DNA of 64,000 nucleotides from Propionicimonas sp. GTDB taxonomy: Bacteria; Actinomycetota; Actinomycetes; Propionibacteriales; Propionibacteriaceae. Shown here piece by piece: positions 1 to 64,000 of the stretch. Numbering within the stretch: position 1 is the first letter of the stretch; every line of letters starts with the position of its first letter. Made by a program: the position numbers and the translations under genes. The stretch is taken from assembly GCF_029975155.1 (NCBI RefSeq), contig NZ_JARKPQ010000108.1, positions 62,001 to 126,000 of the forward strand, written 5' to 3'. Below the pieces are notes generated by a model. That model saw only the letters and a list, made by a program, of their open reading frames with translations, did not search any database and was not told where the DNA came from.

Positions 1-120
1 CGCCGGAGGCATGCGCCGAGCGGCCGAAACAGGAAGCGCGAGGATCCCCGGGGAGGTCCGCGCTGCCTGCAGTCTGCGTGTTCTCGGTGGTCTGTCGGCG
101 CCCCCGGATACGATGAGAGG

Positions 121-1602
121 GTGTTGGCGGCCGACCTCTTGAGCATCGCCGAGAGTGAGCGTGTCGCCGCCCTCGGTGGGCTTGATGCGCGTACGCAGAG
201 TGACTTGGGCCAGTTCTTCACCCCCGCATCCGCGGCTCAGCTGATCGCCTCTGTTTCACGTCTTCCCTCACGCGGAGTCCTGAGGGTGCTCGACCCTGGC
301 GCGGGCTCCGGCGTGCTTGCTGCGGCGTTGGTCGTCCGTGCGCTGTCCGAGCAGCCTGACCTGTCCATCGAGATCGTCGCAATCGAACGCGATCCCGCGG
401 TGATGCCGTATCTCCGGGCAACACTCGCTGCCTGCGAGCGGGTTGGTGGCGGCAGCGTTCGTGCGAAGGCCGTTGAAGCGGACTTCATCCTCGACTCCAC
501 GGGGCTGGACGCGGCGCTCAACATGGAGGGTCGGTTCGACCTGGTGATCGAGAATCCCCCGTACGGGAAGCTGGCGGTGTCAAGCGCGCACCGAGCTGCC
601 ATGCGTTCTGCGGGCATCGATGCGCCGAACTTGTATGCGGCCTTCCTTGCTCTGTCTGTCGCGGCGCTCCGGCCTGGTGGGCAAGTTGTGGCAATCACTC
701 CCCGCTCGTTCTTCAACGGACCGTACTTCGGCGCGTTCCGCGCGCATCTGCTCGATTCGATCGCGCTCGACAGGGTGCACGTCTTCGACTCCCGCTCCAC
801 TGTCTTCGCAGATACGGGCGTGCTTCAGGAGAACGTGATTCTCGCCGGGACTCGCGGTGCCACTCCCGGGGCCGTCGAGCTTTCGGTGAGTCGCGACCAC
901 ACAGACGATATTTCGTCGCGTGTCGTTCCCTATGAGACCGTTGTCTTCCCGGGTGACGCCAACCGCTTCATCCGGCTGGCAACGGATGCTGAGGACACCG
1001 CCGTCGCCGAGTTGGTCCTTTCCCAACCGTGTTCTCTCGCTGATCTGGGCGTTCAGGTCTCGACCGGTCGGGTCGTGGACTTCCGTTCACGGCATGCGCT
1101 GAGCAGTGTCGAGCAGCCAGATGCGGTACCGCTGATCTATCCCGGCAACCTCCGGGATGGCGGCGTGCTCTGGCCGAGGGCGATCCGCAAGCCGCAGTGG
1201 TTCCAGCCAGGTGACGACAAGCATCGCGCGATGCTCTTGCCAGAGGGCTGGTATGCCGTCGTCAAGCGGTTCAGCGCAAAGGAAGAGCGCCGCCGAATCG
1301 TGGCGTCCGTCTGGTCGCCGGTAGACAACCCGGGTGAGGTCGCGTTCGAGAACCACCTCAATGTGTTCCACATCGGTGGCGGCGGGCTCGACGAGGAACT
1401 CGCGAAGGGCATCGCTGTGTGGCTCAACTCGTCGGTGATTGACAAGTTCTTCCGCACCTTCTCCGGCCACACTCAGGTGAACGCCACCGACCTGCGGACT
1501 TTGCGGTTCCCAACAACAGTGGTCTTGCGTGAGCTTGGCCGCAGGCCGGTCGCGTCGCAGGTGGAGGTTGACTCTCTCGTCATGGGGTTGATCGCCGCAT
1601 GA
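121..1602 (+). CDS. N6-adenine DNA methyltransferase of a type II R-M system
   Basis: Methylates adenine in the recognition sequence, protecting host DNA from the nuclease encoded next. The SAM-binding motif DPGAGSGVL lies near residue 60 and the catalytic NPPYG (N6-adenine class) near residue 146; the C-terminal half would be target recognition. At 493 aa it fits BsuBI/PstI-type methylases. The GTG at 121 lacks a spaced Shine-Dalgarno sequence, but TACGAT ends 6 nt before it, suggesting a leaderless start. The stop overlaps the next ATG by 4 nt. Base composition looks lower in GC than the housekeeping genes further on, which suggests acquisition. The target sequence CTGCAG is inferred only from the partner's family. 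Confidence 0.88.
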   Translation: MLAADLLSIAESERVAALGGLDARTQSDLGQFFTPASAAQLIASVSRLPSRGVLRVLDPGAGSGVLAAALVVRALSEQPDLSIEIVAIERDPAVMPYLRATLAACERVGGGSVRAKAVEADFILDSTGLDAALNMEGRFDLVIENPPYGKLAVSSAHRAAMRSAGIDAPNLYAAFLALSVAALRPGGQVVAITPRSFFNGPYFGAFRAHLLDSIALDRVHVFDSRSTVFADTGVLQENVILAGTRGATPGAVELSVSRDHTDDISSRVVPYETVVFPGDANRFIRLATDAEDTAVAELVLSQPCSLADLGVQVSTGRVVDFRSRHALSSVEQPDAVPLIYPGNLRDGGVLWPRAIRKPQWFQPGDDKHRAMLLPEGWYAVVKRFSAKEERRRIVASVWSPVDNPGEVAFENHLNVFHIGGGGLDEELAKGIAVWLNSSVIDKFFRTFSGHTQVNATDLRTLRFPTTVVLRELGRRPVASQVEVDSLVMGLIAA

Positions 1603-2558
1603 GCGAGTTGACCGATGTCGCCGACGAGCGAGTCGAAGATGCCCGATCGATCCTCAAGACGCTGGGCATGGACGCCGAGCGCAGCAACGAGCGTTCCGCG
1701 CTCGTGCTCCTGGCTCTCCTGCGGCTCACACCCACGCAGGCATGGGCGGAGGCGGCCAACCCGATGCTCGGCACGCGGGCCATCATGGACTTCATCCGCG
1801 ACGAGTACGGCAGGGACTATGCGCCGAACACGCGCGAGGCTGTCCGGCGGTTCACGCTCCATCAGTTCGTTGAGGCGGGACTCGTCGTGCCGAATCCCGA
1901 CGAGCCGCAACGTCCGATCAACTCGCCCAAGTGGAACTACCAGGTCACAGCCGAAGCACGGGACGTCCTGCGTGTCTACGGTGCCGACGACTGGCAGGCG
2001 GCAGCAGATCGATACCTCGCCGACCTCCCGGGCATCAAAGCTCGGTACGCGGCCGCGCGCGAGATGGACCGCATCCCTCTCGTGCTTCCGGACGGGTCGA
2101 TCTTCACGCTGACGCCCGGCGGGCAGAACGTCCTGCTCAAGACGATGGTCGAGGACTTCTGCCCCCGCTTCACCCCTGGCGGGCAGGTGCTCTACATCGG
2201 CGACGCGGGCGACAAGAAGGCATTCTTCGAGCGAGAAGCCCTGTCTTCGCTCAAGGTCGAGATCGACGAACACGGGAAGATGCCCGATCTCGTCGTCTAT
2301 CTCCCCGACCGCAACTGGCTCGTTCTGCTGGAAGCGGCCAGTTCCCACGGCCCCGTCGATGCCACGCGTCAAGCCGAACTCGCCGCCCTGTTCGAGGATT
2401 CGACGGCGGGCCTCGTCTATGTGTCCTGCTTCCCCGACCGAGCCGAGTTCCGCAAATACGTCGACAAGATCGCCTGGGAATCCGAAGTATGGTGCGCCGA
2501 CCACCCCACCCACATGATCCACTACAACGGAGAGCGCTTCCTCGGACCATATGACTGA
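1599..2558 (+). CDS. BsuBI/PstI-family type II restriction endonuclease
   Basis: Cuts unmethylated DNA at the site protected by the upstream methylase. At 319 aa it has an N-terminal helical, winged-helix-like region (about 1-130) and a C-terminal nuclease region (about 170-319). The latter contains PDLVVYLPDRNWLVLLEA followed by SSHGP, the acidic-strand and E-x-A/S-GP arrangement typical of BsuBI/PstI enzymes, and ends near YNGERFLGPY. Known members recognise CTGCAG, so that is the likely target, but it is not proven here. ATGA overlap with the methylase gene indicates translational coupling, and no separate controller (C) gene is present. Confidence 0.87.
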   Translation: MSELTDVADERVEDARSILKTLGMDAERSNERSALVLLALLRLTPTQAWAEAANPMLGTRAIMDFIRDEYGRDYAPNTREAVRRFTLHQFVEAGLVVPNPDEPQRPINSPKWNYQVTAEARDVLRVYGADDWQAAADRYLADLPGIKARYAAAREMDRIPLVLPDGSIFTLTPGGQNVLLKTMVEDFCPRFTPGGQVLYIGDAGDKKAFFEREALSSLKVEIDEHGKMPDLVVYLPDRNWLVLLEAASSHGPVDATRQAELAALFEDSTAGLVYVSCFPDRAEFRKYVDKIAWESEVWCADHPTHMIHYNGERFLGPYD

Positions 2559-2624
2559 GGAACTGGCTGCGCGACCCACAGGGCGCACGTGGCACTCGGT
2601 GCTACACCGGGCCACCATGGAGGC

Positions 2625-2891
2625 ATGAGTCTCCCGCACGAGATCAGCCAGCGCGATCTGCGCATGCGTTCGCGCGAGATCATGGACGCCGTTGAGCATG
2701 GCGAGAAGTTCACGGTGACTCGGGACGGGCGTCCGATCGGTGAACTCGTCCCGCTACGACCGCGGCGCTCCGTCCCGGCGGAGGAGTTCCTTGCGGCCAG
2801 TGCGTCCGCGCCACGCGTGGACTACGAGCAGTTCCGTCGCGATCTCGACGTGGTCATCGACCCCTATCTCCACGATCCGTATGAACGATGA
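2625..2891 (+). CDS. Phd/YefM-family antitoxin
   Basis: Predicted antitoxin that neutralises the PIN toxin encoded next and probably represses their shared promoter. The N-terminus has the Phd/YefM pattern: ISQRDLRMRSREIMDAVEHG, then TVTRDGRPIGELVPL. The acidic C-terminal tail would wrap the toxin. I chose the ATG at 2625 because homology begins at MSLPHEISQ; the ORF-track start 36 nt upstream adds an unrelated stretch. The gene is 88 aa and overlaps the toxin start by 11 nt, as is usual for such pairs. It follows the restriction gene by about 65 nt. Confidence 0.85.
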   Translation: MSLPHEISQRDLRMRSREIMDAVEHGEKFTVTRDGRPIGELVPLRPRRSVPAEEFLAASASAPRVDYEQFRRDLDVVIDPYLHDPYER

Positions 2892-3336
2892 GGACGCCGG
2901 CGGCGGGCGCATCCTGCTCGACACCAACGTCGTCATCTTCCGTCGGGACATACCTCCGCGGTACTTCACCGGTGAGGTGAGCATCAGCGCTGTGATCCTT
3001 GCCGAACTCACTGCGGGCGTCCACATGGTGGCGGGCGACGGTCCCGCTGCCATCGAGGAGCGCGCGATCCGCGCCGGTATCCTCCAGCGGACCGAGAATG
3101 AGTTCGATCCGATCCCGTTCGGGGCCGAAGCTGCGCGGATGTTCGGCCGCATGAGCGCTGCGGTCCGTGCTGCGGGACGTACGCCTCGACGTCGACGTGC
3201 CGACCTGATGATCGCGGCAACGGCAGCAGTAGAGGGCATGGCGCTGTACACGATGAATCCCGATGATTTCGTGGGCCTCGACAGGCTCGTGCAGGTGGTG
3301 GCGGTGCCACGTCCGGCACGGGAGAGCGGAAGGTAG
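2881..3336 (+). CDS. vapC: PIN-domain ribonuclease toxin (VapC-like)
   Basis: Probable RNase toxin of a type II toxin-antitoxin module. At 151 aa it is usual for a PIN protein. The acidic metal-binding residues are visible in LLDTNVVI near residue 13, in ILAELTAG near 40, in RRADLMIAATA near 105 and in NPDDF near 125. The true start is the ATG at 2881, inside the antitoxin's last codons; the longer ORF in the track begins in antisense-like sequence. The gene ends 25 nt from the convergent FG-GAP gene, marking the end of the accessory block. Confidence 0.87.
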   Translation: MNDEDAGGGRILLDTNVVIFRRDIPPRYFTGEVSISAVILAELTAGVHMVAGDGPAAIEERAIRAGILQRTENEFDPIPFGAEAARMFGRMSAAVRAAGRTPRRRRADLMIAATAAVEGMALYTMNPDDFVGLDRLVQVVAVPRPARESGR

Positions 3337-3360
3337 TCGGACCCGCCGCCGGTGGCTGAG

Positions 3361-4905
3361 TCACTCGGTGCCGCCGCTGACGGTGCCGATGGTGGCACCG
3401 AAGCGGCTGGCTCCGGCGACCGGGATGGCGCCTCCGGGCACCCAGGCGCGCGGCGCGCCGCCGCCGAACGGGATCACGTCGACCATGCCGCCGGCCACGG
3501 CGGTGTCGTCCGGCACCCCCACCAGCAGGACGCGCTCCGTCGCGCCCGCCACCATGCCGAGGCTGTCGCCGAAGCGGTCACCGGCATGGGCCGCGCCCGG
3601 GACGCCGGGGCTACCCTGCGTCCACACCACGTCCGAGGCGAGGCCGCCCATCGGAAACACCTGGACGAGGCCGGCGTCCGTCCCGGCCGAGGTGTTCTCC
3701 CCGGGCGCGCCCACGGCCAGCCGGGTCTTCGTGTCGGCCAGGCCGGGTGCGATCCAGGCGACCTCGTCACCGAAGGTGTCACCGGGCTGGGCGCTGTCGG
3801 CCACGCCCGCCGTGTCCTGGGTGAGACCCACGCCGGCGTGCACGACGTGGGTGTCCGAGCTGAACAGCTGGACCATCCCCGCGTTCTTGTCCTTGCCGAC
3901 ATCCTCGCCCGGGACGCCGACCGCGATCCGGGACGTGCCACCCACCCGCACGGTGTCCAGGCTGCGGCCGTAGCGATCGCCCGCCTCGGCGACCCCGGGC
4001 ACGCCGGGGGCGTTCTGGCCGAGCGAGGTGCCGACCAGTTCGTCGGCGTAGTAGATGTCCCGGACGAGGATCACGTCCCCGGCGTCCTTCCGGGTGCCGA
4101 CGTCCTCGCCGGGTACGCCGACCGCGCAGTCGATGGTCTCGCCGGAGCCCGCGAGGTAGGTGCAGGACACCGCCGCCCCGAACCGGTCGCCGGCCTCCGC
4201 CACTCCGCCGATCCCCGGGGTGTCCGCCGTGATCCAGAAGCTCTCGGTGCCGCCGTCGTAGGCCGCGCGCACGGCGATCGCCCCGGCGTCGTCGTGGCCG
4301 GAGACGACCGCTCCCGGGACCCCGATCGCCAGCGCGTACGCGTCCGGATCGGGGGTGCCGCCCTGACCGACGTCCTCCACCGCATCCACGGCGAAGCCGA
4401 ACTGGTCACCGGCCGCGGCGACCTGACCGAAACTCGCCTGCGTGTACTGCGTGCTGCCCTCGCCGATCGCGAGACCTGCCGCGCCGCCCCACAGCACCTG
4501 GACCTGGCCCGCGTCCACGACGCCGAGGTCCTCACCGGGGACGCCCACGACGACGTCGGTGTCGTCGTCGCAGTCCAGATCGGCGACGGCGAGGGCACTG
4601 CCGAACCGGTCGCCCGGCTCGGCCACTCCGGCCACGCCGGCCTCACCCTGCCAGAGCACGTCTCTCGCGCCTTCACCGACCCGGCCGTCCGCGTCCCCGT
4701 AGAGCACGACGATGCGTCCCGCCTCCGCGTGGCCGGCCACCGTGGCGGACGGGTCGCCGACCACGGCGTCGGACCTGCCGTCGCCGTTGAAGTCCGAGCG
4801 CACGCCCGGCGCGCAGCCGTCCGCCGCGGCCTGTGCCGGCGCGGTGCTGACGGTGGGCGCTGCCACGAGCAGCGCGATTCCGGTGAGCAGTGCCTGGAGC
4901 CTCAT
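3361..4905 (-). CDS. Secreted FG-GAP repeat (integrin-alpha-like propeller) protein
   Basis: Exported protein of 514 aa with a Sec signal peptide (about residues 1-27, ending near PAQAAADG). It then has DFNGDGRSD, a calcium-loop-like motif, and about seven blocks of the form GVAEPGDRFGSAL...VGVPGEDLG. Those are FG-GAP repeats, which fold into a beta-propeller. No catalytic domain is visible, so a binding or surface role is likelier than an enzymatic one. ATG at 4905 has a good GGGAGGG ribosome site upstream. It lies 63 nt downstream of the helR-like gene on the same strand, so some read-through is possible, though the roles appear unrelated. Confidence 0.82.
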   Translation of the reverse strand: MRLQALLTGIALLVAAPTVSTAPAQAAADGCAPGVRSDFNGDGRSDAVVGDPSATVAGHAEAGRIVVLYGDADGRVGEGARDVLWQGEAGVAGVAEPGDRFGSALAVADLDCDDDTDVVVGVPGEDLGVVDAGQVQVLWGGAAGLAIGEGSTQYTQASFGQVAAAGDQFGFAVDAVEDVGQGGTPDPDAYALAIGVPGAVVSGHDDAGAIAVRAAYDGGTESFWITADTPGIGGVAEAGDRFGAAVSCTYLAGSGETIDCAVGVPGEDVGTRKDAGDVILVRDIYYADELVGTSLGQNAPGVPGVAEAGDRYGRSLDTVRVGGTSRIAVGVPGEDVGKDKNAGMVQLFSSDTHVVHAGVGLTQDTAGVADSAQPGDTFGDEVAWIAPGLADTKTRLAVGAPGENTSAGTDAGLVQVFPMGGLASDVVWTQGSPGVPGAAHAGDRFGDSLGMVAGATERVLLVGVPDDTAVAGGMVDVIPFGGGAPRAWVPGGAIPVAGASRFGATIGTVSGGTE

Positions 4906-4968
4906 GATCCGTCCCTCCCGTTCGACCTGACCTGTCGGAGGGCCGGGTCGTCCCGGAGATACATCCGG

Positions 4969-7116
4969 CTACCCAGTGAGGGCGACCAGTTGCTGCGTGG
5001 TCCGGGTCATGGCGACATAGCGGTCGACGGCGGCCTCGACACCGGTGCCCATGCGGTCCGGATCGACCAGGATCACGAGGTCGAACTCGAGGCCCTTCGC
5101 GGTCTCCGGGGTCAGCGAACGGACGCGATCGGAGCCGGCGAAGCCGGAATCGCCGATGACGCAGGCGGTGCCCTCCGGGTTGCCGGCCAGCCACCGGTCG
5201 AGGATCGCGTCCAGCTCGGACCTCGAACCGTACCGGACGGGCAGGCCGCTGCGACGGATCGAGGTGGGCAGGTCGGCGTCCGGCAGCACCGCCCGGATGA
5301 TCGGCCCCGCCTCGGTCATGATCTCCTCGGGGGTGCGGTAGTTGATCGTCAGTGTGGACCGGGTGATCCGGTCGAACCCGAGTCGCTTGAGCCGCTCCTG
5401 CCAGGACTCGGTGAATCCGCGTCTGGCCTGGGCGCGGTCGCCGACGATGGTGAAGCTGCGGGACGGGCAGCGACTCAGCAACTGCTGCCACTCGGCGTCG
5501 GTGAGTTCCTGCGCCTCGTCGACGATGATGTGCGCGAAGGGGCCGGCCAGCAGGTCCCGGTCGGCCGAGGGCAGCCCCGCCTCGTCCACCAGCGCGGTCC
5601 GCAGGCTCTCCCGCCGCAGGAGCGGGAGCGGGCTCTCCGGATCGTCGTTGGCCGTGAGCAGGTCGTCGACCACCGTGTCCATGTAGGCGCGGTCGGCCTC
5701 GACGGCGAGCGCCCGGCGGCGTTCTCGTCCGAATGCCTCAGGGTCGCCGAGGCGTTGCCGCATGGCGTCCAGCAGGGGCAGGTCGGCGACGGTCCACGGG
5801 GAGCCCTCGGGTCGCCTCAGCGCCCGGACCTCCTCGGGGCTCAGCCAGGGTGCGCACCGGCGCAGGTAGGCGGGCACCGCCCACAGGTCGGCGACCAGCT
5901 CGGGCGCCTCGAGAATCGGCCAGGCCCGCCGGAACGTGTCCCACAGCTCCTCGTGCTGCGACAGCGCGCGCCGCAGCTGCTCGACGGGCACGTCCGGATT
6001 GCCGAAGCTGTCCACGAGGATGTCCAGCAGCGACTCCCAGACCAGGATGCGCGCCTCGTTGTGGGGCGTGCCCGGATCCGGCGCCTCGAACGCTTCGGCC
6101 CAGTCGGCGGCGCTCAGCCACACTTCGCCCCACTCGGTCTCGACGGTCATGCCCGTGGCCGGCGGCTCCTCGTACAGGCCCACCGCGGGCCCGACCGCCC
6201 TCAGCAGCTCGGCCGACGCCTTCAGCCCGGCGACCTCCGGGTCCGGCTCGGGGACGGCCGTGGCTCCCTCGGGGACCAGGTCGCGCAGCGTGCAGGTCAG
6301 TACGCCCTCCTCGTCAAGGCTGGGCAGGACGTCGCTGACATAGGCCAGATAGGGCTGGTGTGGGCCGACGAACAGCAGGCCACCGCCGCGTCCGCTCAGC
6401 CGCGGGTCGGCGTAGAGCAGGTAGGCGGCGCGGTGCAGTGCGACCACGGTCTTGCCGGTGCCCGGCCCGCCGTCCACCACCAGGGCGCCGTGCGAGCCGG
6501 CCCGGACGATCGCGTCCTGGTCGGCCTGGATCGTGGCGAGCACGTCGCGCATGCGGCTCGACCGGCTGGTGCCGAGGCTGGCGATGAAAGCCGAGTTCTC
6601 GTCCAGCGCAAGGTGTTCGTGGCCGTCGCCGGGGACGAGCACCTCGTCCCAGTAGTCGCGGATCCGTCCGTCCACCCAGCGATACCTGCGGCGACTCGTC
6701 AGGCCCATCGGACGGGCCTGGGTCGCCGCGAAGTACGGCTCCGCCGCGGGCGTGCGCCAGTCGAGCAGCAATTGGCGTCCGTCGCGAGCGGCGAGCCCGA
6801 TCCGGCCCACGTAGACCGGCTCGTCCTCGCCGGCCTGGACCATCCGTCCCAGGCACACGTCCAGACCGAACCGGCGCAGCAGGCGGAGTTGCGCCGAGAG
6901 CCGGTGGATCTCCAGATCACGATCCAGCGCACCGCGCCCGCGTCGTCCCGGCGCGCGGCGAAGCTCGTCGAGCCGGGCGGTGAGGTCGGCGACGCGTTGG
7001 TCGAGGCAGCCGGCCACCGCGGCGAAGTGTGCGACGTCCGCACCGATCAGTGCGGCGTCGGTCTTGGCGGCGAGCCGCTCAGGAAGGGTGAAGATGTCCG
7101 TCGCCACGGGTGTCAC
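4969..7116 (-). CDS. helR: HelR/HelD-like RNA polymerase-recycling ATPase (superfamily 1)
   Basis: HelR-type proteins use ATP to displace stalled or rifamycin-bound RNA polymerase and so confer rifamycin tolerance. The 715-aa protein has an N-terminal coiled-coil-like region (about 20-90), Walker A GGPGTGKTVVALH near residue 216, Walker B VDEAQELTDAEW near 540, motif IV NYRTPEE, and motifs V/VI ETAKGLEFDLV and YVAMTRTTQQL at the C-terminus. Unlike UvrD or Rep it has the HelD layout with a large divergent middle. GTG at 7116 has AGGAGG 5 nt upstream. The RAE palindrome at its promoter supports the HelR assignment over a generic helicase. Confidence 0.85.
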   Translation of the reverse strand: MTPVATDIFTLPERLAAKTDAALIGADVAHFAAVAGCLDQRVADLTARLDELRRAPGRRGRGALDRDLEIHRLSAQLRLLRRFGLDVCLGRMVQAGEDEPVYVGRIGLAARDGRQLLLDWRTPAAEPYFAATQARPMGLTSRRRYRWVDGRIRDYWDEVLVPGDGHEHLALDENSAFIASLGTSRSSRMRDVLATIQADQDAIVRAGSHGALVVDGGPGTGKTVVALHRAAYLLYADPRLSGRGGGLLFVGPHQPYLAYVSDVLPSLDEEGVLTCTLRDLVPEGATAVPEPDPEVAGLKASAELLRAVGPAVGLYEEPPATGMTVETEWGEVWLSAADWAEAFEAPDPGTPHNEARILVWESLLDILVDSFGNPDVPVEQLRRALSQHEELWDTFRRAWPILEAPELVADLWAVPAYLRRCAPWLSPEEVRALRRPEGSPWTVADLPLLDAMRQRLGDPEAFGRERRRALAVEADRAYMDTVVDDLLTANDDPESPLPLLRRESLRTALVDEAGLPSADRDLLAGPFAHIIVDEAQELTDAEWQQLLSRCPSRSFTIVGDRAQARRGFTESWQERLKRLGFDRITRSTLTINYRTPEEIMTEAGPIIRAVLPDADLPTSIRRSGLPVRYGSRSELDAILDRWLAGNPEGTACVIGDSGFAGSDRVRSLTPETAKGLEFDLVILVDPDRMGTGVEAAVDRYVAMTRTTQQLVALTG

Positions 7117-7161
7117 GGCTGCCTCCTGCGCTTGAAACCGGACCCGAGTGTGCGCCTTCAG

Positions 7162-7184
7162 GGGGGCCTTGCGGCAAGGCCCCC
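7162..7184 (-). promoter_or_regulatory. Rifamycin-associated element (RAE) upstream of helR
   Basis: A perfect 11-bp inverted repeat, GGGGGCCTTGC / GCAAGGCCCCC around a single G, lies 46 nt upstream of the helR start. It closely matches the RAE described upstream of rifamycin-resistance genes in actinomycetes, which from memory reads GGGGCTTGCGGCAAGGCCCC. The element sits just downstream of the candidate -10, covering about +1 to +22, a suitable position for sensing blocked polymerase or for a repressor. The sequence match is direct; the regulatory role is inferred from the family. Confidence 0.85.
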
Positions 7185-7189
7185 TCTGC

Positions 7190-7219
7190 GTTATATGTTG
7201 GAAATGCAGGCGGAGTCAG
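7190..7219 (-). promoter_or_regulatory. Candidate sigma70-type promoter of helR
   Basis: On the minus strand CTGACT (-35-like, 7214-7219) and TATAAC (-10, 7190-7195) are separated by 18 nt. The predicted start, near 7183, falls at the edge of the RAE. The -10 is strong and the -35 moderate. Confidence 0.5.
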
Positions 7220-7246
7220 ACCGCCGCGTACACTCCTCTCGTCCAG

Positions 7247-9328
7247 CTACAGCGAGACCAGCGCGCCGCCGCGTCGCGGGGTCAGCAGGAACGCCAGCAG
7301 GTAGAGCCCGGCCACCAGCACCAGCAGGTTGCGGTAGCCGGTGAGCAGCGCCAGGTACTCCAGGCAGCCGCCCAGCATGGCTCCGAGCAGGTTCAGCCCG
7401 AACGCCGAGCGGGAGTCGTCGGACGCGGCGAACCGCTTCGCGAACGCGACATTGGCCAGGTAGATCGGGACGAACGCCAGCAGTACCGCTACCAGCAGGC
7501 GTGGCACCAGGGGCAGGGTGAGCAGCCAGGCCGGCTCCACCAGGTAGGAGACCGCCAGCGCCGCGGCGATCCCGCCGAACACCACCGGCAGCGGGGGAGT
7601 GCGGAACCGCCTGGTGGTCTCCACCGCTGCCAGCACGATCACCAGCACGCCGGCGAACACCAGGGCGTTGACCAGCCAGGTGGTGCCGAACAGCAGCGCG
7701 AAGGTGGCGATGTTCTTGGTCTCCAGCAGCAGGAAGGCGGCGCCCATGAAGAACAGGTCGGCGTAGGGGCGCATCTCCCGGAACGGCCCGCCCAGTGCGC
7801 GGACGGCGATCAGCGAGATCAGCAGGATGCCGCCGAGCGTCCACGCGTAGAGCGGCGGGATCGCGCCACCCTGGAAGTACAGGAACGGACGGTCGTCGCT
7901 CGCCGGGGCCACCACTGTCCCGGACGGGGTGTAGGCCGTTGCACAGGACTGCTTGCTCTCGTCGAGCGCGGCCGTGACCACGGCCTGCGCGCCCTCGGAG
8001 AGGTCCACGCAGGGGGCGTGCCCGAAGGCGGCCTCCACCGTGCCGGCCAGCCGGTCGATCAGCCACTGCTCGCGGTAGTAGTTGTACATCGAGAACGCGC
8101 CGTCGGGAGACAGGTGGTCCCTGGCGGCGGTGAGCGCCTCCTCGGTGAACAGGAAGCTCTCCAGCCGGATCTGGGATGCGCCGGTCACCAGCGCCAGCGA
8201 GTCGGGCAGGGCGAACAGGATCAGGTCGTAGGTGGTGTCGGTGGCCTCGAGGAAGGCGCGTCCGTCGTTGACGTGCCGGGTCACCCTGGGGTCGGAGTAC
8301 GGGTGATCGGGGTTCTTCTCGGCGCCGATCTGCATGATCCGCGGGTCGATGTCCACCGCGTCGATGTGCTGGGCACCCTTGGCGAGCGCGATCGCCACGT
8401 CCGAGCCCGACCCGGCGCCGATGATCAGCACGTTCCGCAGCGGGTTCTGCGGCGAACGCAGGTAGGGGTAGCCGTACTGCGGTTCCTCGACCAGCCGCTG
8501 GGACGCCGCCCGGACGATCTGGTGCGGAACCCCGTTCACGGAGATGTCCGTCAGGGGCAACCCGGCATAGGTCCGGTCCTCGGTGTGGACTTTGTAGTAC
8601 GGCGACCACGAGATGCCGGGCTGGATCGTCTCGACCAGCAGGAAGGCGATCATCACCGCACCGGCCACGGCGGCCACCCCGCGCTGCCAGCCTCCGATCA
8701 GCACCACGAAGGCGAGCGTCACCAGCACGCCCCAGACCACGGACGGGGCACCGAGGAACGACAGCAGGGTAAACGAGCAGATACCGATCAGCGAACCGAC
8801 AAGGTCCCAGCGGTAGGCGGTCAGCGGTCGCAGTTCGCCGAAGCACCGGCCCACCACCTCGGACGGCGCGGCCAGCACGGCGGCGACCAGGACGAAGATC
8901 AGGGGCAGCACCAGCCAGGCGGGCGGCCCGGACGTGCTGAGCGAGGTGAAGTAGATGATCTGGTCGCCCGCCCGGTCGATGGTCACCGGCGCCAGCAGCG
9001 TCGCGGCCACCAGGACGGTCAGGATCACCGGGCCGGCCGGCAGCACCGACCAGGACCTGCGGGCGATCAGGAAGCCGAGCCCGACGCCCAGGAAGGAGCC
9101 GAGCAGCACGAAGTTCGAGAAGTAGCTCAGGTGCACCACATTGGACCCGAGCCAGCGGATCAGCGCCAGTTCGAGGAACAGCATCAGCGCGCTACCCAGT
9201 ACCAGCCGGCGCACCACCGGGTAGCGGGGCCGCTCCGGCTCGGCCTCCGGCGGCAGCCGCCACGAGCGCCGGATGGCCGCTGGCCCCGCCGGCCGGGTCC
9301 CGGTCGCCTCTCCCGTACCGTGTGCCAT
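7247..9328 (-). CDS. Multi-pass membrane protein with spermidine-synthase-like domain
   Basis: A 693-aa protein with an N-terminal block of hydrophobic helices (about residues 35-260), a soluble Rossmann methyltransferase/spermidine-synthase-like domain (about 300-470) and further hydrophobic helices to the C-terminus. NVLIIGAGSGSDVAIAL is the nucleotide-binding loop, and AVDIDPRIM followed by DGRAFLEAT are typical of the polyamine aminopropyltransferase fold. The substrate is unknown, and many such membrane homologues are unlikely to make spermidine. The ATG at 9328 (MAHGTGEATG) has GGAGGT about 6 nt upstream and is preferred over the 19-codon longer ORF. It is upstream of helR on the same strand, 130 nt away. 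Confidence 0.75.
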   Translation of the reverse strand: MAHGTGEATGTRPAGPAAIRRSWRLPPEAEPERPRYPVVRRLVLGSALMLFLELALIRWLGSNVVHLSYFSNFVLLGSFLGVGLGFLIARRSWSVLPAGPVILTVLVAATLLAPVTIDRAGDQIIYFTSLSTSGPPAWLVLPLIFVLVAAVLAAPSEVVGRCFGELRPLTAYRWDLVGSLIGICSFTLLSFLGAPSVVWGVLVTLAFVVLIGGWQRGVAAVAGAVMIAFLLVETIQPGISWSPYYKVHTEDRTYAGLPLTDISVNGVPHQIVRAASQRLVEEPQYGYPYLRSPQNPLRNVLIIGAGSGSDVAIALAKGAQHIDAVDIDPRIMQIGAEKNPDHPYSDPRVTRHVNDGRAFLEATDTTYDLILFALPDSLALVTGASQIRLESFLFTEEALTAARDHLSPDGAFSMYNYYREQWLIDRLAGTVEAAFGHAPCVDLSEGAQAVVTAALDESKQSCATAYTPSGTVVAPASDDRPFLYFQGGAIPPLYAWTLGGILLISLIAVRALGGPFREMRPYADLFFMGAAFLLLETKNIATFALLFGTTWLVNALVFAGVLVIVLAAVETTRRFRTPPLPVVFGGIAAALAVSYLVEPAWLLTLPLVPRLLVAVLLAFVPIYLANVAFAKRFAASDDSRSAFGLNLLGAMLGGCLEYLALLTGYRNLLVLVAGLYLLAFLLTPRRGGALVSL

Positions 9329-9529
9329 GTTCCACCTCCGCCGTCTCGGTACTGGTCGCCCTGTTGCCCAAGCTAGAGGGTGCACGGCAGGCCTGTCAGG
9401 GATCGGGGGCAGATCGCGGGCGCCCGCCCAGGCCGACTACGCAACTCCCGGCATGGGCAGGACGGGCGGAGCGTCCTACTGTGGATCGCCGACCGGACGA
9501 CGGTCGCCCGGTCCGCGGTGGAGGGTGCT

Positions 9530-9919
9530 GTGCTCACCGACTTCGATGCGATCCCCACACTTGCCGTCAAGGACTTGCAGCGCGCTCGTGACTTCTACGA
9601 GGGGGTGCTGGGGTTCAGCCCGCAGGGCGATGTGCCCGAGGGAGTGCTGTACAAGGCCGGTTCCGGATACTTCCTGGTCTACCCCTCGGCCTACGCAGGG
9701 ACGAACCGCGCCACGGCGATGTCGGTCCAGGTTCCGGTCGCGTCCTTCGACACCGAGGTGCTCGGCCTGCGGCAACAGGGCGTGACCTTCCAGACCTTCG
9801 AGATGGACGGGATCACCTGGGCCGACGGGGTGGCCTCGTTCGGCCCCGACTCCCGCTCCGTCTGGTTCGAGGATCCCGACGGGAACATCCTCAACGTCGA
9901 GTGCGCGGTCGCCGGCTGA
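9530..9919 (+). CDS. VOC (glyoxalase/bleomycin-resistance fold) protein
   Basis: Single VOC domain of 129 aa. It shows TLAVKDLQRARDFYEGVLGF at the first beta-alpha unit and VWFEDPDGNILNVEC at the end, the usual metal-site glutamate strand. Members include dioxygenases, glyoxalases and antibiotic-binding proteins, and nothing here fixes the substrate. GTG at 9530 is preceded by GGAGGG with 4-nt spacing, so the longer ORF start in the track is rejected. It is a stand-alone gene divergent from the membrane protein gene; TACTGT around 9477 could be its -10. Confidence 0.75.
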   Translation: MLTDFDAIPTLAVKDLQRARDFYEGVLGFSPQGDVPEGVLYKAGSGYFLVYPSAYAGTNRATAMSVQVPVASFDTEVLGLRQQGVTFQTFEMDGITWADGVASFGPDSRSVWFEDPDGNILNVECAVAG

Positions 9920-9950
9920 GCCTCCCCGATCGCCATCCCGGTGAACTACT

Positions 9951-10075
9951 GTCATCCCGGCGAATGCCGGGATCTCCGGCGCCAGCCTGGCAGTTCGGCT
10001 GCCGGGGATCCCGGATCAGGTCCGGGATGACGTGGATCAGGTCCGGGATGACATGGATCAGGTCCGGGATGACAT
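9951..10075. repeat. Family A palindromes plus a 3 x 21-bp tandem repeat
   Basis: GTCATCCCGGCGAATGCCGG starts at 9951 and is an inverted repeat. Three consecutive 21-bp units beginning GGATCAGGTCCGGGATGAC occupy 10013-10033, 10034-10054 and 10055-10075, with one base change between unit 1 and units 2-3. The same family recurs at 12.3, 30.5-31.6 and 61.6 kb. The array ends 26 nt before the candidate -10 of recQ. Confidence 0.85.
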
Positions 10076-10112
10076 CAGTGCGACCGTCGGTGTCGGCACG
10101 TAGCCTGCTCGG

Positions 10113-12221
10113 GTGAATCCGACGACGTTCGAGACCGACGCCCTCGCCGTGCTGCGCCGACTGGTCGGCGACGAGCGCGCGACTTTCCACGACGGCCAGT
10201 TCGAGGCGATCGCCGCCCTCGTCCAGGATCGGCGGCGGGCGCTCGTCGTGCAGCGCACCGGCTGGGGCAAGTCCGCGGTGTACTTCGTGGCGACGGCGCT
10301 GCTGCGAGCCGCCGGTGCCGGGCCCACGGTGATCGTCTCCCCGTTGCTGGCGCTGATGCGCGACCAGATCGCCGCGGCCACCAGGGCCGGCGTCCGCGCC
10401 GTGACGATCAACACCGCGAACCCCACGGAGTGGGGTGAGGTCTACGCCGCTCTGGAGGCGGACCAGGTCGACCTGCTGCTGGTCAGTCCCGAGCGGCTGA
10501 ACAACCCCACGTTCCGCGACCGGCAGCTGCCGCAGCTGGCCGCCCGGTGTGGCCTGCTCGTGGTGGACGAGGCCCACTGCATCAGCGACTGGGGCCACGA
10601 CTTCCGTCCCGACTACCGGCGCATCCGCGACCTGCTGGCGAACCTCGACCCCGGCGTCCCGGTGCTCGCCACCACCGCCACGGCCAACGCGCGGGTGGTG
10701 GCCGACGTCGTGGAGCAGCTCGGCGTCGGCGGCCGGGACGTGCTCACCGTTCGTGGCACCCTCGCGCGAGCATCGCTGCGACTCGGCGTCCTCGCTCTGC
10801 CGTACGAGGAGTCCCGGGTCGCCTGGCTGGTCGCACACCTGGCCGACTTCACCGGCAGCGGCATCATCTACACCCTCACCGTCGCCCAGGCCGAGGACCT
10901 GGCCGCGCTGCTGCTGCGCAACGGGCACGAGGTCGCCGCCTACACCGGACGCACCGAGCCCGCCGAACGCGAAGAGCTGGAGGCACGCCTGCGGCACAAC
11001 CAGGTGAAGGCGCTGGTGGCGACCTCTGCGCTCGGGATGGGCTTCGACAAGCCCGACCTCGGCTTCGTGGTGCACCTGGGCGCGCCGAGCTCACCGGTCG
11101 CCTACTACCAGCAGGTCGGACGCGCCGGGCGTGCGGTCGAGAGCGCCGACGTCCTGCTGCTGCCCACGCCGGCCGACCGGGACGTGTGGCACTACTTCGC
11201 GACGGCCTCGATGCCGGAGGAGCGCACGGCCCAGGCGGTGCTGGACGCGCTCGCCGAGGCGGGCGGACCGCTGTCCACCGGCGCGCTGGAGACCGTCGTC
11301 GACCTGCGCCGCACGCGGCTGGAGCTCCTGCTGAAGGTGCTCGATGTCGACGGTGCTGTGACCCGGGTCAGCGGCGGCTGGCAGACCACGGGCCGGCCAT
11401 GGGCGTACGACGCCGAGCGGTACGCACGGGTGGCCGAGGCACGCCGGCGCGAGCAGCGCCTGATGCTGGACTACGAGGCCACCGACGGCTGCCGGATGGC
11501 CTTCCTGCAGCGCACGCTCGACGACCCGGAACCCCAGCCATGTGGCCGGTGCGACCGCTGCACAGGCGTCTGGTATCCGGTCGGAGTGGCCGAGACCGCT
11601 GTCGCCGCGGCCCGGGAACAGCTCGTCCGGGTGGGCGTCGACGTATCACCGCGCAGCCTGTGGCCGGCCGGCATGGCGCGGCTGGACGTGCCGGTGTCCG
11701 GGCGGATCGCCGAGACGGAGGCCGCGGCACCGGGCCGCGTGCTCGCCCGGTTCACCGATCTGGGCCTCGGCCAGCGGCTGCGGGCGTTGTTGACCGGTCC
11801 GGACGTGCCGGTGCCCGACTGGGTGCTGCCGTACTGCTTCGAGGTGCTCAGGGAGTGGCCGTGGGAGCAGCGGCCGGTGGCGGTCGCCGCGGTGCCGTCG
11901 TTGTCGCGGCCGCAACTCGTCGGCTCGCTGGCCGCGGAGCTCGCCCGGAGGGGCCGCCTGTTCGACCTGGGCAGCCTGGCGCTCGCCCCGACGGCGCCGG
12001 CGGAGGAAGCGGCCGGGAACAGCGCCTACCGACTGCGACAGGTCTTCGACCGCTTCTCGGTCTCCGCGGCGCAGCGGGAGTGGCTCGCCGCAGCGTCCGG
12101 CCCCGTCCTGCTGGTGGACGACCTGGTGGACTCCCGCTGGACGATCACCGTCGCCGCCCGGGTGCTGCGCGCCGCCGGCGCCCCTTCGGTGCTGCCATTC
12201 GCACTCGCCGCCGTGGGCTGA
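10113..12221 (+). CDS. recQ: RecQ-family DNA helicase with phosphoribosyltransferase-like C-terminus
   Basis: A 3'-5' DNA helicase for recombination and repair. Walker A is RTGWGKSAVYF (about residue 50). Motif II continues into DEAHCISDWGHDFRPDYR, the RecQ aromatic-rich loop (about 155). A RecQ zinc site is formed by CRMAF...CGRCDRC (about 470-490). No HRDC domain follows; instead the last 130 residues end in GPVLLVDDLVDSRWT, which resembles a type I phosphoribosyltransferase PRPP loop. This RecQ-PRTase layout is seen in other actinobacteria. GTG at 10113 has no Shine-Dalgarno, but TAGCCT ends 6 nt upstream, so a leaderless start is likely. Confidence 0.87.
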   Translation: MNPTTFETDALAVLRRLVGDERATFHDGQFEAIAALVQDRRRALVVQRTGWGKSAVYFVATALLRAAGAGPTVIVSPLLALMRDQIAAATRAGVRAVTINTANPTEWGEVYAALEADQVDLLLVSPERLNNPTFRDRQLPQLAARCGLLVVDEAHCISDWGHDFRPDYRRIRDLLANLDPGVPVLATTATANARVVADVVEQLGVGGRDVLTVRGTLARASLRLGVLALPYEESRVAWLVAHLADFTGSGIIYTLTVAQAEDLAALLLRNGHEVAAYTGRTEPAEREELEARLRHNQVKALVATSALGMGFDKPDLGFVVHLGAPSSPVAYYQQVGRAGRAVESADVLLLPTPADRDVWHYFATASMPEERTAQAVLDALAEAGGPLSTGALETVVDLRRTRLELLLKVLDVDGAVTRVSGGWQTTGRPWAYDAERYARVAEARRREQRLMLDYEATDGCRMAFLQRTLDDPEPQPCGRCDRCTGVWYPVGVAETAVAAAREQLVRVGVDVSPRSLWPAGMARLDVPVSGRIAETEAAAPGRVLARFTDLGLGQRLRALLTGPDVPVPDWVLPYCFEVLREWPWEQRPVAVAAVPSLSRPQLVGSLAAELARRGRLFDLGSLALAPTAPAEEAAGNSAYRLRQVFDRFSVSAAQREWLAAASGPVLLVDDLVDSRWTITVAARVLRAAGAPSVLPFALAAVG

Positions 12222-12261
12222 CCCGCAGGACGGCTGAGGCCGTCGTCCCGGTCCGCCAACC

Positions 12262-12553
12262 GTCATCCCGGACTTGATCGTCATCCCGGACTTGATCCGG
12301 GACCCCTGATGGCCGATTGCCCGGGTGGGTGCGGGGATCCCGGCGTTCGCCGGGATGACGTGGGGAGGGTCGTCCCGGACTTGATCGTCATCCCGGACTT
12401 GATCCGGGACCCCTGATGGCCGATTGCCCGGGAGGGTGCGGGGATCCCGGCGTTCGCCGGGATGACGTGGGGGTCATCCCGGTCTTGATCCGGGATCCCT
12501 GGCGGCCGATTGCCCGGGTGGGTGCGGGGATCCCGGCGTTCGCCGGGATGACG
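12262..12553. repeat. Array of three roughly 90-107-bp family A units
   Basis: Starting at about 12280, 12387 and 12473, a unit recurs. Each has a palindrome beginning GTCATCCCGGACTTGATCCG, a spacer GGCCGATTGCCCGGG, and a second palindrome GGGATCCCGGCGTTCGCCGG followed by GATGAC. Each unit could form two hairpins. No coding potential is evident; the ORFs here are repeat read-through. The array lies between recQ and the probable small RNA. Confidence 0.9.
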
Positions 12554-12570
12554 TTCTGCTGACGGGTCCC

Positions 12571-12690
12571 GAAAAGGGAAGGAGCCCGCCACGAACCGAG
12601 GTTCTGCGGGCACTGCCGGAGGGGCAGCTGGTCCGGCTCGGGGGGAACCGGGCTGTACTGCGACGGTGGCTCGGGGGGAACCGCTCGTCT
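12571..12690 (-). ncRNA. Probable 6C-type small RNA with intrinsic terminator
   Basis: Read on the minus strand, two hairpins each expose a loop of six C: GGTT-CCCCCCG-AGCC at 12682-12668 and CCGGTT-CCCCCCG-AGCCGG at 12651-12633. Paired C6 loops are the hallmark of the actinobacterial 6C RNA family. They are followed by a small CTGCC/GGCAG hairpin and then by a terminator: GCCCGC/GCGGGC with an inner GAACC/GGTTC (12611-12584) and a T-rich run. TAAAGT at 12703-12698 is a candidate -10 and TTGCAA, 19 nt upstream, a weak -35. The expected RNA is about 115-120 nt. Confidence 0.6.
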
Positions 12691-12785
12691 GAGAAGAACT
12701 TTAGCCCATATGGGTCCCCCAATTGCAAGGGCTCCGCGAGATTTTCCTGAGGTATTCCTTGAGGGTTTGGAATGTCCCCCGAAAA

Positions 12786-12831
12786 GGTGACTTGGGGCGG
12801 TCACCCACGGAGGTGACAAAGCTGAGTCACC
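12786..12831. promoter_or_regulatory. Twin 20-bp dyads GGTGAC-N8-GTCACC
   Basis: Two dyads with identical half-sites and identical 8-nt spacers lie at 12786-12805 and 12812-12831, 26 bp apart. They sit in an unusually AT-rich gap between the minus-strand small RNA and prfB. The arrangement suits a dimeric regulator, but the factor is unknown. RNA hairpins are an alternative reading. Confidence 0.5.
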
Positions 12832-12954
12832 CGTTCAGGGGACAAAAACATGCATTTAAGCTGCAAATCCCGCGGAATGTCACCCGCCGAGGGGACTCCG
12901 GACGCGCCGGCCGTGGACGGGGATCCGGGCGACGGTGGCGTAGAGTTGGCGGCT

Positions 12955-14064
12955 GTGACTGCCGCTGACCTCCAGGCCGACCTGGCCGTCCTCGACCGTA
13001 CGCTGACCTCGATCGAGGCGGTGCTCGACCCCGCGGGCAAACGTGCGGAGATCGCCGAGCTTCAGGAACAGGCCGCGGCCCCCGATCTGTGGGACGACCA
13101 GGAGAACGCCCAGAGGGTGACGTCGCGGCTGTCCCGGCTCCAGGCCGAGGTCGACCGCATCGTCGCGCTGCGCAACCGTCTGGACGACCTCGGCGTGCTG
13201 CTCGAATTGGCCATGGAGGAGGACGACGCCGCCACCCTCACCGAGGCGCAAAAGGAATACCGCACGCTTTCCGGCGACATTGAGGCCCTGGAGGTCCGGA
13301 CGCTGCTTTCGGGCGAATACGACCAGCGGGAGGCGGTCGTCACCATTCGCTCGGAGGCGGGCGGCGTCGACGCCGCCGATTTCGCAGCGATGTTGTTGCG
13401 GATGTATCTGCGCTGGGCCGAGCGGCACGGCTACAGCACAGAGGTCTACGACACGTCCTACGCCGAGGAGGCGGGCATCAAGTCCGCCACTTTCACGGTC
13501 AGGGAGCCATTCGCGTACGGCATGCTGTCGGTCGAGCAGGGCACGCACCGGCTGGTCCGGATCAGCCCGTTCGACAACCAGGGCCGTCGGCAGACCTCCT
13601 TCGCCGGCGTGGACGTGCTGCCGGTCACCGAGGAGACCGACCACATCGACATCCCCGAGCAGGACATTCGCGTGGACGTGTTCCGCTCGTCCGGCCCCGG
13701 CGGCCAGAGCGTGAACACCACCGACTCGGCCGTCCGGATCACCCACCTGCCGACCGGGCTGGTCGTCTCCTGCCAGAACGAGAAGTCGCAGTTGCAGAAC
13801 AAGGCCGCCGCGCTGCGCGTCCTGCAGTCGCGGCTGCTGGAGCGCGCCCGGGCCGAGAAGGAGGCCGAGATGCGCGAGCTGAAGGGCGAGGGCGGCAACT
13901 CCTGGGGTTCGCAGATGCGCTCCTACGTCCTGCACCCGTACCAGATGGTCAAGGACCTGCGCACGGAGTTCGAGGTGGGCAATCCGGATGCGGTCTTCGA
14001 CGGTGACATCGACGGTTTCCTGGACGCCGGCGTGCGCTGGCGCAGACAACAGGGAGAGCGCTGA
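12955..14064 (+). CDS. prfB: Peptide chain release factor 2
   Basis: RF2 ends translation at UGA and UAA. The 369-aa protein has the stop-codon recognition tripeptide SPF in [12 protein letters not shown] (about residue 205) and the catalytic GGQ in [13 protein letters not shown] (about 245). The frame is continuous, so there is no programmed frameshift, as expected in actinobacteria. I chose GTG at 12955 because homology starts at [23 protein letters not shown] at 12941-12946 suggests a leaderless message. The upstream extension to 12850 in the ORF track is probably non-coding. The cell-division pair ftsEX follows. Confidence 0.95.
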
Positions 14065-14178
14065 CACGCCGGGGGATGGATTGGGTGGTCGCGGAGGCGT
14101 CGCCTAAACTTCCCGAAGGCCGGCCTTAGCTCACGTTAAGGAAACTTCCCCACTGTCTACCCGGTCCGACCAACGATC

Positions 14179-14865
14179 GTGATCAGATTCGAAGACGTCT
14201 CCAAGACCTATGACGGTCAGACGCGTCCCGCGCTGACCCGGGTCACGGTGGAGATCGCCAAGGGCGAGTTCGCCTTCCTCGTCGGCGAGTCGGGCTCCGG
14301 CAAGTCCACCTTTCTGCGGCTGATCCTGCGCGAGTACCTGCCCACGTCCGGCCACATCCACGTCGCCGGCAAGGACCTGAGCCGGCTGCACAGCTGGAAG
14401 GTGCCGGCATTGCGCCGGCAGATCGGCACGGTGTTCCAGGACTTCCGGCTGCTGCCCGGCAAGACCGTCAACGAGAACGTCGCGTTCGCCCTGCAGGTGA
14501 TCGGCAAGCCGGCGTCCGTGATCCGCACCGTGGTGCCGGAGACCCTGGAACTGGTCGGCCTCGAGGGCAAGGGTGACCGGCTGCCAGAGGAGTTGAGCGG
14601 TGGGGAACAGCAGCGGGTGGCGATCGCCCGCGCGTTCGTGAACCGCCCGGCGATCCTGATCGCGGACGAGCCGACCGGCAACCTCGATCCGAACACCAGC
14701 ATCGGGATCATGAAGCTGCTCGACCGGATCAACCGCTCCGACACGACGGTGATCATGGCCACGCACGACGCCACGATCGTCGATCAGATGCGCAAACGGG
14801 TGATCGAGCTGGCGAACGGCGAGATCGTCCGTGACCAGAGCAAGGGTGTGTATGGCTACCAGTGA
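14179..14865 (+). CDS. ftsE: Cell-division ATP-binding protein FtsE
   Basis: ABC-type ATPase that with FtsX relays division signals to periplasmic or extracellular peptidoglycan hydrolases. It is 228 aa, the usual length. Walker A is [12 protein letters not shown] (about residue 36), signature [14 protein letters not shown] (about 140) and Walker [13 protein letters not shown] (about 160). GTG at 14179 gives the standard N-terminus [11 protein letters not shown]. The gap before it (14065-14178) holds a 12-bp palindrome AAGGCCGGCCTT at 14116 but no obvious strong promoter. FtsX follows 27 nt on. Confidence 0.95.
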
Positions 14866-14892
14866 CCGGAACGACCGGACGGAGGTGGGCGG

Positions 14893-15798
14893 ATGAGGCA
14901 CACGCTCACCGAGACGTGGTCGGGGCTGCGGCGCAACGCGTCCATGACCCTCGCCGTCGTGGTCACGATGTGGGTGTCGCTCACCCTGTTCGGCGCCGGC
15001 CTGCTCGTCGCGCAGCAGGTGGAGCGGTTGAAGGACGACTGGTACGACAAGGTCGAGATCAGCGTGTTCCTGTGCGTCGAGGCCTCCCGCGGCGAGAACT
15101 GCGTCCAGGGCGAGGCGGCGACCAATGCCCAGCGGGCCGACGTGGAGCAGGCGCTGAAGGCCAATCCGGAGGTCGCTGAGGTCTTCTACGAGACCCGGGA
15201 GCAGGCCTACCAGCAGTTCCGTGAGTACTACGCCGACAACGAGTCGATCCTGAAGTCGGCGTCGGTGGAGATGATGCAGGACTCGTTCCGGGTGAAGCTG
15301 AAGAACCCGGAGGAGTTCCAGGGCGTGGTCTCGGCCGTCAAGGGCATGCCGGGGGTGGAGCAGGTGCAGGACCTGCGCAAGATCCTCGACCCCATGTTCG
15401 CCTGGCTGAACCTCGCCCGCTGGGCGACGGTGGGGCTGAGCGCGCTGCTGTTGCTCGCCGCCGCGCTGCAGATCGGCAACACCATCCGGCTCGCGGCGTA
15501 CTCCCGAAGACGGGAGATCGGCATCATGCGGCTGGTCGGCGCGTCCAACTGGTACATCATGCTGCCGTTCCTGCTGGAGTCCCTGATCGCCGCCGTCGGC
15601 GGTGCGCTGCTGGCGTGCCTGACCCTTGCCGCCGTGCAGCAATTCGTGATCGTCGGACGGGCCGAGATGGAGATCCGGACCGTCCGCTGGATCGACTGGT
15701 CCAATGTCGGCTGGGCCATGGCGAGTATCGCCCTGGTGGCCGTCGTGCTCTCCGTCATACCCACACTGATCGCGACCCGGAGGTTCCTCCGGGTCTGA
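14893..15798 (+). CDS. ftsX: Cell-division permease-like protein FtsX
   Basis: Membrane partner of FtsE. It is 301 aa with an N-terminal transmembrane helix (about 20-45), a large extracytoplasmic loop (about 50-175) that binds hydrolase activators, and three C-terminal helices. The GGRREIGIMRLVGAS-like segment appears here as RRREIGIMRLVGASNWYI before the second helix. The loop has two cysteines (VFLCVEASRGENC) that could form a disulfide. ATG at 14893 has GGAGGTG upstream. The likely extracellular effector is the M23 peptidase encoded next. Confidence 0.95.
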   Translation: MRHTLTETWSGLRRNASMTLAVVVTMWVSLTLFGAGLLVAQQVERLKDDWYDKVEISVFLCVEASRGENCVQGEAATNAQRADVEQALKANPEVAEVFYETREQAYQQFREYYADNESILKSASVEMMQDSFRVKLKNPEEFQGVVSAVKGMPGVEQVQDLRKILDPMFAWLNLARWATVGLSALLLLAAALQIGNTIRLAAYSRRREIGIMRLVGASNWYIMLPFLLESLIAAVGGALLACLTLAAVQQFVIVGRAEMEIRTVRWIDWSNVGWAMASIALVAVVLSVIPTLIATRRFLRV

Positions 15799-15822
15799 CC
15801 AGCCAACCGATTGGGGCTACTC

Positions 15823-17091
15823 GTGCAGGTGTCTTCCCCCACCGCACGCGGCAGCCGGGACAGCCGTCCCGGGCCGCTGGTGACCGCAGGACGTTCGGTG
15901 TTCGTCGCAGCGCTGCTGCTCGGCCTGGTGTTCGGGCTCAGTCCCTCGGCGTCCGCCGAGGACCTGAAGGATGCCCGGGACAAGGTGCGCAAAGCGCTGG
16001 TCCAGGCGAAACGGGATGTGGCGGCCGACAAGGAGGCCGTGTCCAAGGCCGAGAGTCGGCTGGAGGCGTCCGAGAACCAGCTCGACAAGGCGCGGTCGGA
16101 ACTGGCCTATGTGGAGCGCAAGCTCGCCGAGGCCAAAGCCGAGGACGCGGCGGTGGCCGCAGACCTCGACGCCGCGCAGGCGGCCTTCGACCAGTCCGCG
16201 AAGGCGGTCCTGAAGGCGCAGGACGACGTGGAGCGACAGCGGGCGCTGGTGGGCGTCGTGGTCCGCACGAACTACCAGCAGCACACCGACCTGCAGGGGC
16301 TGAGCCTGGTGCTGGGCGCAGACTCCGCGGCCGAGCTCGCCCAGCGGGTGCAGTGGTCGAACACCCTGTTCAACAGCACCACCAGCCAGCTCGACCGGCT
16401 CAAGGAGCTGGAGACGGGCCTGATCGCGGCGCGGACGGCGCGGGCTGACGCGGAGGCCAGGCTGGCGGAGAAGAAGGACGCCAGCGCTGCCCACCTCGCC
16501 AAGGTGCAGCAGCTGACCGCCGAGGCGGCCTCGCGCCAGGCCGCGGTTGCGAGCCTGGTGAAGGCGAACCGGAAGCTCAAGGCCAAGGCGCAGGACGAGC
16601 TGGAGTCGAGCAAGGCCGAATATGCGGCGCTGGAGAAGCAGGAGGCCAGGATCGAGGCGAAGCTGCGCGGCGACGACTACAACACCGTCAACAACGGCGG
16701 GTTCATCAAGCCGGTGAACGCTCCGGCCGGCTCGCCGTTCGGACTTCGCTACCACCCGATCCTGCACTACTGGCGGATGCACTGGGGCACGGACTTCGGT
16801 GCTGCCTGTGGTGCGCCGATCCGGGCGATGGCGAACGGGAAGGTCGTCTCCGCCGGCTGGACCACCTACGGCTTCGGCAACTACACGATCATCAACTACG
16901 GCCGGATGCACGGCGCGCAGCTGGCCAGCGGTTACGCGCACCAGTCGAAGGTGATCGTCCACGCCGGCCAGAAGGTCAAGCAGGGCCAGATCGTCGGCTA
17001 CGTCGGCACCACCGGCCTCAGCACCGGTTGTCATCTGCACCTGCAGATCTACCGCAATGGTGTCCGCGTGAACCCGATGCGCTACCTGTAG
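15823..17091 (+). CDS. Coiled-coil M23-family peptidoglycan peptidase (EnvC/RipC-like role)
   Basis: Exported protein of about 422 aa. A signal or anchor segment lies near residues 25-45 ([20 protein letters not shown]), then about 230 residues of Ala/Lys/Glu-rich coiled coil, and a C-terminal LytM/M23 domain. That domain keeps the zinc motif region [11 protein letters not shown] and the [10 protein letters not shown] strand, so it may be active. Placement directly after ftsEX argues that it is the hydrolase, or hydrolase activator, controlled by FtsEX. GTG at 15823 follows GGGG at a suitable distance; TTG at 15811 is the alternative. Confidence 0.88.
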
Positions 17092-17156
17092 CTGCCCCGT
17101 CCGCGGGTGCGTTGGTAGGCTGGGCGGACGCGCGGAACGAGGGGAGAGGAGCCGCC

Positions 17157-17633
17157 ATGCCGCGACCACAAGGCCGGATCATGGTGGCCCAGAACCGCAA
17201 GGCCCACCACGACTACCACTTGCATGAGAAGTTCGAGGCGGGCATGGTGCTGACCGGCACCGAGGTGAAGTCCCTGCGCGCCGGACGGGCGTCCCTCGCG
17301 GACGCGTTCGCCACCGTCGACGACGGCGAGGTGTGGCTGCGCAACATGCACATCCCCGAGTACGCGTTCGGCACGTGGAAGAACCACGCCACCCGGCGCA
17401 ACCGCAAGCTGTTGTTGCACCGCAAGGAGATCGCGAAGCTCGAGCGGGAGACCACGGCATCCGGCAAGACCATCGTGCCGTTGGCGATCTACTTCTCCGA
17501 CGGCTACGCGAAGGTCGAGCTGGCGATCGCCACCGGCAAGCGCGACTGGGACAAGCGGCAGACGATCGCGGCCAGGGACGCCGATCGGGAGGCACGGCGC
17601 GAGCTGGCCGCGCGCAACCGGGGCGAGCGATGA
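17157..17633 (+). CDS. smpB: SsrA-binding protein SmpB
   Basis: Binds tmRNA and brings it to stalled ribosomes for trans-translation. It is 158 aa, family length, beginning [14 protein letters not shown] after a short lead. It contains the conserved [15 protein letters not shown] and the C-terminal [15 protein letters not shown], whose tail enters the mRNA channel. ATG at 17157 has AGGAG 6 nt upstream, and TAGGCT at 17116 may be a -10. The tmRNA gene itself lies 2.5 kb downstream on the same strand. The stop overlaps the next ATG by 4 nt. Confidence 0.96.
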
Positions 17634-19495
17634 TCCGGCGGGCGCCCGCCCGCTGGCTGCTGGCCCTCGCCGTCCTGCCGTTCATCGCCTGGGGAGTCGT
17701 GGGCGGAGCGACAGCCACGCACGCGGCGTCGTCCGACACCTTCGACCGGTTCGACGTGGTCGCAACGCTCGACGAGCAGGGCTACGTCAACGTCACCGAG
17801 ACGATCGTGCTGCGGTTCGGCTCGTCCTCGGGCAGGCATGGTCTGGAGCGCACCTGGATCACCAGGGAGCCGGACGACGCCGAGCACGACCTCGTCTACC
17901 GGATCGACCGGCTCACGGTCACCAGCCCCGACCCCGTCTCGACGGCGGTGAGCACGTCCGACAGCCAGACCGACCGCAACGGCTACCGGCGGATCCGCGT
18001 CGGCTCGTCGGAGCGGACGATCAGCGCCCCGACGGCGACCTACGTGCTGTCGTACCGGATCGAGGGCCTGATGCGCACCTCGGGCAGCTACGACGAGCTG
18101 TACTGGGACATCACCGGTGCCTCCATGCCGCGGATCGTCAGTGCGACGGCGAAGATCACCGTCCCCGGTGGGGCGGAGGACGTGTTCTGCTCGGTCGCCA
18201 CCCCCGGCAATCGGGGCGACTGCGTTACCTCCACCATCTCGGGCGGCGTTGCGGAGTTCGCGGCGTCCGACATTCCTCCCGGTGAGGTGATGACGGTGTC
18301 GGTCAAGGTCGGCGCCGGCCTGGTGAGCGGAAACACCCCGATCCGAGTGGAGAACGCCGAGACCGAGACCGGGCGACAGCTGGCGTGGGCGGCCGGCGGT
18401 TCGCTGGGCGCGGCTGCGCTGGTGCCGTTCGTCGGCTGGTGGTACGTGCGTCGGCGCTCTCGCGACTACCGCTACGCCGGCATGCCGCCGGGCACGTTCC
18501 CGCCCGAGGACCGGCAGGTGCCGGAGGTGCCGTCCGATCCGAAGCTGGAGATCCCGGTCTCGTTCGCCCCGCCACGGCTGGCGGTCGCCGAGGCGGGCCT
18601 GCTGATCGACGGTGAGACCCAGGTGCGGGACACCACCGCCACCCTGGTCAGCCTGGCGGTGGCGGGGGCGATCCAGCTGCGCAGCGACGACGAGCAGCAG
18701 GTCCGGCTGGTCGACCGCTCGCGGGCGCCGGACGCGGTCAGCAAACTCGTGCTGGACGGGCTGTTCCCGCGCGGCAGCGACCCGGGTCGGGTCGTGGACC
18801 TGGGCATCCCCGGCACGCTGTCGGACGCGCACGAGAAGATCCAACGGACGGTCCTCGCCCGCGCGAAGCGCGAGAACTGGTTCGCCCGGCTGCCGGGCAC
18901 GGTGGGCGGTCTGGGCTGCGGGATCGGCGGGTTGTTCTTCCCCCTGTTGATGTTCATGATCATCGGCGGGACGTTCTTCGGGCCGCTGCTGCTGCTGGGT
19001 CTGCCGTTGTTCGTCGTCCTGGGCGTGACGGTGTTGGTCGCCCGTTCGAAGCTGCGTCGCGGCCAACGGACGGCGTTCGGCCGGGCGTACACCGACCAGG
19101 TCGAGGGCTTCCGGACGTACCTCGCCACGGCGGAGGCGGAGCAGCTGCAGTTCGAGGAGGGCGAGGACATCTTCAGCCGCTACCTTCCCTGGGCGATCAT
19201 GTTCGACCTCACCGACCGGTGGACGCGGGTCTGCCAGCGGCTGGTCGAGCTGGGCCGGCTGCCCGCCGCGCCGCCGACCTGGTACTTCGGCACCGATTGG
19301 GACCTGCACAACCTCGGCTGGCGGCTGAACACGTTCGACACCTCGGTCGGCACGTCGATCGCTTCACCGGCGCCGTCGTTCAGTGAGTCCGGCTTCGGCA
19401 GCGGCGGCTCCGCGTTCAGCGGTGGCGGCGGATTCAGCGGAGGAGGCGGGTTCTCCGGCGGCGGCGGTGGCGGCGGAGGCGGTGGCAGCTGGTAG
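17630..19495 (+). CDS. DUF2207 membrane protein with glycine-rich tail
   Basis: A 621-aa membrane protein of unknown function. It has a signal peptide (about 1-30, ending THAAS), an extracellular beta-rich region (to about 245), a transmembrane helix near 255-275 ([15 protein letters not shown]), a cytoplasmic part, and a second hydrophobic hairpin near 430-470. The tail is [16 protein letters not shown]-like, typical of DUF2207 and TPM-related proteins. The ATGA overlap with smpB implies co-translation. The larger ORF in the track includes antisense-like sequence over smpB and is not used. Confidence 0.85.
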
Positions 19496-19573
19496 TCGAC
19501 CGGATGCGACGGGGACGGGCGGGATGCCGAGAGCTCGAGACCCGCGTGAGGGATCGGACGGGTCCCGTCTCGC

Positions 19574-19942
19574 CTACTTCACGCCGACGAGGTCGCAGAC
19601 GAAGATCAGGGTCTCGCCGGGGCCGATGACGCCACCGGCGCCGCGGTCGCCGTAGGCCAGATGCGGCGGGATGACGAGGCGGCGACGTCCGCCGACCTTC
19701 ATGCCGACCAGGCCGTTGTCCCAGCCGGTGATCACTCGCCGGGCGCCGAGCGGGAAGACCAGCGGCTGGCCCCGGTCGTAGCTGGAGTCGAACTCCTCGC
19801 CCGAGGAGAACGCCACCCCGACGTAGTGGACGGCCACGGTCTTGCCGGGGACGGCCTCAGGGCCCAGTCCCTCCTCCAGGTCGATGATCTCGAGCTCGGA
19901 CGGGGCAGGACCCTCGGGCGGGTCGACGAACGGTTTGTCCAT
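19574..19942 (-). CDS. FKBP-type peptidyl-prolyl cis-trans isomerase
   Basis: Catalyses proline isomerisation in protein folding. A single FKBP domain of 122 aa without a signal peptide, so probably cytoplasmic. It shows VHYVGVAFSSGEEFDSSYDRG, split across two strands, RVITGWDNGLVGMKVGGRR, and LAYGDRGAGGVIGPGETL, all hallmark active-site segments. ATG at 19942 is preferred, with AGGGTG upstream; GTG at 19951 is possible. It is convergent with the DUF2207 gene. Confidence 0.93.
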   Translation of the reverse strand: MDKPFVDPPEGPAPSELEIIDLEEGLGPEAVPGKTVAVHYVGVAFSSGEEFDSSYDRGQPLVFPLGARRVITGWDNGLVGMKVGGRRRLVIPPHLAYGDRGAGGVIGPGETLIFVCDLVGVK

Positions 19943-20088
19943 GCCGGGCACCCTACCGGAGCCCTATCCACAACGCCGCGCACCCTACCGCGGCCCTCTC
20001 TCCACAACGTGGTGGAGGGAAACCGGCGAAGACGCCGGGAAACCATGCACACTGTGGTGCAGCCCCGGGGCGCGACGGCCGATTCGGC

Positions 20089-20133
20089 TTCGGGTGGGTC
20101 AGGGCATATTTCGGGTGGGTCAGGGCATATACT
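20089..20133 (+). promoter_or_regulatory. tmRNA promoter with a 21-bp tandem duplication
   Basis: A 21-bp unit starting TTCGGGTGGGTCAGGGCAT is perfectly duplicated at 20089-20109 and 20110-20130. The second copy runs into TATACT (20128-20133), a good -10 for a start near 20140, about 37 nt before mature tmRNA. No clear -35 is seen. The remaining space from the FKBP start shows nothing else. Confidence 0.6.
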
Positions 20134-20176
20134 GGACTGCTGGCCGGGAGTGATCCCGTCCGGCGACAACTCAACA

Positions 20177-20545
<369 letters not shown>

Positions 20546-20554
20546 CGACGAGAC

Positions 20555-20580
20555 GCCCCGGTTCCGCACGGAACCGGGGC
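20555..20580 (+). terminator. tmRNA terminator hairpin
   Basis: GCCCCGGTTCCG-CA-CGGAACCGGGGC forms a perfect 12-bp stem 9 nt after the CCA end. There is no U-tract, which is common in high-GC actinobacteria. Confidence 0.85.
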
Positions 20581-20672
20581 GCTGCTGTGCCTCGGGCTCA
20601 GGATCGCTCTCGCTCGCCGGGCGGGACCTGGCTGGAGAGCCGGCGTGCCAGACTGGGCGGCAGGGAGGTGTG

Positions 20673-21230
20673 ATGGCGGAATTCACGGTCGGCGACCTGC
20701 TGGTGGCGGGCATCTCGATCACGGACGGCGTCTTCGACGGCACGGTGGTCCTGCTGCTTGACGCGGACGAGTCGGGCACCCTCGGTGTGGTGCTCAACAA
20801 GGTGACCCAGATCGACCTCTCCTCGGCCCTGCCGACATGGGCGGGGATGGTGAGCGAGCCGCAGGCACTGTTCGACGGCGGTCCGGTCTCCCAGCAGGGC
20901 GCGATCTGCCTCGCCGAGCCGTGGTCGGAGGCGGAGGAGCCGCCGGGCTGGCGGGCGGTGTCCGGCCGGATCGGGCTGCTGAACCTGGACACCCCGGTGG
21001 AGATCGCCGAAGGCACCTACCGTCACCTGCGCGTCTTCGCCGGCTACGCGGGCTGGGACGCGGGCCAGCTCGAGCGGGAACTCGAGTTCGACATGTGGCA
21101 CGTGGTGCCGGCGCTACCCTCCGACGTGTTCGATCCCGATCCGGCGACACTGTGGCGCCGGGTCCTGCGCCGGCAGGGTGGGGAGCTCGGTCTGCTGTCC
21201 ACCTGGACGGCGTCCGCAGAGCTGAACTGA
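20673..21230 (+). CDS. YqgE/AlgH family protein
   Basis: A 185-aa protein of the YqgE (AlgH) family, whose biochemical role is still poorly defined. It shows GDLLVAGISITDGVFDGTVV and GVVLNKVTQIDLSSALP near the start, then LFDGGPVSQQGAICL and RVFAGYAGWDAGQLERELE, all family signatures. ATG at 20673 follows AGGGAGG; the track's GTG one codon earlier is the alternative. It stands just before mtrA on the same strand, but a separate promoter lies between them. Confidence 0.9.
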   Translation: MAEFTVGDLLVAGISITDGVFDGTVVLLLDADESGTLGVVLNKVTQIDLSSALPTWAGMVSEPQALFDGGPVSQQGAICLAEPWSEAEEPPGWRAVSGRIGLLNLDTPVEIAEGTYRHLRVFAGYAGWDAGQLERELEFDMWHVVPALPSDVFDPDPATLWRRVLRRQGGELGLLSTWTASAELN

Positions 21231-21272
21231 CGGCGCTTGCGCGGGGTCGCGTCCGCGTGCGGCGTCGTCGCC

Positions 21273-21294
21273 TAAGATCGTGAGCACTGGCTCA
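21273..21294 (+). promoter_or_regulatory. mtrA -10 and overlapping palindrome
   Basis: TAAGAT (21273-21278) is a candidate -10. TGAGC-ACTG-GCTCA (21281-21294) sits at about +1 to +14, an operator-like position. The factor is unknown and autoregulation by MtrA is only a guess. GGAGG follows at a suitable distance from the GTG. Confidence 0.4.
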
Positions 21295-21308
21295 CAAGGA
21301 GGACGAAG

Positions 21309-22019
21309 GTGTCAGAGGCTCCCCGGAGTTCACCGCGGATCCTGGTGGTGGACGACGACGAGGCGCTTGCCGAGATGCTGCACATCGTCCTCGGCTCGGA
21401 GGGGTTCGACGCCCGGCTGTGCCACACCGGGGACGCCGCGCTGGACGCCTTCCGCGACTATCGGCCCGACCTCGTCCTGCTCGACCTGATGTTGCCCGGC
21501 CGCGACGGGGTCGACGTCTGCCGCGACATCCGGGCCGAGTCGGGCGTGCCGGTCGTGATGCTGACGGCGAAGAGCGACACCATCGACGTGGTGGACGGGC
21601 TGGCCGCCGGCGCGGACGACTACGTCGCGAAGCCCTTCAAGACACAGGAACTGATCGCCCGGATCAAGACCCGGCTGCGCCGCCACGTCACCCCGGACGC
21701 CGATGTCGACAGCCTGCGGATCGGCGACCTCGTGATCCGGGTCAACGAGCACACCGTCCGCCGTGGCGAGACCGAGATCACGCTCACCCCGCTCGAATTC
21801 GATCTGTTGCTCGCGCTCGCCCGGCGTCCCCGGCAGGCCTTCACCCGTGAGGTGCTGCTGGAGGAGGTGTGGGGCTACCGTCACGCCAGCGACACCCGGC
21901 TGGTGAACGTGCATGTCCAGCGGCTGCGCTCGAAGATCGAGAAGGACCCGGAGCGGCCCGAGATCATCGTGACCGTTCGTGGCGTCGGCTACCGGGCCGG
22001 TGAGCCGAAGCCGGCCTGA
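21309..22019 (+). CDS. mtrA: OmpR-family response regulator MtrA
   Basis: Response regulator of the MtrAB system that controls cell-envelope and division genes in actinobacteria. It is 236 aa. The receiver domain (about 10-125) has acidic residues in LVVDDDEALAE, the phospho-Asp in LVLLDLMLPGRDG (about 60) and Lys in DDYVAKPFKTQEL. The C-terminal winged helix (about 135-230) ends with NVHVQRLRSKIEKDPERPEI-type recognition sequence and VRGVGYR. GTG at 21309 has GGAGG upstream. Its stop TGA shares one base with the mtrB ATG. Confidence 0.95.
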   Translation: MSEAPRSSPRILVVDDDEALAEMLHIVLGSEGFDARLCHTGDAALDAFRDYRPDLVLLDLMLPGRDGVDVCRDIRAESGVPVVMLTAKSDTIDVVDGLAAGADDYVAKPFKTQELIARIKTRLRRHVTPDADVDSLRIGDLVIRVNEHTVRRGETEITLTPLEFDLLLALARRPRQAFTREVLLEEVWGYRHASDTRLVNVHVQRLRSKIEKDPERPEIIVTVRGVGYRAGEPKPA

Positions 22020-23581
22020 TGAAGGGTCTGGCCCGCTTCGCGCCGTTCCGCCTGTGGGCACGGTCACTGCCGTTCCGGGTGGTGGTCAGCACCCTCGCCG
22101 CGGCGATCGTGATCCTGGTGGCGACAGGCTGGTTCCTGATGGACCAGTCCAGCCGGGGCATCATGGCCGGCAAGACCCAGACCAGCCTGGCGGAGGCGTC
22201 CGCCGTGGTCGCGAGCATGCAGCGCGACCTGCGCACCACCGACCTGCGCACGACATCGGTCAGCGAACGGATCAGCCGCCTCGCCCGGGACGCCGCCGAC
22301 CGTGGCCAGGCCGGCAACCAGTACTTCGTCGTGGTCGAGACCCCGATCTCCCAGATCGGCAGCCGGGGGCTCGCGTCCGAGAGCATCCCGGACAGCCTCC
22401 GCACCGCGATCGGCAGCGGGGACGGCCTGTGGAGCACGCCGACGCTGATCCGGTTCACCGACGCCCGTCCCGCCGAGCCGGGCCTGGTGGTGGGCGCGAC
22501 CCTGGACGCGCCCGGGCAGTCGCCCTATCCGATCTTCTTCCTCTTCTCCACGAGCCAGGAACAGCGCACCCTCGCCGTGGTGCAGCAGGCCGCCCTCGCC
22601 ACCGGGGTGTTCCTGCTGGCCGGTCTGACCGCGACCGTGTACCTGATCTCGCTGCAGGTGCTGCGCCCCGTCCGCGCGGCCCGGTTGGCAGCGGAGAGTC
22701 TCGCCGCCGGGCACTTGGAGGACCGGATGGCCGTCGTCGGGACGGAGGACCTCGCCGGCCTCGCCCGGTCGATGAACCACATGGCCGAAGAGCTGGACAA
22801 GAAGATCACCGAGCTGCAGAACCTCTCCCTGGTGCAGCAGCGCTTCGTGTCCGATGTGTCCCACGAACTGCGCACGCCGCTGACCACGATCCGGATGGCC
22901 GCGGAGGTGCTGCACGCGCACCGGGCCGCTTTCGACGCGGCGTCCGGACGGTCGAGCGAGCTGCTGTCCGCGGAGCTGGACCGGTTCGAGGAACTGCTCA
23001 CCGACCTGCTGGAGATCTCCCGCTTCGATGCCGGCGCCGCCGAACTGGCGCTGGATGACATCGACCTGACCGTGCTGACCGGCGAGGAGGTGGCCGCCGT
23101 GGAGCGCCTGGCGGAGGAGTTCGGCACGGTGATGACCCTCGACGCGGACGGTCCGTGCGTGGCCGAGGTTGACGGACGGCGCATCCGGCGGATCCTGCGA
23201 AACCTGATCACCAACGCCATCGAGCACGGCGAGGGCCGGCCGATCACCGTCCACGTGCGCGGGTTCGACCAGGCTGTCGCGATCGCCGTCCGCGACCACG
23301 GGGTGGGGTTCTCCGCCGTCGAGGCCGGTCAGGTCTTCGACCGGTTCTGGCGCGCCGACCCGTCCCGTGGCCGGAGGGTCGGCGGCACCGGGCTGGGGCT
23401 CTCGATCGCCCTCGAGGACGCGCGGCTGCACGGCGGCCGGCTGGACGCCTGGGGACGTCCGGGGCTCGGGGCGCAGTTCCGGCTGACCCTGCCGCGGCGG
23501 GCCGGAGAGCACTTCGATGCCTCGCCGTGGCCGCTGGTGCCCCCGGATGTGAAGGGAAGGGCCCATGCTGCGCTGCACTGA
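22019..23581 (+). CDS. mtrB: Sensor histidine kinase MtrB
   Basis: Membrane sensor kinase that phosphorylates MtrA. It is 520 aa with transmembrane helices near residues 20-42 and 195-218 flanking an extracytoplasmic sensor region, then HAMP (about 220-275). The HisKA box is VSDVSHELRTPLTTIRMAAE (His about 284) and the ATPase N box NLITNAIEHGEG (about 400), followed by DHGVGF and GGTGLGLSIA. The order mtrA-mtrB-lpqB is the conserved actinobacterial one. Its last 17 nt overlap the lpqB start. Confidence 0.95.
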   Translation: MKGLARFAPFRLWARSLPFRVVVSTLAAAIVILVATGWFLMDQSSRGIMAGKTQTSLAEASAVVASMQRDLRTTDLRTTSVSERISRLARDAADRGQAGNQYFVVVETPISQIGSRGLASESIPDSLRTAIGSGDGLWSTPTLIRFTDARPAEPGLVVGATLDAPGQSPYPIFFLFSTSQEQRTLAVVQQAALATGVFLLAGLTATVYLISLQVLRPVRAARLAAESLAAGHLEDRMAVVGTEDLAGLARSMNHMAEELDKKITELQNLSLVQQRFVSDVSHELRTPLTTIRMAAEVLHAHRAAFDAASGRSSELLSAELDRFEELLTDLLEISRFDAGAAELALDDIDLTVLTGEEVAAVERLAEEFGTVMTLDADGPCVAEVDGRRIRRILRNLITNAIEHGEGRPITVHVRGFDQAVAIAVRDHGVGFSAVEAGQVFDRFWRADPSRGRRVGGTGLGLSIALEDARLHGGRLDAWGRPGLGAQFRLTLPRRAGEHFDASPWPLVPPDVKGRAHAALH

Positions 23582-25346
23582 CTCCCGGACGCGATGGCTC
23601 GCGGCAGCGCTCGGCGTCCTGCTCGCCCTCGGCGGCTGCGCGACGGTCCCGACCAGCGGTCCGGTGGAGCACCACACGCCGCAGGCCAACGGCGTGAACT
23701 CCGGCGTCCAGGTCGACCCGCTGCCACCCTCCGACGGCGCCAGCCAGCTGCTGGTGGTGGAGGGCTTCCTGCACGCGATGAGCGTGTACCAGCCCGACTA
23801 CGAGATCGCGCGGGAGTACCTGACGGAGGCGGCCAGCAACGCCTGGCACCCCGAGGCCGGGGTGCAGATCTACGCCGACGGCTACCCGCCGACCGAGTAC
23901 AACCAGACGGTGGCCCTGCCCGCCCCGCTCTCGGGCAAGCTGGACGCCACCGGCCGCTACCAGCCGGTGAGCGGCGACTCGGCGCCGGGCTACGCCCCCG
24001 GCAAGAGCAATGTGCACAACTTCACCCTGGTCAAGAACGACGCGGGGCAGTGGCGGATCAACAACCCGCCCGAGGGACTGCTGGTGTCGCGGTACGTGTT
24101 CACGACGAACTTCGTGGCGGTGAACCTCCACTTCCTGGACGCCGGGGGTGACGTCCTGGTGCCGGATCCGCGGTTCTTCGCCGCGGGGGACCAGGCGCTG
24201 GACGCCGCCGTCGCGGCGCAGCTGGCCGGGCCGTCGGAGTGGCTGGCTCCGGCCGTGCGCAAGGTCGACACCAAGGGTGTCACCGTGCTCGGTGTCGACG
24301 TGGACGACGCCGGGGTCGCGGGCGTCGCGCTCGGTGGGTCGGCGGACCGGCTGCCGGAGGATCAGCGCCGCACGCTGCTGGCGGAACTCGTGTACACGCT
24401 GTCCGCGTTCACGCAGGTGGGCGCGATCCGAGTGGCCGCGGACGGGCAGGCGTGGCGGGACGACACCGGGCAGGCGATGGTGCGCAGGGACACCTTCAGC
24501 GAACTCGCCCCGGCGGGCGCGGTGTCGCGGGCGTTCTTCCTGGTGAAGGACCACAAGCTGCAGCGCCTGCACGACACCAGCGACTGGGACAAGTTCGCGG
24601 TGGTGAACACGCCGCTGGCGCGGCCGGAGCAGGTGGCGGTGAGCCGGGATCTCACCGGCTTCGCCGTGATCGCCCAGAAGGGCACGCGGCTGCAGACCGC
24701 CCAGGCGGGCTCCACGAAGGTGCACAACCTGCGGACGGGCACCGGACTGCTGCGTCCGTCCTTCTCGCGGACCGGTGAACTGTGGTCGCCGGCCGCGTCC
24801 GGGTTGAGCGGGCTGCAGGTGTTCAGGGGGGAGCAGCGACTGCCGGTGACGGTCGAGTCTCCGGAGAAGTCGCCGAACCTGGTGAACCAGCCGGTGGTGG
24901 CCATGTCCCTGTCGCCGGACGGCGTCCGGGTGGCGATGATCCTCCGCCGGGGCGGCAACACCGTGGTCGGCCTCGCCCGCGTCCAGCGGGGGGCCGACGG
25001 GGGAGTGATCCTCGGCGGGTGGCGCAGCATCGACGTGGCCGCCACGGCGGGCACGGCCGGCAAGGCGCTCGACCTCGGGTGGGTGACCGAGACGAAGCTG
25101 CTCGTGCTGCAGAGCAGCGACAGCGGCGCCGGGGAGAGCGAGACGAGCAGCGTCGTCCAGGTCAGTGAGGACGGCGCGACCGCCACCGACATCGGGCCCA
25201 GCGAGACGGCGAACCTCACCCAGCTCGCGGTCGCGCCGGGGCGTGCGGTCGCGCTCGGCGCCAACGGTGGCGTGTACCGCCTCGACGGAGAGTTCAACTG
25301 GAATCTGGTGATCGCGGCTGTGGATGCCGTCGCCTACTCGGGCTGA
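23565..25346 (+). CDS. lpqB: Lipoprotein LpqB, MtrB partner
   Basis: Surface lipoprotein that interacts with MtrB and modulates the MtrAB response. It is 593 aa with a lipobox LALGGC at about residues 23-28. An N-terminal GerMN-like region (about 50-330) is followed by a C-terminal beta-propeller-like half (about 340-593). ATG at 23565 lies inside the end of mtrB. The partnership is known from mycobacterial LpqB; here it rests on gene order and sequence. Confidence 0.93.
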   Translation: MLRCTDSRTRWLAAALGVLLALGGCATVPTSGPVEHHTPQANGVNSGVQVDPLPPSDGASQLLVVEGFLHAMSVYQPDYEIAREYLTEAASNAWHPEAGVQIYADGYPPTEYNQTVALPAPLSGKLDATGRYQPVSGDSAPGYAPGKSNVHNFTLVKNDAGQWRINNPPEGLLVSRYVFTTNFVAVNLHFLDAGGDVLVPDPRFFAAGDQALDAAVAAQLAGPSEWLAPAVRKVDTKGVTVLGVDVDDAGVAGVALGGSADRLPEDQRRTLLAELVYTLSAFTQVGAIRVAADGQAWRDDTGQAMVRRDTFSELAPAGAVSRAFFLVKDHKLQRLHDTSDWDKFAVVNTPLARPEQVAVSRDLTGFAVIAQKGTRLQTAQAGSTKVHNLRTGTGLLRPSFSRTGELWSPAASGLSGLQVFRGEQRLPVTVESPEKSPNLVNQPVVAMSLSPDGVRVAMILRRGGNTVVGLARVQRGADGGVILGGWRSIDVAATAGTAGKALDLGWVTETKLLVLQSSDSGAGESETSSVVQVSEDGATATDIGPSETANLTQLAVAPGRAVALGANGGVYRLDGEFNWNLVIAAVDAVAYSG

Positions 25347-25395
25347 GCCTGTGGACGACTGACCGGATCGGCGGCCGGCTGCCGAGGATGACGGT

Positions 25396-26124
25396 GTGCG
25401 GATCGCCGATGTGCTCGACCGGGCGGCCGAGCTGGTGCTCGGGGCCGGCTGCGCGGGCTGCGGGCGTCCGGGGCTGGGCCCGTGCGCGGACTGCGTGGCG
25501 GCGGTCGACCGGTCGCCGCCGTTCGTCGCCCCCGGGCTGCCGGACGGGCTCCCGCCGGTGTTCGCCGGAGGGAGCTACGCCGCCGAGCTGCGGCGGCTGC
25601 TGATCGCGGCGAAGGAGCGGCACGCGCTCGGAGTGGTGCCCCTGCTGGGGCGCCGGTTGGCGGCGTCGGTGGCGGGCTGGGCGTTGAGCGAGGGGGACGG
25701 AGGGCAGGTGGCCCTGGTGCCGGTGCCCACGGCGCGGGCGCGGGTCGCCGAGCGCGGCCTCGACCTGACCGTTGCCCTTGCCCGGGTGGCGACCGGGAGG
25801 TTGCGCCGGGCGGGGCTCCCGGCGTCCGTGTGGTGCGGGCTGCGGCTCGTCCGTCGTCCGGCCGACCAGTCGGAGCTGGGCCGGGAGGGCCGGCTGGCGA
25901 ACCTCGCCGGGGCGCTCGAGGCGTCCCGGCCGCCGTCGTCCGCCCGCCTGGTGGTCGTGGACGACATCGTGACGACCGGCGCGACGCTCCTGGAGGCCGT
26001 CCGGGCGTGCTCGGCCGCCGGACGCGCGCCGGTCGCGGGTGCAACGGTGGCGGCCACCACCCGCAGGGGCGGCGGAAAGGGGCGCCCGGTGACCCGGGCG
26101 CCCCTTTGGGCGGGTGATCCCTGA
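25396..26124 (+). CDS. comF: ComF-family phosphoribosyltransferase-like protein
   Basis: A 242-aa ComF protein, possibly involved in DNA uptake or recombination. The N-terminus carries the paired-cysteine zinc site CAGCGRPGLGPCADC. The C-terminal PRTase domain has VPVPTARARVAERGLDL and the PRPP loop VVVDDIVTTGATLLEA (about 190-205). GTG at 25396 gives MRIADVLDRA. It follows lpqB by about 50 nt, as in other actinobacteria, where hpf is often next. The last about 15 codons read through a terminator hairpin (see separate feature), so the tail is probably an accidental extension. Confidence 0.88.
   Translation: MRIADVLDRAAELVLGAGCAGCGRPGLGPCADCVAAVDRSPPFVAPGLPDGLPPVFAGGSYAAELRRLLIAAKERHALGVVPLLGRRLAASVAGWALSEGDGGQVALVPVPTARARVAERGLDLTVALARVATGRLRRAGLPASVWCGLRLVRRPADQSELGREGRLANLAGALEASRPPSSARLVVVDDIVTTGATLLEAVRACSAAGRAPVAGATVAATTRRGGGKGRPVTRAPLWAGDP
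26079..26107 (+). terminator. Intrinsic terminator inside the comF 3' end
   Basis: GGGGCGCCCGG and CCGGGCGCCCC form an 11-bp stem with a 4-nt loop, followed by TTT. The stem lies upstream of the comF stop codon (26122-26124), so the hairpin is translated. Confidence 0.7.
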
Positions 26125-26129
26125 GGACG

Positions 26130-26181
26130 TTGATCCCTGACTTTGACGAAGGGTGCTCCTCAGGGCTTCGTCAAGCTCAGC
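26130..26181. repeat. Family C palindromic repeats between convergent genes
   Basis: CCCTGACTTTGACGAAGGG is followed by CTCAGGGCTTCGTCAAGCTC, the inverse of the same core. Together they could form hairpins between convergent comF and glnK, where they may act as a bidirectional terminator. Confidence 0.7.
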
Positions 26182-26195
26182 CAGCACGACGCCGT

Positions 26196-26534
26196 CTAGA
26201 TCGCGGTGGCGCCGCTCTCTCCGGTGCGGACGCGGACGACGGTGTCGACCGGGACGATCCACACCTTCCCGTCCCCGACCTGACCGGTGCGGGCCGCCTG
26301 GACGATGACGCCGGTGAGGGCTTCCGCCTCGGCGTCCTCCACGAGCACCTCGAGCCGCACCTTGGTGATGAAGTCGATGGTGTACTCCTCGCCGCGGTAG
26401 ACCTCGACGTGACCGCGCTGGCGGCCGTAGCCGGACACCTCGCTGATGGTCATGCCGCCGACACCGTGGCGCACCAGGGCCTTCTGCACGGTCTCCAGCA
26501 TCTCCGGCTGGATGATCGCCGTTACCAGCTTCAC
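26196..26534 (-). CDS. glnK: PII nitrogen signal protein GlnK
   Basis: Trimeric PII protein that reports nitrogen and energy status and blocks the AmtB channel. It is 112 aa. It opens MKLVTAIIQPEMLETVQKAL and has the T-loop GYGRQRGHVEVYRGEEYTID with a tyrosine at the usual modification position 51. The later ARTGQVGDGKVWI is the ATP-binding B-loop region. ATGA overlaps the upstream amtB stop. Actinobacterial GlnK is usually adenylylated on that tyrosine by GlnD; no glnD is in the window. Confidence 0.95.
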   Translation of the reverse strand: MKLVTAIIQPEMLETVQKALVRHGVGGMTISEVSGYGRQRGHVEVYRGEEYTIDFITKVRLEVLVEDAEAEALTGVIVQAARTGQVGDGKVWIVPVDTVVRVRTGESGATAI

Positions 26535-27901
26535 TTCGAGGCTCCTGTCTTCGCGGTTTCCGGCATGTCGTCCTTGGTGAGCACGAGAGTGCGCTGGACC
26601 TTGTTGGTGTAGTAGACGGGGCTGAGGTCGTAGCCGGCCTCAGAGTGCTCGGCGAGATCGATGCCGCTCAGTTCGTCCACGGAGCTGATCCGCCAGCCGA
26701 TGGTCTTCTTGATCACCCACGCGATCGCGTAGGAGAGGATGAAGGAGAACGCCATCACCGAGAAGGCACCGATGGCCTGCTTGCCGAGCTGATCGAAGCC
26801 GCCGCCGTAGAAGAGGCCTGCCGCGGCCGGTTCCGCCGGGTCACCCGAGGTGGCCGGATCGGCGAGGAAGCCGATGAGCAGGGTGCCCACCAGGCCACCG
26901 ACCAGGTGGACGCCGACCACGTCGAGCGAGTCGTCGTAGCCCAGGCGGTACTTCAGACCGACCGCGTAGGCGCAGGCGATGCCGGCGATCGCGCCGAGGA
27001 TGATCGCGCCCACGGGGTTGACCGCTCCGGCGGCCGGGGTGATCCCGACCAGGCCGGCGACGATGCCCGACGCCGCACCGAGGGAGGTCGGGTGGCCGTC
27101 CCGGAACCGCTCCACCAGGAGCCAGCCGAGCATCGCCGCGGCGGTGGCGGCCAGGGTGTTCACCCAGGCCAGGCTGGCCAGGCCGTTGGCGGCCACGGCG
27201 GAACCCGCGTTGAAGCCGAACCAGCCGAACCAGAGCAGGGCCGCACCCAGCATGACCAGGGTCATGTTGTGGGGACGCATCGGCTTGGTGCCGAACCCGA
27301 TCCGGGGCCCGACGACCAGAGCGAGGGCGAGCGCGGCGGTGCCTGCGTTGATGTGGATCGCGGTGCCGCCGGCGAAGTCGATCGCGCCGACCACGTTGGC
27401 GATCCAGCCGCCCACCACGCTGCCGTCGTCGCTGCTGAACGCGAAGACCCAGTGCGCCGCCGGGAAGTAGACCAGCGTGCCCCAGAGGATGGCGAACACC
27501 GTCCAGGCGCCGAAGGAGGCGCGGTCGGCGATCGCACCGGACACGAGAGCGACGGTGATGATCGCGAAGCAGGCCTGGAAGGCGACGAAGGCCAGCGCGG
27601 GGTAGGTGGCCTCCGGGTCGTTGGTCAGGAGACCCTGCAGGCCGGCGAACTCGAAGGGATCGCCGATGATGCCGAGGCCGCCGACGGAGTTGCCGAACGC
27701 CATGCTGTAGCCGAACAGCACCCAAAGGACACCGATGACCCCCATCGAGATGAAGCTCATCATCATCATGTTCAGGACACCCTTCGCCCTGACCATGCCA
27801 CCGTAGAAGAGCGCGAGACCGGGGGTCATCAGCAGCACCAGAGCGGCACTGGTGAGGATCCAGGCGGTGTCGCCGGAGTTGAGTTCCAGAATCATGGGCA
27901 T
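26531..27901 (-). CDS. amtB: Ammonium transporter AmtB
   Basis: Membrane channel for ammonium uptake, 456 aa with about 11 transmembrane helices. Family signatures are visible: DTAWILTSAALVLLMTPGLA at the N-terminus, the pore histidine in GGTAIHINAGTAALALA (about 168) and the second in DVVGVHLVGGLVGTL (about 317), plus WFGWFGFNAGSA. The cytoplasmic tail would contact GlnK, encoded next in the operon. ATG at 27901 is followed by a second ATG two codons later; either could start. GlnR-like boxes precede it. Confidence 0.95.
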   Translation of the reverse strand: MPMILELNSGDTAWILTSAALVLLMTPGLALFYGGMVRAKGVLNMMMMSFISMGVIGVLWVLFGYSMAFGNSVGGLGIIGDPFEFAGLQGLLTNDPEATYPALAFVAFQACFAIITVALVSGAIADRASFGAWTVFAILWGTLVYFPAAHWVFAFSSDDGSVVGGWIANVVGAIDFAGGTAIHINAGTAALALALVVGPRIGFGTKPMRPHNMTLVMLGAALLWFGWFGFNAGSAVAANGLASLAWVNTLAATAAAMLGWLLVERFRDGHPTSLGAASGIVAGLVGITPAAGAVNPVGAIILGAIAGIACAYAVGLKYRLGYDDSLDVVGVHLVGGLVGTLLIGFLADPATSGDPAEPAAAGLFYGGGFDQLGKQAIGAFSVMAFSFILSYAIAWVIKKTIGWRISSVDELSGIDLAEHSEAGYDLSPVYYTNKVQRTLVLTKDDMPETAKTGASK

Positions 27902-27907
27902 CAGGGT

Positions 27908-27966
27908 GTCCGACCGCTGTTACGTCGGCGTTCACTCGGTGTTACGCGCTGGTTAGGCGGTGTTAC
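27908..27966 (-). promoter_or_regulatory. GlnR-type boxes upstream of amtB
   Basis: On the plus strand GTTAC or close variants start at 27919 (GTTAC), 27930 (GTTCA), 27941 (GTTAC), 27952 (GTTAG) and 27962 (GTTAC), phased every 10-11 bp. That matches alternating GTnAC/GAAAC half-sites read on the minus strand. GlnR activates amtB-glnK on nitrogen limitation in other actinobacteria. Confidence 0.72.
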
Positions 27967-28041
27967 AGGCTGGTTGCAGGGTGTGCCCGCCGTCCACAGG
28001 GTGGCATGGCTGGCGCACGGGGAACACACAGGCCGAAGCGG

Positions 28042-28070
28042 TGGAAAAGCGCTCTTGCCGGGACTACGTT
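28042..28070 (+). promoter_or_regulatory. Candidate hpf promoter
   Basis: TGGAAA (28042-28047) and TACGTT (28065-28070) have 17-nt spacing. The predicted start near 28077 coincides with an in-frame ATG, so a leaderless longer HPF could also be made. Confidence 0.45.
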
Positions 28071-28184
28071 GGGGGCATGGCACCAACGCCAGTAACCAGT
28101 CCTTCCGGGCTGGGAGCCGGGCGGGTGCCTTCACTGTCCGCGCAGGCCCGCGAGGGTCTGCGCCCCCGGACCAAGGAGGTAGAC

Positions 28185-28808
28185 ATGGACGTCCTGGTGA
28201 CTGGCCGGCACTGCCAGATCCCTGATGATTTCCGCGCGCGGGTCGAGGAGAAGATCGCCTCGATCGAGAAGCTCAAGGACAGGGTGATCCGGGTTGAGGT
28301 GCAGGTGTCTGCCCATGGGTACAAGCGGCAGCCCGACCAGTCGACCCGTGTCGAGATCACGCTGCGCAGCCGTGGACCGGTGGTGCGCGCAGAGGCGTCC
28401 GCAGATGACAAGACGGTGGCCTTCGACCACGCCCTGGACCGGTTGAAGTCGCAGCTGCGGCGCGCGTCGGACCGGCGCAAGACCCACCGTGGGCTGCGCG
28501 GGACGGAAGGCCTGGCGAGCGCCGAGCTGGCCGCTGCCCACGAGACCGAGGAGGTGCGTCCGGAGATCCGGAAGATCGCGGGCCTCGAGATCCAGGGGGA
28601 CGGGCCGCTGGTGGTGCGTGAGAAGTACTTCCCGGCGGTCCCGCTGACGCTGGCCCAGGCACTGGACGAGATGGAACTGGTCGGTCACGATTTCGTCCTC
28701 TACGTGGACGCCGAGACCGGAGCCCCGAGCGCCGTCTACCGCCGCAAGGCCTACGACTACGGCGTGATCCACCTGAGCGTCGAGTCCGCCGAGGAGGCCA
28801 CCGCCTGA
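28185..28808 (+). CDS. hpf: Long-form ribosome hibernation promoting factor
   Basis: Dimerises and silences 70S ribosomes in stationary phase or stress. It is 207 aa, with an N-terminal S30AE domain (MDVLVTGRHCQIPDDFRARV, about 1-100) and a C-terminal dimerisation domain (VVREKYFPAVPLTLAQALDE to IHLSVE, about 140-205). ATG at 28185 has a near-perfect AAGGAGGT 4 nt upstream. An in-frame ATG at 28077, directly after a candidate promoter, would add 36 residues. comF-hpf adjacency is common, but here glnK-amtB sits between them on the other strand. Confidence 0.94.
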   Translation: MDVLVTGRHCQIPDDFRARVEEKIASIEKLKDRVIRVEVQVSAHGYKRQPDQSTRVEITLRSRGPVVRAEASADDKTVAFDHALDRLKSQLRRASDRRKTHRGLRGTEGLASAELAAAHETEEVRPEIRKIAGLEIQGDGPLVVREKYFPAVPLTLAQALDEMELVGHDFVLYVDAETGAPSAVYRRKAYDYGVIHLSVESAEEATA

Positions 28809-28847
28809 CGCCCGCCCCGGGACGGACGCCTGCGATCCGCCCGGAAC

Positions 28848-29005
28848 CGCTGGTCGAGCCTGTCGAGACCCCCCCGGTCATCGTTCCCTGAGGAGGTCGC
28901 TCTGCGACCGTCACGAAGGGCGGGTGAGCTGGCCGTCAATGCCAGGGGGGTCGGGCTTGCCGAGACCCTGCCGCCTCACCGTTGGTCGAGCTCGTCGAGA
29001 CCCGG
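28848..29005. repeat. Dispersed repeats of families B and C
   Basis: GGTCGAGCCTGTCGAGACC near 28853 and TTGGTCGAGCTCGTCGAGAC near 28983 are family B palindromes. Between them, CCCTGAGGAG...TCACGAAGGG at 28887-28921 is a family C element with an inner GGTCGC/GCGACC stem. They fill the gap between hpf and the HNH gene. Confidence 0.8.
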
Positions 29006-29040
29006 TCCGGAACGTCAGAGTCACCTGTTTGGATAGAACC

Positions 29041-30384
29041 ATGACGTTGAGCAGCCCTCTTGTTCCGGCCGGTGAGGTCCTGGCCCAGATGAGCGCGCTG
29101 CTGGACCGGCTCGACCCCGACCGCACCGGTGTGGACCCGAAGACGCGGCTGGCGTGGTTGCGTACCGCCCGCAGGGTGCAGGCCCGGGTCACCGCGCTGA
29201 CCGCCCAGTTGACCGGCGAGGCCGACCACACCAAAGCCGCCGAAGAAACCGCGGGGACGCCGTTGGCGTCGTGGCTGGGTATGGGCGAGACGATCTCCCG
29301 TAAAGAAGCTGCCGGGGCTCTGCGTCAGGCACGCAAACTGGCCCAGCACCGGTTGGTGGGTGAGGCGGCGGTGGCCGGCAGGCTCGGCACGTCTCAGGCT
29401 CGGGCGATCACCACCGTGCTGGATAACCTGGCGTCGCAACTCGACGAAGCTCAGCAGGCCCAGGCTGAGCAGGTGATGGTCGACCTGGCCGGCCATCTGG
29501 ACGCCGACCAGCTATCGAAGGCCGCCGGGCAGGTGTTGAAGACGGTGGTGCCGGAGCGTGCGGAGGAGTCGTTGGAGACTCATTTGCAGCGGCAGGCCGA
29601 GGCAGCGTATCGGCAACGCAGTTTGCGGTTCTTCTTCGAGGGTGCCTCGGTGCGTTTCGACGGCTCTTTGCCCCGCCCGGCTGCGGAGGCCTGGATCGCC
29701 CAGTTGGACGCCCATGCCGAGCAGGCCCGCCGTACCGCCCTGGAACGCCGCGACCCGTTGGCCGAAACGTTGATGCCGGAACAGCGACGGGCTGATGCGC
29801 TGATCGCCCAGATCCACCAACCCACCAGCGACGGCGCGGACGGCCCGTCGGCGCGGGTGCTGGTGATGCTGGACTACGCCAAGCTCACCGCCGGTGCGGC
29901 TGGGGCGGGTGTGTTGCCTGATGGGCAGGAGTTGTCGGCTGGTGAGTTGCGCCGGCTGTGCTGCCAGGCTGAGGTGATTCCGGTGGTGTTGGGTGGTCCG
30001 TCGCAGGTGTTGGATGTGGGTCGGGCCGAGCGGCTGGTCACTCCGCAGTTGCGGGCGGCGTTGATCGCCCGTGACAAGGGCTGTGTGTTCCCTGGCTGCG
30101 ACGCCCCACCCAGCAGGTGTGAGGCTCACCACATCCTGCCTTGGTATCTGGGTGGTCTCACCTGGCTGCACAACCTGGTGTTGTTGTGTCATTCGCATCA
30201 TCCGGTGTGTGAACCGGCCCGGTACGGGGTTCGGGATCAGTGGCAGGTGCGGATCGCCGCCGCTGATGGGCTGCCGGAGTTCATCCCACCCGCCCGGTTG
30301 GACCCGGGGCAGAAACCGGTCCGGCATGCCAGACACCAACACCCACCCGGCAGATCACACACCGGACCGACCCGCGCCGCCTGA
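29041..30384 (+). CDS. DUF222 / HNH endonuclease signature protein
   Basis: A 447-aa protein of the abundant actinobacterial DUF222-HNH family (13E12-like), of unknown biological role and often in multiple, mobile-looking copies. DUF222 covers about residues 10-330. The C-terminal HNH motif is CVFPGCDAPPSRCEAHHI, then LCHSHHPVCEP, with the Cys pairs for structural zinc. ATG at 29041 starts the conserved region; the track's earlier start adds repeat-derived sequence. No clear Shine-Dalgarno is seen. Dispersed repeats flank it on both sides. Confidence 0.85.
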   Translation: MTLSSPLVPAGEVLAQMSALLDRLDPDRTGVDPKTRLAWLRTARRVQARVTALTAQLTGEADHTKAAEETAGTPLASWLGMGETISRKEAAGALRQARKLAQHRLVGEAAVAGRLGTSQARAITTVLDNLASQLDEAQQAQAEQVMVDLAGHLDADQLSKAAGQVLKTVVPERAEESLETHLQRQAEAAYRQRSLRFFFEGASVRFDGSLPRPAAEAWIAQLDAHAEQARRTALERRDPLAETLMPEQRRADALIAQIHQPTSDGADGPSARVLVMLDYAKLTAGAAGAGVLPDGQELSAGELRRLCCQAEVIPVVLGGPSQVLDVGRAERLVTPQLRAALIARDKGCVFPGCDAPPSRCEAHHILPWYLGGLTWLHNLVLLCHSHHPVCEPARYGVRDQWQVRIAAADGLPEFIPPARLDPGQKPVRHARHQHPPGRSHTGPTRAA

Positions 30385-31651
30385 GAGCTCGGCCGCGCCG
30401 GGGGTAGTCGCCGTGCCGGTGGCGGGAGTCCCGGCATGCGCCGTGATGATGTCCCGTCCGTCCGCCCTTCGTGATGCTCGCTGGCGCTCGCTCCTCAGGG
30501 ACCGGTGGGGTGCGCACCCGGCCTGACCACTGTCGTCCCGGGCCTCGACCGGAGACCTCCCCATGCGGTCAGGCGGTGATCGCTGGTCGAGCTTGTCGAG
30601 ACGCGGCAGTGGGGTCTCGACAAGGCTCGACCAGCGATGAGTGGCACGGCCGCCTCGGCCCCTGACCTCCGGGTGTCCTCAGGTTGGTGCAGGGATCCCG
30701 GCGTCCGCCAGGATGACGTCGGAGGGCTATTCGCGTCCGTCGGTGGCCCTTCGTGACGCTCGCTGGCGCGCTCCTCAGGAACCGCTGGTGGGGTGCCCGT
30801 CCGACCCCACCACTGTCATCCCGGGCTCCGACCCGGGATCTCCCGATGTGCTCAGGCTGTGATCGGTCGCCGAGCTTGTCGAGACGCGGCAATGGGGTCT
30901 CGACAAGCTCGACCAGCGATGGGTGGCACGGCCGGCGCGACCTCTGGCCTCCGGGCGTCCTCAGGGCGGTGCAGGGATCCCGGCGTCCGCCGGGATGATG
31001 TCGGAGGCTTGTTCGCCTCCGTCCGCCCTTCGTGATGCTCGCTGGCGCTCGCTCCTCAGGGACCGCTCGGGTGCGCACCCGGCCCGACCACTGTCCTCCC
31101 GGGCCTCGACCCGGGATCTCCCCATGCGGTCAGGCTGTGCTCGATCAGCAATCGGTGGCACTGCCGGCTCGACCGGACTTCCGGGCGTCCTCAGGCCGGT
31201 GCAGGGATCCCGGCGTTCGCCGGGATGACGTAGGGGTGGAACCGCACGTCCGTCCGCGGGCCCTTCGTGATGCTCGCTGGCGCTCGCTCCTCAGGGACCA
31301 TTGGGGTGGGCGTCCGGGCCGACCACCGTCATCCCGGGCCCCGACCCAGGATCTCTCCATGTGCTCAGGTTGTGATCGGTCGTCGAGCTTGTCGAGACGC
31401 GGCAGTGGGGTCTCGACAGGCTCGACCAGCGATCGGTGCGAGGCCGCCTCGACTGGACCTCCGGGCGTCCTCAGTGCGGTGCAGGGATCCTGGCGTCCGC
31501 CGGGATGACGTTTGGGTGGGACCGCACGTGCGTCCGGGGTCAACGCGTGTTGGGGTGGGCGGCCGGACCTGCCAGGTCATCCCGGGTTCGATCTGGGATC
31601 TCCCGGCGTTGTGTTCCGGTGGTGCTCGCCGCCGGGCTTTCAGCGATCGGC
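30385..31651. repeat. Gene-free composite repeat array (about 4 units of 235-282 bp)
   Basis: A composite unit recurs with family C elements at 30465, 30747, 31026 and 31261. Each unit carries, in order, C (CCCTTCGTGATGCTCGCTGG...CTCAGGG), an A palindrome (GTCATCCCGGGC...CCCGGGATCT), B arms (GGTCGAGCTTGTCGAGAC facing GTCTCGACAAGCTCGACC), and a second A (GGGATCCCGGCGTCCGCC). The third unit lacks most of B, and a last partial unit ends about 31600. The B pair at 30581-30636 alone could form a hairpin with about 22-nt arms. The ORFs here are repeat read-through; no gene was found. Confidence 0.9.
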
Positions 31652-33283
31652 TTAGGTGAGGGCGGAGAGCGTGGCGGCGACGAGGCTGGGGGCATCGGGA
31701 CGGGTGGCTACGGCGGTGACCTGGAGGCCGGCGGCTCGGGCGGCTGCTGCGGCGGGGGCGCCGATCGCGACGACCTTTGGGCCGTCGGTGCCGCACGAGA
31801 GCACGGCGCTCCGGGCGACGGAGCCGGCGGTCACCACGAAGGCGTCGAAACTGCCGGCTCGCCAGGCAGTGACGACCTCGGCGGGGAGGTTGGTGGGCAC
31901 CGTCCGGTAGACCGGTACTTGGCGCACCTCCCAGCCTTTCGCGATCAGGCCGCGGGTCGGCTCGGCAGATACCTTCTCGGCTCCGGGAAGCAGCACCCGG
32001 CCTGGTCCGTGCGGGAACACCTCAGCCAGCGCGGTGCCTCCGCCGGGGTCCGCGACCAGGTCCATACGGATCCCCACCCGCGCCAGCGCCGCGGCGGTCG
32101 TCGGGCCGACGGACGCCACTTTCGCAGCGCCCAGTCGGCCGGACAGGCCGAAGCCGCCGTCCTCCAGCGAGGCAACCGTCTGGGCCGACGTGACCACCAC
32201 CCAGTCCCAGGCCTCGGCGAGGGCCGTCGTCAGGCCGTCCGTCGGCAAGGTCTCGAAGCTGGTGAAACTCGCCTGGACGACCTCGGCACCGGCAGCGGTC
32301 AGGGCCTCCGCCGTACCCGCGGGGGAGCGCTCGGGCAACAGGATCCGGCGGCCGGCGAGGGGTTTCGGCTTGGTGGCTCCGAGATCGACGAGGCCGGCGG
32401 CCCCCGCTGACAGCAGCCGTTCCGCCACCCGGGTGCCGAGCGCCACCGCCTCGGCGTCCGTCGCGGTTGCCTCGCCCTGTTCGACGAGGCGCGCGGAGCC
32501 GTCCACCGACACCACGGCCGCCCGCAGTGACAGTCCGGCAGCACCGACCACGCAGAACGCGCCCACCGGCGCGGCGCAACCCGCCTCCAACCGCTCCAGG
32601 ACCGCCCGCTCGGCCACTGCCGCGAGCCGGGTCGGCAGGTGGTCCAGTTGGGCGAGGGCATCACGCACCTCTGCCGGGGCGTCCGCGCGGCACTCCACGG
32701 CGAGCGCGCCCTGGGCGGGCGCCGGCAGGAACTCGAGCGGATCGAGCCGTTCGGTGATCCGGTCGTCGAGGCCGAGCCGGCGCAGGCCCGCGGACGCGAG
32801 CACCACCGCGGCCAGGTCCTCGGTGGTCCGGCGCAGGCGGGTCTCCACGTTGCCGCGGATCGCCACCACCTCGAGGTCTGGGCGGCGGGCGAGCAGTTGG
32901 GCGGCCCGGCGCGGCGAGCCCGTGCCCACCCGGGCGCCCTCCGGAAGCTCGGCGAGCCGCAGTCCGTCCTGGGCGCACAGCGCGTCCGCGGGATCCTCGC
33001 GCGGCGGGACGGCAGCCAGCAGCAGGCCCGCCGCAGGCGCCGTGGGCAGGTCCTTGAACGAGTGGACGGCGAGGTCGGCCTCCCCGGAGAGCACCGCGGC
33101 CCGGACCGCGCCGACGAACACCCCGGCACCGCCCATGCTCGCCAGCGGCGCCGAACTCACGTCGCCGTGGGTGGTGATCCTGACCAGCTCCACCTCGTGG
33201 CCGAGCGCCCTCAGCGCGTCAGCCACCGTGCCCGACTGCGTCCAGGCCAGTGCAGAGCCTCTGGTCGCCAGCCGCAGCCTCAC
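31652..33283 (-). CDS. hemC: HemC-HemD fusion: hydroxymethylbilane synthase / uroporphyrinogen-III synthase
   Basis: Makes uroporphyrinogen III from porphobilinogen in one 543-aa polypeptide. The N-terminal HemC part (about 1-300) shows LRLATRGSALAWTQS, GTGSPRRAAQL and LEAGCAAPVGAF, whose cysteine carries the dipyrromethane cofactor. The C-terminal HemD part begins near GRRILLPERSPAG (about 310) and ends with the VVAIGAPAAAAARAAGL and LVAATLSAL segments. GTG at 33283 overlaps the hemH stop by 4 nt. It is the last gene of the heme operon, although its product acts early in the pathway. Confidence 0.93.
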   Translation of the reverse strand: MRLRLATRGSALAWTQSGTVADALRALGHEVELVRITTHGDVSSAPLASMGGAGVFVGAVRAAVLSGEADLAVHSFKDLPTAPAAGLLLAAVPPREDPADALCAQDGLRLAELPEGARVGTGSPRRAAQLLARRPDLEVVAIRGNVETRLRRTTEDLAAVVLASAGLRRLGLDDRITERLDPLEFLPAPAQGALAVECRADAPAEVRDALAQLDHLPTRLAAVAERAVLERLEAGCAAPVGAFCVVGAAGLSLRAAVVSVDGSARLVEQGEATATDAEAVALGTRVAERLLSAGAAGLVDLGATKPKPLAGRRILLPERSPAGTAEALTAAGAEVVQASFTSFETLPTDGLTTALAEAWDWVVVTSAQTVASLEDGGFGLSGRLGAAKVASVGPTTAAALARVGIRMDLVADPGGGTALAEVFPHGPGRVLLPGAEKVSAEPTRGLIAKGWEVRQVPVYRTVPTNLPAEVVTAWRAGSFDAFVVTAGSVARSAVLSCGTDGPKVVAIGAPAAAAARAAGLQVTAVATRPDAPSLVAATLSALT

Positions 33284-34347
33284 CGCAGCGGCTCCTGCGC
33301 GGTCGCCGCTGCGACCGGGGCGTCACGATGCGGGTTCGCGCAGCAGCCGCCGTAGCAGAACTGACCCGGCACCGGCTCCGGCGATCCCGTCCGCAGTTCG
33401 GCGGCGATCCGGTCGGCCAGGGCGCCGACGAAGGCGGGATCGGTGCCGACCGTCGGCGTGCGCACCAGCCGGACGCCGAGTTCCCCGGCCGTCTCCTGCG
33501 CCTGGGTGTCGAGGTCCCAGATCACCTCCATGTGGTCGGAGATGAACCCGATCGGCACCAGTACCACGTCGGTCGTCCCGGCGGCGGCGAACTCGCGCAG
33601 CGCGTCGTTGACGTCCGGTTCCAGCCACGGCACGTGCGGCGGGCCGCTGCGGGACTGGAAGACCAGGTCCCACGGCTTGGCGATCCCGGTCGCCGCCGCG
33701 ATCCCTTCCGCGACCCTGGCCGCGACCCAGCGGTGCTGGGTGAGGTAGCCGTCACCGTCCGGGCCGGCATTCCGGGCCGCGACCGTCGGGATCGAGTGCG
33801 TGGTGAACACCAGCCGGGTGCTCGCCGCCGCGAGATCGAGGTCCGTGGGCAGGCAGTCGAGCAGCAGCTTCGTGATCGTGCTGGCGAAAGCGGGCAGGTC
33901 GTAGAACGGCGGCAGCTTGCGGACGTCCACGTCGATCTCTCCGCCGGCCAGCGCGAGCCCCAGGTCCTCGCGGTACTGCCGGCAGCTCGAGTAGCCCGCA
34001 TAGGCCGCGGTGGCGACGGCCAGCAGCCTGCGGTGGCCCCGGCCCGCCAGATCGGCCAGCACGTCGGGCACGAACGGCGGCGAGTTGCGGTTGGCCAGTA
34101 CGGCGTCGAGTTGCACGCCGGCATCGACCAGCGCTCCCTGCAGCGCGGTGAGCAGCGCGCGGTTCTGGGCGTTGATCGGGCTCACGCCGCCGAGGGTGAA
34201 GTAGTGCTGGCCGACCTCACGCAGCCGCTCCCGCGGGATCCCCCTGCCGGCGGTGACCCGTTCGAGGAAGGGCACCACCTCGCCCTCGCACTCAGGCCCG
34301 CCGAAGCCCATCAGCACGAGGGCGTCGTACTTCAAAGTAGTACTCAC
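33280..34347 (-). CDS. hemH: Coproporphyrin III ferrochelatase (CpfC/HemH)
   Basis: Inserts ferrous iron into coproporphyrin III, the step before HemQ. It is 355 aa. YDALVLMGFGGPE and FTTHSIPTVAARNAG (with the catalytic histidine), and PIGFISDHMEVIWDLD are family signatures. Four cysteines, one in GYSSCRQYRED and three in FCYGGCC near the C-terminus, match the [2Fe-2S] pattern of actinobacterial ferrochelatases. GTG at 34347 overlaps the hemQ stop by 4 nt; the much longer ORF in the track extends into hemQ antiframe sequence. Confidence 0.94.
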   Translation of the reverse strand: MSTTLKYDALVLMGFGGPECEGEVVPFLERVTAGRGIPRERLREVGQHYFTLGGVSPINAQNRALLTALQGALVDAGVQLDAVLANRNSPPFVPDVLADLAGRGHRRLLAVATAAYAGYSSCRQYREDLGLALAGGEIDVDVRKLPPFYDLPAFASTITKLLLDCLPTDLDLAAASTRLVFTTHSIPTVAARNAGPDGDGYLTQHRWVAARVAEGIAAATGIAKPWDLVFQSRSGPPHVPWLEPDVNDALREFAAAGTTDVVLVPIGFISDHMEVIWDLDTQAQETAGELGVRLVRTPTVGTDPAFVGALADRIAAELRTGSPEPVPGQFCYGGCCANPHRDAPVAAATAQEPLR

Positions 34348-35015
34348 CGAAGGACTCGCGGCAGGTCGGACGGGTCGATCCGGTGCCCGGTGAAGAAGGG
34401 CACCTCCAGCCGCACGTGCCGCCGCGCGCCGGAGGAGCGCAGGTGCCGCATCAGGTCCGTGAGGTCGACGAGCTCGTCCGCCTCGAGGGCGAGCAGCCAC
34501 TCGTAGTCGCCCAGCGCGAACGCCGCGACGGTGTTGCTGAGCACCTGGGGGAACTCGCGACCCAGCCGGCCGTGCTCGGCGAGCAGCGCGCGCCGCTCGT
34601 CCTCGGGCAGCAGGTACCACTCGTACGAGCGGACGAACGGGTACACGGTCAGCCAGCGCCTGGCTTCCGCGCCGAGCAGGAAGGCGGGAGCGTGGTCGCG
34701 GCTGAACTCGGCCTGCCGGTGCACGCCGAAGGCCGACCAGACCAGATCGACGGCGCTGCCGAACGCCTCCCGCTGGAACAGCCGCTGCGCCTCCTGCAGG
34801 TCGGACGCGGAGCGCCCGTGCAGCCACACCAGGACGTCCGCGTCGGCGGGCATGCCGTGCACGTCGTACAGGCCGCGCGTGGTGACCCCGGTCCCGGTCA
34901 GCTCGGCGATCAGCTCCCGGGTGGCCTGGGCGACCTCGTCGGGCGCGGGGGTGCGCCGGGCGAACACGGCGTAGCTGGTGTAGTGGATCTCTTCCTGCGG
35001 CGAGTTCGTGCTCAT
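34344..35015 (-). CDS. hemQ: Coproheme decarboxylase HemQ/ChdC
   Basis: Converts iron-coproporphyrin to protoheme, the last step of the coproporphyrin-dependent route. It is 223 aa of the chlorite-dismutase-like fold. YTSYAVFARRT, YPFVRSYEWYLLPEDERRAL, LAEHGRLGREFP (with the likely proximal histidine) and NTVAAFALGDYEWLLALEAD are strongly conserved actinobacterial HemQ segments. ATG at 35015 is one of three closely spaced ATGs in a short duplicated leader (CATGCGGGGT twice). It is 25 nt downstream of hemY. Confidence 0.95.
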   Translation of the reverse strand: MSTNSPQEEIHYTSYAVFARRTPAPDEVAQATRELIAELTGTGVTTRGLYDVHGMPADADVLVWLHGRSASDLQEAQRLFQREAFGSAVDLVWSAFGVHRQAEFSRDHAPAFLLGAEARRWLTVYPFVRSYEWYLLPEDERRALLAEHGRLGREFPQVLSNTVAAFALGDYEWLLALEADELVDLTDLMRHLRSSGARRHVRLEVPFFTGHRIDPSDLPRVLR

Positions 35016-35040
35016 GCGGGGTGCTTCTCATGCGGGGTAC

Positions 35041-36459
35041 TCATGAGGTGACCCTAACCTGACCGGTGGCATGAGCGTCCAGTGCGAGGCCGGCCTGGCG
35101 GCGGCCGTCCGTCACGCAGTCGGGTACACCCACCCCGCGCAGCGCCGAACCGGCGATCCGCCAGGCCGGCAGGTGGGCGAGTCCGGCCTCGGCGGCCGCC
35201 ACCCTGGCCACGTGCCCGACGGTGTACTTCGGCATCACGGCCGACCAGCGGGCGACCCGGCTTGTGAGCGGAGCTTCCCGCGCGTCGAGGACGGCGCCCA
35301 CGTGCGCGATCACCCGCTCCCGCAACTCGTCGTCCGGGGCGTGGGCGATTGCACCGAGGCGTTCGGGCACGAACGCCCGGATCAGCACCACGTCGTCCGG
35401 TGCCCGCCCCGCCCACTTCGCGGAACTCACGGTGACGCCGCTGATCGGTGCGGGGTCCGCCTCCAGCCAGCCGTGGGAGTCGACCGGTGTGGCGAAGGCC
35501 GCGGACGGGTAGGCAAGCGTCACCACGGTGGAGGTGGCCAGTGGCACCCCGGCGAGCGCTTCCGCTGCCCGCGGTGCCGGCCCCGCCAGCAGCGCCGCCG
35601 AACTGGCCACCCCGCCGGCCAGGACCACCGCGTCCACCGACTCCACGGTGCCGTCGCCGAGCACGGCCTGCGTGCTCCCGTCCGGTTGCGGCCGGAGGTC
35701 GGTCACCGAGGTCCGCAGCCGAAGCTCGGCGCCGGCCTCGGCCAGGCGCCCGGCGACGGCGTCCACCAGGCTGCCGAGGCCGCCGCGCAGCGTGCGGAAC
35801 GGCGAACCGGGACCACGGCCGGCCGCGCGGGACTTCCGTCCCTGCGCGAGGGCAGCCAGCATCAGGCTGCGGTGCGTGCGCTCGTCCGTCCGCAGGGACG
35901 GCAGCACGGCGTCCAGGCTGAGTTCGTCCACGCTGGCTCCGTAGATGCCGCCCATCATCGGGTCGGCGAACCGCCGGACGATGCCGCTGCCCAGCCGCGC
36001 GCGCAGGAACGACCCGATCGCGACGTCCTCCCCGTCCCGCAGCTGCCGGGGCAGCACGAGGTCGAGGCCGGCGCGCAGCTTGTCCAGCGGCGAGAGGATC
36101 CCGGTGGTCACGAACGGGCCCAGCCGGGTGGGCAGCACCATGCCCATCCCCGAAGGCAGCGGACGGAGCCGTCCGCGCGAGCGCAGGAACACGATCCGCG
36201 ACCCCGAGGTGCCGATCACGTCGTCGGCCAGGCCGACCTCTTCGGCGAGCTGAAGGGCTGCCGGCCGGTAGCTGACGAAAGAGTCGGGGCCGTGCTCGAT
36301 CAGCAGGTCGTCGGCGACCTCGGTGTGCAGCTTGCCGCCCAGCCGGTCGGACGCCTCGACGAGCAGCACCTCCGCCGGATTCCGGCCGTCCGCGCCACGC
36401 ACGGCCTCCCAGGCCGCGGCCAGCCCGGTGATCCCGCCGCCGACGACCAGCAGCCTCAC
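35041..36459 (-). CDS. hemY: Coproporphyrinogen III oxidase, HemY/CgoX type
   Basis: FAD enzyme oxidising coproporphyrinogen III to coproporphyrin III. It is 472 aa. The dinucleotide-binding motif LLVVGGGITGLAAAWEA begins at residue 3, followed by VEASDRLGGKLHT. Later segments are IEHGPDSFVSY, DPMMGGIYGASVDELSL and a C-terminal IAGSALRGVGVPDCV. GTG at 36459 is chosen because the FAD fold begins there; the track's longer start runs into the radical SAM gene. It overlaps that gene's stop by 4 nt. The pairing with HemQ and HemH indicates the coproporphyrin rather than the protoporphyrin branch. Confidence 0.93.
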   Translation of the reverse strand: MRLLVVGGGITGLAAAWEAVRGADGRNPAEVLLVEASDRLGGKLHTEVADDLLIEHGPDSFVSYRPAALQLAEEVGLADDVIGTSGSRIVFLRSRGRLRPLPSGMGMVLPTRLGPFVTTGILSPLDKLRAGLDLVLPRQLRDGEDVAIGSFLRARLGSGIVRRFADPMMGGIYGASVDELSLDAVLPSLRTDERTHRSLMLAALAQGRKSRAAGRGPGSPFRTLRGGLGSLVDAVAGRLAEAGAELRLRTSVTDLRPQPDGSTQAVLGDGTVESVDAVVLAGGVASSAALLAGPAPRAAEALAGVPLATSTVVTLAYPSAAFATPVDSHGWLEADPAPISGVTVSSAKWAGRAPDDVVLIRAFVPERLGAIAHAPDDELRERVIAHVGAVLDAREAPLTSRVARWSAVMPKYTVGHVARVAAAEAGLAHLPAWRIAGSALRGVGVPDCVTDGRRQAGLALDAHATGQVRVTS

Positions 36460-37592
36460 TTGACAGGCTTGGGCACGTAGGGGCACAGCGGGTCGGACTC
36501 CAGCGGGTCGCCGGTCCACGCGTAGGCCCGTGCCCGCGAGCCGCCGCACCAGTCGTGGAACTCGCAGACCCCGCAGCGTCCCTTGAACTGGTCGGGATCG
36601 CGGAGCGAGCGCATCAGCGGCTCGTCGCGGTACAGCTCGACGAGCGAGCGGTCCTTGACGTTGCCGACGCTCACCGGCAGGAAGCCGGACGGGGTGACCT
36701 CGCCCAGGTTGGAGACGAACACGATCCCGTTGCCGTCACGGATGCCGAACGCCCGCGACATCGGGTGCGCCTCGACCTCCTCCTTGGTCTTGCCCGACCG
36801 CAGCAGCGGCTGGGCCATCAGCCGGCGGAAGTGCATGGCCTCGGTGGTCTTGACCCGGAACGGCGCCTCCCGGTTGGTCTTCGCCGCCCAGAGCAGCCAC
36901 TTCTCCGCGTCGCCGGGGGTGAGCTCCGACAGCTGCGTGCCGCGGCCGATCGAGATCAGGAAGAACAGGCTCCACTGCATCAGCGTGTGCTGGCTGAGCA
37001 GCTCGTAGGTCGCCGGCAGGTCGGCCGCCGTCTGCGCGGTGACCAGGGTGTTCACCTGCACGGGCACCTCGGCCTCCGCCGCGATGTCGAGCGCCTCGAG
37101 GGTGGCGTCGAAGGTGCCCGGCACCATCCGCACACCGTCGTGGAAGGCCGCGGTCGAGCCGTCCAGCGACAGCGAGATCGCCTGGATGCCCGCCTCCTTC
37201 ATCCAGTAGATCCGCTCGCGGGTGAGCAGCGGTGTGACCGCGGGGGCCAGCGAGACGCCGATGCCGCGCTCGGTGGCGGCCGCCACCAGCTGGGGCAGGT
37301 CGCCGCGACGCAGCGGGTCGCCGCCGGTCATCACCACGTGCGGCAGCGACTCGCCCGGGCCGGCGAAGCCGAGGATGTCGTCCAGCAGCCCGATCGCCTG
37401 CGCCGTGGACAGCTCGCCCGGCATCGGATCGGGCATCGCCGTGGCGCGGCAGTGCCGGCAGGCCAGCCCGCAGGCGTTGGTGAGCTCCCAGTAGATGATC
37501 ATCGGCGCCCGGTTGTAGGCCCAGCCCTCCGGCTTCACCGAACCGATGCCGTGCGCGTGCGCGGGCCGGGTCGTCGCGGTGGGATGGGCCAT
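36456..37592 (-). CDS. AhbD/NirJ-like radical SAM-SPASM protein in the heme operon
   Basis: A 378-aa radical SAM enzyme. The cluster motif is NACGLACRHCRATA (CxxxCxxC, about residue 41), then MTGGDPLRRGDL. The C-terminal SPASM-like region CGVCEFHDWCGGSRARAYA plus DPLCPY gives four cysteines for a second Fe-S cluster, as in AhbD and NirJ; the extra cysteine of the usual CGGCRARA is Ser here. AhbD decarboxylates iron-coproporphyrin in the siroheme route, a step that HemQ already covers in this operon, so the role is uncertain. An anaerobic HemQ substitute is possible. ATG at 37592 is 1 nt after the hemE stop. Confidence 0.82.
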   Translation of the reverse strand: MAHPTATTRPAHAHGIGSVKPEGWAYNRAPMIIYWELTNACGLACRHCRATAMPDPMPGELSTAQAIGLLDDILGFAGPGESLPHVVMTGGDPLRRGDLPQLVAAATERGIGVSLAPAVTPLLTRERIYWMKEAGIQAISLSLDGSTAAFHDGVRMVPGTFDATLEALDIAAEAEVPVQVNTLVTAQTAADLPATYELLSQHTLMQWSLFFLISIGRGTQLSELTPGDAEKWLLWAAKTNREAPFRVKTTEAMHFRRLMAQPLLRSGKTKEEVEAHPMSRAFGIRDGNGIVFVSNLGEVTPSGFLPVSVGNVKDRSLVELYRDEPLMRSLRDPDQFKGRCGVCEFHDWCGGSRARAYAWTGDPLESDPLCPYVPKPVK

Positions 37593-37593
37593 A

Positions 37594-38640
37594 TCAGGAC
37601 TCCTGCTCGGGTGGGATGGAGTGGACGAGGTCGACGAGCCTGGTGAGCACGTCGGGATCGGTGTCCGGCGGTACGCCGTGGCCGAGGTTGAACACGTGGC
37701 CGGGAGCAGCGGCGCCCCGCCGGACGACGTCGCGGGCCGCGGCCTCCAGCGTTGCCCAGTCGGCCGCCAGTACCGCGGGGTCGAGGTTGCCCTGCAGCGG
37801 CACCCGGCCGCCGAGCAGCGCGGACGCCTCGTCCAGGCCGATGTCGGAGGCGACGCCGACCACGTCCGCCCCGGCGGCCAGCAGATCGGGCAACAGGTCG
37901 CGGGTGGCGGTGCCGAAGTGCACCCGTGGCACGTCGAGGTCGGCGACGGCCGTGAACACCGCGGTGGAGTGCGGCTGGACGGACGCGCGGTACTCGGCGG
38001 GGGAGAGTCGTCCGACCCAGGAGTCGAACAACTGGACGGCGACCGCCCCGGCCTCGACCTGCGCCCGCAGGAACGTGGACGTGAGTCTGCCCACCCAGGC
38101 CAGCAGCCGGTGCCAGGTCGGCGGGTCGGTCGCCAGCAGCGCCCGGGTGGCCGGCAGCTCGCGGTCGGGCCGGCCCTCGACGAGGTAGGACGCCAGCGTG
38201 AACGGCGCGCCGGCGAAACCGATCAGGGGCACGCCACCGAGCTGGGCGACCGACGCCGCGACCCCGTCCCGCACCGGGGCGAGGGCTACCGGGTCGAGTT
38301 CCGGCAGGGCGGCCACGTCCGCGGCGGTCCGTACCGGCGCATCGAGCACCGGACCGATCCCGGGCACGATCTCGACCGCCACCCCGGCCAGCCGGAGCGG
38401 CACCACGATGTCGGAGAAGAAGATGGCGGCGTCCACGTCGTGGCGACGGACCGGCTGGCAGGTGATCTCCGCGGCGAGTTCCGGGTTCAGGCAGGCGTCG
38501 AGCATCGCGGTGCCCTCGCGGACCGCGCGGTATTCCGGCAGCGACCGGCCGGCCTGGCGCATGAACCACACCGGGCGCCGCGAGGTGGGCTGCCCGCGAT
38601 AGGCGGCCAGCAGCGGTGCCGCGGTGATGGTCGCGGTCAC
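37594..38640 (-). CDS. hemE: Uroporphyrinogen decarboxylase
   Basis: Decarboxylates uroporphyrinogen III to coproporphyrinogen III. It is 348 aa. Active-site and family segments include PVWFMRQAGRSLPEYRAVR, DAAIFFSDIVVPL, GFAGAPFTLASYLVEG, and GHVFNLGHGVPPDTDP near the end. GTG at 38640 overlaps the hemA stop by 4 nt. The gene ends 1 nt before the radical SAM start, so the chain is clearly a single transcript. Confidence 0.95.
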   Translation of the reverse strand: MTATITAAPLLAAYRGQPTSRRPVWFMRQAGRSLPEYRAVREGTAMLDACLNPELAAEITCQPVRRHDVDAAIFFSDIVVPLRLAGVAVEIVPGIGPVLDAPVRTAADVAALPELDPVALAPVRDGVAASVAQLGGVPLIGFAGAPFTLASYLVEGRPDRELPATRALLATDPPTWHRLLAWVGRLTSTFLRAQVEAGAVAVQLFDSWVGRLSPAEYRASVQPHSTAVFTAVADLDVPRVHFGTATRDLLPDLLAAGADVVGVASDIGLDEASALLGGRVPLQGNLDPAVLAADWATLEAAARDVVRRGAAAPGHVFNLGHGVPPDTDPDVLTRLVDLVHSIPPEQES

Positions 38641-39890
38641 GCGTCAGCCTCGACCTCGATGCCGAACAGCGTCTGCAGGGCGTGCGAGTAGTCGGCCAGC
38701 TCGCCGGAGCGGGCGAGCTCCGCCGCCCGGAGCGACGGGGTGTGCAGCAACGCGTTGGACACCCGGCGCAGCGACCGGGCGACCGCCGCGGCCGTCTCGG
38801 GGTCGTAGCGGCGCGCGGCCGCCTCGATCTCGCGCTCGATGAACTGGCTGACGTGGGCGCGCATGGCGGTGACGGCCGGGGTGGCCGCCCGGCCCTGCTC
38901 GAGGTGCAGGTAGGTGTCCACGCCGCGGGCGACCAGGTCGCGCGCGGCCAGCACGGACGCGGTCTGCTCGGTCGGCGCGTGGGCGCCGACCTCCTCCAGA
39001 TCGATCAGGTCGATGTTGAGCAGCCCGGCGGCGTCGGGGGCGACGTCCCCGGCGAGGGAGAGGTCGAGGACGGGCAGCAGCGCCGTCGCCGACGCCCGTG
39101 CCGCCGCCAGCTGTGCGGCGGACACCAGCGGGCCCTGGGAACTCTCGCCGCCGCTGCAGGTGACCAGCAGGTCGGCGGCGGCGATCGCGTCCGCGAGGCC
39201 GTCCATCGGCACGGGCTGGACGGGGTGCGTCGCGGCGAACTGCCGGGCGCGGTCGCTGGGGGAGTACACCCACAGGTCGGTGCAGCCGAGGCGGGACAGG
39301 GCCGCGGTGACCACTCGCGCGTAGCTGCCGGTGCCGACGACGACCGTGCGGCGTCCCGCCAGCGGGAAGTGTCGCTGCTCGACCAACTGCAGCCCGACCT
39401 GGGCGATGGACCGCCCGGCCGCGCCGAGGTCCGTCCCAGTGCTGACGGCTTTCGCCGTGGCGAGCGCGGCGTGGAACAGCCGGTGCAGCGACGCGGTGGC
39501 GCGCTCACCGGACGTGGCCAGTGCCTCGCGCACCTGGCCGATGATCTCCGCCTCGCCGACCACCATCGAGTCCAGGCCGCTGGCGACCTCGAGCAGGTGC
39601 TGCACGGCCGCCTGGCCCGCGTAGACCTCGAACTGGTCGACCAGCCCGCGCTGGGCCGGGGGCAGGGCGGTGCGGACGGCGTCCAGCGCCGCCTCGAGAC
39701 CGGTGTGGAACGTGGGGGACTCGAAGTAGACCTCGAACCGGTTGCACGTGCTGAGCAGTACCTGGCCGGCCAGGCCCGCGGTGTCGAGCGCTTCGCGGAT
39801 CGGCGCGGCCGCCTGGCTCAGGTGCGCCAGCTCGTCCAGCGGGACGAGGTGATGGCTGAGGCCGACGGCGCTAATGGGCACGCCCAGCAT
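38637..39890 (-). CDS. hemA: Glutamyl-tRNA reductase
   Basis: First committed step of the C5 tetrapyrrole pathway: NADPH-dependent reduction of glutamyl-tRNA to glutamate semialdehyde. It is 417 aa. SAVGLSHHLVPLDELAHL is the N-terminus and LLSTCNRFEVYFES carries the catalytic cysteine. SGLDSMVVGEAEIIGQVREA is the central signature, and VVGTGSYARVVTAAL the NADPH fold. It heads the minus-strand heme operon; hemL and hemB are not in the window. ATG at 39890 fits the family N-terminus, with no clear Shine-Dalgarno. Confidence 0.95.
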   Translation of the reverse strand: MLGVPISAVGLSHHLVPLDELAHLSQAAAPIREALDTAGLAGQVLLSTCNRFEVYFESPTFHTGLEAALDAVRTALPPAQRGLVDQFEVYAGQAAVQHLLEVASGLDSMVVGEAEIIGQVREALATSGERATASLHRLFHAALATAKAVSTGTDLGAAGRSIAQVGLQLVEQRHFPLAGRRTVVVGTGSYARVVTAALSRLGCTDLWVYSPSDRARQFAATHPVQPVPMDGLADAIAAADLLVTCSGGESSQGPLVSAAQLAAARASATALLPVLDLSLAGDVAPDAAGLLNIDLIDLEEVGAHAPTEQTASVLAARDLVARGVDTYLHLEQGRAATPAVTAMRAHVSQFIEREIEAAARRYDPETAAAVARSLRRVSNALLHTPSLRAAELARSGELADYSHALQTLFGIEVEADA

Positions 39891-39982
39891 GGTAACCCGT
39901 TCCCCGCACCGTTCCGACCCGGTGGCCGCCCCGTCCCACCCCTCCCGTGCGTGCCACCCGTCCCTGATGGCTGCCGAAACCT

Positions 39983-40014
39983 GCCGAAGCTGCCGAACCT
40001 TCGGCAGCTTCGGC
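39983..40014. promoter_or_regulatory. Perfect 15-bp hairpin in the hemA/argC divergent gap
   Basis: GCCGAAGCTGCCGAA-CC-TTCGGCAGCTTCGGC is a perfect dyad built from repeated TGCCGAA/TTCGGCA heptamers; another TTCGGCAGCTTCGG follows at 40019. It lies about 93 nt from hemA and 73 nt from argC, so it is not a terminator of either. It could be a leader hairpin for hemA or a multi-site operator. Confidence 0.6.
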
Positions 40015-40054
40015 GACTTTCGGCAGCTTCGGGGCGGGGTCGGCCGGTGAGGCC

Positions 40055-41124
<1,070 letters not shown>

Positions 41125-41126
41125 AG

Positions 41127-41250
41127 CACCCCACGAAGCTCTTCTCCTCCGCTGCGCTCCTCCGAACAACTTCGCGGGGACCCCGCGTGCACACCCCACA
41201 GAGTTCTTCTCCTCCGCTGCGCTCCCCCGAACAACTCTGCGGGGGCCCCG
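41127..41250. repeat. 65-bp tandem duplication between argC and argJ
   Basis: Two copies start at 41127 and 41192, sharing CACCCCAC and TTCTCCTCCGCTGCGCTCC. In copy 1 the ends are CGAAG and CTTCG; in copy 2 they are CAGAGTT and AACTCTG. Both remain complementary despite base changes, as if a stem is conserved. No ORF of interest is present. Confidence 0.8.
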
Positions 41251-41251
41251 A

Positions 41252-42406
41252 ATGAGCGTCACGGCAGCCAGGGGCTTCACCGCGGCCGGCGTGACCGCCG
41301 GGATCAAGGCCTCAGGGAGGCCCGACCTCGCCCTGGTGGTCAACGAGGGCCCGGACGCGCACGCCGCCGGCGTGTTCACGTCCAACAAGTTCACCGCCGC
41401 CCCCGTGCAGTGGAGTCGCGACGCGGTCAGGAACGGCAGGCTGGCCGCCGTCGTGCTGAACTCCGGCGGCGCCAACGCCTGCACGGGCTCGGCCGGACTC
41501 GCCGATGCCCAGAAGATGGCCGAGTGGACGGGCGCCGAGGTCGGCTGCGCCGCCGGTGACGTCGCGGTCTGCTCGACCGGGCTGATCGGTGTCCGGCTGC
41601 CGATGGACCCGGTCCTCACCGGCATCCAGTTGGCCGCCCAGGACCTCGCCCACACCGGTGGACCGTCGGCGGCGGAGGCGATCCGGACCACGGACACCGT
41701 CGCCAAGGAGGCCGTCCACACCTCGCCCGACGGTTGGACGATCGGCGGCATGGCGAAGGGCGCGGGCATGCTCGCCCCCGCCCTGGCGACGATGCTGGTC
41801 GTGGTCACCACGGATGCGGTCGTTCCCCCGGCAGAGCTGGACGCCGCGCTGCGGACCGCGACCGGCTTCACGTTCGACCGCACGGACTCCGACGGCTGCA
41901 TGTCCACCAACGACACCGTGCTGCTGCTGTCCTCGGGTGCCTCGGGGGTCGCGCCCGATCCCGCCGAGTTCTCCGAGGCGCTGACCGCGGTCTGCGCGGA
42001 CCTCGCCAGGCAGCTGCTGGCCGACGCCGAGGGTTCCGCGCACGACATCGAGGTCCGGGTGGAGGGTGCGGTGACCGAGGCCGACGCACTCGCCGTCGCC
42101 CGTGCGATCGCCCGCAGCAACCTGTTCAAGTGCGCGATCTTCGGCAACGACCCGAACTGGGGCCGGGTGCTCGCGTCCGCCGGCACGGTCCAGGCCGACT
42201 ACGACCCCGAGCACGTCGACGTCGCCTTCAACGGCGTCCGGGTGTTCGTGGACGGCCAGCTGGGTGCCGACCGCTCCGAGGTCAGCCTCGCCGCCCGCGA
42301 GGTGCTGGTCGAGGTGCACCTCCACGCCGGGGACGCCTCCGCCGCGATCTGGACCAACGACCTCACCTACGACTACGTCAAAGAGAACGCGGAGTACTCG
42401 ACATGA
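41252..42406 (+). CDS. argJ: Bifunctional ornithine acetyltransferase / N-acetylglutamate synthase
   Basis: Recycles the acetyl group from N-acetylornithine to glutamate. It is 384 aa. The self-cleavage and nucleophile region is [16 protein letters not shown] (usual form GMIAPNMATML), with the threonine preceding [17 protein letters not shown] and the late NPNWGR-like [15 protein letters not shown] are other signatures. ATG at 41252 follows the second repeat copy, which ends in GGGGGCCCCGA and gives only a weak ribosome site. The stop overlaps argB by 4 nt. Confidence 0.95.
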
Positions 42407-43284
42407 TCGACGCGGGGGACAAGGCGGCCATCCTGATCGAGGCCCTGCCGTGGCTGGAGAGCTACGTCGGGAAGACGATCGTGGTCAAGTACGGCGGCAA
42501 CGCGATGGTCGACGAGGCGCTCAAGGCCGCCTTCGCCGAGGACATCGTGTTCCTGCGCATGGTCGGGGTGAAGCCGGTCGTCGTGCACGGCGGCGGACCG
42601 CAGATCTCGTCCATGCTGAAGCGGCTGGGCATCACCAGCGAGTTCCGCGGTGGCCTGCGGGTGACCACGCCCGAGGCGATGGACGTGGTGCGCATGGTGC
42701 TGATGGGGCAGGTGAACCGGGAACTGGTCGGGCTGCTGAACGCGCACGGCCCGCTGGCCGTCGGGCTGTCGGGCGAGGACGCCGGCCTGCTCACGGCTGA
42801 GCGCAAGGGCCTGGAGCTGGACGGGGAGGAGATCGACCTCGGTCTGGTCGGCGAGGTGGCGGAGGTCAACCCCGGCGCCGTGCTCGACCTGATCAACGCC
42901 GGCCGCATCCCGGTGGTGGCCACCGTCGCGCCCGACGAGGAGGGGCAGGTGCACAACGTGAACGCCGACACCGCTGCGGGCGCCCTGGCCGCCGCGCGCG
43001 GCGCCGAGCGCCTGGTGGTGCTCACCGACGTGCCGGGCCTCTATGCGGACTGGCCGAACTCGACCGAGGTGATCCACCAGCTCGACGCCGACGCCCTTGC
43101 CGCGCTGCTGCCCACGCTCGCGTCCGGGATGATCCCGAAGATGGAGGCCTGTCTGGACGCCGTGCGCGCCGGGGTGCCGAGAGCAACCGTGATCGACGGC
43201 CGGGTGCCGCACTCGCTGCTGCTGGAGATCTTCACCGACGAGGGCGTGGGCACGATGGTGCTCGCGCCGGAGGCCGCGAGGTGA
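42403..43284 (+). CDS. argB: Acetylglutamate kinase
   Basis: Phosphorylates N-acetylglutamate, the usual arginine-feedback step. It is 293 aa. [15 protein letters not shown] (phosphate binding), [18 protein letters not shown], and [12 protein letters not shown] are diagnostic. ATG at 42403 gives [19 protein letters not shown]; the longer ORF in the track extends back into argJ antiframe sequence. It overlaps both neighbours by 4 nt. Confidence 0.95.
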
Positions 43285-44542
43285 GCGTCGTCGCCGCCGG
43301 CGGCAGCCAGGCCGAGCTGACCGCCCGGTACAGCCATGCGCTGATGAACACCTTCGGTGCGCCGAAGCGGGTGTTCGTGCGGGGCGAGGGCGTCCACCTG
43401 TGGGACGCCGACGGCAACCGCTACCTCGACCTGCTCGCCGGGCTCGCCGTGAACGCGCTCGGCCACGCCCACCCGCAGGTGCTCGGCGCGATCTCCTCGC
43501 AGCTGTCCACGCTGGGCCACGTGTCGAACTTCTTCGCCACGCCCACCCAGATCGCGCTCGCCGAACGGCTGGCCGGCTTCGTCACGGCCAACTCGCCGGG
43601 GCTGGAAGCGAGGGTGTTCTTCACCAACTCCGGCACGGAGGCCAACGAGGCCGGCTTCAAGATCACCCGGCGCACCGGGCGCACCAAGCTGGTCGCGATG
43701 GAGGGCGCCTTCCACGGCCGCAGCCTCGGCGCGCTGGCGCTGACCGCCAACCCGGCGTACCGGGAGCCGTTCGAGCCGTTGCCCGGCGAGGTCACCTTCG
43801 TGCCCTACGGGGACGCGGACGCTCTCGTCGCGGTCCTCGACGAGACCGTGGCGGCCGTGATCGTCGAACCGATCCAGGGCGAGAACGGCGTGGTGGAACC
43901 GCCGTCGGACTTCCTGGCCCGCGCCCGCGAGCTGACGTCGGGCGTCGGCGCGCTGCTCTGGATCGACGAGGTGCAGACCGGCATGGGCCGCTGTGGCGAC
44001 TGGCTGGCCAGCACGGCGTCCGGCGTAACCGCGGACATCGTCACCTTCGCCAAGGGTCTCGGCAACGGCTTCCCGGTGGGCGCCTGCGTGGCCACCGGCG
44101 AGGCCGCCGCGCTGCTGGGACCGGGCTCGCACGGCACGACCTTCGGCGGCAACCCGGTCGCTGCGGCGGCCGGCCTCGCGGTGATCGGCATCATCGAGCG
44201 GGACGGCCTGCTGGAGCGCACGACGGCCGCCGGCAACCGGCTGGCGGCGGGGATCATGGCCCTCGGGCATCCCCAGGTCGTCGGCGTGCGCGGACGGGGC
44301 CTGCTCCGCGGCGTCGTGCTCGCCGACCCGATCGCCCCCGCCGTCGCGGAGGCCGCCCTCGATGCCGGCTTCGTGATCAACGCCCCGCGCCCGAACGTGC
44401 TGCGCCTGGCCCCGCCGCTGATCATTCCCGAGGCCGAGATCGACCGCTTCGTCGCCGCCCTCGCCACCCTGCTCCCTGAGCCTGACGAAGGGCCTGAGCC
44501 CCCCGCGCCTCAATCGCTGGTCGAGCCTGTCGAGACCCAGCC

Positions 44543-44546
<4 letters not shown>
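43281..44546 (+). CDS. argD: Acetylornithine aminotransferase with repeat-derived C-terminus
   Basis: PLP enzyme converting N-acetylglutamate semialdehyde to N-acetylornithine. It is 421 aa. [28 protein letters not shown] and [14 protein letters not shown] (catalytic Lys) are the class III aminotransferase motifs. GTG at 43281 overlaps argB by 4 nt. The last about 24 codons ([11 protein letters not shown]...[10 protein letters not shown]) are encoded by a family C element and a family B element, so the native C-terminus has been replaced or extended by dispersed repeats. The stop still overlaps argR by 4 nt. Confidence 0.95.
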
Positions 44547-46442
<1,896 letters not shown>

Positions 46443-46463
46443 CCCGGCCGGGACGAGCCCTGC

Positions 46464-46491
46464 GTGCGGAAGAGCCGATCTCCTTCCGCAC
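46464..46491 (+). terminator. argH terminator hairpin
   Basis: GTGCGGAAG and CTTCCGCAC form a 9-bp stem with a 10-nt loop, 21 nt after the argH stop. No U-tract is present. Confidence 0.6.
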
Positions 46492-46558
46492 ACGCGATAA
46501 GCTGTGAGCCGACTGGGTCGCTCCGGAACGCGGCCATCCTTCTCCTGGAGCCCTCACC

Positions 46559-48346
46559 GTGTTGCGCACCTCTGTCGGTCTGAAGCGGACCGTGATCCTC
46601 AGCGCGATCGCCCTGTGGGATGCGGCCGCCTGGATCGTCGCCACCTTCCTGCTGGCGCTGGCGAGGTTCGAGTTCGACGGCATGCGGGTGCCCTGGCCGA
46701 CGGTCGCCGGCTATGCGATCAGCTGTGCGGTACTGCAGCTGGTGTCGGGGGCGATGACCAGGGTGTACCGGGGCCGGCACATCGCGGGCAGCTACCGGGA
46801 GGCCGTCCACGTCGGCATCACGGTGGCCGTGATCGCCGTCGTCGTCGGCGGTGTGTGGATCTTCGCCTTCGGTGGCATACCGCGCAGCCTCGCCGTCACC
46901 GTCCCGCCCACCACCCTGATGCTGATGTCGCTGATCCGCATCGTCGTCCGGACCGGCCACAGCATGCGGATCCGGGCCAAGCAGCCGAAGGACGCCGAGC
47001 GGGTGCTGGTCTACGGGGCCGGGCACGGTGCCCGGATCCTGCATCGGATGCTCGCCGAGGACGTGCACGCGCCGTACGAGATCGTCGGCTTCGTCGATGA
47101 CGACGAGGGCAAGCTGCACCAGCAGATCGGCCGGGCCCGGGTGCTGGGCACGGGCGCCGACCTGCTGCGTGTCGTCGGACGGACGGGCGTGCACACCGTC
47201 ATCCTGGCCATCCCCAGTGCCCCCCAGGCCGTGCTGCGCAGCGTCAGCAAGCAGGTGGAGGACGCCGGGCTCACCCTGCTGATCCTGCCGAAGCTGGCTG
47301 ACATCGTCGGCCGGACGGTCGGCGTCACGTCCGTCCGCAGACTGCGGACGGAGGACCTCCTCGGCCGCGGCCAGGTGACCACCGACCTGCGGAGCATCGC
47401 CAGCTACCTCAACGGTCGGGTGGTCCTCGTCACGGGTGCGGGCGGCTCGATCGGGTCGGAGCTGTGCAGGCAGCTCGCGCAGCTGGGGCCGTCCTCGCTG
47501 GTCATGCTCGACCGCGACGAGTCGGCCCTGCACGCCGTCCAGCTCTCCATCTACGGCAAGGGCCTGCTGGACACCCGCGACATCGTGCTCTGCGACATAC
47601 GCGACCAGGACGCGCTGGAGCGCGCGTTCTTCGAGCACCGGCCGGAGGTCGTCTTCCACGCCGCGGCTCTGAAGCACCTGCCGATGCTGGAGAGCTACCC
47701 GACCGAGGCGTGGAAGACCAACGTGCTCGGCACCCTCAACGTGCTGGAAGCGTCCGCCCGGCACAACGTGGCCCGGTTCGTGAACATCTCCACGGACAAG
47801 GCCGCGGACCCGATCAGCGTGCTCGGCAAGTCCAAGCGGCTCGCGGAGGAGCTGACGTCGTCGTTCGCCGCGCGCACCGGGATGAACTACGTCTCGGTGA
47901 GGTTCGGCAACGTGCTGGGCTCCCGCGGCTCGGTGCTGCACACCTTCTACCGGCAGATCGAGGACGGTGGCCCGGTCACGGTCGTGCACCCCGACATCAC
48001 GCGCTACTTCATGACCATCCCGGAGGCCTGCCAGCTCACCATCCAGGCCGGCGCCATCGGGGAGCCCGGCGACGTGCTGGTGCTCGACATGGGCGAGCCG
48101 ATCCGCATCCTCGACGTCGCCCAGCAGATCATCCGGCGCTCCGGCCGCCAGGTGGACATCGTGTTCACGGGCCTGCGGCCGGGGGAGAAGCTGCACGAGT
48201 CGCTGTTCATGGACGGCGAGCAGCCCAGCAGCACCCAGCACCCGCTGATCTCGCGCGTGGCAGTCCCGCCCCGCGACCCCGACTCGCTGCGGGGCCTGAG
48301 CCCCGACGCCTTCCTCCTCCTGGGTCAGCCGGGCGGCACGTCGTGA
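46559..48346 (+). CDS. Membrane NDP-sugar 4,6-dehydratase (PglF/WbpM/CapD type)
   Basis: Probably converts UDP-GlcNAc to the 4-keto-6-deoxy sugar, the first step to bacillosamine-type sugars. It is 595 aa, with four N-terminal transmembrane helices (about 10-130), a first Rossmann domain (LVYGAGHGARILHRML, about 145) and an SDR domain beginning VVLVTGAGGSIGSELCRQL (about 285). Catalytic-region NISTDKAADPISVLGKSKR matches the family, in which the usual Tyr is replaced. GTG at 46559; TAAGCT near 46497 is only a weak -10. The stop overlaps the aminotransferase gene by 4 nt, so a shared pathway is likely. Confidence 0.88.
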   Translation: MLRTSVGLKRTVILSAIALWDAAAWIVATFLLALARFEFDGMRVPWPTVAGYAISCAVLQLVSGAMTRVYRGRHIAGSYREAVHVGITVAVIAVVVGGVWIFAFGGIPRSLAVTVPPTTLMLMSLIRIVVRTGHSMRIRAKQPKDAERVLVYGAGHGARILHRMLAEDVHAPYEIVGFVDDDEGKLHQQIGRARVLGTGADLLRVVGRTGVHTVILAIPSAPQAVLRSVSKQVEDAGLTLLILPKLADIVGRTVGVTSVRRLRTEDLLGRGQVTTDLRSIASYLNGRVVLVTGAGGSIGSELCRQLAQLGPSSLVMLDRDESALHAVQLSIYGKGLLDTRDIVLCDIRDQDALERAFFEHRPEVVFHAAALKHLPMLESYPTEAWKTNVLGTLNVLEASARHNVARFVNISTDKAADPISVLGKSKRLAEELTSSFAARTGMNYVSVRFGNVLGSRGSVLHTFYRQIEDGGPVTVVHPDITRYFMTIPEACQLTIQAGAIGEPGDVLVLDMGEPIRILDVAQQIIRRSGRQVDIVFTGLRPGEKLHESLFMDGEQPSSTQHPLISRVAVPPRDPDSLRGLSPDAFLLLGQPGGTS

Positions 48347-49476
48347 TCTACCTGTCCCCGCCGGACGTCACGGAGGCGGAGGAAGCGGCGCTCGTCCGGG
48401 CGATCCGGTCCGGCTGGGTGGCGCCACTGGGCCCGGAGGTCACGGCGTTCGAGGCCGAGGTGGCCGCCGCGACCGGACGAGCCCACGCCGTGGCGCTGTC
48501 CTCGGGGACGGCGGCCCTGCACCTCGGGCTGCTGCTGCTCGGCGTCCGTCCGGGGGACGTGGTGGTCTGCTCGTCGATGACGTTCGCCGCGACCGCGAAC
48601 GCGATCACCTACGTGGGCGCGGAGCCCTGGTTCGTGGACGCCGACGCCTCGGCGAACCTGAATCCCGACCTGCTCCGGCAGGCGCTGGCCACGGCCGACG
48701 CGGAGGGCCGCAGGGTGGGCGCCGTCGTCCCGGTGGACCTCTTCGGCCACGTCGTCGACCACGACCGGATCGACCCGATCGCGGCTGCGGCCGGAGTGCC
48801 ACTGCTCTGCGATGCGGCGGAGTCGCTCGGCGCGACGTACGCCGGCCGGCCGTCCGGCAGCTTCGGCGAGCTGGCGGCGCTCTCGTTCAACGGCAACAAG
48901 GTGATCACCACCTCCGGTGGCGGGGCGCTGCTCACCGACGACGCCGCGGTCGCCGAACGTGCGCGCTACCTCGCCACCCAGGCACGGCAGCCCGCGCGGC
49001 ACTACGAGCACACCGAGGTGGGCTACAACTACCGTCTCTCGAACCTCCTGGCCGCGCTCGGCCGCGCGCAGCTGGCGAGGCTGGACGCGATGGTCGCGCG
49101 GCGGCGGGAGATCCGGCTGCGCTACCGGGAACTGCTCGGCGGCCTGCCGGGGGTGCGGTTCCTCGGCCAGCCGGAGGCCGAGGCCGGCGCGACCACGGAC
49201 AACTACTGGCTGACGTCGATTCTCGTCGAGCCCGACCTCGCCGGGTTCAGCAGCGAGCAACTCGGCGCCGCGCTGACGGCAGCCGGCATCGAGTCGCGAC
49301 CGTTGTGGAAGCCGCTGCACCTGCAGCCGGTGTTCGCCGGCGCGCGGGCGGAGCTGGACGGCACCGGACAGTGGCTGTTCGAGCACGGCCTTTCGCTGCC
49401 GAGCGGCTCCGCGCTGACCGACGACCAGCTGGACACTGTCATCGGGGTGCTGGCCAAGGTGGTGGCCAGTGCCTAG
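48343..49476 (+). CDS. DegT/DnrJ/EryC1 sugar aminotransferase (PglE-like)
   Basis: PLP enzyme expected to transaminate the C4 keto sugar made by the upstream dehydratase. It is 377 aa. SGWVAPLGPEVTAFEAEVA and ALSSGTAALHLGL lie at the N-terminus, DAAESLGATYAGRPSG carries the cofactor-contacting Asp, and LSFNGNKVITTSGGGAL carries the lysine that binds PLP. GTG at 48343 overlaps the previous stop by 4 nt. Assignment to the PglE step, rather than another sugar transaminase, rests on the four-gene order with PglC- and PglD-like genes. Confidence 0.87.
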   Translation: MIYLSPPDVTEAEEAALVRAIRSGWVAPLGPEVTAFEAEVAAATGRAHAVALSSGTAALHLGLLLLGVRPGDVVVCSSMTFAATANAITYVGAEPWFVDADASANLNPDLLRQALATADAEGRRVGAVVPVDLFGHVVDHDRIDPIAAAAGVPLLCDAAESLGATYAGRPSGSFGELAALSFNGNKVITTSGGGALLTDDAAVAERARYLATQARQPARHYEHTEVGYNYRLSNLLAALGRAQLARLDAMVARRREIRLRYRELLGGLPGVRFLGQPEAEAGATTDNYWLTSILVEPDLAGFSSEQLGAALTAAGIESRPLWKPLHLQPVFAGARAELDGTGQWLFEHGLSLPSGSALTDDQLDTVIGVLAKVVASA

Positions 49477-50065
49477 CCGCTACCCCGAGCTGAAACGGCG
49501 ACTCGACCTGGTCGCCGGACTGGCACTGCTCGCGGTGAGTCTTCCCGTCCAGGCCGCGGTGGCTGTCGCCGTCGCGGTCGACCTCGGTCGCCCGGTGTTG
49601 TTCCGGCAGGTGCGCACGGGCCTGCGGGGTGAGTCGTTCACGCTGCTGAAGTTCCGCACCATGCGTCCGGGGAGCGCGGAGGACGGCCAGCGGCTCACCG
49701 GCGTCGGCCGGTTCCTGCGTCGGACCAGCCTGGACGAACTGCCCAGCCTGGTGAACGTCGTGCGCGGCGAGCTGAGCCTGGTGGGCCCGCGTCCGCTGCT
49801 GCCGGAGTACCTGCCGCTGTACGACGCCGAGCAGCGGCGCCGCCACGACGTGCGGCCCGGCATCACGGGCCTCGCGCAGGTCAGTGGCCGCAACCTGCTG
49901 TCGTGGCAGGACCAGTTCCGCCTCGACGTGCGCTACGTCGACACGATGAGCGCCCGGCTGGACGCCTGGATCCTGCTGCGGACGATCGGCAAGGTGTTCG
50001 TCCAGGAGGGCATCGCCGCGGCCGGGGAACCGACCCGGTCGAAGTTCACCGGGAGCGGGCGATGA
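49469..50065 (+). CDS. Phosphoglycosyl transferase (PglC-like sugar transferase)
   Basis: Transfers a phospho-sugar to undecaprenyl phosphate, starting glycan assembly. It is 198 aa, close to monotopic PglC. RRLDLVAGLALLAVSLPVQA is the re-entrant membrane helix, LLKFRTMRPGS and RRTSLDELPSLVNVVRGELS (with the catalytic Asp-Glu pair) are followed by LVGPRPLLPEYL and PGITGLAQVSGRN. The short length and lack of extra helices favour PglC over WbaP types. GTG at 49469 overlaps the aminotransferase end by 8 nt. Confidence 0.9.
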   Translation: MPSRYPELKRRLDLVAGLALLAVSLPVQAAVAVAVAVDLGRPVLFRQVRTGLRGESFTLLKFRTMRPGSAEDGQRLTGVGRFLRRTSLDELPSLVNVVRGELSLVGPRPLLPEYLPLYDAEQRRRHDVRPGITGLAQVSGRNLLSWQDQFRLDVRYVDTMSARLDAWILLRTIGKVFVQEGIAAAGEPTRSKFTGSGR

Positions 50066-50709
50066 AACCGCTGGTGGTCGTCGGTGCGTCCGGATTCGGC
50101 CGCGAGACCCTGGACGTGATCGCGGCGATCGACCGTGCGGGGACGGGGGAGTGGGACCTGCGCGGCGTGGTGGACGACGGCCCCTCGCCGGCCAACCTGG
50201 ACCGGCTGGCCGCGCGGGGCGTACGGCATCTCGGCAGCCTGGACGACGTCGTCGCCCGGCCTGTTGCGGAGTGGTTCGCCGTCGGCATCGGTGCGCCGGC
50301 CGTCCGCGAGCGGATCGCGGCGCGCCTGGCCGCCGCCGGACTGCGGGCAGCCACCCTCGTGCACCCGTCGGCGACGATCGGGGAGTGCACGAGGCTCGGC
50401 GCGGGCACGGTGGTCTGTGCCGGCGTCGCGGTGTCGACCAATGTCGAGACCGGCGAGCACGTGCACCTGAATCCCCACGCCACGATCGGTCACGACGCCC
50501 GCCTGGACGCATACGTCTCGGTCAACCCGGGTGCGATCGTCTCGGGCGACTGCCATATCGGCACCCGCTGCCTCATCGGCGCCGGCGCCGTGGTGCTGCA
50601 GGGCCTCAACGTCGGCCCCGACACCGTGATCGGTGCCGCCGCCTGCCTGACAAGGAACGCCCCGCCCGGGGTGGTCGCCAAGGGCGTCCCCGCCCGCTGG
50701 ACGGACTGA
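50062..50709 (+). CDS. Sugar O/N-acetyltransferase, PglD-like
   Basis: Predicted to acetylate the 4-amino sugar to a UDP-diacetylbacillosamine-type product. It is 215 aa, with an N-terminal Rossmann-like domain (VVVGASGFGRETLDVI) and a C-terminal left-handed beta helix of hexapeptide repeats ending GVVAKGVPARW. The active histidine is likely in LNPHATIGHDARLD. Fold and position beside PglF-, PglE- and PglC-like genes match the Campylobacter set; NeuD-type sialic acid acetylases are the alternative. ATGA overlap with the previous gene. Confidence 0.87.
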   Translation: MKPLVVVGASGFGRETLDVIAAIDRAGTGEWDLRGVVDDGPSPANLDRLAARGVRHLGSLDDVVARPVAEWFAVGIGAPAVRERIAARLAAAGLRAATLVHPSATIGECTRLGAGTVVCAGVAVSTNVETGEHVHLNPHATIGHDARLDAYVSVNPGAIVSGDCHIGTRCLIGAGAVVLQGLNVGPDTVIGAAACLTRNAPPGVVAKGVPARWTD

Positions 50710-50746
50710 GTCCCCGATCCAGCCCGGAGAGCCACGACCACCGGTC

Positions 50747-50870
50747 CCCTGAGGAGCCGTCCGGCGACGTACGAGCCGGTCGGCGTCACGAAGGGCCCCC
50801 GACCCGAGCCGTCCAACAGCGCTCAGCCTGCGTCCAGCGTCTCGACGCGCTCGACGAGCGCGTCAGCGGG
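50747..50870. repeat. Family C and B elements downstream of the PglD-like gene
   Basis: CCCTGAGGAGCCGTCCGGCG ... GTCACGAAGGG (50749-50795) is a family C element with a long inner stem. CGTCTCGACGCGCTCGACGA near 50839 is a degenerate B element. They lie between convergent genes. Confidence 0.7.
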
Positions 50871-50878
50871 TCCAGGCC

Positions 50879-52186
50879 TCAGTTGACCGTGACGCTCGCT
50901 CCCTTGGCGTAGACCTTGCCCTTCTTGTTCCCGCTCAGATTGGTACCGGTGAGCACCACGCCGGTCACGCCCTTGTCGGCGTAGACGCCGTAGCGGTGCT
51001 TGGTGACGATGGCGCCGCCAGTGACCTGCACGTTGCTGCCCTGCTTGATTCGCAGGCCGTCGTACTTGTACTTCTTCTTCCTGGAGTTGTACTTGATCGT
51101 CGAATTCTGCAGTCGCAGGCTGCTGACCGCGCTCTGGACGATCACGCCGTCGAGCAGGTTGCCGACGACCGCCAGCCCGTTGAGGTTGACGCTGCCCCTG
51201 ACCGGAGCGTTCGCGTCCTGCGCCTCACTCCGCTTGCCGAGGACGTACACGCCGTACTTGTTGCCCGACGACGTGCCACCGGTGACCGTGACCAGCCGCG
51301 GCCGCAGCAAGGCGATACCTGCGGCGGAGGAGTCCTTCTTCGAACGACCGTTGTTGCTGTACGAACAGTTCAGAAGGGTGATCCCGGTCTCGGGGGTCAG
51401 GCTGGAACTCTGCTGCATCACCGCAAGGAAGCCGCGGCCAGCGTTGCTGTAGAACCGGCAGCCGCTGAACAGGATGTTGTCGATCACAGAGGCGTCCTGG
51501 CCCGGGATCGGGTGCGGTTCGATCACGACGCCGGCCTCGGGAGCCTCGCCCTTGTTGCTGTAGAACTTGGAGCCGGTGCAGGTGAAACCGTTGCACGAAG
51601 TGATGGCGAGACCGGCCCGGGCATTGCTGTAGCACTTGACTCCCGTCACCGTGACGTTCGTGCACGGCGCGGTGTTGGTGCCGATGTAGATGCCGTCGCC
51701 TTTCGCGTTCTTGGCACTGAGGTTCTGCAGCCTCACATTCTGCGAACCGTGGACGCGAATGGCATGGCGCCACTCGGTCTTCTTCTTCTCAAGCTTCTTG
51801 TAACCGTCCCAGGTGCCGCCGTTGACCGTGACGTCGACAGCGTTCTCGATCTGCAGCAGCGCGGTGTTGGTGCCGCGCATGTTCAGCAGGAGGGTCGCAC
51901 CCGTCGCTTCGAGGTAGACCCCTGAGGGCACGTAGATCGGCTTGGTGCACTTGTAGGCGGTCTTGCTCTTGATGACCGTGACCTTACGGATCGGGCCCCC
52001 GGGGGTGTAGGGGCCCAGCGTCTTCAGGGCGTCGCCGAGCTTGTCTCCGCGCACGGTGAGCGTGGGCACGATCTCCGCGGCCGGACGGACGACCGGGGCG
52101 GCGATCGCGCGACCGAAGGGGGTCATCACGACTGCGCCTGCGGCGATTGCGGATGTGGTAATGAACTGGCGGCGAGTCACGGTCAT
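50879..52186 (-). CDS. Tat-exported right-handed beta-helix protein
   Basis: A 435-aa exported protein. The N-terminus MTVTRRQFITTSAIAAGAVV is a twin-arginine signal with cleavage near AIAAP. Repeated VTVNGGTWDG, VRLQNLSAKNAKGDGIYIG, VTGVKCYSNARAGLAI-type coils indicate a parallel beta helix (pectate lyase or epimerase fold). No catalytic triad could be assigned by eye. It is paralogous to the lipoprotein at 56638-58017: both have TEW(R/K)HAIRV and AKGDGIY(I/V)G. ATG at 52186 starts the signal; the track's longer ORF is not used. Codon use is less GC-rich and lysine-rich near the C-terminus. Confidence 0.82.
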   Translation of the reverse strand: MTVTRRQFITTSAIAAGAVVMTPFGRAIAAPVVRPAAEIVPTLTVRGDKLGDALKTLGPYTPGGPIRKVTVIKSKTAYKCTKPIYVPSGVYLEATGATLLLNMRGTNTALLQIENAVDVTVNGGTWDGYKKLEKKKTEWRHAIRVHGSQNVRLQNLSAKNAKGDGIYIGTNTAPCTNVTVTGVKCYSNARAGLAITSCNGFTCTGSKFYSNKGEAPEAGVVIEPHPIPGQDASVIDNILFSGCRFYSNAGRGFLAVMQQSSSLTPETGITLLNCSYSNNGRSKKDSSAAGIALLRPRLVTVTGGTSSGNKYGVYVLGKRSEAQDANAPVRGSVNLNGLAVVGNLLDGVIVQSAVSSLRLQNSTIKYNSRKKKYKYDGLRIKQGSNVQVTGGAIVTKHRYGVYADKGVTGVVLTGTNLSGNKKGKVYAKGASVTVN

Positions 52187-52229
52187 GCGTCGATCTTCCC
52201 AATTCCCGCGCGGACCGGCAAACCGTGAC

Positions 52230-53285
52230 TCAACCTCCGGTCGACGGTTCGATTCCGACGGCCGCGCACCAGACCGGCGCCCAGACCGCGAACGAGTAGT
52301 GCCGGGCCACCGCGTCCAGGGCGCGGCGGCCGAGATCGGCCCGGACGGACTCGGGGGCATCCAGCAGCGCTCCCAGCGCCTCTTCCCAGTCGCCGGTGAC
52401 GCTGCTCCCGCCGAACCGCTCCAGCGCCAGCCGGTTCGCTCCCACCGGAGAACCGGCCATCGGCAGGCCCGTGGCCGCGTACTGCAGCAGCTTGTACGCG
52501 CACTTGCCGCGGGCGAACGGCGTGTCCGGCAGCGGGGCCACCGCGATGTCGGCCTGCTGGAGTTCCACGGCCACGGTGTCCTCCCGCCACGGCACGTACC
52601 GGACCCACGGACGGTCGCCGAAGCCGGCGTTGGGCCGTCCGGTGCTGATCACCCGGAGTTCGATCCCGTACCGGCGTTCGAGCCGGTCCAGCGCGGGCAG
52701 CAGGTCCAGCAGGTAGGCCTCGGTCGATCCCGACCCGAGCCAGACGATCCGTGGCCGCTCGGCGAGCGTCCAGCTCGACTTGGGACGGTAGGCGCCGGGC
52801 TCCACACACGACGGGACGACCACCACCTCGTCGCTGTACCGGCCGGCTTCCTCGGCCAGCGTGTCGTTCCCGGCGATCACGACGTCGGCGGCGCGTGCAC
52901 AGGCCGCGAATTTCGCCGGTGCCGCGGAGATCCGGTCCCGCCACGAGAGGGACAGGTACACGGCGTCGTCCACGTCGTAGGCCGAATGCGCCGCCTCGCG
53001 CAGCAGCCGGGCCTCCACCGTCCCGCGGCTGAACGGGCTGGCCGAGCGGGACAGGAGCACCCGCTGGCCGCCGACGTCCAGCCGGCGAAGCTCCCGCTCC
53101 GCCGCGACCACGGCCGGGAGGTGGCCCAGGATCGTCCCCGGCCGCGCGTTCGGCAGCCCCGCGTGGCACTGGGCGCGGACGGAGAGCCCGAGGTGGTCGA
53201 ACCAGTCGTACAGACGCACCCGGGTGCTGCCGGCCTGCCGGGAGTAGCTCGACACGGCGATCAGCGCGGGCGCCGGGCCGCTCAC
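52230..53285 (-). CDS. Glycosyltransferase, GT4-like
   Basis: Cytoplasmic glycosyltransferase of 351 aa, presumably adding a sugar to the lipid-linked repeat unit. The C-terminal GT-B domain shows PRIVWLGSGSTEAYLLDLLP, ADIAVAPLPDTPFARGKCAY and KLLQYAATGLPMAGSPVGAN, the usual donor-site region. No membrane helices. GTG at 53285 overlaps the epimerase stop by 4 nt; the long ORF in the track extends back over that gene. Donor and acceptor are unknown. The beta-helix gene follows 43 nt downstream. Confidence 0.83.
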   Translation of the reverse strand: MSGPAPALIAVSSYSRQAGSTRVRLYDWFDHLGLSVRAQCHAGLPNARPGTILGHLPAVVAAERELRRLDVGGQRVLLSRSASPFSRGTVEARLLREAAHSAYDVDDAVYLSLSWRDRISAAPAKFAACARAADVVIAGNDTLAEEAGRYSDEVVVVPSCVEPGAYRPKSSWTLAERPRIVWLGSGSTEAYLLDLLPALDRLERRYGIELRVISTGRPNAGFGDRPWVRYVPWREDTVAVELQQADIAVAPLPDTPFARGKCAYKLLQYAATGLPMAGSPVGANRLALERFGGSSVTGDWEEALGALLDAPESVRADLGRRALDAVARHYSFAVWAPVWCAAVGIEPSTGG

Positions 53286-54205
53286 CGGCTCTGGAACCAC
53301 TCGAGCGTCCTGGCCAGCCCGGTGGTCAGCGGCACCGGCCGGATATCGGGGAACAGCGCGCGCAGCGAGGTCGAGTCGGCCTCCGAGTGCCGCACGTCGC
53401 CCGGTCGCGACGGACGGTGCTCGACCTCCAGGTCTCTGCCCAGCAGCCGGCCGAGTTCCGCGACCAGTTGGGTGAGCGAGGTGTTGGTGCCGAACGCGAG
53501 GTTCACCGGTTCGGGGTGGGTGACCCGGCGCGCAACCGCCTCCAGCAGCGTCCGGCACACGGTCTCGACGAAGGTGAAGTCGCGCGAGGCCAGGCCGTCG
53601 CCGTTGACCGGCAGCGGCTCGCCGCGCAGTGCTGCGTCGATGAAGATCGGGATCACCGCCGCGTAGGCGTGGCCGGCGCGCTGCCCGGGACCGTAGACGT
53701 TGAAGAAGCGGAACGCCAGCGTGGACAGGCCGAACGACTGCTGGTAGGCGAGCGCGTACTGCTCGGTGGCGAGCTTGGTCACCGCGTACGGGCTGAGCGG
53801 GCGCACCCACTCGCGCTCGTGCTTGGGCTGGGCGGGATTCATCCCGTAGACGGACGAGGAGGACGCCACCACGGCATGGCCGACCCCCGCGTGCCGGGCG
53901 GCCTCAAGGACGGCGAGGGTGCCGGTGGCGTTGGCATGGTGGGTGGCGAACGGGTCGGCGATGCTGCGCGGCACGCTGCCGAGCGCGGCCAGGTGGATGA
54001 CCGAGTCCATCCCGGCCACCGCAGCGGCCAGGCCGTCGCGGTCGAGGATGGACGTCTCGACGAACCGCAGGTCGAGCCCGGCGAGGTTGTCGCTGTAGCC
54101 CGTCGACAGGTCGTCGATCACGGTCACCTCGTGGCCCTCGGCGAGCGCGAGCCGGGCCAGATTGGCGCCGATGAACCCGGCACCGCCCGTGATCAGGAGT
54201 TTCAC
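53282..54205 (-). CDS. NAD-dependent sugar epimerase (UDP-GlcNAc/Glc 4-epimerase type)
   Basis: Extended SDR enzyme of 307 aa. KLLITGGAGFIGANLARLAL is the NAD fold, and SSSSVYGMNPAQP with SPYAVTKLATEQYAL carry the Ser and YxxxK catalytic residues. ALGSVPRSIADPFATHHAN resembles WbpP/TviC epimerases, which make UDP-GalNAc-type sugars, so it may supply that donor. Closely packed with the flanking glycosyltransferases (overlap 4 nt, gap 12 nt). Confidence 0.88.
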   Translation of the reverse strand: MKLLITGGAGFIGANLARLALAEGHEVTVIDDLSTGYSDNLAGLDLRFVETSILDRDGLAAAVAGMDSVIHLAALGSVPRSIADPFATHHANATGTLAVLEAARHAGVGHAVVASSSSVYGMNPAQPKHEREWVRPLSPYAVTKLATEQYALAYQQSFGLSTLAFRFFNVYGPGQRAGHAYAAVIPIFIDAALRGEPLPVNGDGLASRDFTFVETVCRTLLEAVARRVTHPEPVNLAFGTNTSLTQLVAELGRLLGRDLEVEHRPSRPGDVRHSEADSTSLRALFPDIRPVPLTTGLARTLEWFQSR

Positions 54206-54217
54206 GCCGCCCTCGCC

Positions 54218-55366
54218 TCACATCGTCCGTGCATCAGGGTGTGCAACGCCTCGCATGGTAGCGGCGACGCCCGCCCAGATCCGCTCCGGCCGGAAGTCGC
54301 GGACGGCGCGCTCCCGCGCGGCCTCACCGAGCCGGGCACGCTCGTCGGGGGCAGCGGCCAGCCGGTCGATCGCCGCGGCCAGCGCCGTGGCGTCCCCGAC
54401 GCCGACGGTGAGCCCCGTCACCCCGTCGACGACGGCGTCCACCGCACCGGTCGCGTCCGTCGCGATCGCCGGGACGCCGGCCGCCGCCGCCTCGAGCACG
54501 ACGTTGGGGAAGCCCTCCCGCAGCGTGGGCAGGCACAGCACGTCCATCGCGGCGTAGTACGGCCAGACGTCGTCCGTCCACGGGACGTGCACCACGGCGA
54601 GCCCGCCGGCCTCCAGGGCGGACGCGATCCCGGGGTCGTCCAGACTGCCCACCAGCAGCAGCGTCGGCTTCGCATCGGCCGTCGCGGCACCCGCCAGCAG
54701 GCTGTCGATGCCCTTGTCGGCGACCAGCCGGCCGACGTAGCCGACCACGAGGCGGTCGACCGGCAGGCCCAGCGACTCCCGCAGCCCCGCGGCGCGGGCC
54801 ACGGCCACCCGCGCGGCGATGTCCTGCGCCGCCACGCCGTTGCTGCTGCCGTCGCCGATCAGCAGCACCCGCCGGCGTCCCAGCAGGCGGTGCCCGCGCA
54901 GGGCGGTGCCCAGGCTGCGGCTGACGACCACCACATCGGTGGAGAGCGCGATGGCGAGCCGCTCGGCGAGCCACAGCAGCCACCGGCCCGGTCCGGACGC
55001 GCCCTCGAGCCGCAGCCCGCGCACCACGTAGACGCGCCGGGGTACCCGCGCCAGCCATGCGGCGACCGACCCGAGCAGGGCGGCCTTGGGCGTGCTCACG
55101 TTGGTCACGTCCGGACGCAGGGCGCGCAGCAGCCGCAGCCAGCTGCGCAGGGCGGCCAGGTCGCGCAGCGGGCTCATCGATCGGCTCATCGCCAGCGGGT
55201 GTGGCGTGAACCCTTCGCGCGCGGCGGCGGCGTCGAGCGCCGCGTCCGGCGAGCAGGCCACGTGCACGTCCCAGCCCTGGTCCCGCAGCCAGCCCAGCTG
55301 TCCCCGCAGCAGCGTCTGGACGCTGGTGGCCACGGTGACGCCGTAGAGCACGGTGGGAGCGGGCAT
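54218..55366 (-). CDS. Glycosyltransferase, GT4, PglA-like
   Basis: 382-aa GT-B enzyme. The N-terminus VATSVQTLLRGQLGWLRDQG with SRSMSPLRDLAALRSWLRLL and NVSTPKAALLGSVAAWL strongly recall PglA-type HexNAc transferases that extend undecaprenyl-PP-diNAcBac. The C-terminal donor site is LREGFPNVVLEAAAAGVPAI. This supports the idea that the locus assembles a Pgl-like glycan. ATG at 55366, 7 nt after the dehydrogenase stop. Confidence 0.87.
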   Translation of the reverse strand: MPAPTVLYGVTVATSVQTLLRGQLGWLRDQGWDVHVACSPDAALDAAAAREGFTPHPLAMSRSMSPLRDLAALRSWLRLLRALRPDVTNVSTPKAALLGSVAAWLARVPRRVYVVRGLRLEGASGPGRWLLWLAERLAIALSTDVVVVSRSLGTALRGHRLLGRRRVLLIGDGSSNGVAAQDIAARVAVARAAGLRESLGLPVDRLVVGYVGRLVADKGIDSLLAGAATADAKPTLLLVGSLDDPGIASALEAGGLAVVHVPWTDDVWPYYAAMDVLCLPTLREGFPNVVLEAAAAGVPAIATDATGAVDAVVDGVTGLTVGVGDATALAAAIDRLAAAPDERARLGEAARERAVRDFRPERIWAGVAATMRGVAHPDARTM

Positions 55367-55373
55367 GGCCGGT

Positions 55374-56648
55374 CTACAGCCGGGTGACGGTGCCGCGCGC
55401 GGGCAGGACGCCCCGGGTGTCCAGGATGCGTGCGCCGGTCGCTTCCAGCCGCGCCAGGTCGTAGGCGCTGTGCGCCTGCAGCAGGACCACCAGGTCGGCC
55501 GCGGCGGCGGCCGCGTAGGGATCGGTCTCTGCGGTCAGCTCCCGGCCGGCCACCGTCCAGCCGGCCACCAGCGGGTCGTGGTAGCCGACGAGCGCGCCCT
55601 GCTGCAGCAGCTTCGCAGCGAGCGGCTCGGCGGGGGTCTCGCGCAGGTCGGCGACATCGGGCTTGTAGGTGATCCCCAGCAGCAGCACCCGGGCGCCGTT
55701 CACCGCGAGGGCCCGCTCGTTGAGCGCCTCCGCGACCCGTTGCGCGACGTAGATCGGGGCCGCGCTGTTCACCTCCTCGGCGAGCTCGACCATCCGGAAG
55801 GAGTAGCCGAGCACGGCCCGCACGCGATGGCTGAGGTAGGCGGGGTCCACGGGGATGCAGTGCCCGCCCACCCCGGGGCCGGGCCGGAACGCCATGAAGC
55901 CGAACGGCTTGGTCGCCGCGCAGTCGATCGCGTCCCACAGGTCGATGCCGAGTTCCCTGCTGAACCGCACCATCTCGTTGACCAGGGCGATGTTCACGTG
56001 CCGGAACGTGTTCTCCAGCAGCTTGGCCATCTCGGCCTCCCGCGCGCCCTTGGCCCTGACCACCTGGTCGACGAACCGCTCGTAGAAGACCGCCGCCCGC
56101 TCCGTGCACGCCGGCGTGATCCCGCCGACCACCTTCGGGGTGTTCTGGACGCCGTACTCGGTCTGGCCGGGATTGATCCGCTCGGGGGAGAAGGCGATGT
56201 GCACCGAATCGCCGACGGCGAGCCGGTCGCCGGCCACCCGTGGCGCGAACACCTCCTCGGTCGTGCCCGGGTAGGTGGTCGACTCCAGGACGCAGAGCGT
56301 CCCGGGCCGGATGCGTTCGCCGATGAGATCGGCCGCGGCGATCACCGCAGCCAGGTCGGGGCCCCCGTCCGGGCTGAGCGGGGTGGGCACGCAGACGATG
56401 ACGACGTCGGCGTCCGCGATGCAGTCGGGATCGGACGTCGCGGTGTACCCGCCGGCCAGACCGGCGGCCAGGTCGGCATCGCTGACGTCCCCGATGTGGG
56501 AGGTTCCGGCCCGCAGGGCGGCCGCGGTCGCCTCGTTGGTGTCGAAGCCGGTGACCCGGATGCCGGTCTCGGCGGCGCGGAGCGCCATCGGCAGACCGAC
56601 GTAGCCCTGGCCCATCACGACCAGGTGCGGCGCCGGGTCACTGGACAA
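55374..56648 (-). CDS. UDP-sugar 6-dehydrogenase (UDP-ManNAc/GlcNAc dehydrogenase type)
   Basis: Oxidises a UDP-hexosamine to the uronic acid in two NAD steps. It is 424 aa. The NAD fold VVMGQGYVGLPMALRAAETG begins near residue 11, ESTTYPGTTEEV follows, and PGPGVGGHCIPVDPAYL carries the catalytic cysteine. LGITYKPDVADLRETPA is a C-terminal family motif. The sequence is closer to WecC/WbpA types than to UDP-glucose dehydrogenase. It uses a TTG start at 56648, overlapping the beta-helix gene by 11 nt; an internal ATG at codon 12 would remove the first NAD strand. Confidence 0.88.
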   Translation of the reverse strand: MSSDPAPHLVVMGQGYVGLPMALRAAETGIRVTGFDTNEATAAALRAGTSHIGDVSDADLAAGLAGGYTATSDPDCIADADVVIVCVPTPLSPDGGPDLAAVIAAADLIGERIRPGTLCVLESTTYPGTTEEVFAPRVAGDRLAVGDSVHIAFSPERINPGQTEYGVQNTPKVVGGITPACTERAAVFYERFVDQVVRAKGAREAEMAKLLENTFRHVNIALVNEMVRFSRELGIDLWDAIDCAATKPFGFMAFRPGPGVGGHCIPVDPAYLSHRVRAVLGYSFRMVELAEEVNSAAPIYVAQRVAEALNERALAVNGARVLLLGITYKPDVADLRETPAEPLAAKLLQQGALVGYHDPLVAGWTVAGRELTAETDPYAAAAAADLVVLLQAHSAYDLARLEATGARILDTRGVLPARGTVTRL

Positions 56649-58017
56649 CCTTCACCCCCGACTTCGGAGCGTCGATCTCGCCCTTGCCGTTGCCGCTGAG
56701 GTCGCACCGCGTGAGGGTCACGCCGCGCACGTCGTCCTCCGCCTCCAGCCCGAACAGCCGGGCGCCGGAGGAGACGCAGTCGGTGAAGTCCATGTTCGAG
56801 CCGTTGGTGAGCGTGACGCCGCTGTACTCGTCGCCCCCGGTCCGCGAACTGTCCAGGAACCGCGTGTCGGTCACGGTCAGCCGACGGACTCCCTGCAGCA
56901 CCAGCAGCCCCTGGCGGTTGCTGCTGGCCACGTCGACGCCCTTGAGTTCCACGGTGCCGCGGCCGAACTGGCTGGCCGGGTCCTTCTCGCGGCGGCTCTG
57001 CACGACGATGCCGATGTTGTTGTCTCGCACGACGGTGTTGGTGATGCGGATGCCCCGCGGCCGGATCAGCGTCATCCCCGCGGACAGGTAGCCGGTGGCG
57101 TCCGTCGCGTTCTGCTCGATCGTGCACTTGTCGAGCCGGACCGATCCGGGGATCTCCGGGTTGCCGGGGTCCATCACCATCAGGAAGCCGCGGGCGGAGT
57201 TCTTCGTGAACGCGCAACGGGTGAACCGGATGTCGCGGATCGGTGCGGCGGGGTCGTGCGGCTCGATGTCGGCCCCGGCCATCGGCGAGATGATGCCGTT
57301 GGCGGTGAAGATCGAGTCGGTGCAGGTCAGGCCGCTGCAGCCGGTGATCGACATGCCGTTGCGGTAGTTCTTCCGGCACTTCACCGAGGTGATCGTGACG
57401 TCGTGGCACGGCCAGGTGAGGGCACCGACGTAGATGCCGTCGCCCTTGGCCTTCTGGGCGATCAGGCCGGTGAGGGTGATCCGGCGGGAGTTCTGGACGC
57501 GGATCGCGTGCTTCCACTCCGTCTTGATCTTCACCGCGTCCCCGTTGCCGTCCCAGGTGCCGCCCTCGACGGTGATGTCGTTGGCGTTGTCGATCGCGAC
57601 CAGCGCGTCCTGGGCGCCCGGGATGCGGCTGATGAACGTCGACCCCGCGGCCACCAGATGCACCCCGGACGGGATCACCAGCGGTTTCGAGCGGTAGTAG
57701 GTGCCGGGTTTGACGACGATCCGGCGCTGCGCACCGCCGGAGTAGGCGGGCAGCGCGGCGAAGGCACGGTCGAGCCGGTTGCCGTCGATGCCACCGCCGG
57801 GAGCCTTGGCGAGGGCGAACCGCGGGGCGGGCACGGTGCGGAGCTGCAGGCCCGTGGGCGTCGGCGACGGCGACGCCGACGTCGGGCTCGGGGGCTGGAC
57901 ACCGGGGGAGGCGGTGTTTGGCCGGACGGAGGGGTCTAGCTCCAGCGGTGTTCCCGTGCACCCGGTGAGGGTGATCAGGGCGCCGAGCCCGAGCAGGCTC
58001 CTTCGGTCAAGGCTCAT
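56638..58017 (-). CDS. Beta-helix lipoprotein, paralogue of the 50879-52186 protein
   Basis: A 459-aa surface lipoprotein with N-terminus MSLDRRSLLGLGALITLTGC, a lipobox cysteine at residue 20 and an RR pair that may use Tat. A Pro/Ser linker (about 25-60) leads into parallel beta-helix coils. Shared with its paralogue are ITVEGGTWDGNGD, TEWKHAIRV, AKGDGIYVG and the late DLSGNGKGEI. A role in binding, modifying or cleaving the locus' own polysaccharide is likely from position only. It lies between the GT2 and dehydrogenase genes in the same operon. Confidence 0.83.
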   Translation of the reverse strand: MSLDRRSLLGLGALITLTGCTGTPLELDPSVRPNTASPGVQPPSPTSASPSPTPTGLQLRTVPAPRFALAKAPGGGIDGNRLDRAFAALPAYSGGAQRRIVVKPGTYYRSKPLVIPSGVHLVAAGSTFISRIPGAQDALVAIDNANDITVEGGTWDGNGDAVKIKTEWKHAIRVQNSRRITLTGLIAQKAKGDGIYVGALTWPCHDVTITSVKCRKNYRNGMSITGCSGLTCTDSIFTANGIISPMAGADIEPHDPAAPIRDIRFTRCAFTKNSARGFLMVMDPGNPEIPGSVRLDKCTIEQNATDATGYLSAGMTLIRPRGIRITNTVVRDNNIGIVVQSRREKDPASQFGRGTVELKGVDVASSNRQGLLVLQGVRRLTVTDTRFLDSSRTGGDEYSGVTLTNGSNMDFTDCVSSGARLFGLEAEDDVRGVTLTRCDLSGNGKGEIDAPKSGVKVVQ

Positions 58018-58024
58018 CGGCCGT

Positions 58025-58942
58025 TCACTGCTCCTTCATCGTGCTCCGGGGCCGCAACACCCACTGGCTTCCGGGCCGGCGAAGCTCGGCCAGCGTCAGC
58101 CCCAGCGTCCGGTTGCGTACGGACTGCCCTTCAGGACACCGGGTGAGCGAGCGCGCCGCGTATTCGGCGAGGGTGATCACCAGCACGGCGAGCGCGGCCA
58201 GCCGGCGGGGGCGCCACCACCTCCGAGCGTACCGCACCCTGCTGATCCGCAGCGCAGCGAAGGCGGTGCCCGCCGAGCGCCGGAAGCTGTGCCCGCCGAT
58301 GTGCTCCCCCCACACGGTGTTCACCAGCCGGCAGCTGCCCTCGGCGCGGGCGCAGAGATCCACGTCCTCGTAGTACAGCTCGAACCGTTCGTCGAAGCCG
58401 CCGAGCTCGGCCCAGCGCTCGGCACCGAGCACCAGCAGGGCGCCGTCCAGCTGTGCGACGGTGTGCACGCTGCCGTCGGGGGCGCCGAGACCGGGCAGCC
58501 GGTAGGCCCGGCTGCCGCGGACCGCCTTGGCCAGTTCGCGGCCGGGGGTGGTCGCGGGCCGCGCGTTGACGGCGTCCGGATGGGCGGGGGAGACGAGGCG
58601 GCCGGCGGTCACGTCGCGGCCGGCGGGACGGGCCGTCCGCAGCAGGTCGGTGAGGGCGCGGGTCAGTCGCACGTCGGGGTTGACGATCGCGACGGTGCGC
58701 GCGTCGCCCCGCCGGGACAGGCCGAGGTTGGCGGCGCGCGCATAGCCGAGGTTGACGCCCGGGTCGAGGTAGCTCACCCGGCCCGCCAGGTCGGGCGCGG
58801 CACACAGGCGCGCGGTGGCCGGGTCGCCGGAGTTGTCGACGACCACGACCGCGGCCGCAGGGTCGGCGAGGATGCCCTCGAGACAGGGCCGGAGGGTTTC
58901 CGCCGACCGGTAGGCGACGACCACGACTGCCAGCTCAGCCAT
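58025..58942 (-). CDS. Glycosyltransferase family 2
   Basis: 305-aa GT-A glycosyltransferase. LAVVVVAYRSAETLRPCLEG and VVVVDNSGDPATA open it, and VAIVNPDVRLT is the DXD-like donor and metal segment. LGGFDERFELYYEDVDLCAR is typical of rhamnosyltransferase-like GT2 members. A hydrophobic segment near 240-260 could associate with membrane. It overlaps the flippase gene by 8 nt. Confidence 0.87.
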   Translation of the reverse strand: MAELAVVVVAYRSAETLRPCLEGILADPAAAVVVVDNSGDPATARLCAAPDLAGRVSYLDPGVNLGYARAANLGLSRRGDARTVAIVNPDVRLTRALTDLLRTARPAGRDVTAGRLVSPAHPDAVNARPATTPGRELAKAVRGSRAYRLPGLGAPDGSVHTVAQLDGALLVLGAERWAELGGFDERFELYYEDVDLCARAEGSCRLVNTVWGEHIGGHSFRRSAGTAFAALRISRVRYARRWWRPRRLAALAVLVITLAEYAARSLTRCPEGQSVRNRTLGLTLAELRRPGSQWVLRPRSTMKEQ

Positions 58943-60224
58943 CTGCGACCCCCGGGTCGCGCGGCGGGCGGGCCAGCACGACGGAGACGAGGACGGCCTG
59001 CGCCGCGTAGATCACGGACGAGGCGATGGCGGCGCCGACCGCGCCGGCGGCGATGATCGCGGGGAAGTAGGCGATGGACAACACGGCTGAGCCGATCCCG
59101 ACGACGAGGGACGCACGCTGCCGCGACTGTGCGATCAGGCTGGACAGCCCGATCCGGGCGATGCCCTGGACGACCGTCCCCGGCACCAGCAGGGCGATCA
59201 GCAGCGCTGTGTCGGAGAACGCAGGCAGGAGCAGCGGAAGGATCCAGACGCCGCCCGCGATCACCAGCAGTCCGGCCGGGATCGCGGCATAGAGGTAGCC
59301 GCGAAGGATCCGGCGATGGCGCTCGGCCCGGGCCTGGGGGGTGTTGTCGCCCCTGCCGAAGCCGAAGGTGGCCAGGCTCGCGGTCTCCGCGAAGACGACG
59401 ACCAGATTGGCCACGGGCGAGGCGACCGAGTAGAGGCCGACCTGGGACAGGGGGGCGAAGGCACCGAGAATGGGGATGTCGGCGCGGATCAACAACTGCT
59501 GGCCGAGCGTGCCGAGGTGCGCGGCCCCGGCGTCCGCCACCACCTGCCTGGCGGGTATGGTCGCGTCCCGGTGGCCGCTGAGCCGGCGCAGGGTCGGAAC
59601 GGCGGCGAGCGACGTCACCGCACTGGCCACGGCCCAGCCGACCAGTACGGGGACGGGCGAGTGAGTGGCGTAGGCGCCCGCGAGGCCGAGACCGAGCCCG
59701 AGGAGCGCGTTCACCATGGTCAGGCGGCGGTACTCGGCGGCGAGGCCGACGCCCTGGATCGTCCGCGTGGTGTAGGTCTGCAGCATCGCCAGTGCCGCCA
59801 GCACCGACATCAGGATCCCCTCCACCCGACCCAGGCCGCCGCCGTCGGGAAGGGCGAGGCTCACCGGGACGCCGATCAGCAGGACACCGGCGGCGAGCGC
59901 GGCGGTGAGCCTGGCCTGGGCCGACACCGCAGCGCCGTCCCCGGCGCGGTAGGCGTTCGCCGCGCCGACGTGGAGGCTGATCGAGACGGCCTGGGCGATC
60001 AGGTTCGCCGAGCCGATCACAAGGGCGAACACGCCCCGGCCTTCCGGCCCGAGCACGCTCGCGGTGAGCAGCGTGAGCAGCATCGAGGCCGTCAGTGACA
60101 CGACCTGGGACGCCAGGAGGTTGAGGACGTCCTTGCCGAGCCCGGAACCCAGCCTCCTCAGCACGGGAGTGGTCGGCTCGGGGTTCGGGGTCGCCCTGCG
60201 CCGTCCGCCCTCGGCATCCAGCAC
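58935..60224 (-). CDS. Polysaccharide flippase (Wzx-like, MOP superfamily)
   Basis: 429-aa membrane protein with about 12 hydrophobic helices. LLASQVVSLTASMLLTLLTA at the N-terminus, VLGPEGRGVFALV and VGLYSVASPVANLVVVFAET are typical of polysaccharide/O-antigen flippases. It would turn lipid-linked repeat units outward for polymerisation by the divergent Wzy-like gene. GTG at 60224 heads the minus-strand operon. Confidence 0.87.
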   Translation of the reverse strand: MLDAEGGRRRATPNPEPTTPVLRRLGSGLGKDVLNLLASQVVSLTASMLLTLLTASVLGPEGRGVFALVIGSANLIAQAVSISLHVGAANAYRAGDGAAVSAQARLTAALAAGVLLIGVPVSLALPDGGGLGRVEGILMSVLAALAMLQTYTTRTIQGVGLAAEYRRLTMVNALLGLGLGLAGAYATHSPVPVLVGWAVASAVTSLAAVPTLRRLSGHRDATIPARQVVADAGAAHLGTLGQQLLIRADIPILGAFAPLSQVGLYSVASPVANLVVVFAETASLATFGFGRGDNTPQARAERHRRILRGYLYAAIPAGLLVIAGGVWILPLLLPAFSDTALLIALLVPGTVVQGIARIGLSSLIAQSRQRASLVVGIGSAVLSIAYFPAIIAAGAVGAAIASSVIYAAQAVLVSVVLARPPRDPGVADG

Positions 60225-60315
60225 CTCCAGCTCACCTCGGATTTCGGGTCGACCCGTGCGCGTTCAGCGAGGATCCTACCTGTCGGACCGCTCTCACCTC
60301 GTACACTCCGAAGCC

Positions 60316-61632
60316 ATGCACACCCCTGAGCCGCGGGCCGGAGGCGAGCTCTCCTCCCCGGCCGGGGCCGCGCTCGCCGGCTGGCGGGCAGTCCTCGCCC
60401 GGCCGGGTCTCGAGGGGTACGCGTTGGGTCTGCTCCTGGTGGCCGCTGCGTTGCCGGTGCGCTTCCCCGTCCCCGTGCTGGGCCGCTCGGTCTCGATCTT
60501 CGATCTTGCTGTGGCGGCCCTGCTGGTGCCGTGGCTGGTACTGGTGCGGCGGCACGGGTGGCCCCGGGTGCCCTGGCCCTACCTCGTGCTCGGCGGGCTG
60601 CTGCTCGGCCTGGGAGTCGTCTCCCTGGCCTGGACGGTGGACCGCGGCGACACCCTCGTCCATGTGGTGGGAAGTGCCGAGTCGTTGTTGGTGTTCGGCT
60701 ACGCGGTGACCTTCCTGCGGCGTACCGGGGAGCGGGCCTGGCACCGCTGGGCGCAGTGCTTCGTCGTGCTGCTCGTGGTGCCGGGACTCCTGCTGTGGCT
60801 GGGTGTGCCCGGCTTCGGCCCGCCGGCGGAGGTGGATCCGCGATCGGGGGACTACTGGTCCTACTTCGTGCGGCTCAGCCACCCGTTCATCGGCCGGTCG
60901 AACAACCTGGCGGCGCTGCTCGTGCTGCTGGCGGTGCCCCTGTCCAGCTGGGCGCTGCGAACCCGGCGACGGCTTGACGTGACCGCCGCGCTGGGCGCGG
61001 CGGTCGCGCTGGTGCTCACGCTCAGCCGTGGCGCGCTGCTGTCGCTCGGACTGGTGCTGGTGGTGTTTCTGGCCGGCGACCGCAGGCTGCGCCGCCCGGT
61101 GATCCGCGCGCTGCGCTGGGTGCTGCCGGTGATCGCGGTCGCAGCGTTGGTGGCGGCGCTGAACCCGCTCACCAGGGAACTGATCCTCGCGCGGCTGAGC
61201 GCCGTGAACATCCAGGCCCGACTGGACCTGCTGGCCCTCTTCCGGGACGAGTTCGGTCCGCGCTGGCTCCTGGGCGCCGGCGCCGGCACTGGGGTGGACG
61301 TGCACAACACCTATGCCCAGCAACTGCTGTCGTTCGGGCTGATCGGCGGCACGGCCGTGATCGTCGCGATCGTCCTCACCGGGATCTGGTGGTTCCGCCC
61401 GCACCCGCACACCCGTCCGGTACTCACCCGCATCGTCGGCCTCGGCGTAGCGGCCGCCCTGCTCTCCTTCGCCGTGGAGTCCAGCTTCGAGGGCACCCTC
61501 CTGCGCCCCCTGATCTGGCTGGTCTGGGGCATGCTCGCCACTCTGGTCACCCGCCCCCGCCACCGCACCCTGGGCCCGTCTGGGTTCCGTTCCGGCGACG
61601 TGACCAGGGGTCCCGGGTCGAGCCCGGGATGA
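60316..61632 (+). CDS. O-antigen polymerase/ligase-like (Wzy) protein with repeat-derived tail
   Basis: 438-aa protein with about 10-12 transmembrane helices and a large loop (RLSHPFIGRSNNLAALLVLL). LGAGAGTGVDVHNTYAQQLL is the conserved Wzy_C/ligase segment. It would polymerise or ligate the flipped units. The ATG at 60316 lies just after TACACT (60302), suggesting a very short or no leader; the track's earlier start overlaps the divergent flippase. The last residues, DVTRGPGSSPG, and the stop codon come from a family A repeat. Confidence 0.82.
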   Translation: MHTPEPRAGGELSSPAGAALAGWRAVLARPGLEGYALGLLLVAAALPVRFPVPVLGRSVSIFDLAVAALLVPWLVLVRRHGWPRVPWPYLVLGGLLLGLGVVSLAWTVDRGDTLVHVVGSAESLLVFGYAVTFLRRTGERAWHRWAQCFVVLLVVPGLLLWLGVPGFGPPAEVDPRSGDYWSYFVRLSHPFIGRSNNLAALLVLLAVPLSSWALRTRRRLDVTAALGAAVALVLTLSRGALLSLGLVLVVFLAGDRRLRRPVIRALRWVLPVIAVAALVAALNPLTRELILARLSAVNIQARLDLLALFRDEFGPRWLLGAGAGTGVDVHNTYAQQLLSFGLIGGTAVIVAIVLTGIWWFRPHPHTRPVLTRIVGLGVAAALLSFAVESSFEGTLLRPLIWLVWGMLATLVTRPRHRTLGPSGFRSGDVTRGPGSSPG

Positions 61633-61850
61633 CGGGCTTGTGGCGTCATCTCGGCCTTTGGTGTCATCCCGGCGGATGCCGGGATCCCCGCACCGGTCTG
61701 GGGGCGTGTCCAGGGGTCCCGGGTCGAGCCCGGGATGACGGGCTTTGGCGTCATCTCGGCCTTTGGTGTCATCCCGGCGGATGCCGGGATCCCCGCACCG
61801 GTTTGGGGATGTGTCCAGGGGTCCCGGGTCGAGCCCGGGATGACGTCAGT
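61592..61850. repeat. Tandem family A units (period 105-106 bp)
   Basis: A unit beginning TGACGGGCTT starts at 61630 and 61736, with a third partial at 61841. Each holds GTCATCCCGGCGGATGCCGG and GTCCCGGGTCGAGCCCGGGA palindromes. The first unit begins within the wzy-like coding end. From 61850 to 61953 only degenerate repeat traces are seen. Confidence 0.88.
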
Positions 61851-61953
61851 TGCGGGATGACCTCGAGTGCGGGACGACCTCGAGTGCGGAATGACGTCAG
61901 GCTCGGCTCGACCGAGGTGACGGCTCGGCTTCGCGTTCCGCCTCGCCCACTGC

Positions 61954-62286
61954 TCAGGCCGAGCCGTCCAGCCGCACCCACTGGCCCCGATCCCGCCGGA
62001 ACACCCGAAGGTCGGACCAGACCGCCACGCGGCCCAGTCCGGTCGCGAGGGTCTTCGCCGCCTGCCAGGCCGCCGCGTCCTCCTCCTGGTCGTTGCCGGT
62101 GGGCACCACGAATCGGACGGTCACGCGCGGCGGCCCGGTACCCCGTGCGAGCGGTTCGACGTCGACGAACGCGTCCTCGACGGTCCATCCGGTGGCGACG
62201 GCGCGCCGCGCGGCCTCCAGCACGTCGGGTGGGTCGACGCCGCGTCGCACGTCCACGACCGCGGCGCTCGCCCGGAACGATGCCAT
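61954..62286 (-). CDS. Hypothetical protein, small, possible dodecin-unrelated two-part fold
   Basis: Unrecognised 110-aa protein, soluble and without signal peptide. It opens MASFRASAAVVDVRRGVDPP, has alternating strand/helix prediction by eye, and includes DAAAWQAAKTLATGLGRVAV and a C-terminal DRGQWVRLDG. The ATG at 62286 has GGGAGGT 8 nt upstream, which supports a real gene. It is divergent from tyrS. No motif allows a function. Confidence 0.55.
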   Translation of the reverse strand: MASFRASAAVVDVRRGVDPPDVLEAARRAVATGWTVEDAFVDVEPLARGTGPPRVTVRFVVPTGNDQEEDAAAWQAAKTLATGLGRVAVWSDLRVFRRDRGQWVRLDGSA

Positions 62287-62374
62287 GCTCTCCACCTCCC
62301 ACCGACACGCTAGGCGCTGCCACCGACAGGCCTCGGTTCAGCCCGCGACGACGCCGCCGTTAGGCTTACCGATC

Positions 62375-63640
62375 GTGAATGCGGTGATCGACGAACTGAC
62401 CTGGCGGGGCTTCATCGCCCACTCCACCGACCCGGACGCACTGGCGTCCGCCCTCGACGCCGGCCGGGTGAGCTCGTACGTCGGCTTCGACCCGACCGCG
62501 CCCAGCATCCACATGGGCAACCTCGTCCAGCTGATGCTGGCCCGCATCCTGCAGTCCGGCGGGCACCGGCCCTACCTCCTCGTCGGGGGCTCCACCGGGC
62601 TCATCGGCGACCCCAAGCAGTCGTCCGAGCGCAACCTCAACCCCAAGGACGTCGTCCACGAGTGGGTGGAGCGGATCCGTGCCCAGGTGAGCAAGTTCGT
62701 CGACTTCGACGGACCCGACGGCGCCGTCGTCGTGAACAACTACGACTGGACCAGCGAGCTGTCGACGCTCGACTTCCTGCGCGACATCGGCAAGCACTTC
62801 AGCGTGAACCGCATGCTCGACCGGGAGGTGGTGAAGGCGCGGCTGGAGTCCGGCATCTCCTACACGGAGTTCTCCTACGTCCTGCTGCAGTCGCTGGACT
62901 ACCTCGAGTTGTACCGGCGCCACGGCGTGACGCTGCAGACCGGCGGCTCCGACCAGTGGGGGAACATCACCGCGGGCGTGGACCTGATCCGGCGGGCCGA
63001 GGGAGCGAGGGTGCACGCGCTGGCCACACCGTTGCTGACCAAGGCGGACGGGACGAAGTTCGGCAAGACCGAGACCGGCACCGTCTGGCTCGATCCGGCG
63101 ATGACGAGCCCCTACGCCTTCCACCAGTTCTTCCTGAACGCCGAGGACGCGAAAGTCGTCGAGTACCTGAAGATCTTCACGCGGCGCGGCGCCGAGGAGA
63201 TCGGGGATCTGGCGCGCCGGACCGAGGAGGCGCCGCACCTGAGGGCAGCCCAGCGCGCCCTGGCCGACGACATCACCGATCTCGTGCACTCGCCCGAGGA
63301 GCGGCGGGCGGCGACGGCGGCCGCCGCGGCGATCTTCGGGCGGGAGGACCTGGCCTCGCTGCCGGAGCCGACCCTTCGCTCCGTGGTGGCGGAACTCGGC
63401 GCCCCGCCACTGCGCGTGGGGACGGAGCTGCCAACCGTGGTCGACATCCTCGCCGCGGCCGGCGTCGTGCCGTCGAAGTCGGCCGGACGGCGGGCGATCG
63501 ACGAGGGCGGGGCCTACCTCAACAACGCGAAAGTCACCGACCCGGACGCCCGACTCACCGACGCCGACCTGCTCCACGGCCGCTACGTCGTGGTGCGCAG
63601 GGGGCGCAAGACCGTGGGGGCTCTCGCCGTCGAACGGTGA
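62375..63640 (+). CDS. tyrS: Tyrosyl-tRNA synthetase
   Basis: Class I aminoacyl-tRNA synthetase, 421 aa. The HIGH-type motif is PSIHMGNLVQLM (about residue 45) and the KMSKS-type loop is KFGKTETGTVW (about 230). GGSDQWGNITAGVDLIRR lies between, and the last about 65 residues form an S4-like domain (VPSKSAGRRAIDEGGAYLNN). GTG at 62375 is 8 nt after TAGGCT, so a leaderless start is likely. Start chosen by homology; the track's longer ORF is not. Confidence 0.96.
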   Translation: MNAVIDELTWRGFIAHSTDPDALASALDAGRVSSYVGFDPTAPSIHMGNLVQLMLARILQSGGHRPYLLVGGSTGLIGDPKQSSERNLNPKDVVHEWVERIRAQVSKFVDFDGPDGAVVVNNYDWTSELSTLDFLRDIGKHFSVNRMLDREVVKARLESGISYTEFSYVLLQSLDYLELYRRHGVTLQTGGSDQWGNITAGVDLIRRAEGARVHALATPLLTKADGTKFGKTETGTVWLDPAMTSPYAFHQFFLNAEDAKVVEYLKIFTRRGAEEIGDLARRTEEAPHLRAAQRALADDITDLVHSPEERRAATAAAAAIFGREDLASLPEPTLRSVVAELGAPPLRVGTELPTVVDILAAAGVVPSKSAGRRAIDEGGAYLNNAKVTDPDARLTDADLLHGRYVVVRRGRKTVGALAVER

Positions 63641-63854
63641 GCCATCGGCTCAAGCGGGCGTTTGATTGTAGGTGAAGACATTCTGCCTGCCCGAGCCTTC
63701 CGGCAGGCGATACGGCCCGCTGCGGCAGTTCGTCCCGCAGCCATAGCCTTTGCGGACGCCCGGCTCGACGACGATGCCGGGACTGGTTCGGATTTGCTGT
63801 GACGAGAGCGCGGATCGAACGTCCGTGTGACGAGTTCGAGGAGGTCTCCGACCC

Positions 63855-64000
63855 GTGGCAACAGCGGTTGGGCGTGGACTTGTGGCCGGGTCGTGCGCCC
63901 TGGCGTTGGGCGGCAGCATCGCCGGGGGCTCGGTGCTGGTGGCGACCACGATCCAGGACGACCTCTGCCAGCGTGCCCGGGCCGCCGTGTCGGTGGTGGC
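63855..64000 (+). CDS. N-terminal fragment of a possible exported protein (runs off the window)
   Basis: Only 48 codons are visible. From a GTG at 63855 the protein reads MATAVGRGLVAGSCALALGG and continues as a hydrophobic, signal-like segment, then TTIQDDLCQRARAA. GGAGG lies 10 nt upstream, a little far. Another frame is also open to the window end. It is unrecognised. Confidence 0.4.
   Translation, partial: MATAVGRGLVAGSCALALGGSIAGGSVLVATTIQDDLCQRARAAVSVV

Follow-up and report, generated by a model that had tools for sequence, protein, structure and literature searches.

The window (the whole stretch of 64,000 nucleotides that was analysed, with a GC content of 71%) contains on its minus strand a gene, helR, that encodes a 715 amino acid RNA polymerase recycling and rifamycin-displacing ATPase, annotated by its match to the NCBIfam profile NF041254 (4969-7116). 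The start codon is GTG and a ribosome-binding site, AGGAGG, can be read in the sequence at 7124-7129 (minus strand). Directly upstream and co-oriented is a gene for a 694 amino acid membrane protein with a spermidine-synthase-like domain (7247-9331, minus strand), and directly downstream, in the same orientation, is a gene for a 514 amino acid FG-GAP repeat protein (3361-4905, minus strand). The window also contains a type II restriction-modification pair (121-2558) made up of an Eco57I-like N6 DNA methylase (121-1602) and a BsuBI/PstI restriction endonuclease (1599-2558), which overlap by four bases. Adjoining this pair is a gene for a PIN-domain protein that is possibly a VapC-like toxin (2740-3336).

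Judged by its sequence, 4969-7116 encodes a full-length, genuine HelR. The protein scores 1183.7 bits against the NF041254 motor_HelR profile, for which the curated cut-off is 750 bits, and covers model positions 1-706 of 706. The competing profiles score 409.6 bits (a second HelR model) and 362.8 bits (M. smegmatis HelD). It is 54-67% identical to other NF041254 members, and its close relatives from named genomes include proteins from two Propionibacteriaceae bins, which makes the host probably a member of that family. Residues 55-712 align with the M. smegmatis HelD structure 6yxu (E 4.8e-94) and the ATPase motifs are intact (Walker A GGPGTGKT from residue 216, DEAQE from 533, and NYRTP from 592), in agreement with a preliminary description of this DNA that had recognized the HelD/HelR motif set. 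As in class II HelD proteins, there is a short N-terminal arm and a primary-channel loop with an acidic tip. The acidic NDDPE from residue 490 aligns with the tip 482-DDED-485 of M. smegmatis HelD, which reaches into the active site (PMC7749160). We predict that this HelR is likely to displace rifamycin from RNA polymerase and to protect the cell.

Between helR and the membrane protein gene lies a perfect inverted repeat, GGGGGCCTTGC-G-GCAAGGCCCCC (7162-7184), with 11-bp arms and a single central base pair (dyad at G7173), as first described. About ten other inverted repeats of 10-11 bp, with spacers of 0-7 nt, were found in the window, so repeats of this length are not rare as such. The specificity of the palindrome comes from its match to the core of the rifamycin-associated element (RAE), GGGNCTTGCNGCAAGNCCC. 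This 19-bp core is matched exactly at one site in the 5.0-Mb genome, where 0.009 matches are expected by chance, and the form GGGNCTTGC-S-GCAAGNCCC is kept in 128 relatives. A genome-wide search found no second RAE at up to three mismatches of the 21-mer; allowing up to two mismatches in the extended architecture likewise gave no further site. There is a rifamycin-resistance gene downstream, with the helR start codon 57 bp from the dyad. The identity of the palindrome as an RAE, which the preliminary description had proposed, is confirmed.

A palindrome between two co-oriented genes, with a 10-bp GC stem that can fold, could instead serve only to end transcription of the upstream gene (7247-9331, minus strand), as an intrinsic terminator, or act as an RNA hairpin. 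We consider this highly improbable: no T tract is present on either side, there is no terminator call, the sequence itself and not merely its pairing is invariant, and the palindrome precedes several unrelated rifamycin-resistance genes. The terminator reading was rejected for want of a T tract. Structure at the RNA level was also rejected, with leader folding no better than that of shuffled sequences (z = -0.17).

The host genome is divided into 404 contigs with an estimated contamination of 8.3%; it is thus probably a metagenome bin, and links between its contigs are uncertain. The helR contig also contains a homologue of the arr-type rifamycin ADP-ribosyltransferases (L175; C386:32750-33046), about 36 kb from helR and beside a tRNA-like sequence. 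No RAE was found before this second resistance gene of the genome. At the main resistance positions, the rifamycin region of RpoB has the residues usual for drug sensitivity; N-to-T, L-to-V, and S-to-A changes lie nearby, relative to what we take to be the reference stretch.

The pairing of RAE and helR is found across actinobacteria. In a sample of 297 genomes of the phylum, an RAE lies near all 12 proteins above the HelR cut-off, and the RAE pattern was found at none of the 18 lower-scoring HelD relatives. Of the 92 helR loci that we examined, 80 come from named genomes, with Streptomyces, Nonomuraea, Microbispora, Kribbella, Micromonospora, Cellulomonas, Nocardia, and Nocardioides among the genera. 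The RAE is upstream of helR in 88 of these 92 loci and was not found there in L062, L073, L098, and L102. In L062, a Jatrophihabitans bin, a different palindrome, GGCCTCATGAGGCC, takes the place of the RAE about 100 bp upstream of helR, with a TATAGC-like block on its far side from the gene; possibly it is a divergent element. The RAE-plus-promoter pattern (at most one mismatch) was found in 38 of 118 genomes of the host family, of which at least three look like chance matches. No viral contig was found to carry the RAE plus its sense -10.

The preliminary description had predicted inducible rifamycin tolerance in a lineage outside Streptomyces. Induction through the window RAE is likely, from homology with characterised RAE-helR pairs (PMC10719064, PMC8655204). 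The novelty of the claim is lowered, as RAE-linked helR outside Streptomyces has already been reported in Mycobacterium, Nonomuraea, Microbacterium, and Nocardia (PMC8655204, PMC10719064). In S. venezuelae (SVEN_6029) and M. abscessus (MAB_3189c), the same palindrome precedes the gene for an orthologous or paralogous ATPase that recycles RNA polymerase, and both RAE-helR loci are rifamycin-induced and protective (PMC10719064, PMC8655204). Compared with these, the window locus has a new host lineage (probably Propionibacteriaceae) and a longer perfect palindrome (11-bp arms).

The main alignment consisted of 83 non-redundant helR RAEs centred on the dyad, chosen by the palindrome alone without regard to the flanks. 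Conservation in these loci spans about -41 to +40 from the dyad and includes two hexamers at mirrored positions. A gene-facing CANAAT lies at +21 to +26, with A at promoter position -11 and T at -7 in 83/83 loci. On the opposite strand, at -21 to -26, TANNNT faces away from the gene in 82 of the 83, and the sole exception (L108) is shifted by one base. A second set of RAEs was found by pattern alone, class-wide and in a mycobacterial genus (an assignment inferred from the HelD and Arr types of its genomes), and was oriented by the adjoining gene. Both hexamers are present in all 50 pattern RAEs beside helR, arr, rox, rgt, rph, or mycobacterial helD, and in none of the six pattern hits without such a rifamycin-resistance gene. 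When the non-redundant RAEs are pooled (n = 128), the gene-facing hexamer (NANNNT) is found in 128 and the outward TANNNT in 126; the TTG triad of the RAE is invariant in these relatives. The hexamer pair appears again in 22 sites at mycobacterial helD loci, a set to which we give less weight because the hexamers were counted in the site score and two of the sites belong to a neighbouring rgt. The symmetric -10 geometry about the RAE dyad is strongly supported by these alignments. A second short conserved palindrome occurs in addition in many helR relatives, at the predicted helR transcript start (+31 to +40 from the dyad). It reads GGCCGAGGCC and then AGAA, and it is absent in that form from the window.

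In the window, the candidate helR-facing promoter has a -10 hexamer, CACACT (7147-7152, minus strand), at the fixed +21 to +26 position, and a -35 hexamer, TTGCCG (7172-7177, minus strand), within the RAE. The predicted helR transcript start is near 7140. The candidate outward, antisense promoter has a -35 hexamer, TTGCGG (7169-7174, plus strand), that mirrors and overlaps the sense -35, and a -10 hexamer, TATGTT (7194-7199, plus strand), at the mirror position, with a predicted start near 7206. Taking TTGC as the -35 gives each promoter a 19-bp spacer, which is long for sigma-A. Position -12 is usually C, rarely G or A, and never T in the gene-facing hexamer, whereas it is T in 49/50 outward hexamers; from this difference the gene-facing promoter looks deliberately weaker.

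The RAE has the conserved gene-facing -10 on its downstream side, so it is probably the -35 region of the helR promoter and upstream of the helR start site. The preliminary description had placed the RAE at +1 to +22 of a sense promoter, with a -10 (TATAAC) upstream and the RAE as the first transcribed bases under a stalled polymerase. With CACACT at 7152-7147, a polymerase stalled over the RAE does not follow. In favour of the upstream -10 are the TATAAC at 7195-7190, with CTGACT 18 bp away, and the mapping of a further sense promoter upstream in M. smegmatis (PMC10719064). In relatives, however, this block is mostly TATAGC or TATAAC and never has T at -7, and TANNNT in the sense direction at that place occurs in 0/83 and 0/50. 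Nor is there a conserved sense -10 upstream in the mycobacterial helD loci, and the start mapped in M. smegmatis is described as lying some 20 bp upstream of the RAE rather than at its edge (PMC10719064). The upstream reading is gone in L122, L012, L014, and L015, which retain the antisense hexamer; in L122 the sense reading is TCCGCG and the antisense hexamer is GATAAT. On this evidence the placement at +1 to +22 is probably wrong, and we give the model built on it little credence.

The same block also bears on how the outward hexamer is read. In mycobacteria the second TA of the TATAAC-type block falls to 70% and 35%, and only A-26, T-22, and A-21 stay at 100%; these correspond to T-7, A-11, and T-12 of the antisense hexamer. 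As ANNNT is self-mirroring, a sense CANNNT at -27 to -22 also fits formally. We prefer the antisense reading because -21 is conserved, because the hexamer is the exact mirror of the sense -10 about the dyad, and because of a hairpin on the outward side.

By symmetry with the sense side, the antisense start is predicted near -33. In 60/131 loci, a perfect stem (7 bp or longer) begins within 2 nt of -33. In 49 loci the stem begins exactly at -33, where 4.8 are expected when the rest is shuffled. On the antisense strand, at least three T are present in the eight bases directly after the stem in 53 of the 60 hairpin loci; with the T tract on this side, the hairpin would terminate antisense and not sense transcription. 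The hairpin shows covariation, with compensatory pairs at several stem positions. It is absent from most mycobacterial arr and rox loci, and the window has a weak one, GGCGG-N7-CCGCC, just past the predicted antisense start (7210-7226, plus strand), with a 5-bp stem and no T tract. For both of these reasons we regard the hairpin as accessory.

We propose that the RAE may be the shared centre of a divergent promoter switch that is tipped towards helR by rifamycin, a proposal that we judge evenly poised between right and wrong. Of this, the analysis shows the RAE and the identity of its gene, the symmetric -10 pair at fixed positions, the -12 asymmetry, and the orientation of the hairpin. There would be two back-to-back sigma-A-type promoters with overlapping -35 elements in the TTGC arms of the RAE. 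The weaker gene-facing promoter (RAE -35, 19-bp spacer, and -10 CANAAT, which is CACACT in the window) would produce helR with a short leader. The outward promoter, with a better -10 (TANNNT) and the other RAE arm, would produce a very short antisense RNA, often terminated at once. RNA polymerase should occupy one promoter at a time because the -35 regions overlap. We infer, as the simplest reading, that both promoters fire and compete, with the antisense promoter normally winning and keeping helR low. Initiation at the antisense promoter, the busier of the two, would be disturbed by sub-inhibitory rifamycin, and polymerase would turn to the resistance gene: helR here, and arr, rox, rgt, or rph at other loci. 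HelR may then remove rifamycin-stalled polymerase from promoters.

More tentatively, and with less than even confidence, we suggest that the RAE could be a rifamycin sensor that consists of RNA polymerase only. The element would be a palindromic double -35 and not a transcription-factor site, and it would serve helR, arr, rox, rgt, and rph across actinobacteria. Polymerase would choose between the resistance-gene promoter and a busy antisense promoter whose transcript ends at once, and rifamycin would alter that choice.

Several findings count against the divergent switch. A polymerase arrested at the antisense promoter should itself block the overlapping sense promoter, and in B. subtilis steric overlap of the promoters abolished induction (PMC12802891). 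This difficulty could be resolved by basal HelR clearance, by short-lived stalled complexes, or by an RAE-binding factor. The 19-bp spacers, the formal fit of the sense CANNNT, and the weak hairpin of the window also count against it, as does the GG/CC at arm positions 7-8, which is invariant though needed by no -35. The invariant GG/CC hints at an additional ligand and keeps the factor hypothesis alive.

The RAE could in that case be the operator of a dimeric regulator that senses rifamycin or blocked RNA polymerase. It would overlap both -35 regions, and helR would be controlled by release or binding of the factor and not by polymerase competition. An operator has already been proposed (PMC10719064, PMC12802891), and a January 2026 paper regards the workings of the RAE as yet to be clarified, with an unknown factor as one possibility (PMC12802891). 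An operator would account for the invariance of GG/CC outside any -35 in a palindrome of 23 bp; the suboptimal 19-bp spacers also speak for it. On its own, it leaves unexplained why the outward -10 is kept in 126 of the 128 RAEs and is followed by an immediate terminator hairpin, and we know of no cognate RAE regulator. We regard the operator as a real possibility, though one that falls short of probable.

The divergent switch resembles the dual-promoter rifampicin alarm of B. subtilis helD and pps, in which a stronger antisense promoter is proposed to repress and rifampicin to relieve (PMC12802891). In both, an antisense promoter would hold a resistance gene low, and helD is a shared target. 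The B. subtilis promoters are convergent and sterically separate, whereas the predicted RAE promoters are divergent, with a shared palindromic -35 and an antisense RNA that would often be terminated at once. The window locus, with its predicted divergent arrangement and overlapping -35 elements, is not of the B. subtilis type but may work in a similar way. Two sense promoters have been mapped at M. smegmatis helD, and the -35 of the second lies in the RAE (PMC10719064). Among the most induced genes in this species after 20 min of rifampicin are rox, helD, and arr (PMC6529629). The RAE-linked arr, rox, rgt, and rph of actinobacteria have the same RAE and the same mirrored -10 pair; their products are rifamycin-modifying enzymes, whereas HelR is a polymerase-protecting ATPase. 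The mirrored RAE promoter architecture appears to be new as far as the literature searched shows, the primary RAE and HelR descriptions being outside that search.

Rifamycins are front-line drugs against tuberculosis and other mycobacterial infections, and inducible RAE-linked resistance contributes to natural rifamycin resistance, for example in M. abscessus. The conserved divergent promoter pair gives exact, testable positions for how the RAE senses the drug. The architecture is also a better signature for rifamycin-resistance genes, as it split the 50 linked RAEs from the six others without error among the hits examined. Three mycobacterial helD loci (L194, L216, and L217) form a decay series, in which loss or degeneration of the RAE goes with that of one or both -10 hexamers. 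In L216 and L217, where the RAE is degenerate, the correctly spaced hexamer pair is lost as well. These loci are useful as natural mutants.

Follow-up and report, generated by a model that had tools for sequence, protein, structure and literature searches.

We propose that a radical SAM gene of the curated family TIGR04053, embedded in the heme operon of a Propionicimonas sp., encodes an AhbD-like coproheme decarboxylase that works without oxygen. Comparative sequence evidence makes it probable that this enzyme serves as a backup for HemQ in this organism and, in several hemQ-less relatives, as the only decarboxylase. The strongest evidence for the decarboxylase role, itself drawn from genome sequence, is natural gene loss: hemQ has disappeared from the operon of several Propionibacteriaceae, and the radical SAM gene has stayed in place. 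Here we describe the operon, the family and its cysteine ligands, the genomes that lack HemQ, and what the enzyme would mean for heme synthesis. "The window" is the whole 64,000-nucleotide stretch analysed, and all positions refer to it.

The heme operon

The radical SAM gene lies in a tight operon on the minus strand, with all genes in one direction, in the order hemA-hemE-rSAM-hemY-hemQ-hemH-hemCD:

38637..39890, minus strand: hemA, glutamyl-tRNA reductase (open reading frame, assigned from sequence and conserved synteny)
37594..38640, minus strand: hemE, uroporphyrinogen decarboxylase (TIGR01464, 350 bits; cut-off 303)
36456..37592, minus strand: radical SAM/SPASM (AuxII-only) gene of the TIGR04053 family, 378 aa, candidate O2-independent coproheme decarboxylase (TIGR04053 profile, tree, HemQ-less relatives)
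35041..36459, minus strand: hemY/cgoX, coproporphyrinogen III oxidase (TIGR00562, 194 bits; cut-off 98), whose GTG start overlaps the stop of the radical SAM gene
34344..35015, minus strand: hemQ/chdC, peroxide-dependent coproheme decarboxylase (HemQ_actino NF042928, 307 bits; cut-off 235)
33280..34347, minus strand: hemH/cpfC, coproporphyrin ferrochelatase (PF00762, 227 bits; cut-off 27; probable GTG start at 34347)
31652..33283, minus strand: hemC-hemD fusion, hydroxymethylbilane synthase and uroporphyrinogen III synthase (open reading frame, assigned from sequence and conserved synteny)

A preliminary description of this DNA had placed an open reading frame at 36456-37592 between hemE and hemY, with junctions of 1 and 4 nt, inside a HemQ-type heme operon. 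Direct reading of the minus strand bears this out: the hemE stop is separated from the radical SAM start by one nucleotide (TGA-T-ATG), and the radical SAM and hemY genes share a 4-nt GTGA overlap of the kind also seen at hemA/hemE, hemQ/hemH and hemH/hemC. The HemE, HemY, HemQ and ferrochelatase profiles all score above their cut-offs, and we infer that the radical SAM gene is co-transcribed with these genes of the coproporphyrin-dependent pathway. Its operon position is conserved in Propionibacteriaceae; in a single-protein search of named genomes, the order hemE-rSAM-hemY on one strand recurred in 21 of 31 loci, and the arrangement is therefore not a matter of chance.

The window's hemQ carries the YPFVRSYEWYLLP motif and is apparently intact. 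A decayed HemQ was considered and rejected because the protein is not truncated and its alignment extends along solved coproheme decarboxylases, including 9miq. The genome also encodes an activase of glycyl radical enzymes, which points to anaerobic metabolism. Beyond the operon, GC-rich repeats occupy 30569-31650, flanked by the hemCD gene and by an HNH-type gene (28924-30384), and give similar short peptides in several reading frames.

Family assignment and phylogeny

Among curated models, TIGR04053 is the best match to the radical SAM protein, with 432.2 bits against a cut-off of 395 over profile positions 2-366 of 366; it is the genome's single TIGR04053 gene above cut-off. The models for AhbD (TIGR04545, 279.5 bits; cut-off 500) and NirJ (TIGR04051, 161.6 bits; cut-off 515) fall below their thresholds, which rules out AhbD proper and NirJ proper as its identity. 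Close relatives in named genomes come mostly from Propionibacteriaceae and their allies, for example Micropruina, Propionicimonas and Propionibacterium.

Our tree of 60 proteins covers TIGR04053, AhbD, NirJ2-like, AhbC/NirJ1 and MftC sequences. The AhbD representatives belong to genomes of the window's phylum, and two of them, when scored, reached 514 and 577 bits against the cut-off of 500; the MftC and NirJ2-like representatives were labelled by sequence features, without profile scores. TIGR04053 forms one clade (support 97/99), with the window protein inside it in 97% of bootstrap trees. This clade joins AhbD and NirJ2-like proteins at 100/99 as the sister of those two, and the AhbC/NirJ1 branch comes next, outside all three. 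The label "AhbD/NirJ-like" given in the preliminary description thus stands as a statement of kinship, since the protein belongs to the sister clade of AhbD and NirJ2-like proteins; it does not stand as an identity, since the curated AhbD and NirJ cut-offs are missed and the family is TIGR04053.

The tree also bears on the proposal that the protein is a peptide-modifying SPASM maturase that sits in a heme operon by chance. The predicted structure, a good model (pLDDT 88.7), is compatible with this but does not discriminate: among the matches listed, its closest PDB folds belong to SPASM enzymes that include several peptide maturases, with no AhbD or NirJ structure among those matches. However, tetrapyrrole families rank first in the sequence scores, all operon neighbours are heme genes, and the tree places the protein with AhbD and NirJ2-like enzymes, apart from the mycofactocin maturase MftC, which forms a separate clade at 100/100. 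Grouping with peptide-modifying SPASM enzymes had been named at the outset as an outcome that would refute a role in heme synthesis; in the tree, where MftC alone represented such enzymes, no such grouping appeared. On the tree and the sequence scores we set the peptide maturase aside as extremely improbable.

Cysteine ligands and auxiliary clusters

The positions that matter for cluster binding are as follows, with AhbD residues in M. barkeri numbering, matched by motif spacing:

37449..37472, minus strand: radical SAM cluster motif C41GLAC45RHC48 (CX3CX2C), three cysteines invariant in 39 of 39 aligned proteins
36840..36842, minus strand: Glu251, at the AhbD AuxI-ligand cysteine position C223
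36687..36689, minus strand: Ser302, at the AhbD AuxI-ligand cysteine position C274
36537..36539, minus strand: Ser352 of CGGSRARA, at the AhbD AuxI-ligand cysteine position C324
36483..36575, minus strand: AuxII-type motif C340-x2-C343-x5-C349-x20-C370, four cysteines invariant in the 39 aligned proteins

Both motifs of AhbD, CX3CX2C and CX2CX5CX20-38C, occur in the window protein, the latter being conserved in all AhbD (PMC10452713). The AhbD/NirJ-like C-terminal cysteine cluster of the preliminary description is therefore present, as CX2CX5CX20C with C340, C343, C349 and C370. The full SPASM motif with the AuxI cysteines, found in a subset of AhbD, is replaced by E251, I284, S302 and S352. 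These replacements run through the family: Glu is found at position 251 in 29 of 34 TIGR04053 sequences (Cys in four of five AhbD), Ser at 302 in 30 of 34 and Ser at 352 in 33 of 34 (Cys in five of five AhbD at both), and I284, at the fourth remaining SPASM cysteine position of AhbD, is mostly I or V in the 34. A Cys-to-Ser change in the CGG(C)RARA motif had been singled out earlier; Ser352 is indeed there, but it is the usual residue in this family.

The set E251/S302/S352 is the one reported for AhbD of non-methanogenic archaea, in which one Glu and two Ser replace three AuxI ligands and the fourth position is not conserved (Fix et al., PMC10452713), with loss of auxiliary cluster I only (PMC10452713). 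According to the same authors, no AhbD with the Glu/Ser/Ser replacement has been assayed (Fix et al., PMC10452713); in the haloarchaeon Haloferax volcanii, ahbD is required for anaerobic growth, and heme restores growth (PMC5746218). Because archaeal AhbD share the replacement and the H. volcanii gene is needed anaerobically, the Cys-to-Ser change, judged from sequence, predicts a single auxiliary cluster and is no argument against heme synthase activity. We rejected its reading as a mark of altered or lost function because the change is family-wide and common to archaeal AhbD (PMC10452713).

Loss of hemQ in relatives

The operons of Propionibacterium acidifaciens, P. australiense, UBA7704, UBA8946 and UBA5174 show a clean loss of hemQ, with the radical SAM gene still lying between hemE and hemY. 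The hemY-to-hemH distance is 26-116 bp in these five operons versus 670-743 bp where hemQ is present; tblastn gave no significant hemQ remnant, and a PF06778 (chlorite-dismutase-family) search of the five genomes gave no match. UBA7704, UBA8946 and UBA5174 are MAGs, and several of the HemQ-less genomes are drafts. A further case comes from a single-contig genome, G491, whose operon reads hemA-C-E-Y-H versus hemA-C-E-Y-Q-H in its near relative G444; each of the two carries a TIGR04053 gene at another locus. G475 is without HemQ and carries a hemY-TIGR04053 pair, and outside Propionibacteriaceae the draft genomes G010, G131 and G151 are without HemQ and have TIGR04053. P. cyclohexanicum and G410 lack hemQ in the operon but have it elsewhere in the genome.

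Co-occurrence was counted in 70 genomes, with "HemQ-less" meaning no HemQ above cut-off; 68 belong to the window's own family, taken to be Propionibacteriaceae from contigs common to the two genome searches. Twelve Propionibacteriaceae genomes were HemQ-less, six with hemE (G475 being counted here on a fragment just under cut-off) and six without it above cut-off (G371, G485, G453, G356, G457 and G463). The radical SAM gene was found in five of the six with hemE and in none of the six others (one-sided Fisher p = 0.008, related genomes not being independent); the sixth hemE-bearing genome, G473, encodes a true HemN, which at 560 bits lies far above cut-off. HemF was absent from all 34 genomes searched, which rules it out as a hidden alternative. 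True HemN is ruled out as a general alternative, since only G473 has a match above cut-off; weaker matches occur in nearly all genomes, with or without HemQ. In G371, G485, G453, G457 and G356 (loci L198-L201 and L212), which are without hemE or HemQ above cut-off and without TIGR04053, the ferrochelatase is of another type.

This pattern bears on two other accounts of the gene. The enzyme might work earlier in the pathway, by one or two steps, with metal-free coproporphyrin(ogen) III as its substrate, as a HemN-like anaerobic bypass to protoporphyrin. The gene does adjoin hemY, a TIGR04053-hemY pair is the most frequent partial linkage of the family, and the lack of HemF and near-lack of HemN noted above would fit. 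Yet AhbD, the nearest characterised relative, uses iron-coproporphyrin III, and HemQ-less genomes with the radical SAM gene keep the ferrochelatase type that neighbours hemQ, not the type of G371, G473 and others, so that we regard this earlier step as very unlikely. The other account sets the enzyme outside heme b synthesis and has it convert a pathway intermediate into a modified tetrapyrrole, heme d1-like or with some other side-chain change. It draws on the fact that the related NirJ, AhbC and AhbD act on different tetrapyrroles and on the many members of the family that have no link to heme genes. It would leave unexplained, however, both the source of heme in the five hemE-bearing genomes without HemQ, HemF or HemN above cut-off and why HemQ-less genomes without hemE also lack the radical SAM gene; we consider it hardly probable.

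An oxygen-independent backup for HemQ, offered in the preliminary description as one plausible role, is on these sequence comparisons the best-supported explanation, given that HemQ-less relatives keep the radical SAM gene in the same slot. Gene loss shows that HemQ is replaceable in the HemQ-less genomes; it does not show which reaction takes place in the window organism.

Other loci of the family

Some TIGR04053 genes adjoin a lone hemY, a lone hemH or an AhbC/NirJ1-like gene, and many lie far from any heme gene; the neighbours of the heme-unlinked members examined had no common theme. The family may not be uniform in function, and since so many members have no heme gene nearby, we claim no single function for the whole of it. 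At six loci (L055, L058, L070, L071, L072 and L073) the TIGR04053 gene adjoins an AhbC/NirJ1-like gene, as AhbD adjoins AhbC elsewhere, and TIGR04053 may therefore also serve siroheme-dependent heme synthesis.

Several genomes carry a second hemY directly beside TIGR04053, with another hemY elsewhere, as in G431 (C6:246025 and C6:389026) and G344 (C13:488694 and C1:641583); a second hemY beside TIGR04053 is also found in G359, G368, G446, G389, G335 and G267 (the loci being L123, L134, L136, L146, L147, L126, L145 and L043). In G431, G344 and G359 a few kb at most separate the other hemY from hemQ, and the second copy suggests two parallel terminal modules. More tentatively, and with somewhat less than even confidence, we raise a wider possibility: TIGR04053 could be a general O2-independent coproheme decarboxylase of the Gram-positive coproporphyrin-dependent pathway, one that often forms, with a second HemY dedicated to it, a full alternative terminal module parallel to HemY-HemQ and that repeatedly replaces HemQ.

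Two MAGs show unusual arrangements. In Cellulomonas sp. 73-92 (L157, 8857-12514), a Propionibacteriaceae-type radical SAM gene and hemY lie on one strand, and next to them hemE, hemQ, hemH and hemC score lower and lie on the opposite strand; the pair looks as if it had been transferred together. AS27yjCOA_218 has two TIGR04053 genes, one in a full heme operon (L154, 9508-10632) and one beside a lone hemH (L176, 10001-11083).

Proposed mechanism

We infer the substrate, product and chemistry of the enzyme by analogy with AhbD. In the window organism it would stand in for HemQ at the last heme step under scarcity of oxygen and peroxide. Reductive cleavage of SAM would take place at the cluster ligated by C41, C45 and C48, as in AhbD (PMC11306076, PMC10452713); the 5'-deoxyadenosyl radical would then take hydrogen from a propionate, from which CO2 would be released, and the leftover electron would exit via the single auxiliary cluster (C340, C343, C349 and C370) or the heme iron, before the cycle repeats on the second propionate.

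An earlier step, that of hemY, may limit how far such a route could run without oxygen. In S. aureus and other Firmicutes CgoX needs no oxygen, but the S. coelicolor enzyme could not sustain S. aureus growing anaerobically (PMC6620371). By analogy, some oxygen may still be required before the last step, at hemY. Because hemY is retained in the HemQ-less operons and S. coelicolor CgoX failed anaerobically, the radical SAM enzyme may spare peroxide at low oxygen rather than permit strict anaerobiosis.

Relation to known systems and significance

The window protein shares with AhbD, the heme b synthase of the siroheme-dependent pathway, the radical SAM motif, the C-terminal CX2CX5CX20C and a location among heme genes, and with archaeal AhbD members the Glu/Ser/Ser replacement. 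It differs in belonging to a separate sister clade and curated family (279 bits against the AhbD cut-off of 500) and in its surroundings: AhbD is found with ahbA-C, a gene set absent near the radical SAM gene, whose operon is coproporphyrin-dependent and contains hemE, hemY and hemH (hemA-E-rSAM-Y-Q-H-CD). With HemQ/ChdC it would share substrate, product and pathway step, and the two are encoded in one operon; in contrast, fold and chemistry are unrelated, HemQ—intact in the window operon—being chlorite-dismutase-like and in need of H2O2. NirJ, NirJ1, NirJ2 and AhbC are related radical SAM/SPASM enzymes that act on tetrapyrrole side chains; NirJ2-like proteins join the AhbD side and the AhbC/NirJ1 branch diverges earlier, and the window protein scores far below the cut-offs of these families. 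Within TIGR04053 it lies above the curated cut-off (432 vs 395), and NCBIfam names this family without a function.

Reviews state that AhbD can end the coproporphyrin-dependent pathway (PMC7242693, PMC12670364) and that ahbD is colocalised with hemY/hemH/hemQ (PMC10548856, citing Dailey 2015); a 2024 paper still calls the O2-independent enzyme unknown (PMC10965808). Our literature search found no paper naming TIGR04053, no experiment of a biochemical or genetic kind on any member of the family, and nothing on Propionibacterium hemQ together with radical SAM or on yfkAB. What is new here is a sister family of AhbD, with one predicted auxiliary cluster, that lies within a HemQ operon and apparently replaces HemQ in relatives. 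We found no published work that assigns this curated family, named without a function, and couples it with natural HemQ-loss lineages among named species; with both in hand, the question becomes directly testable. HemQ of Gram-positive bacteria is under discussion as a drug target, and a bypass enzyme, if it exists, would bear on its use as such a target.
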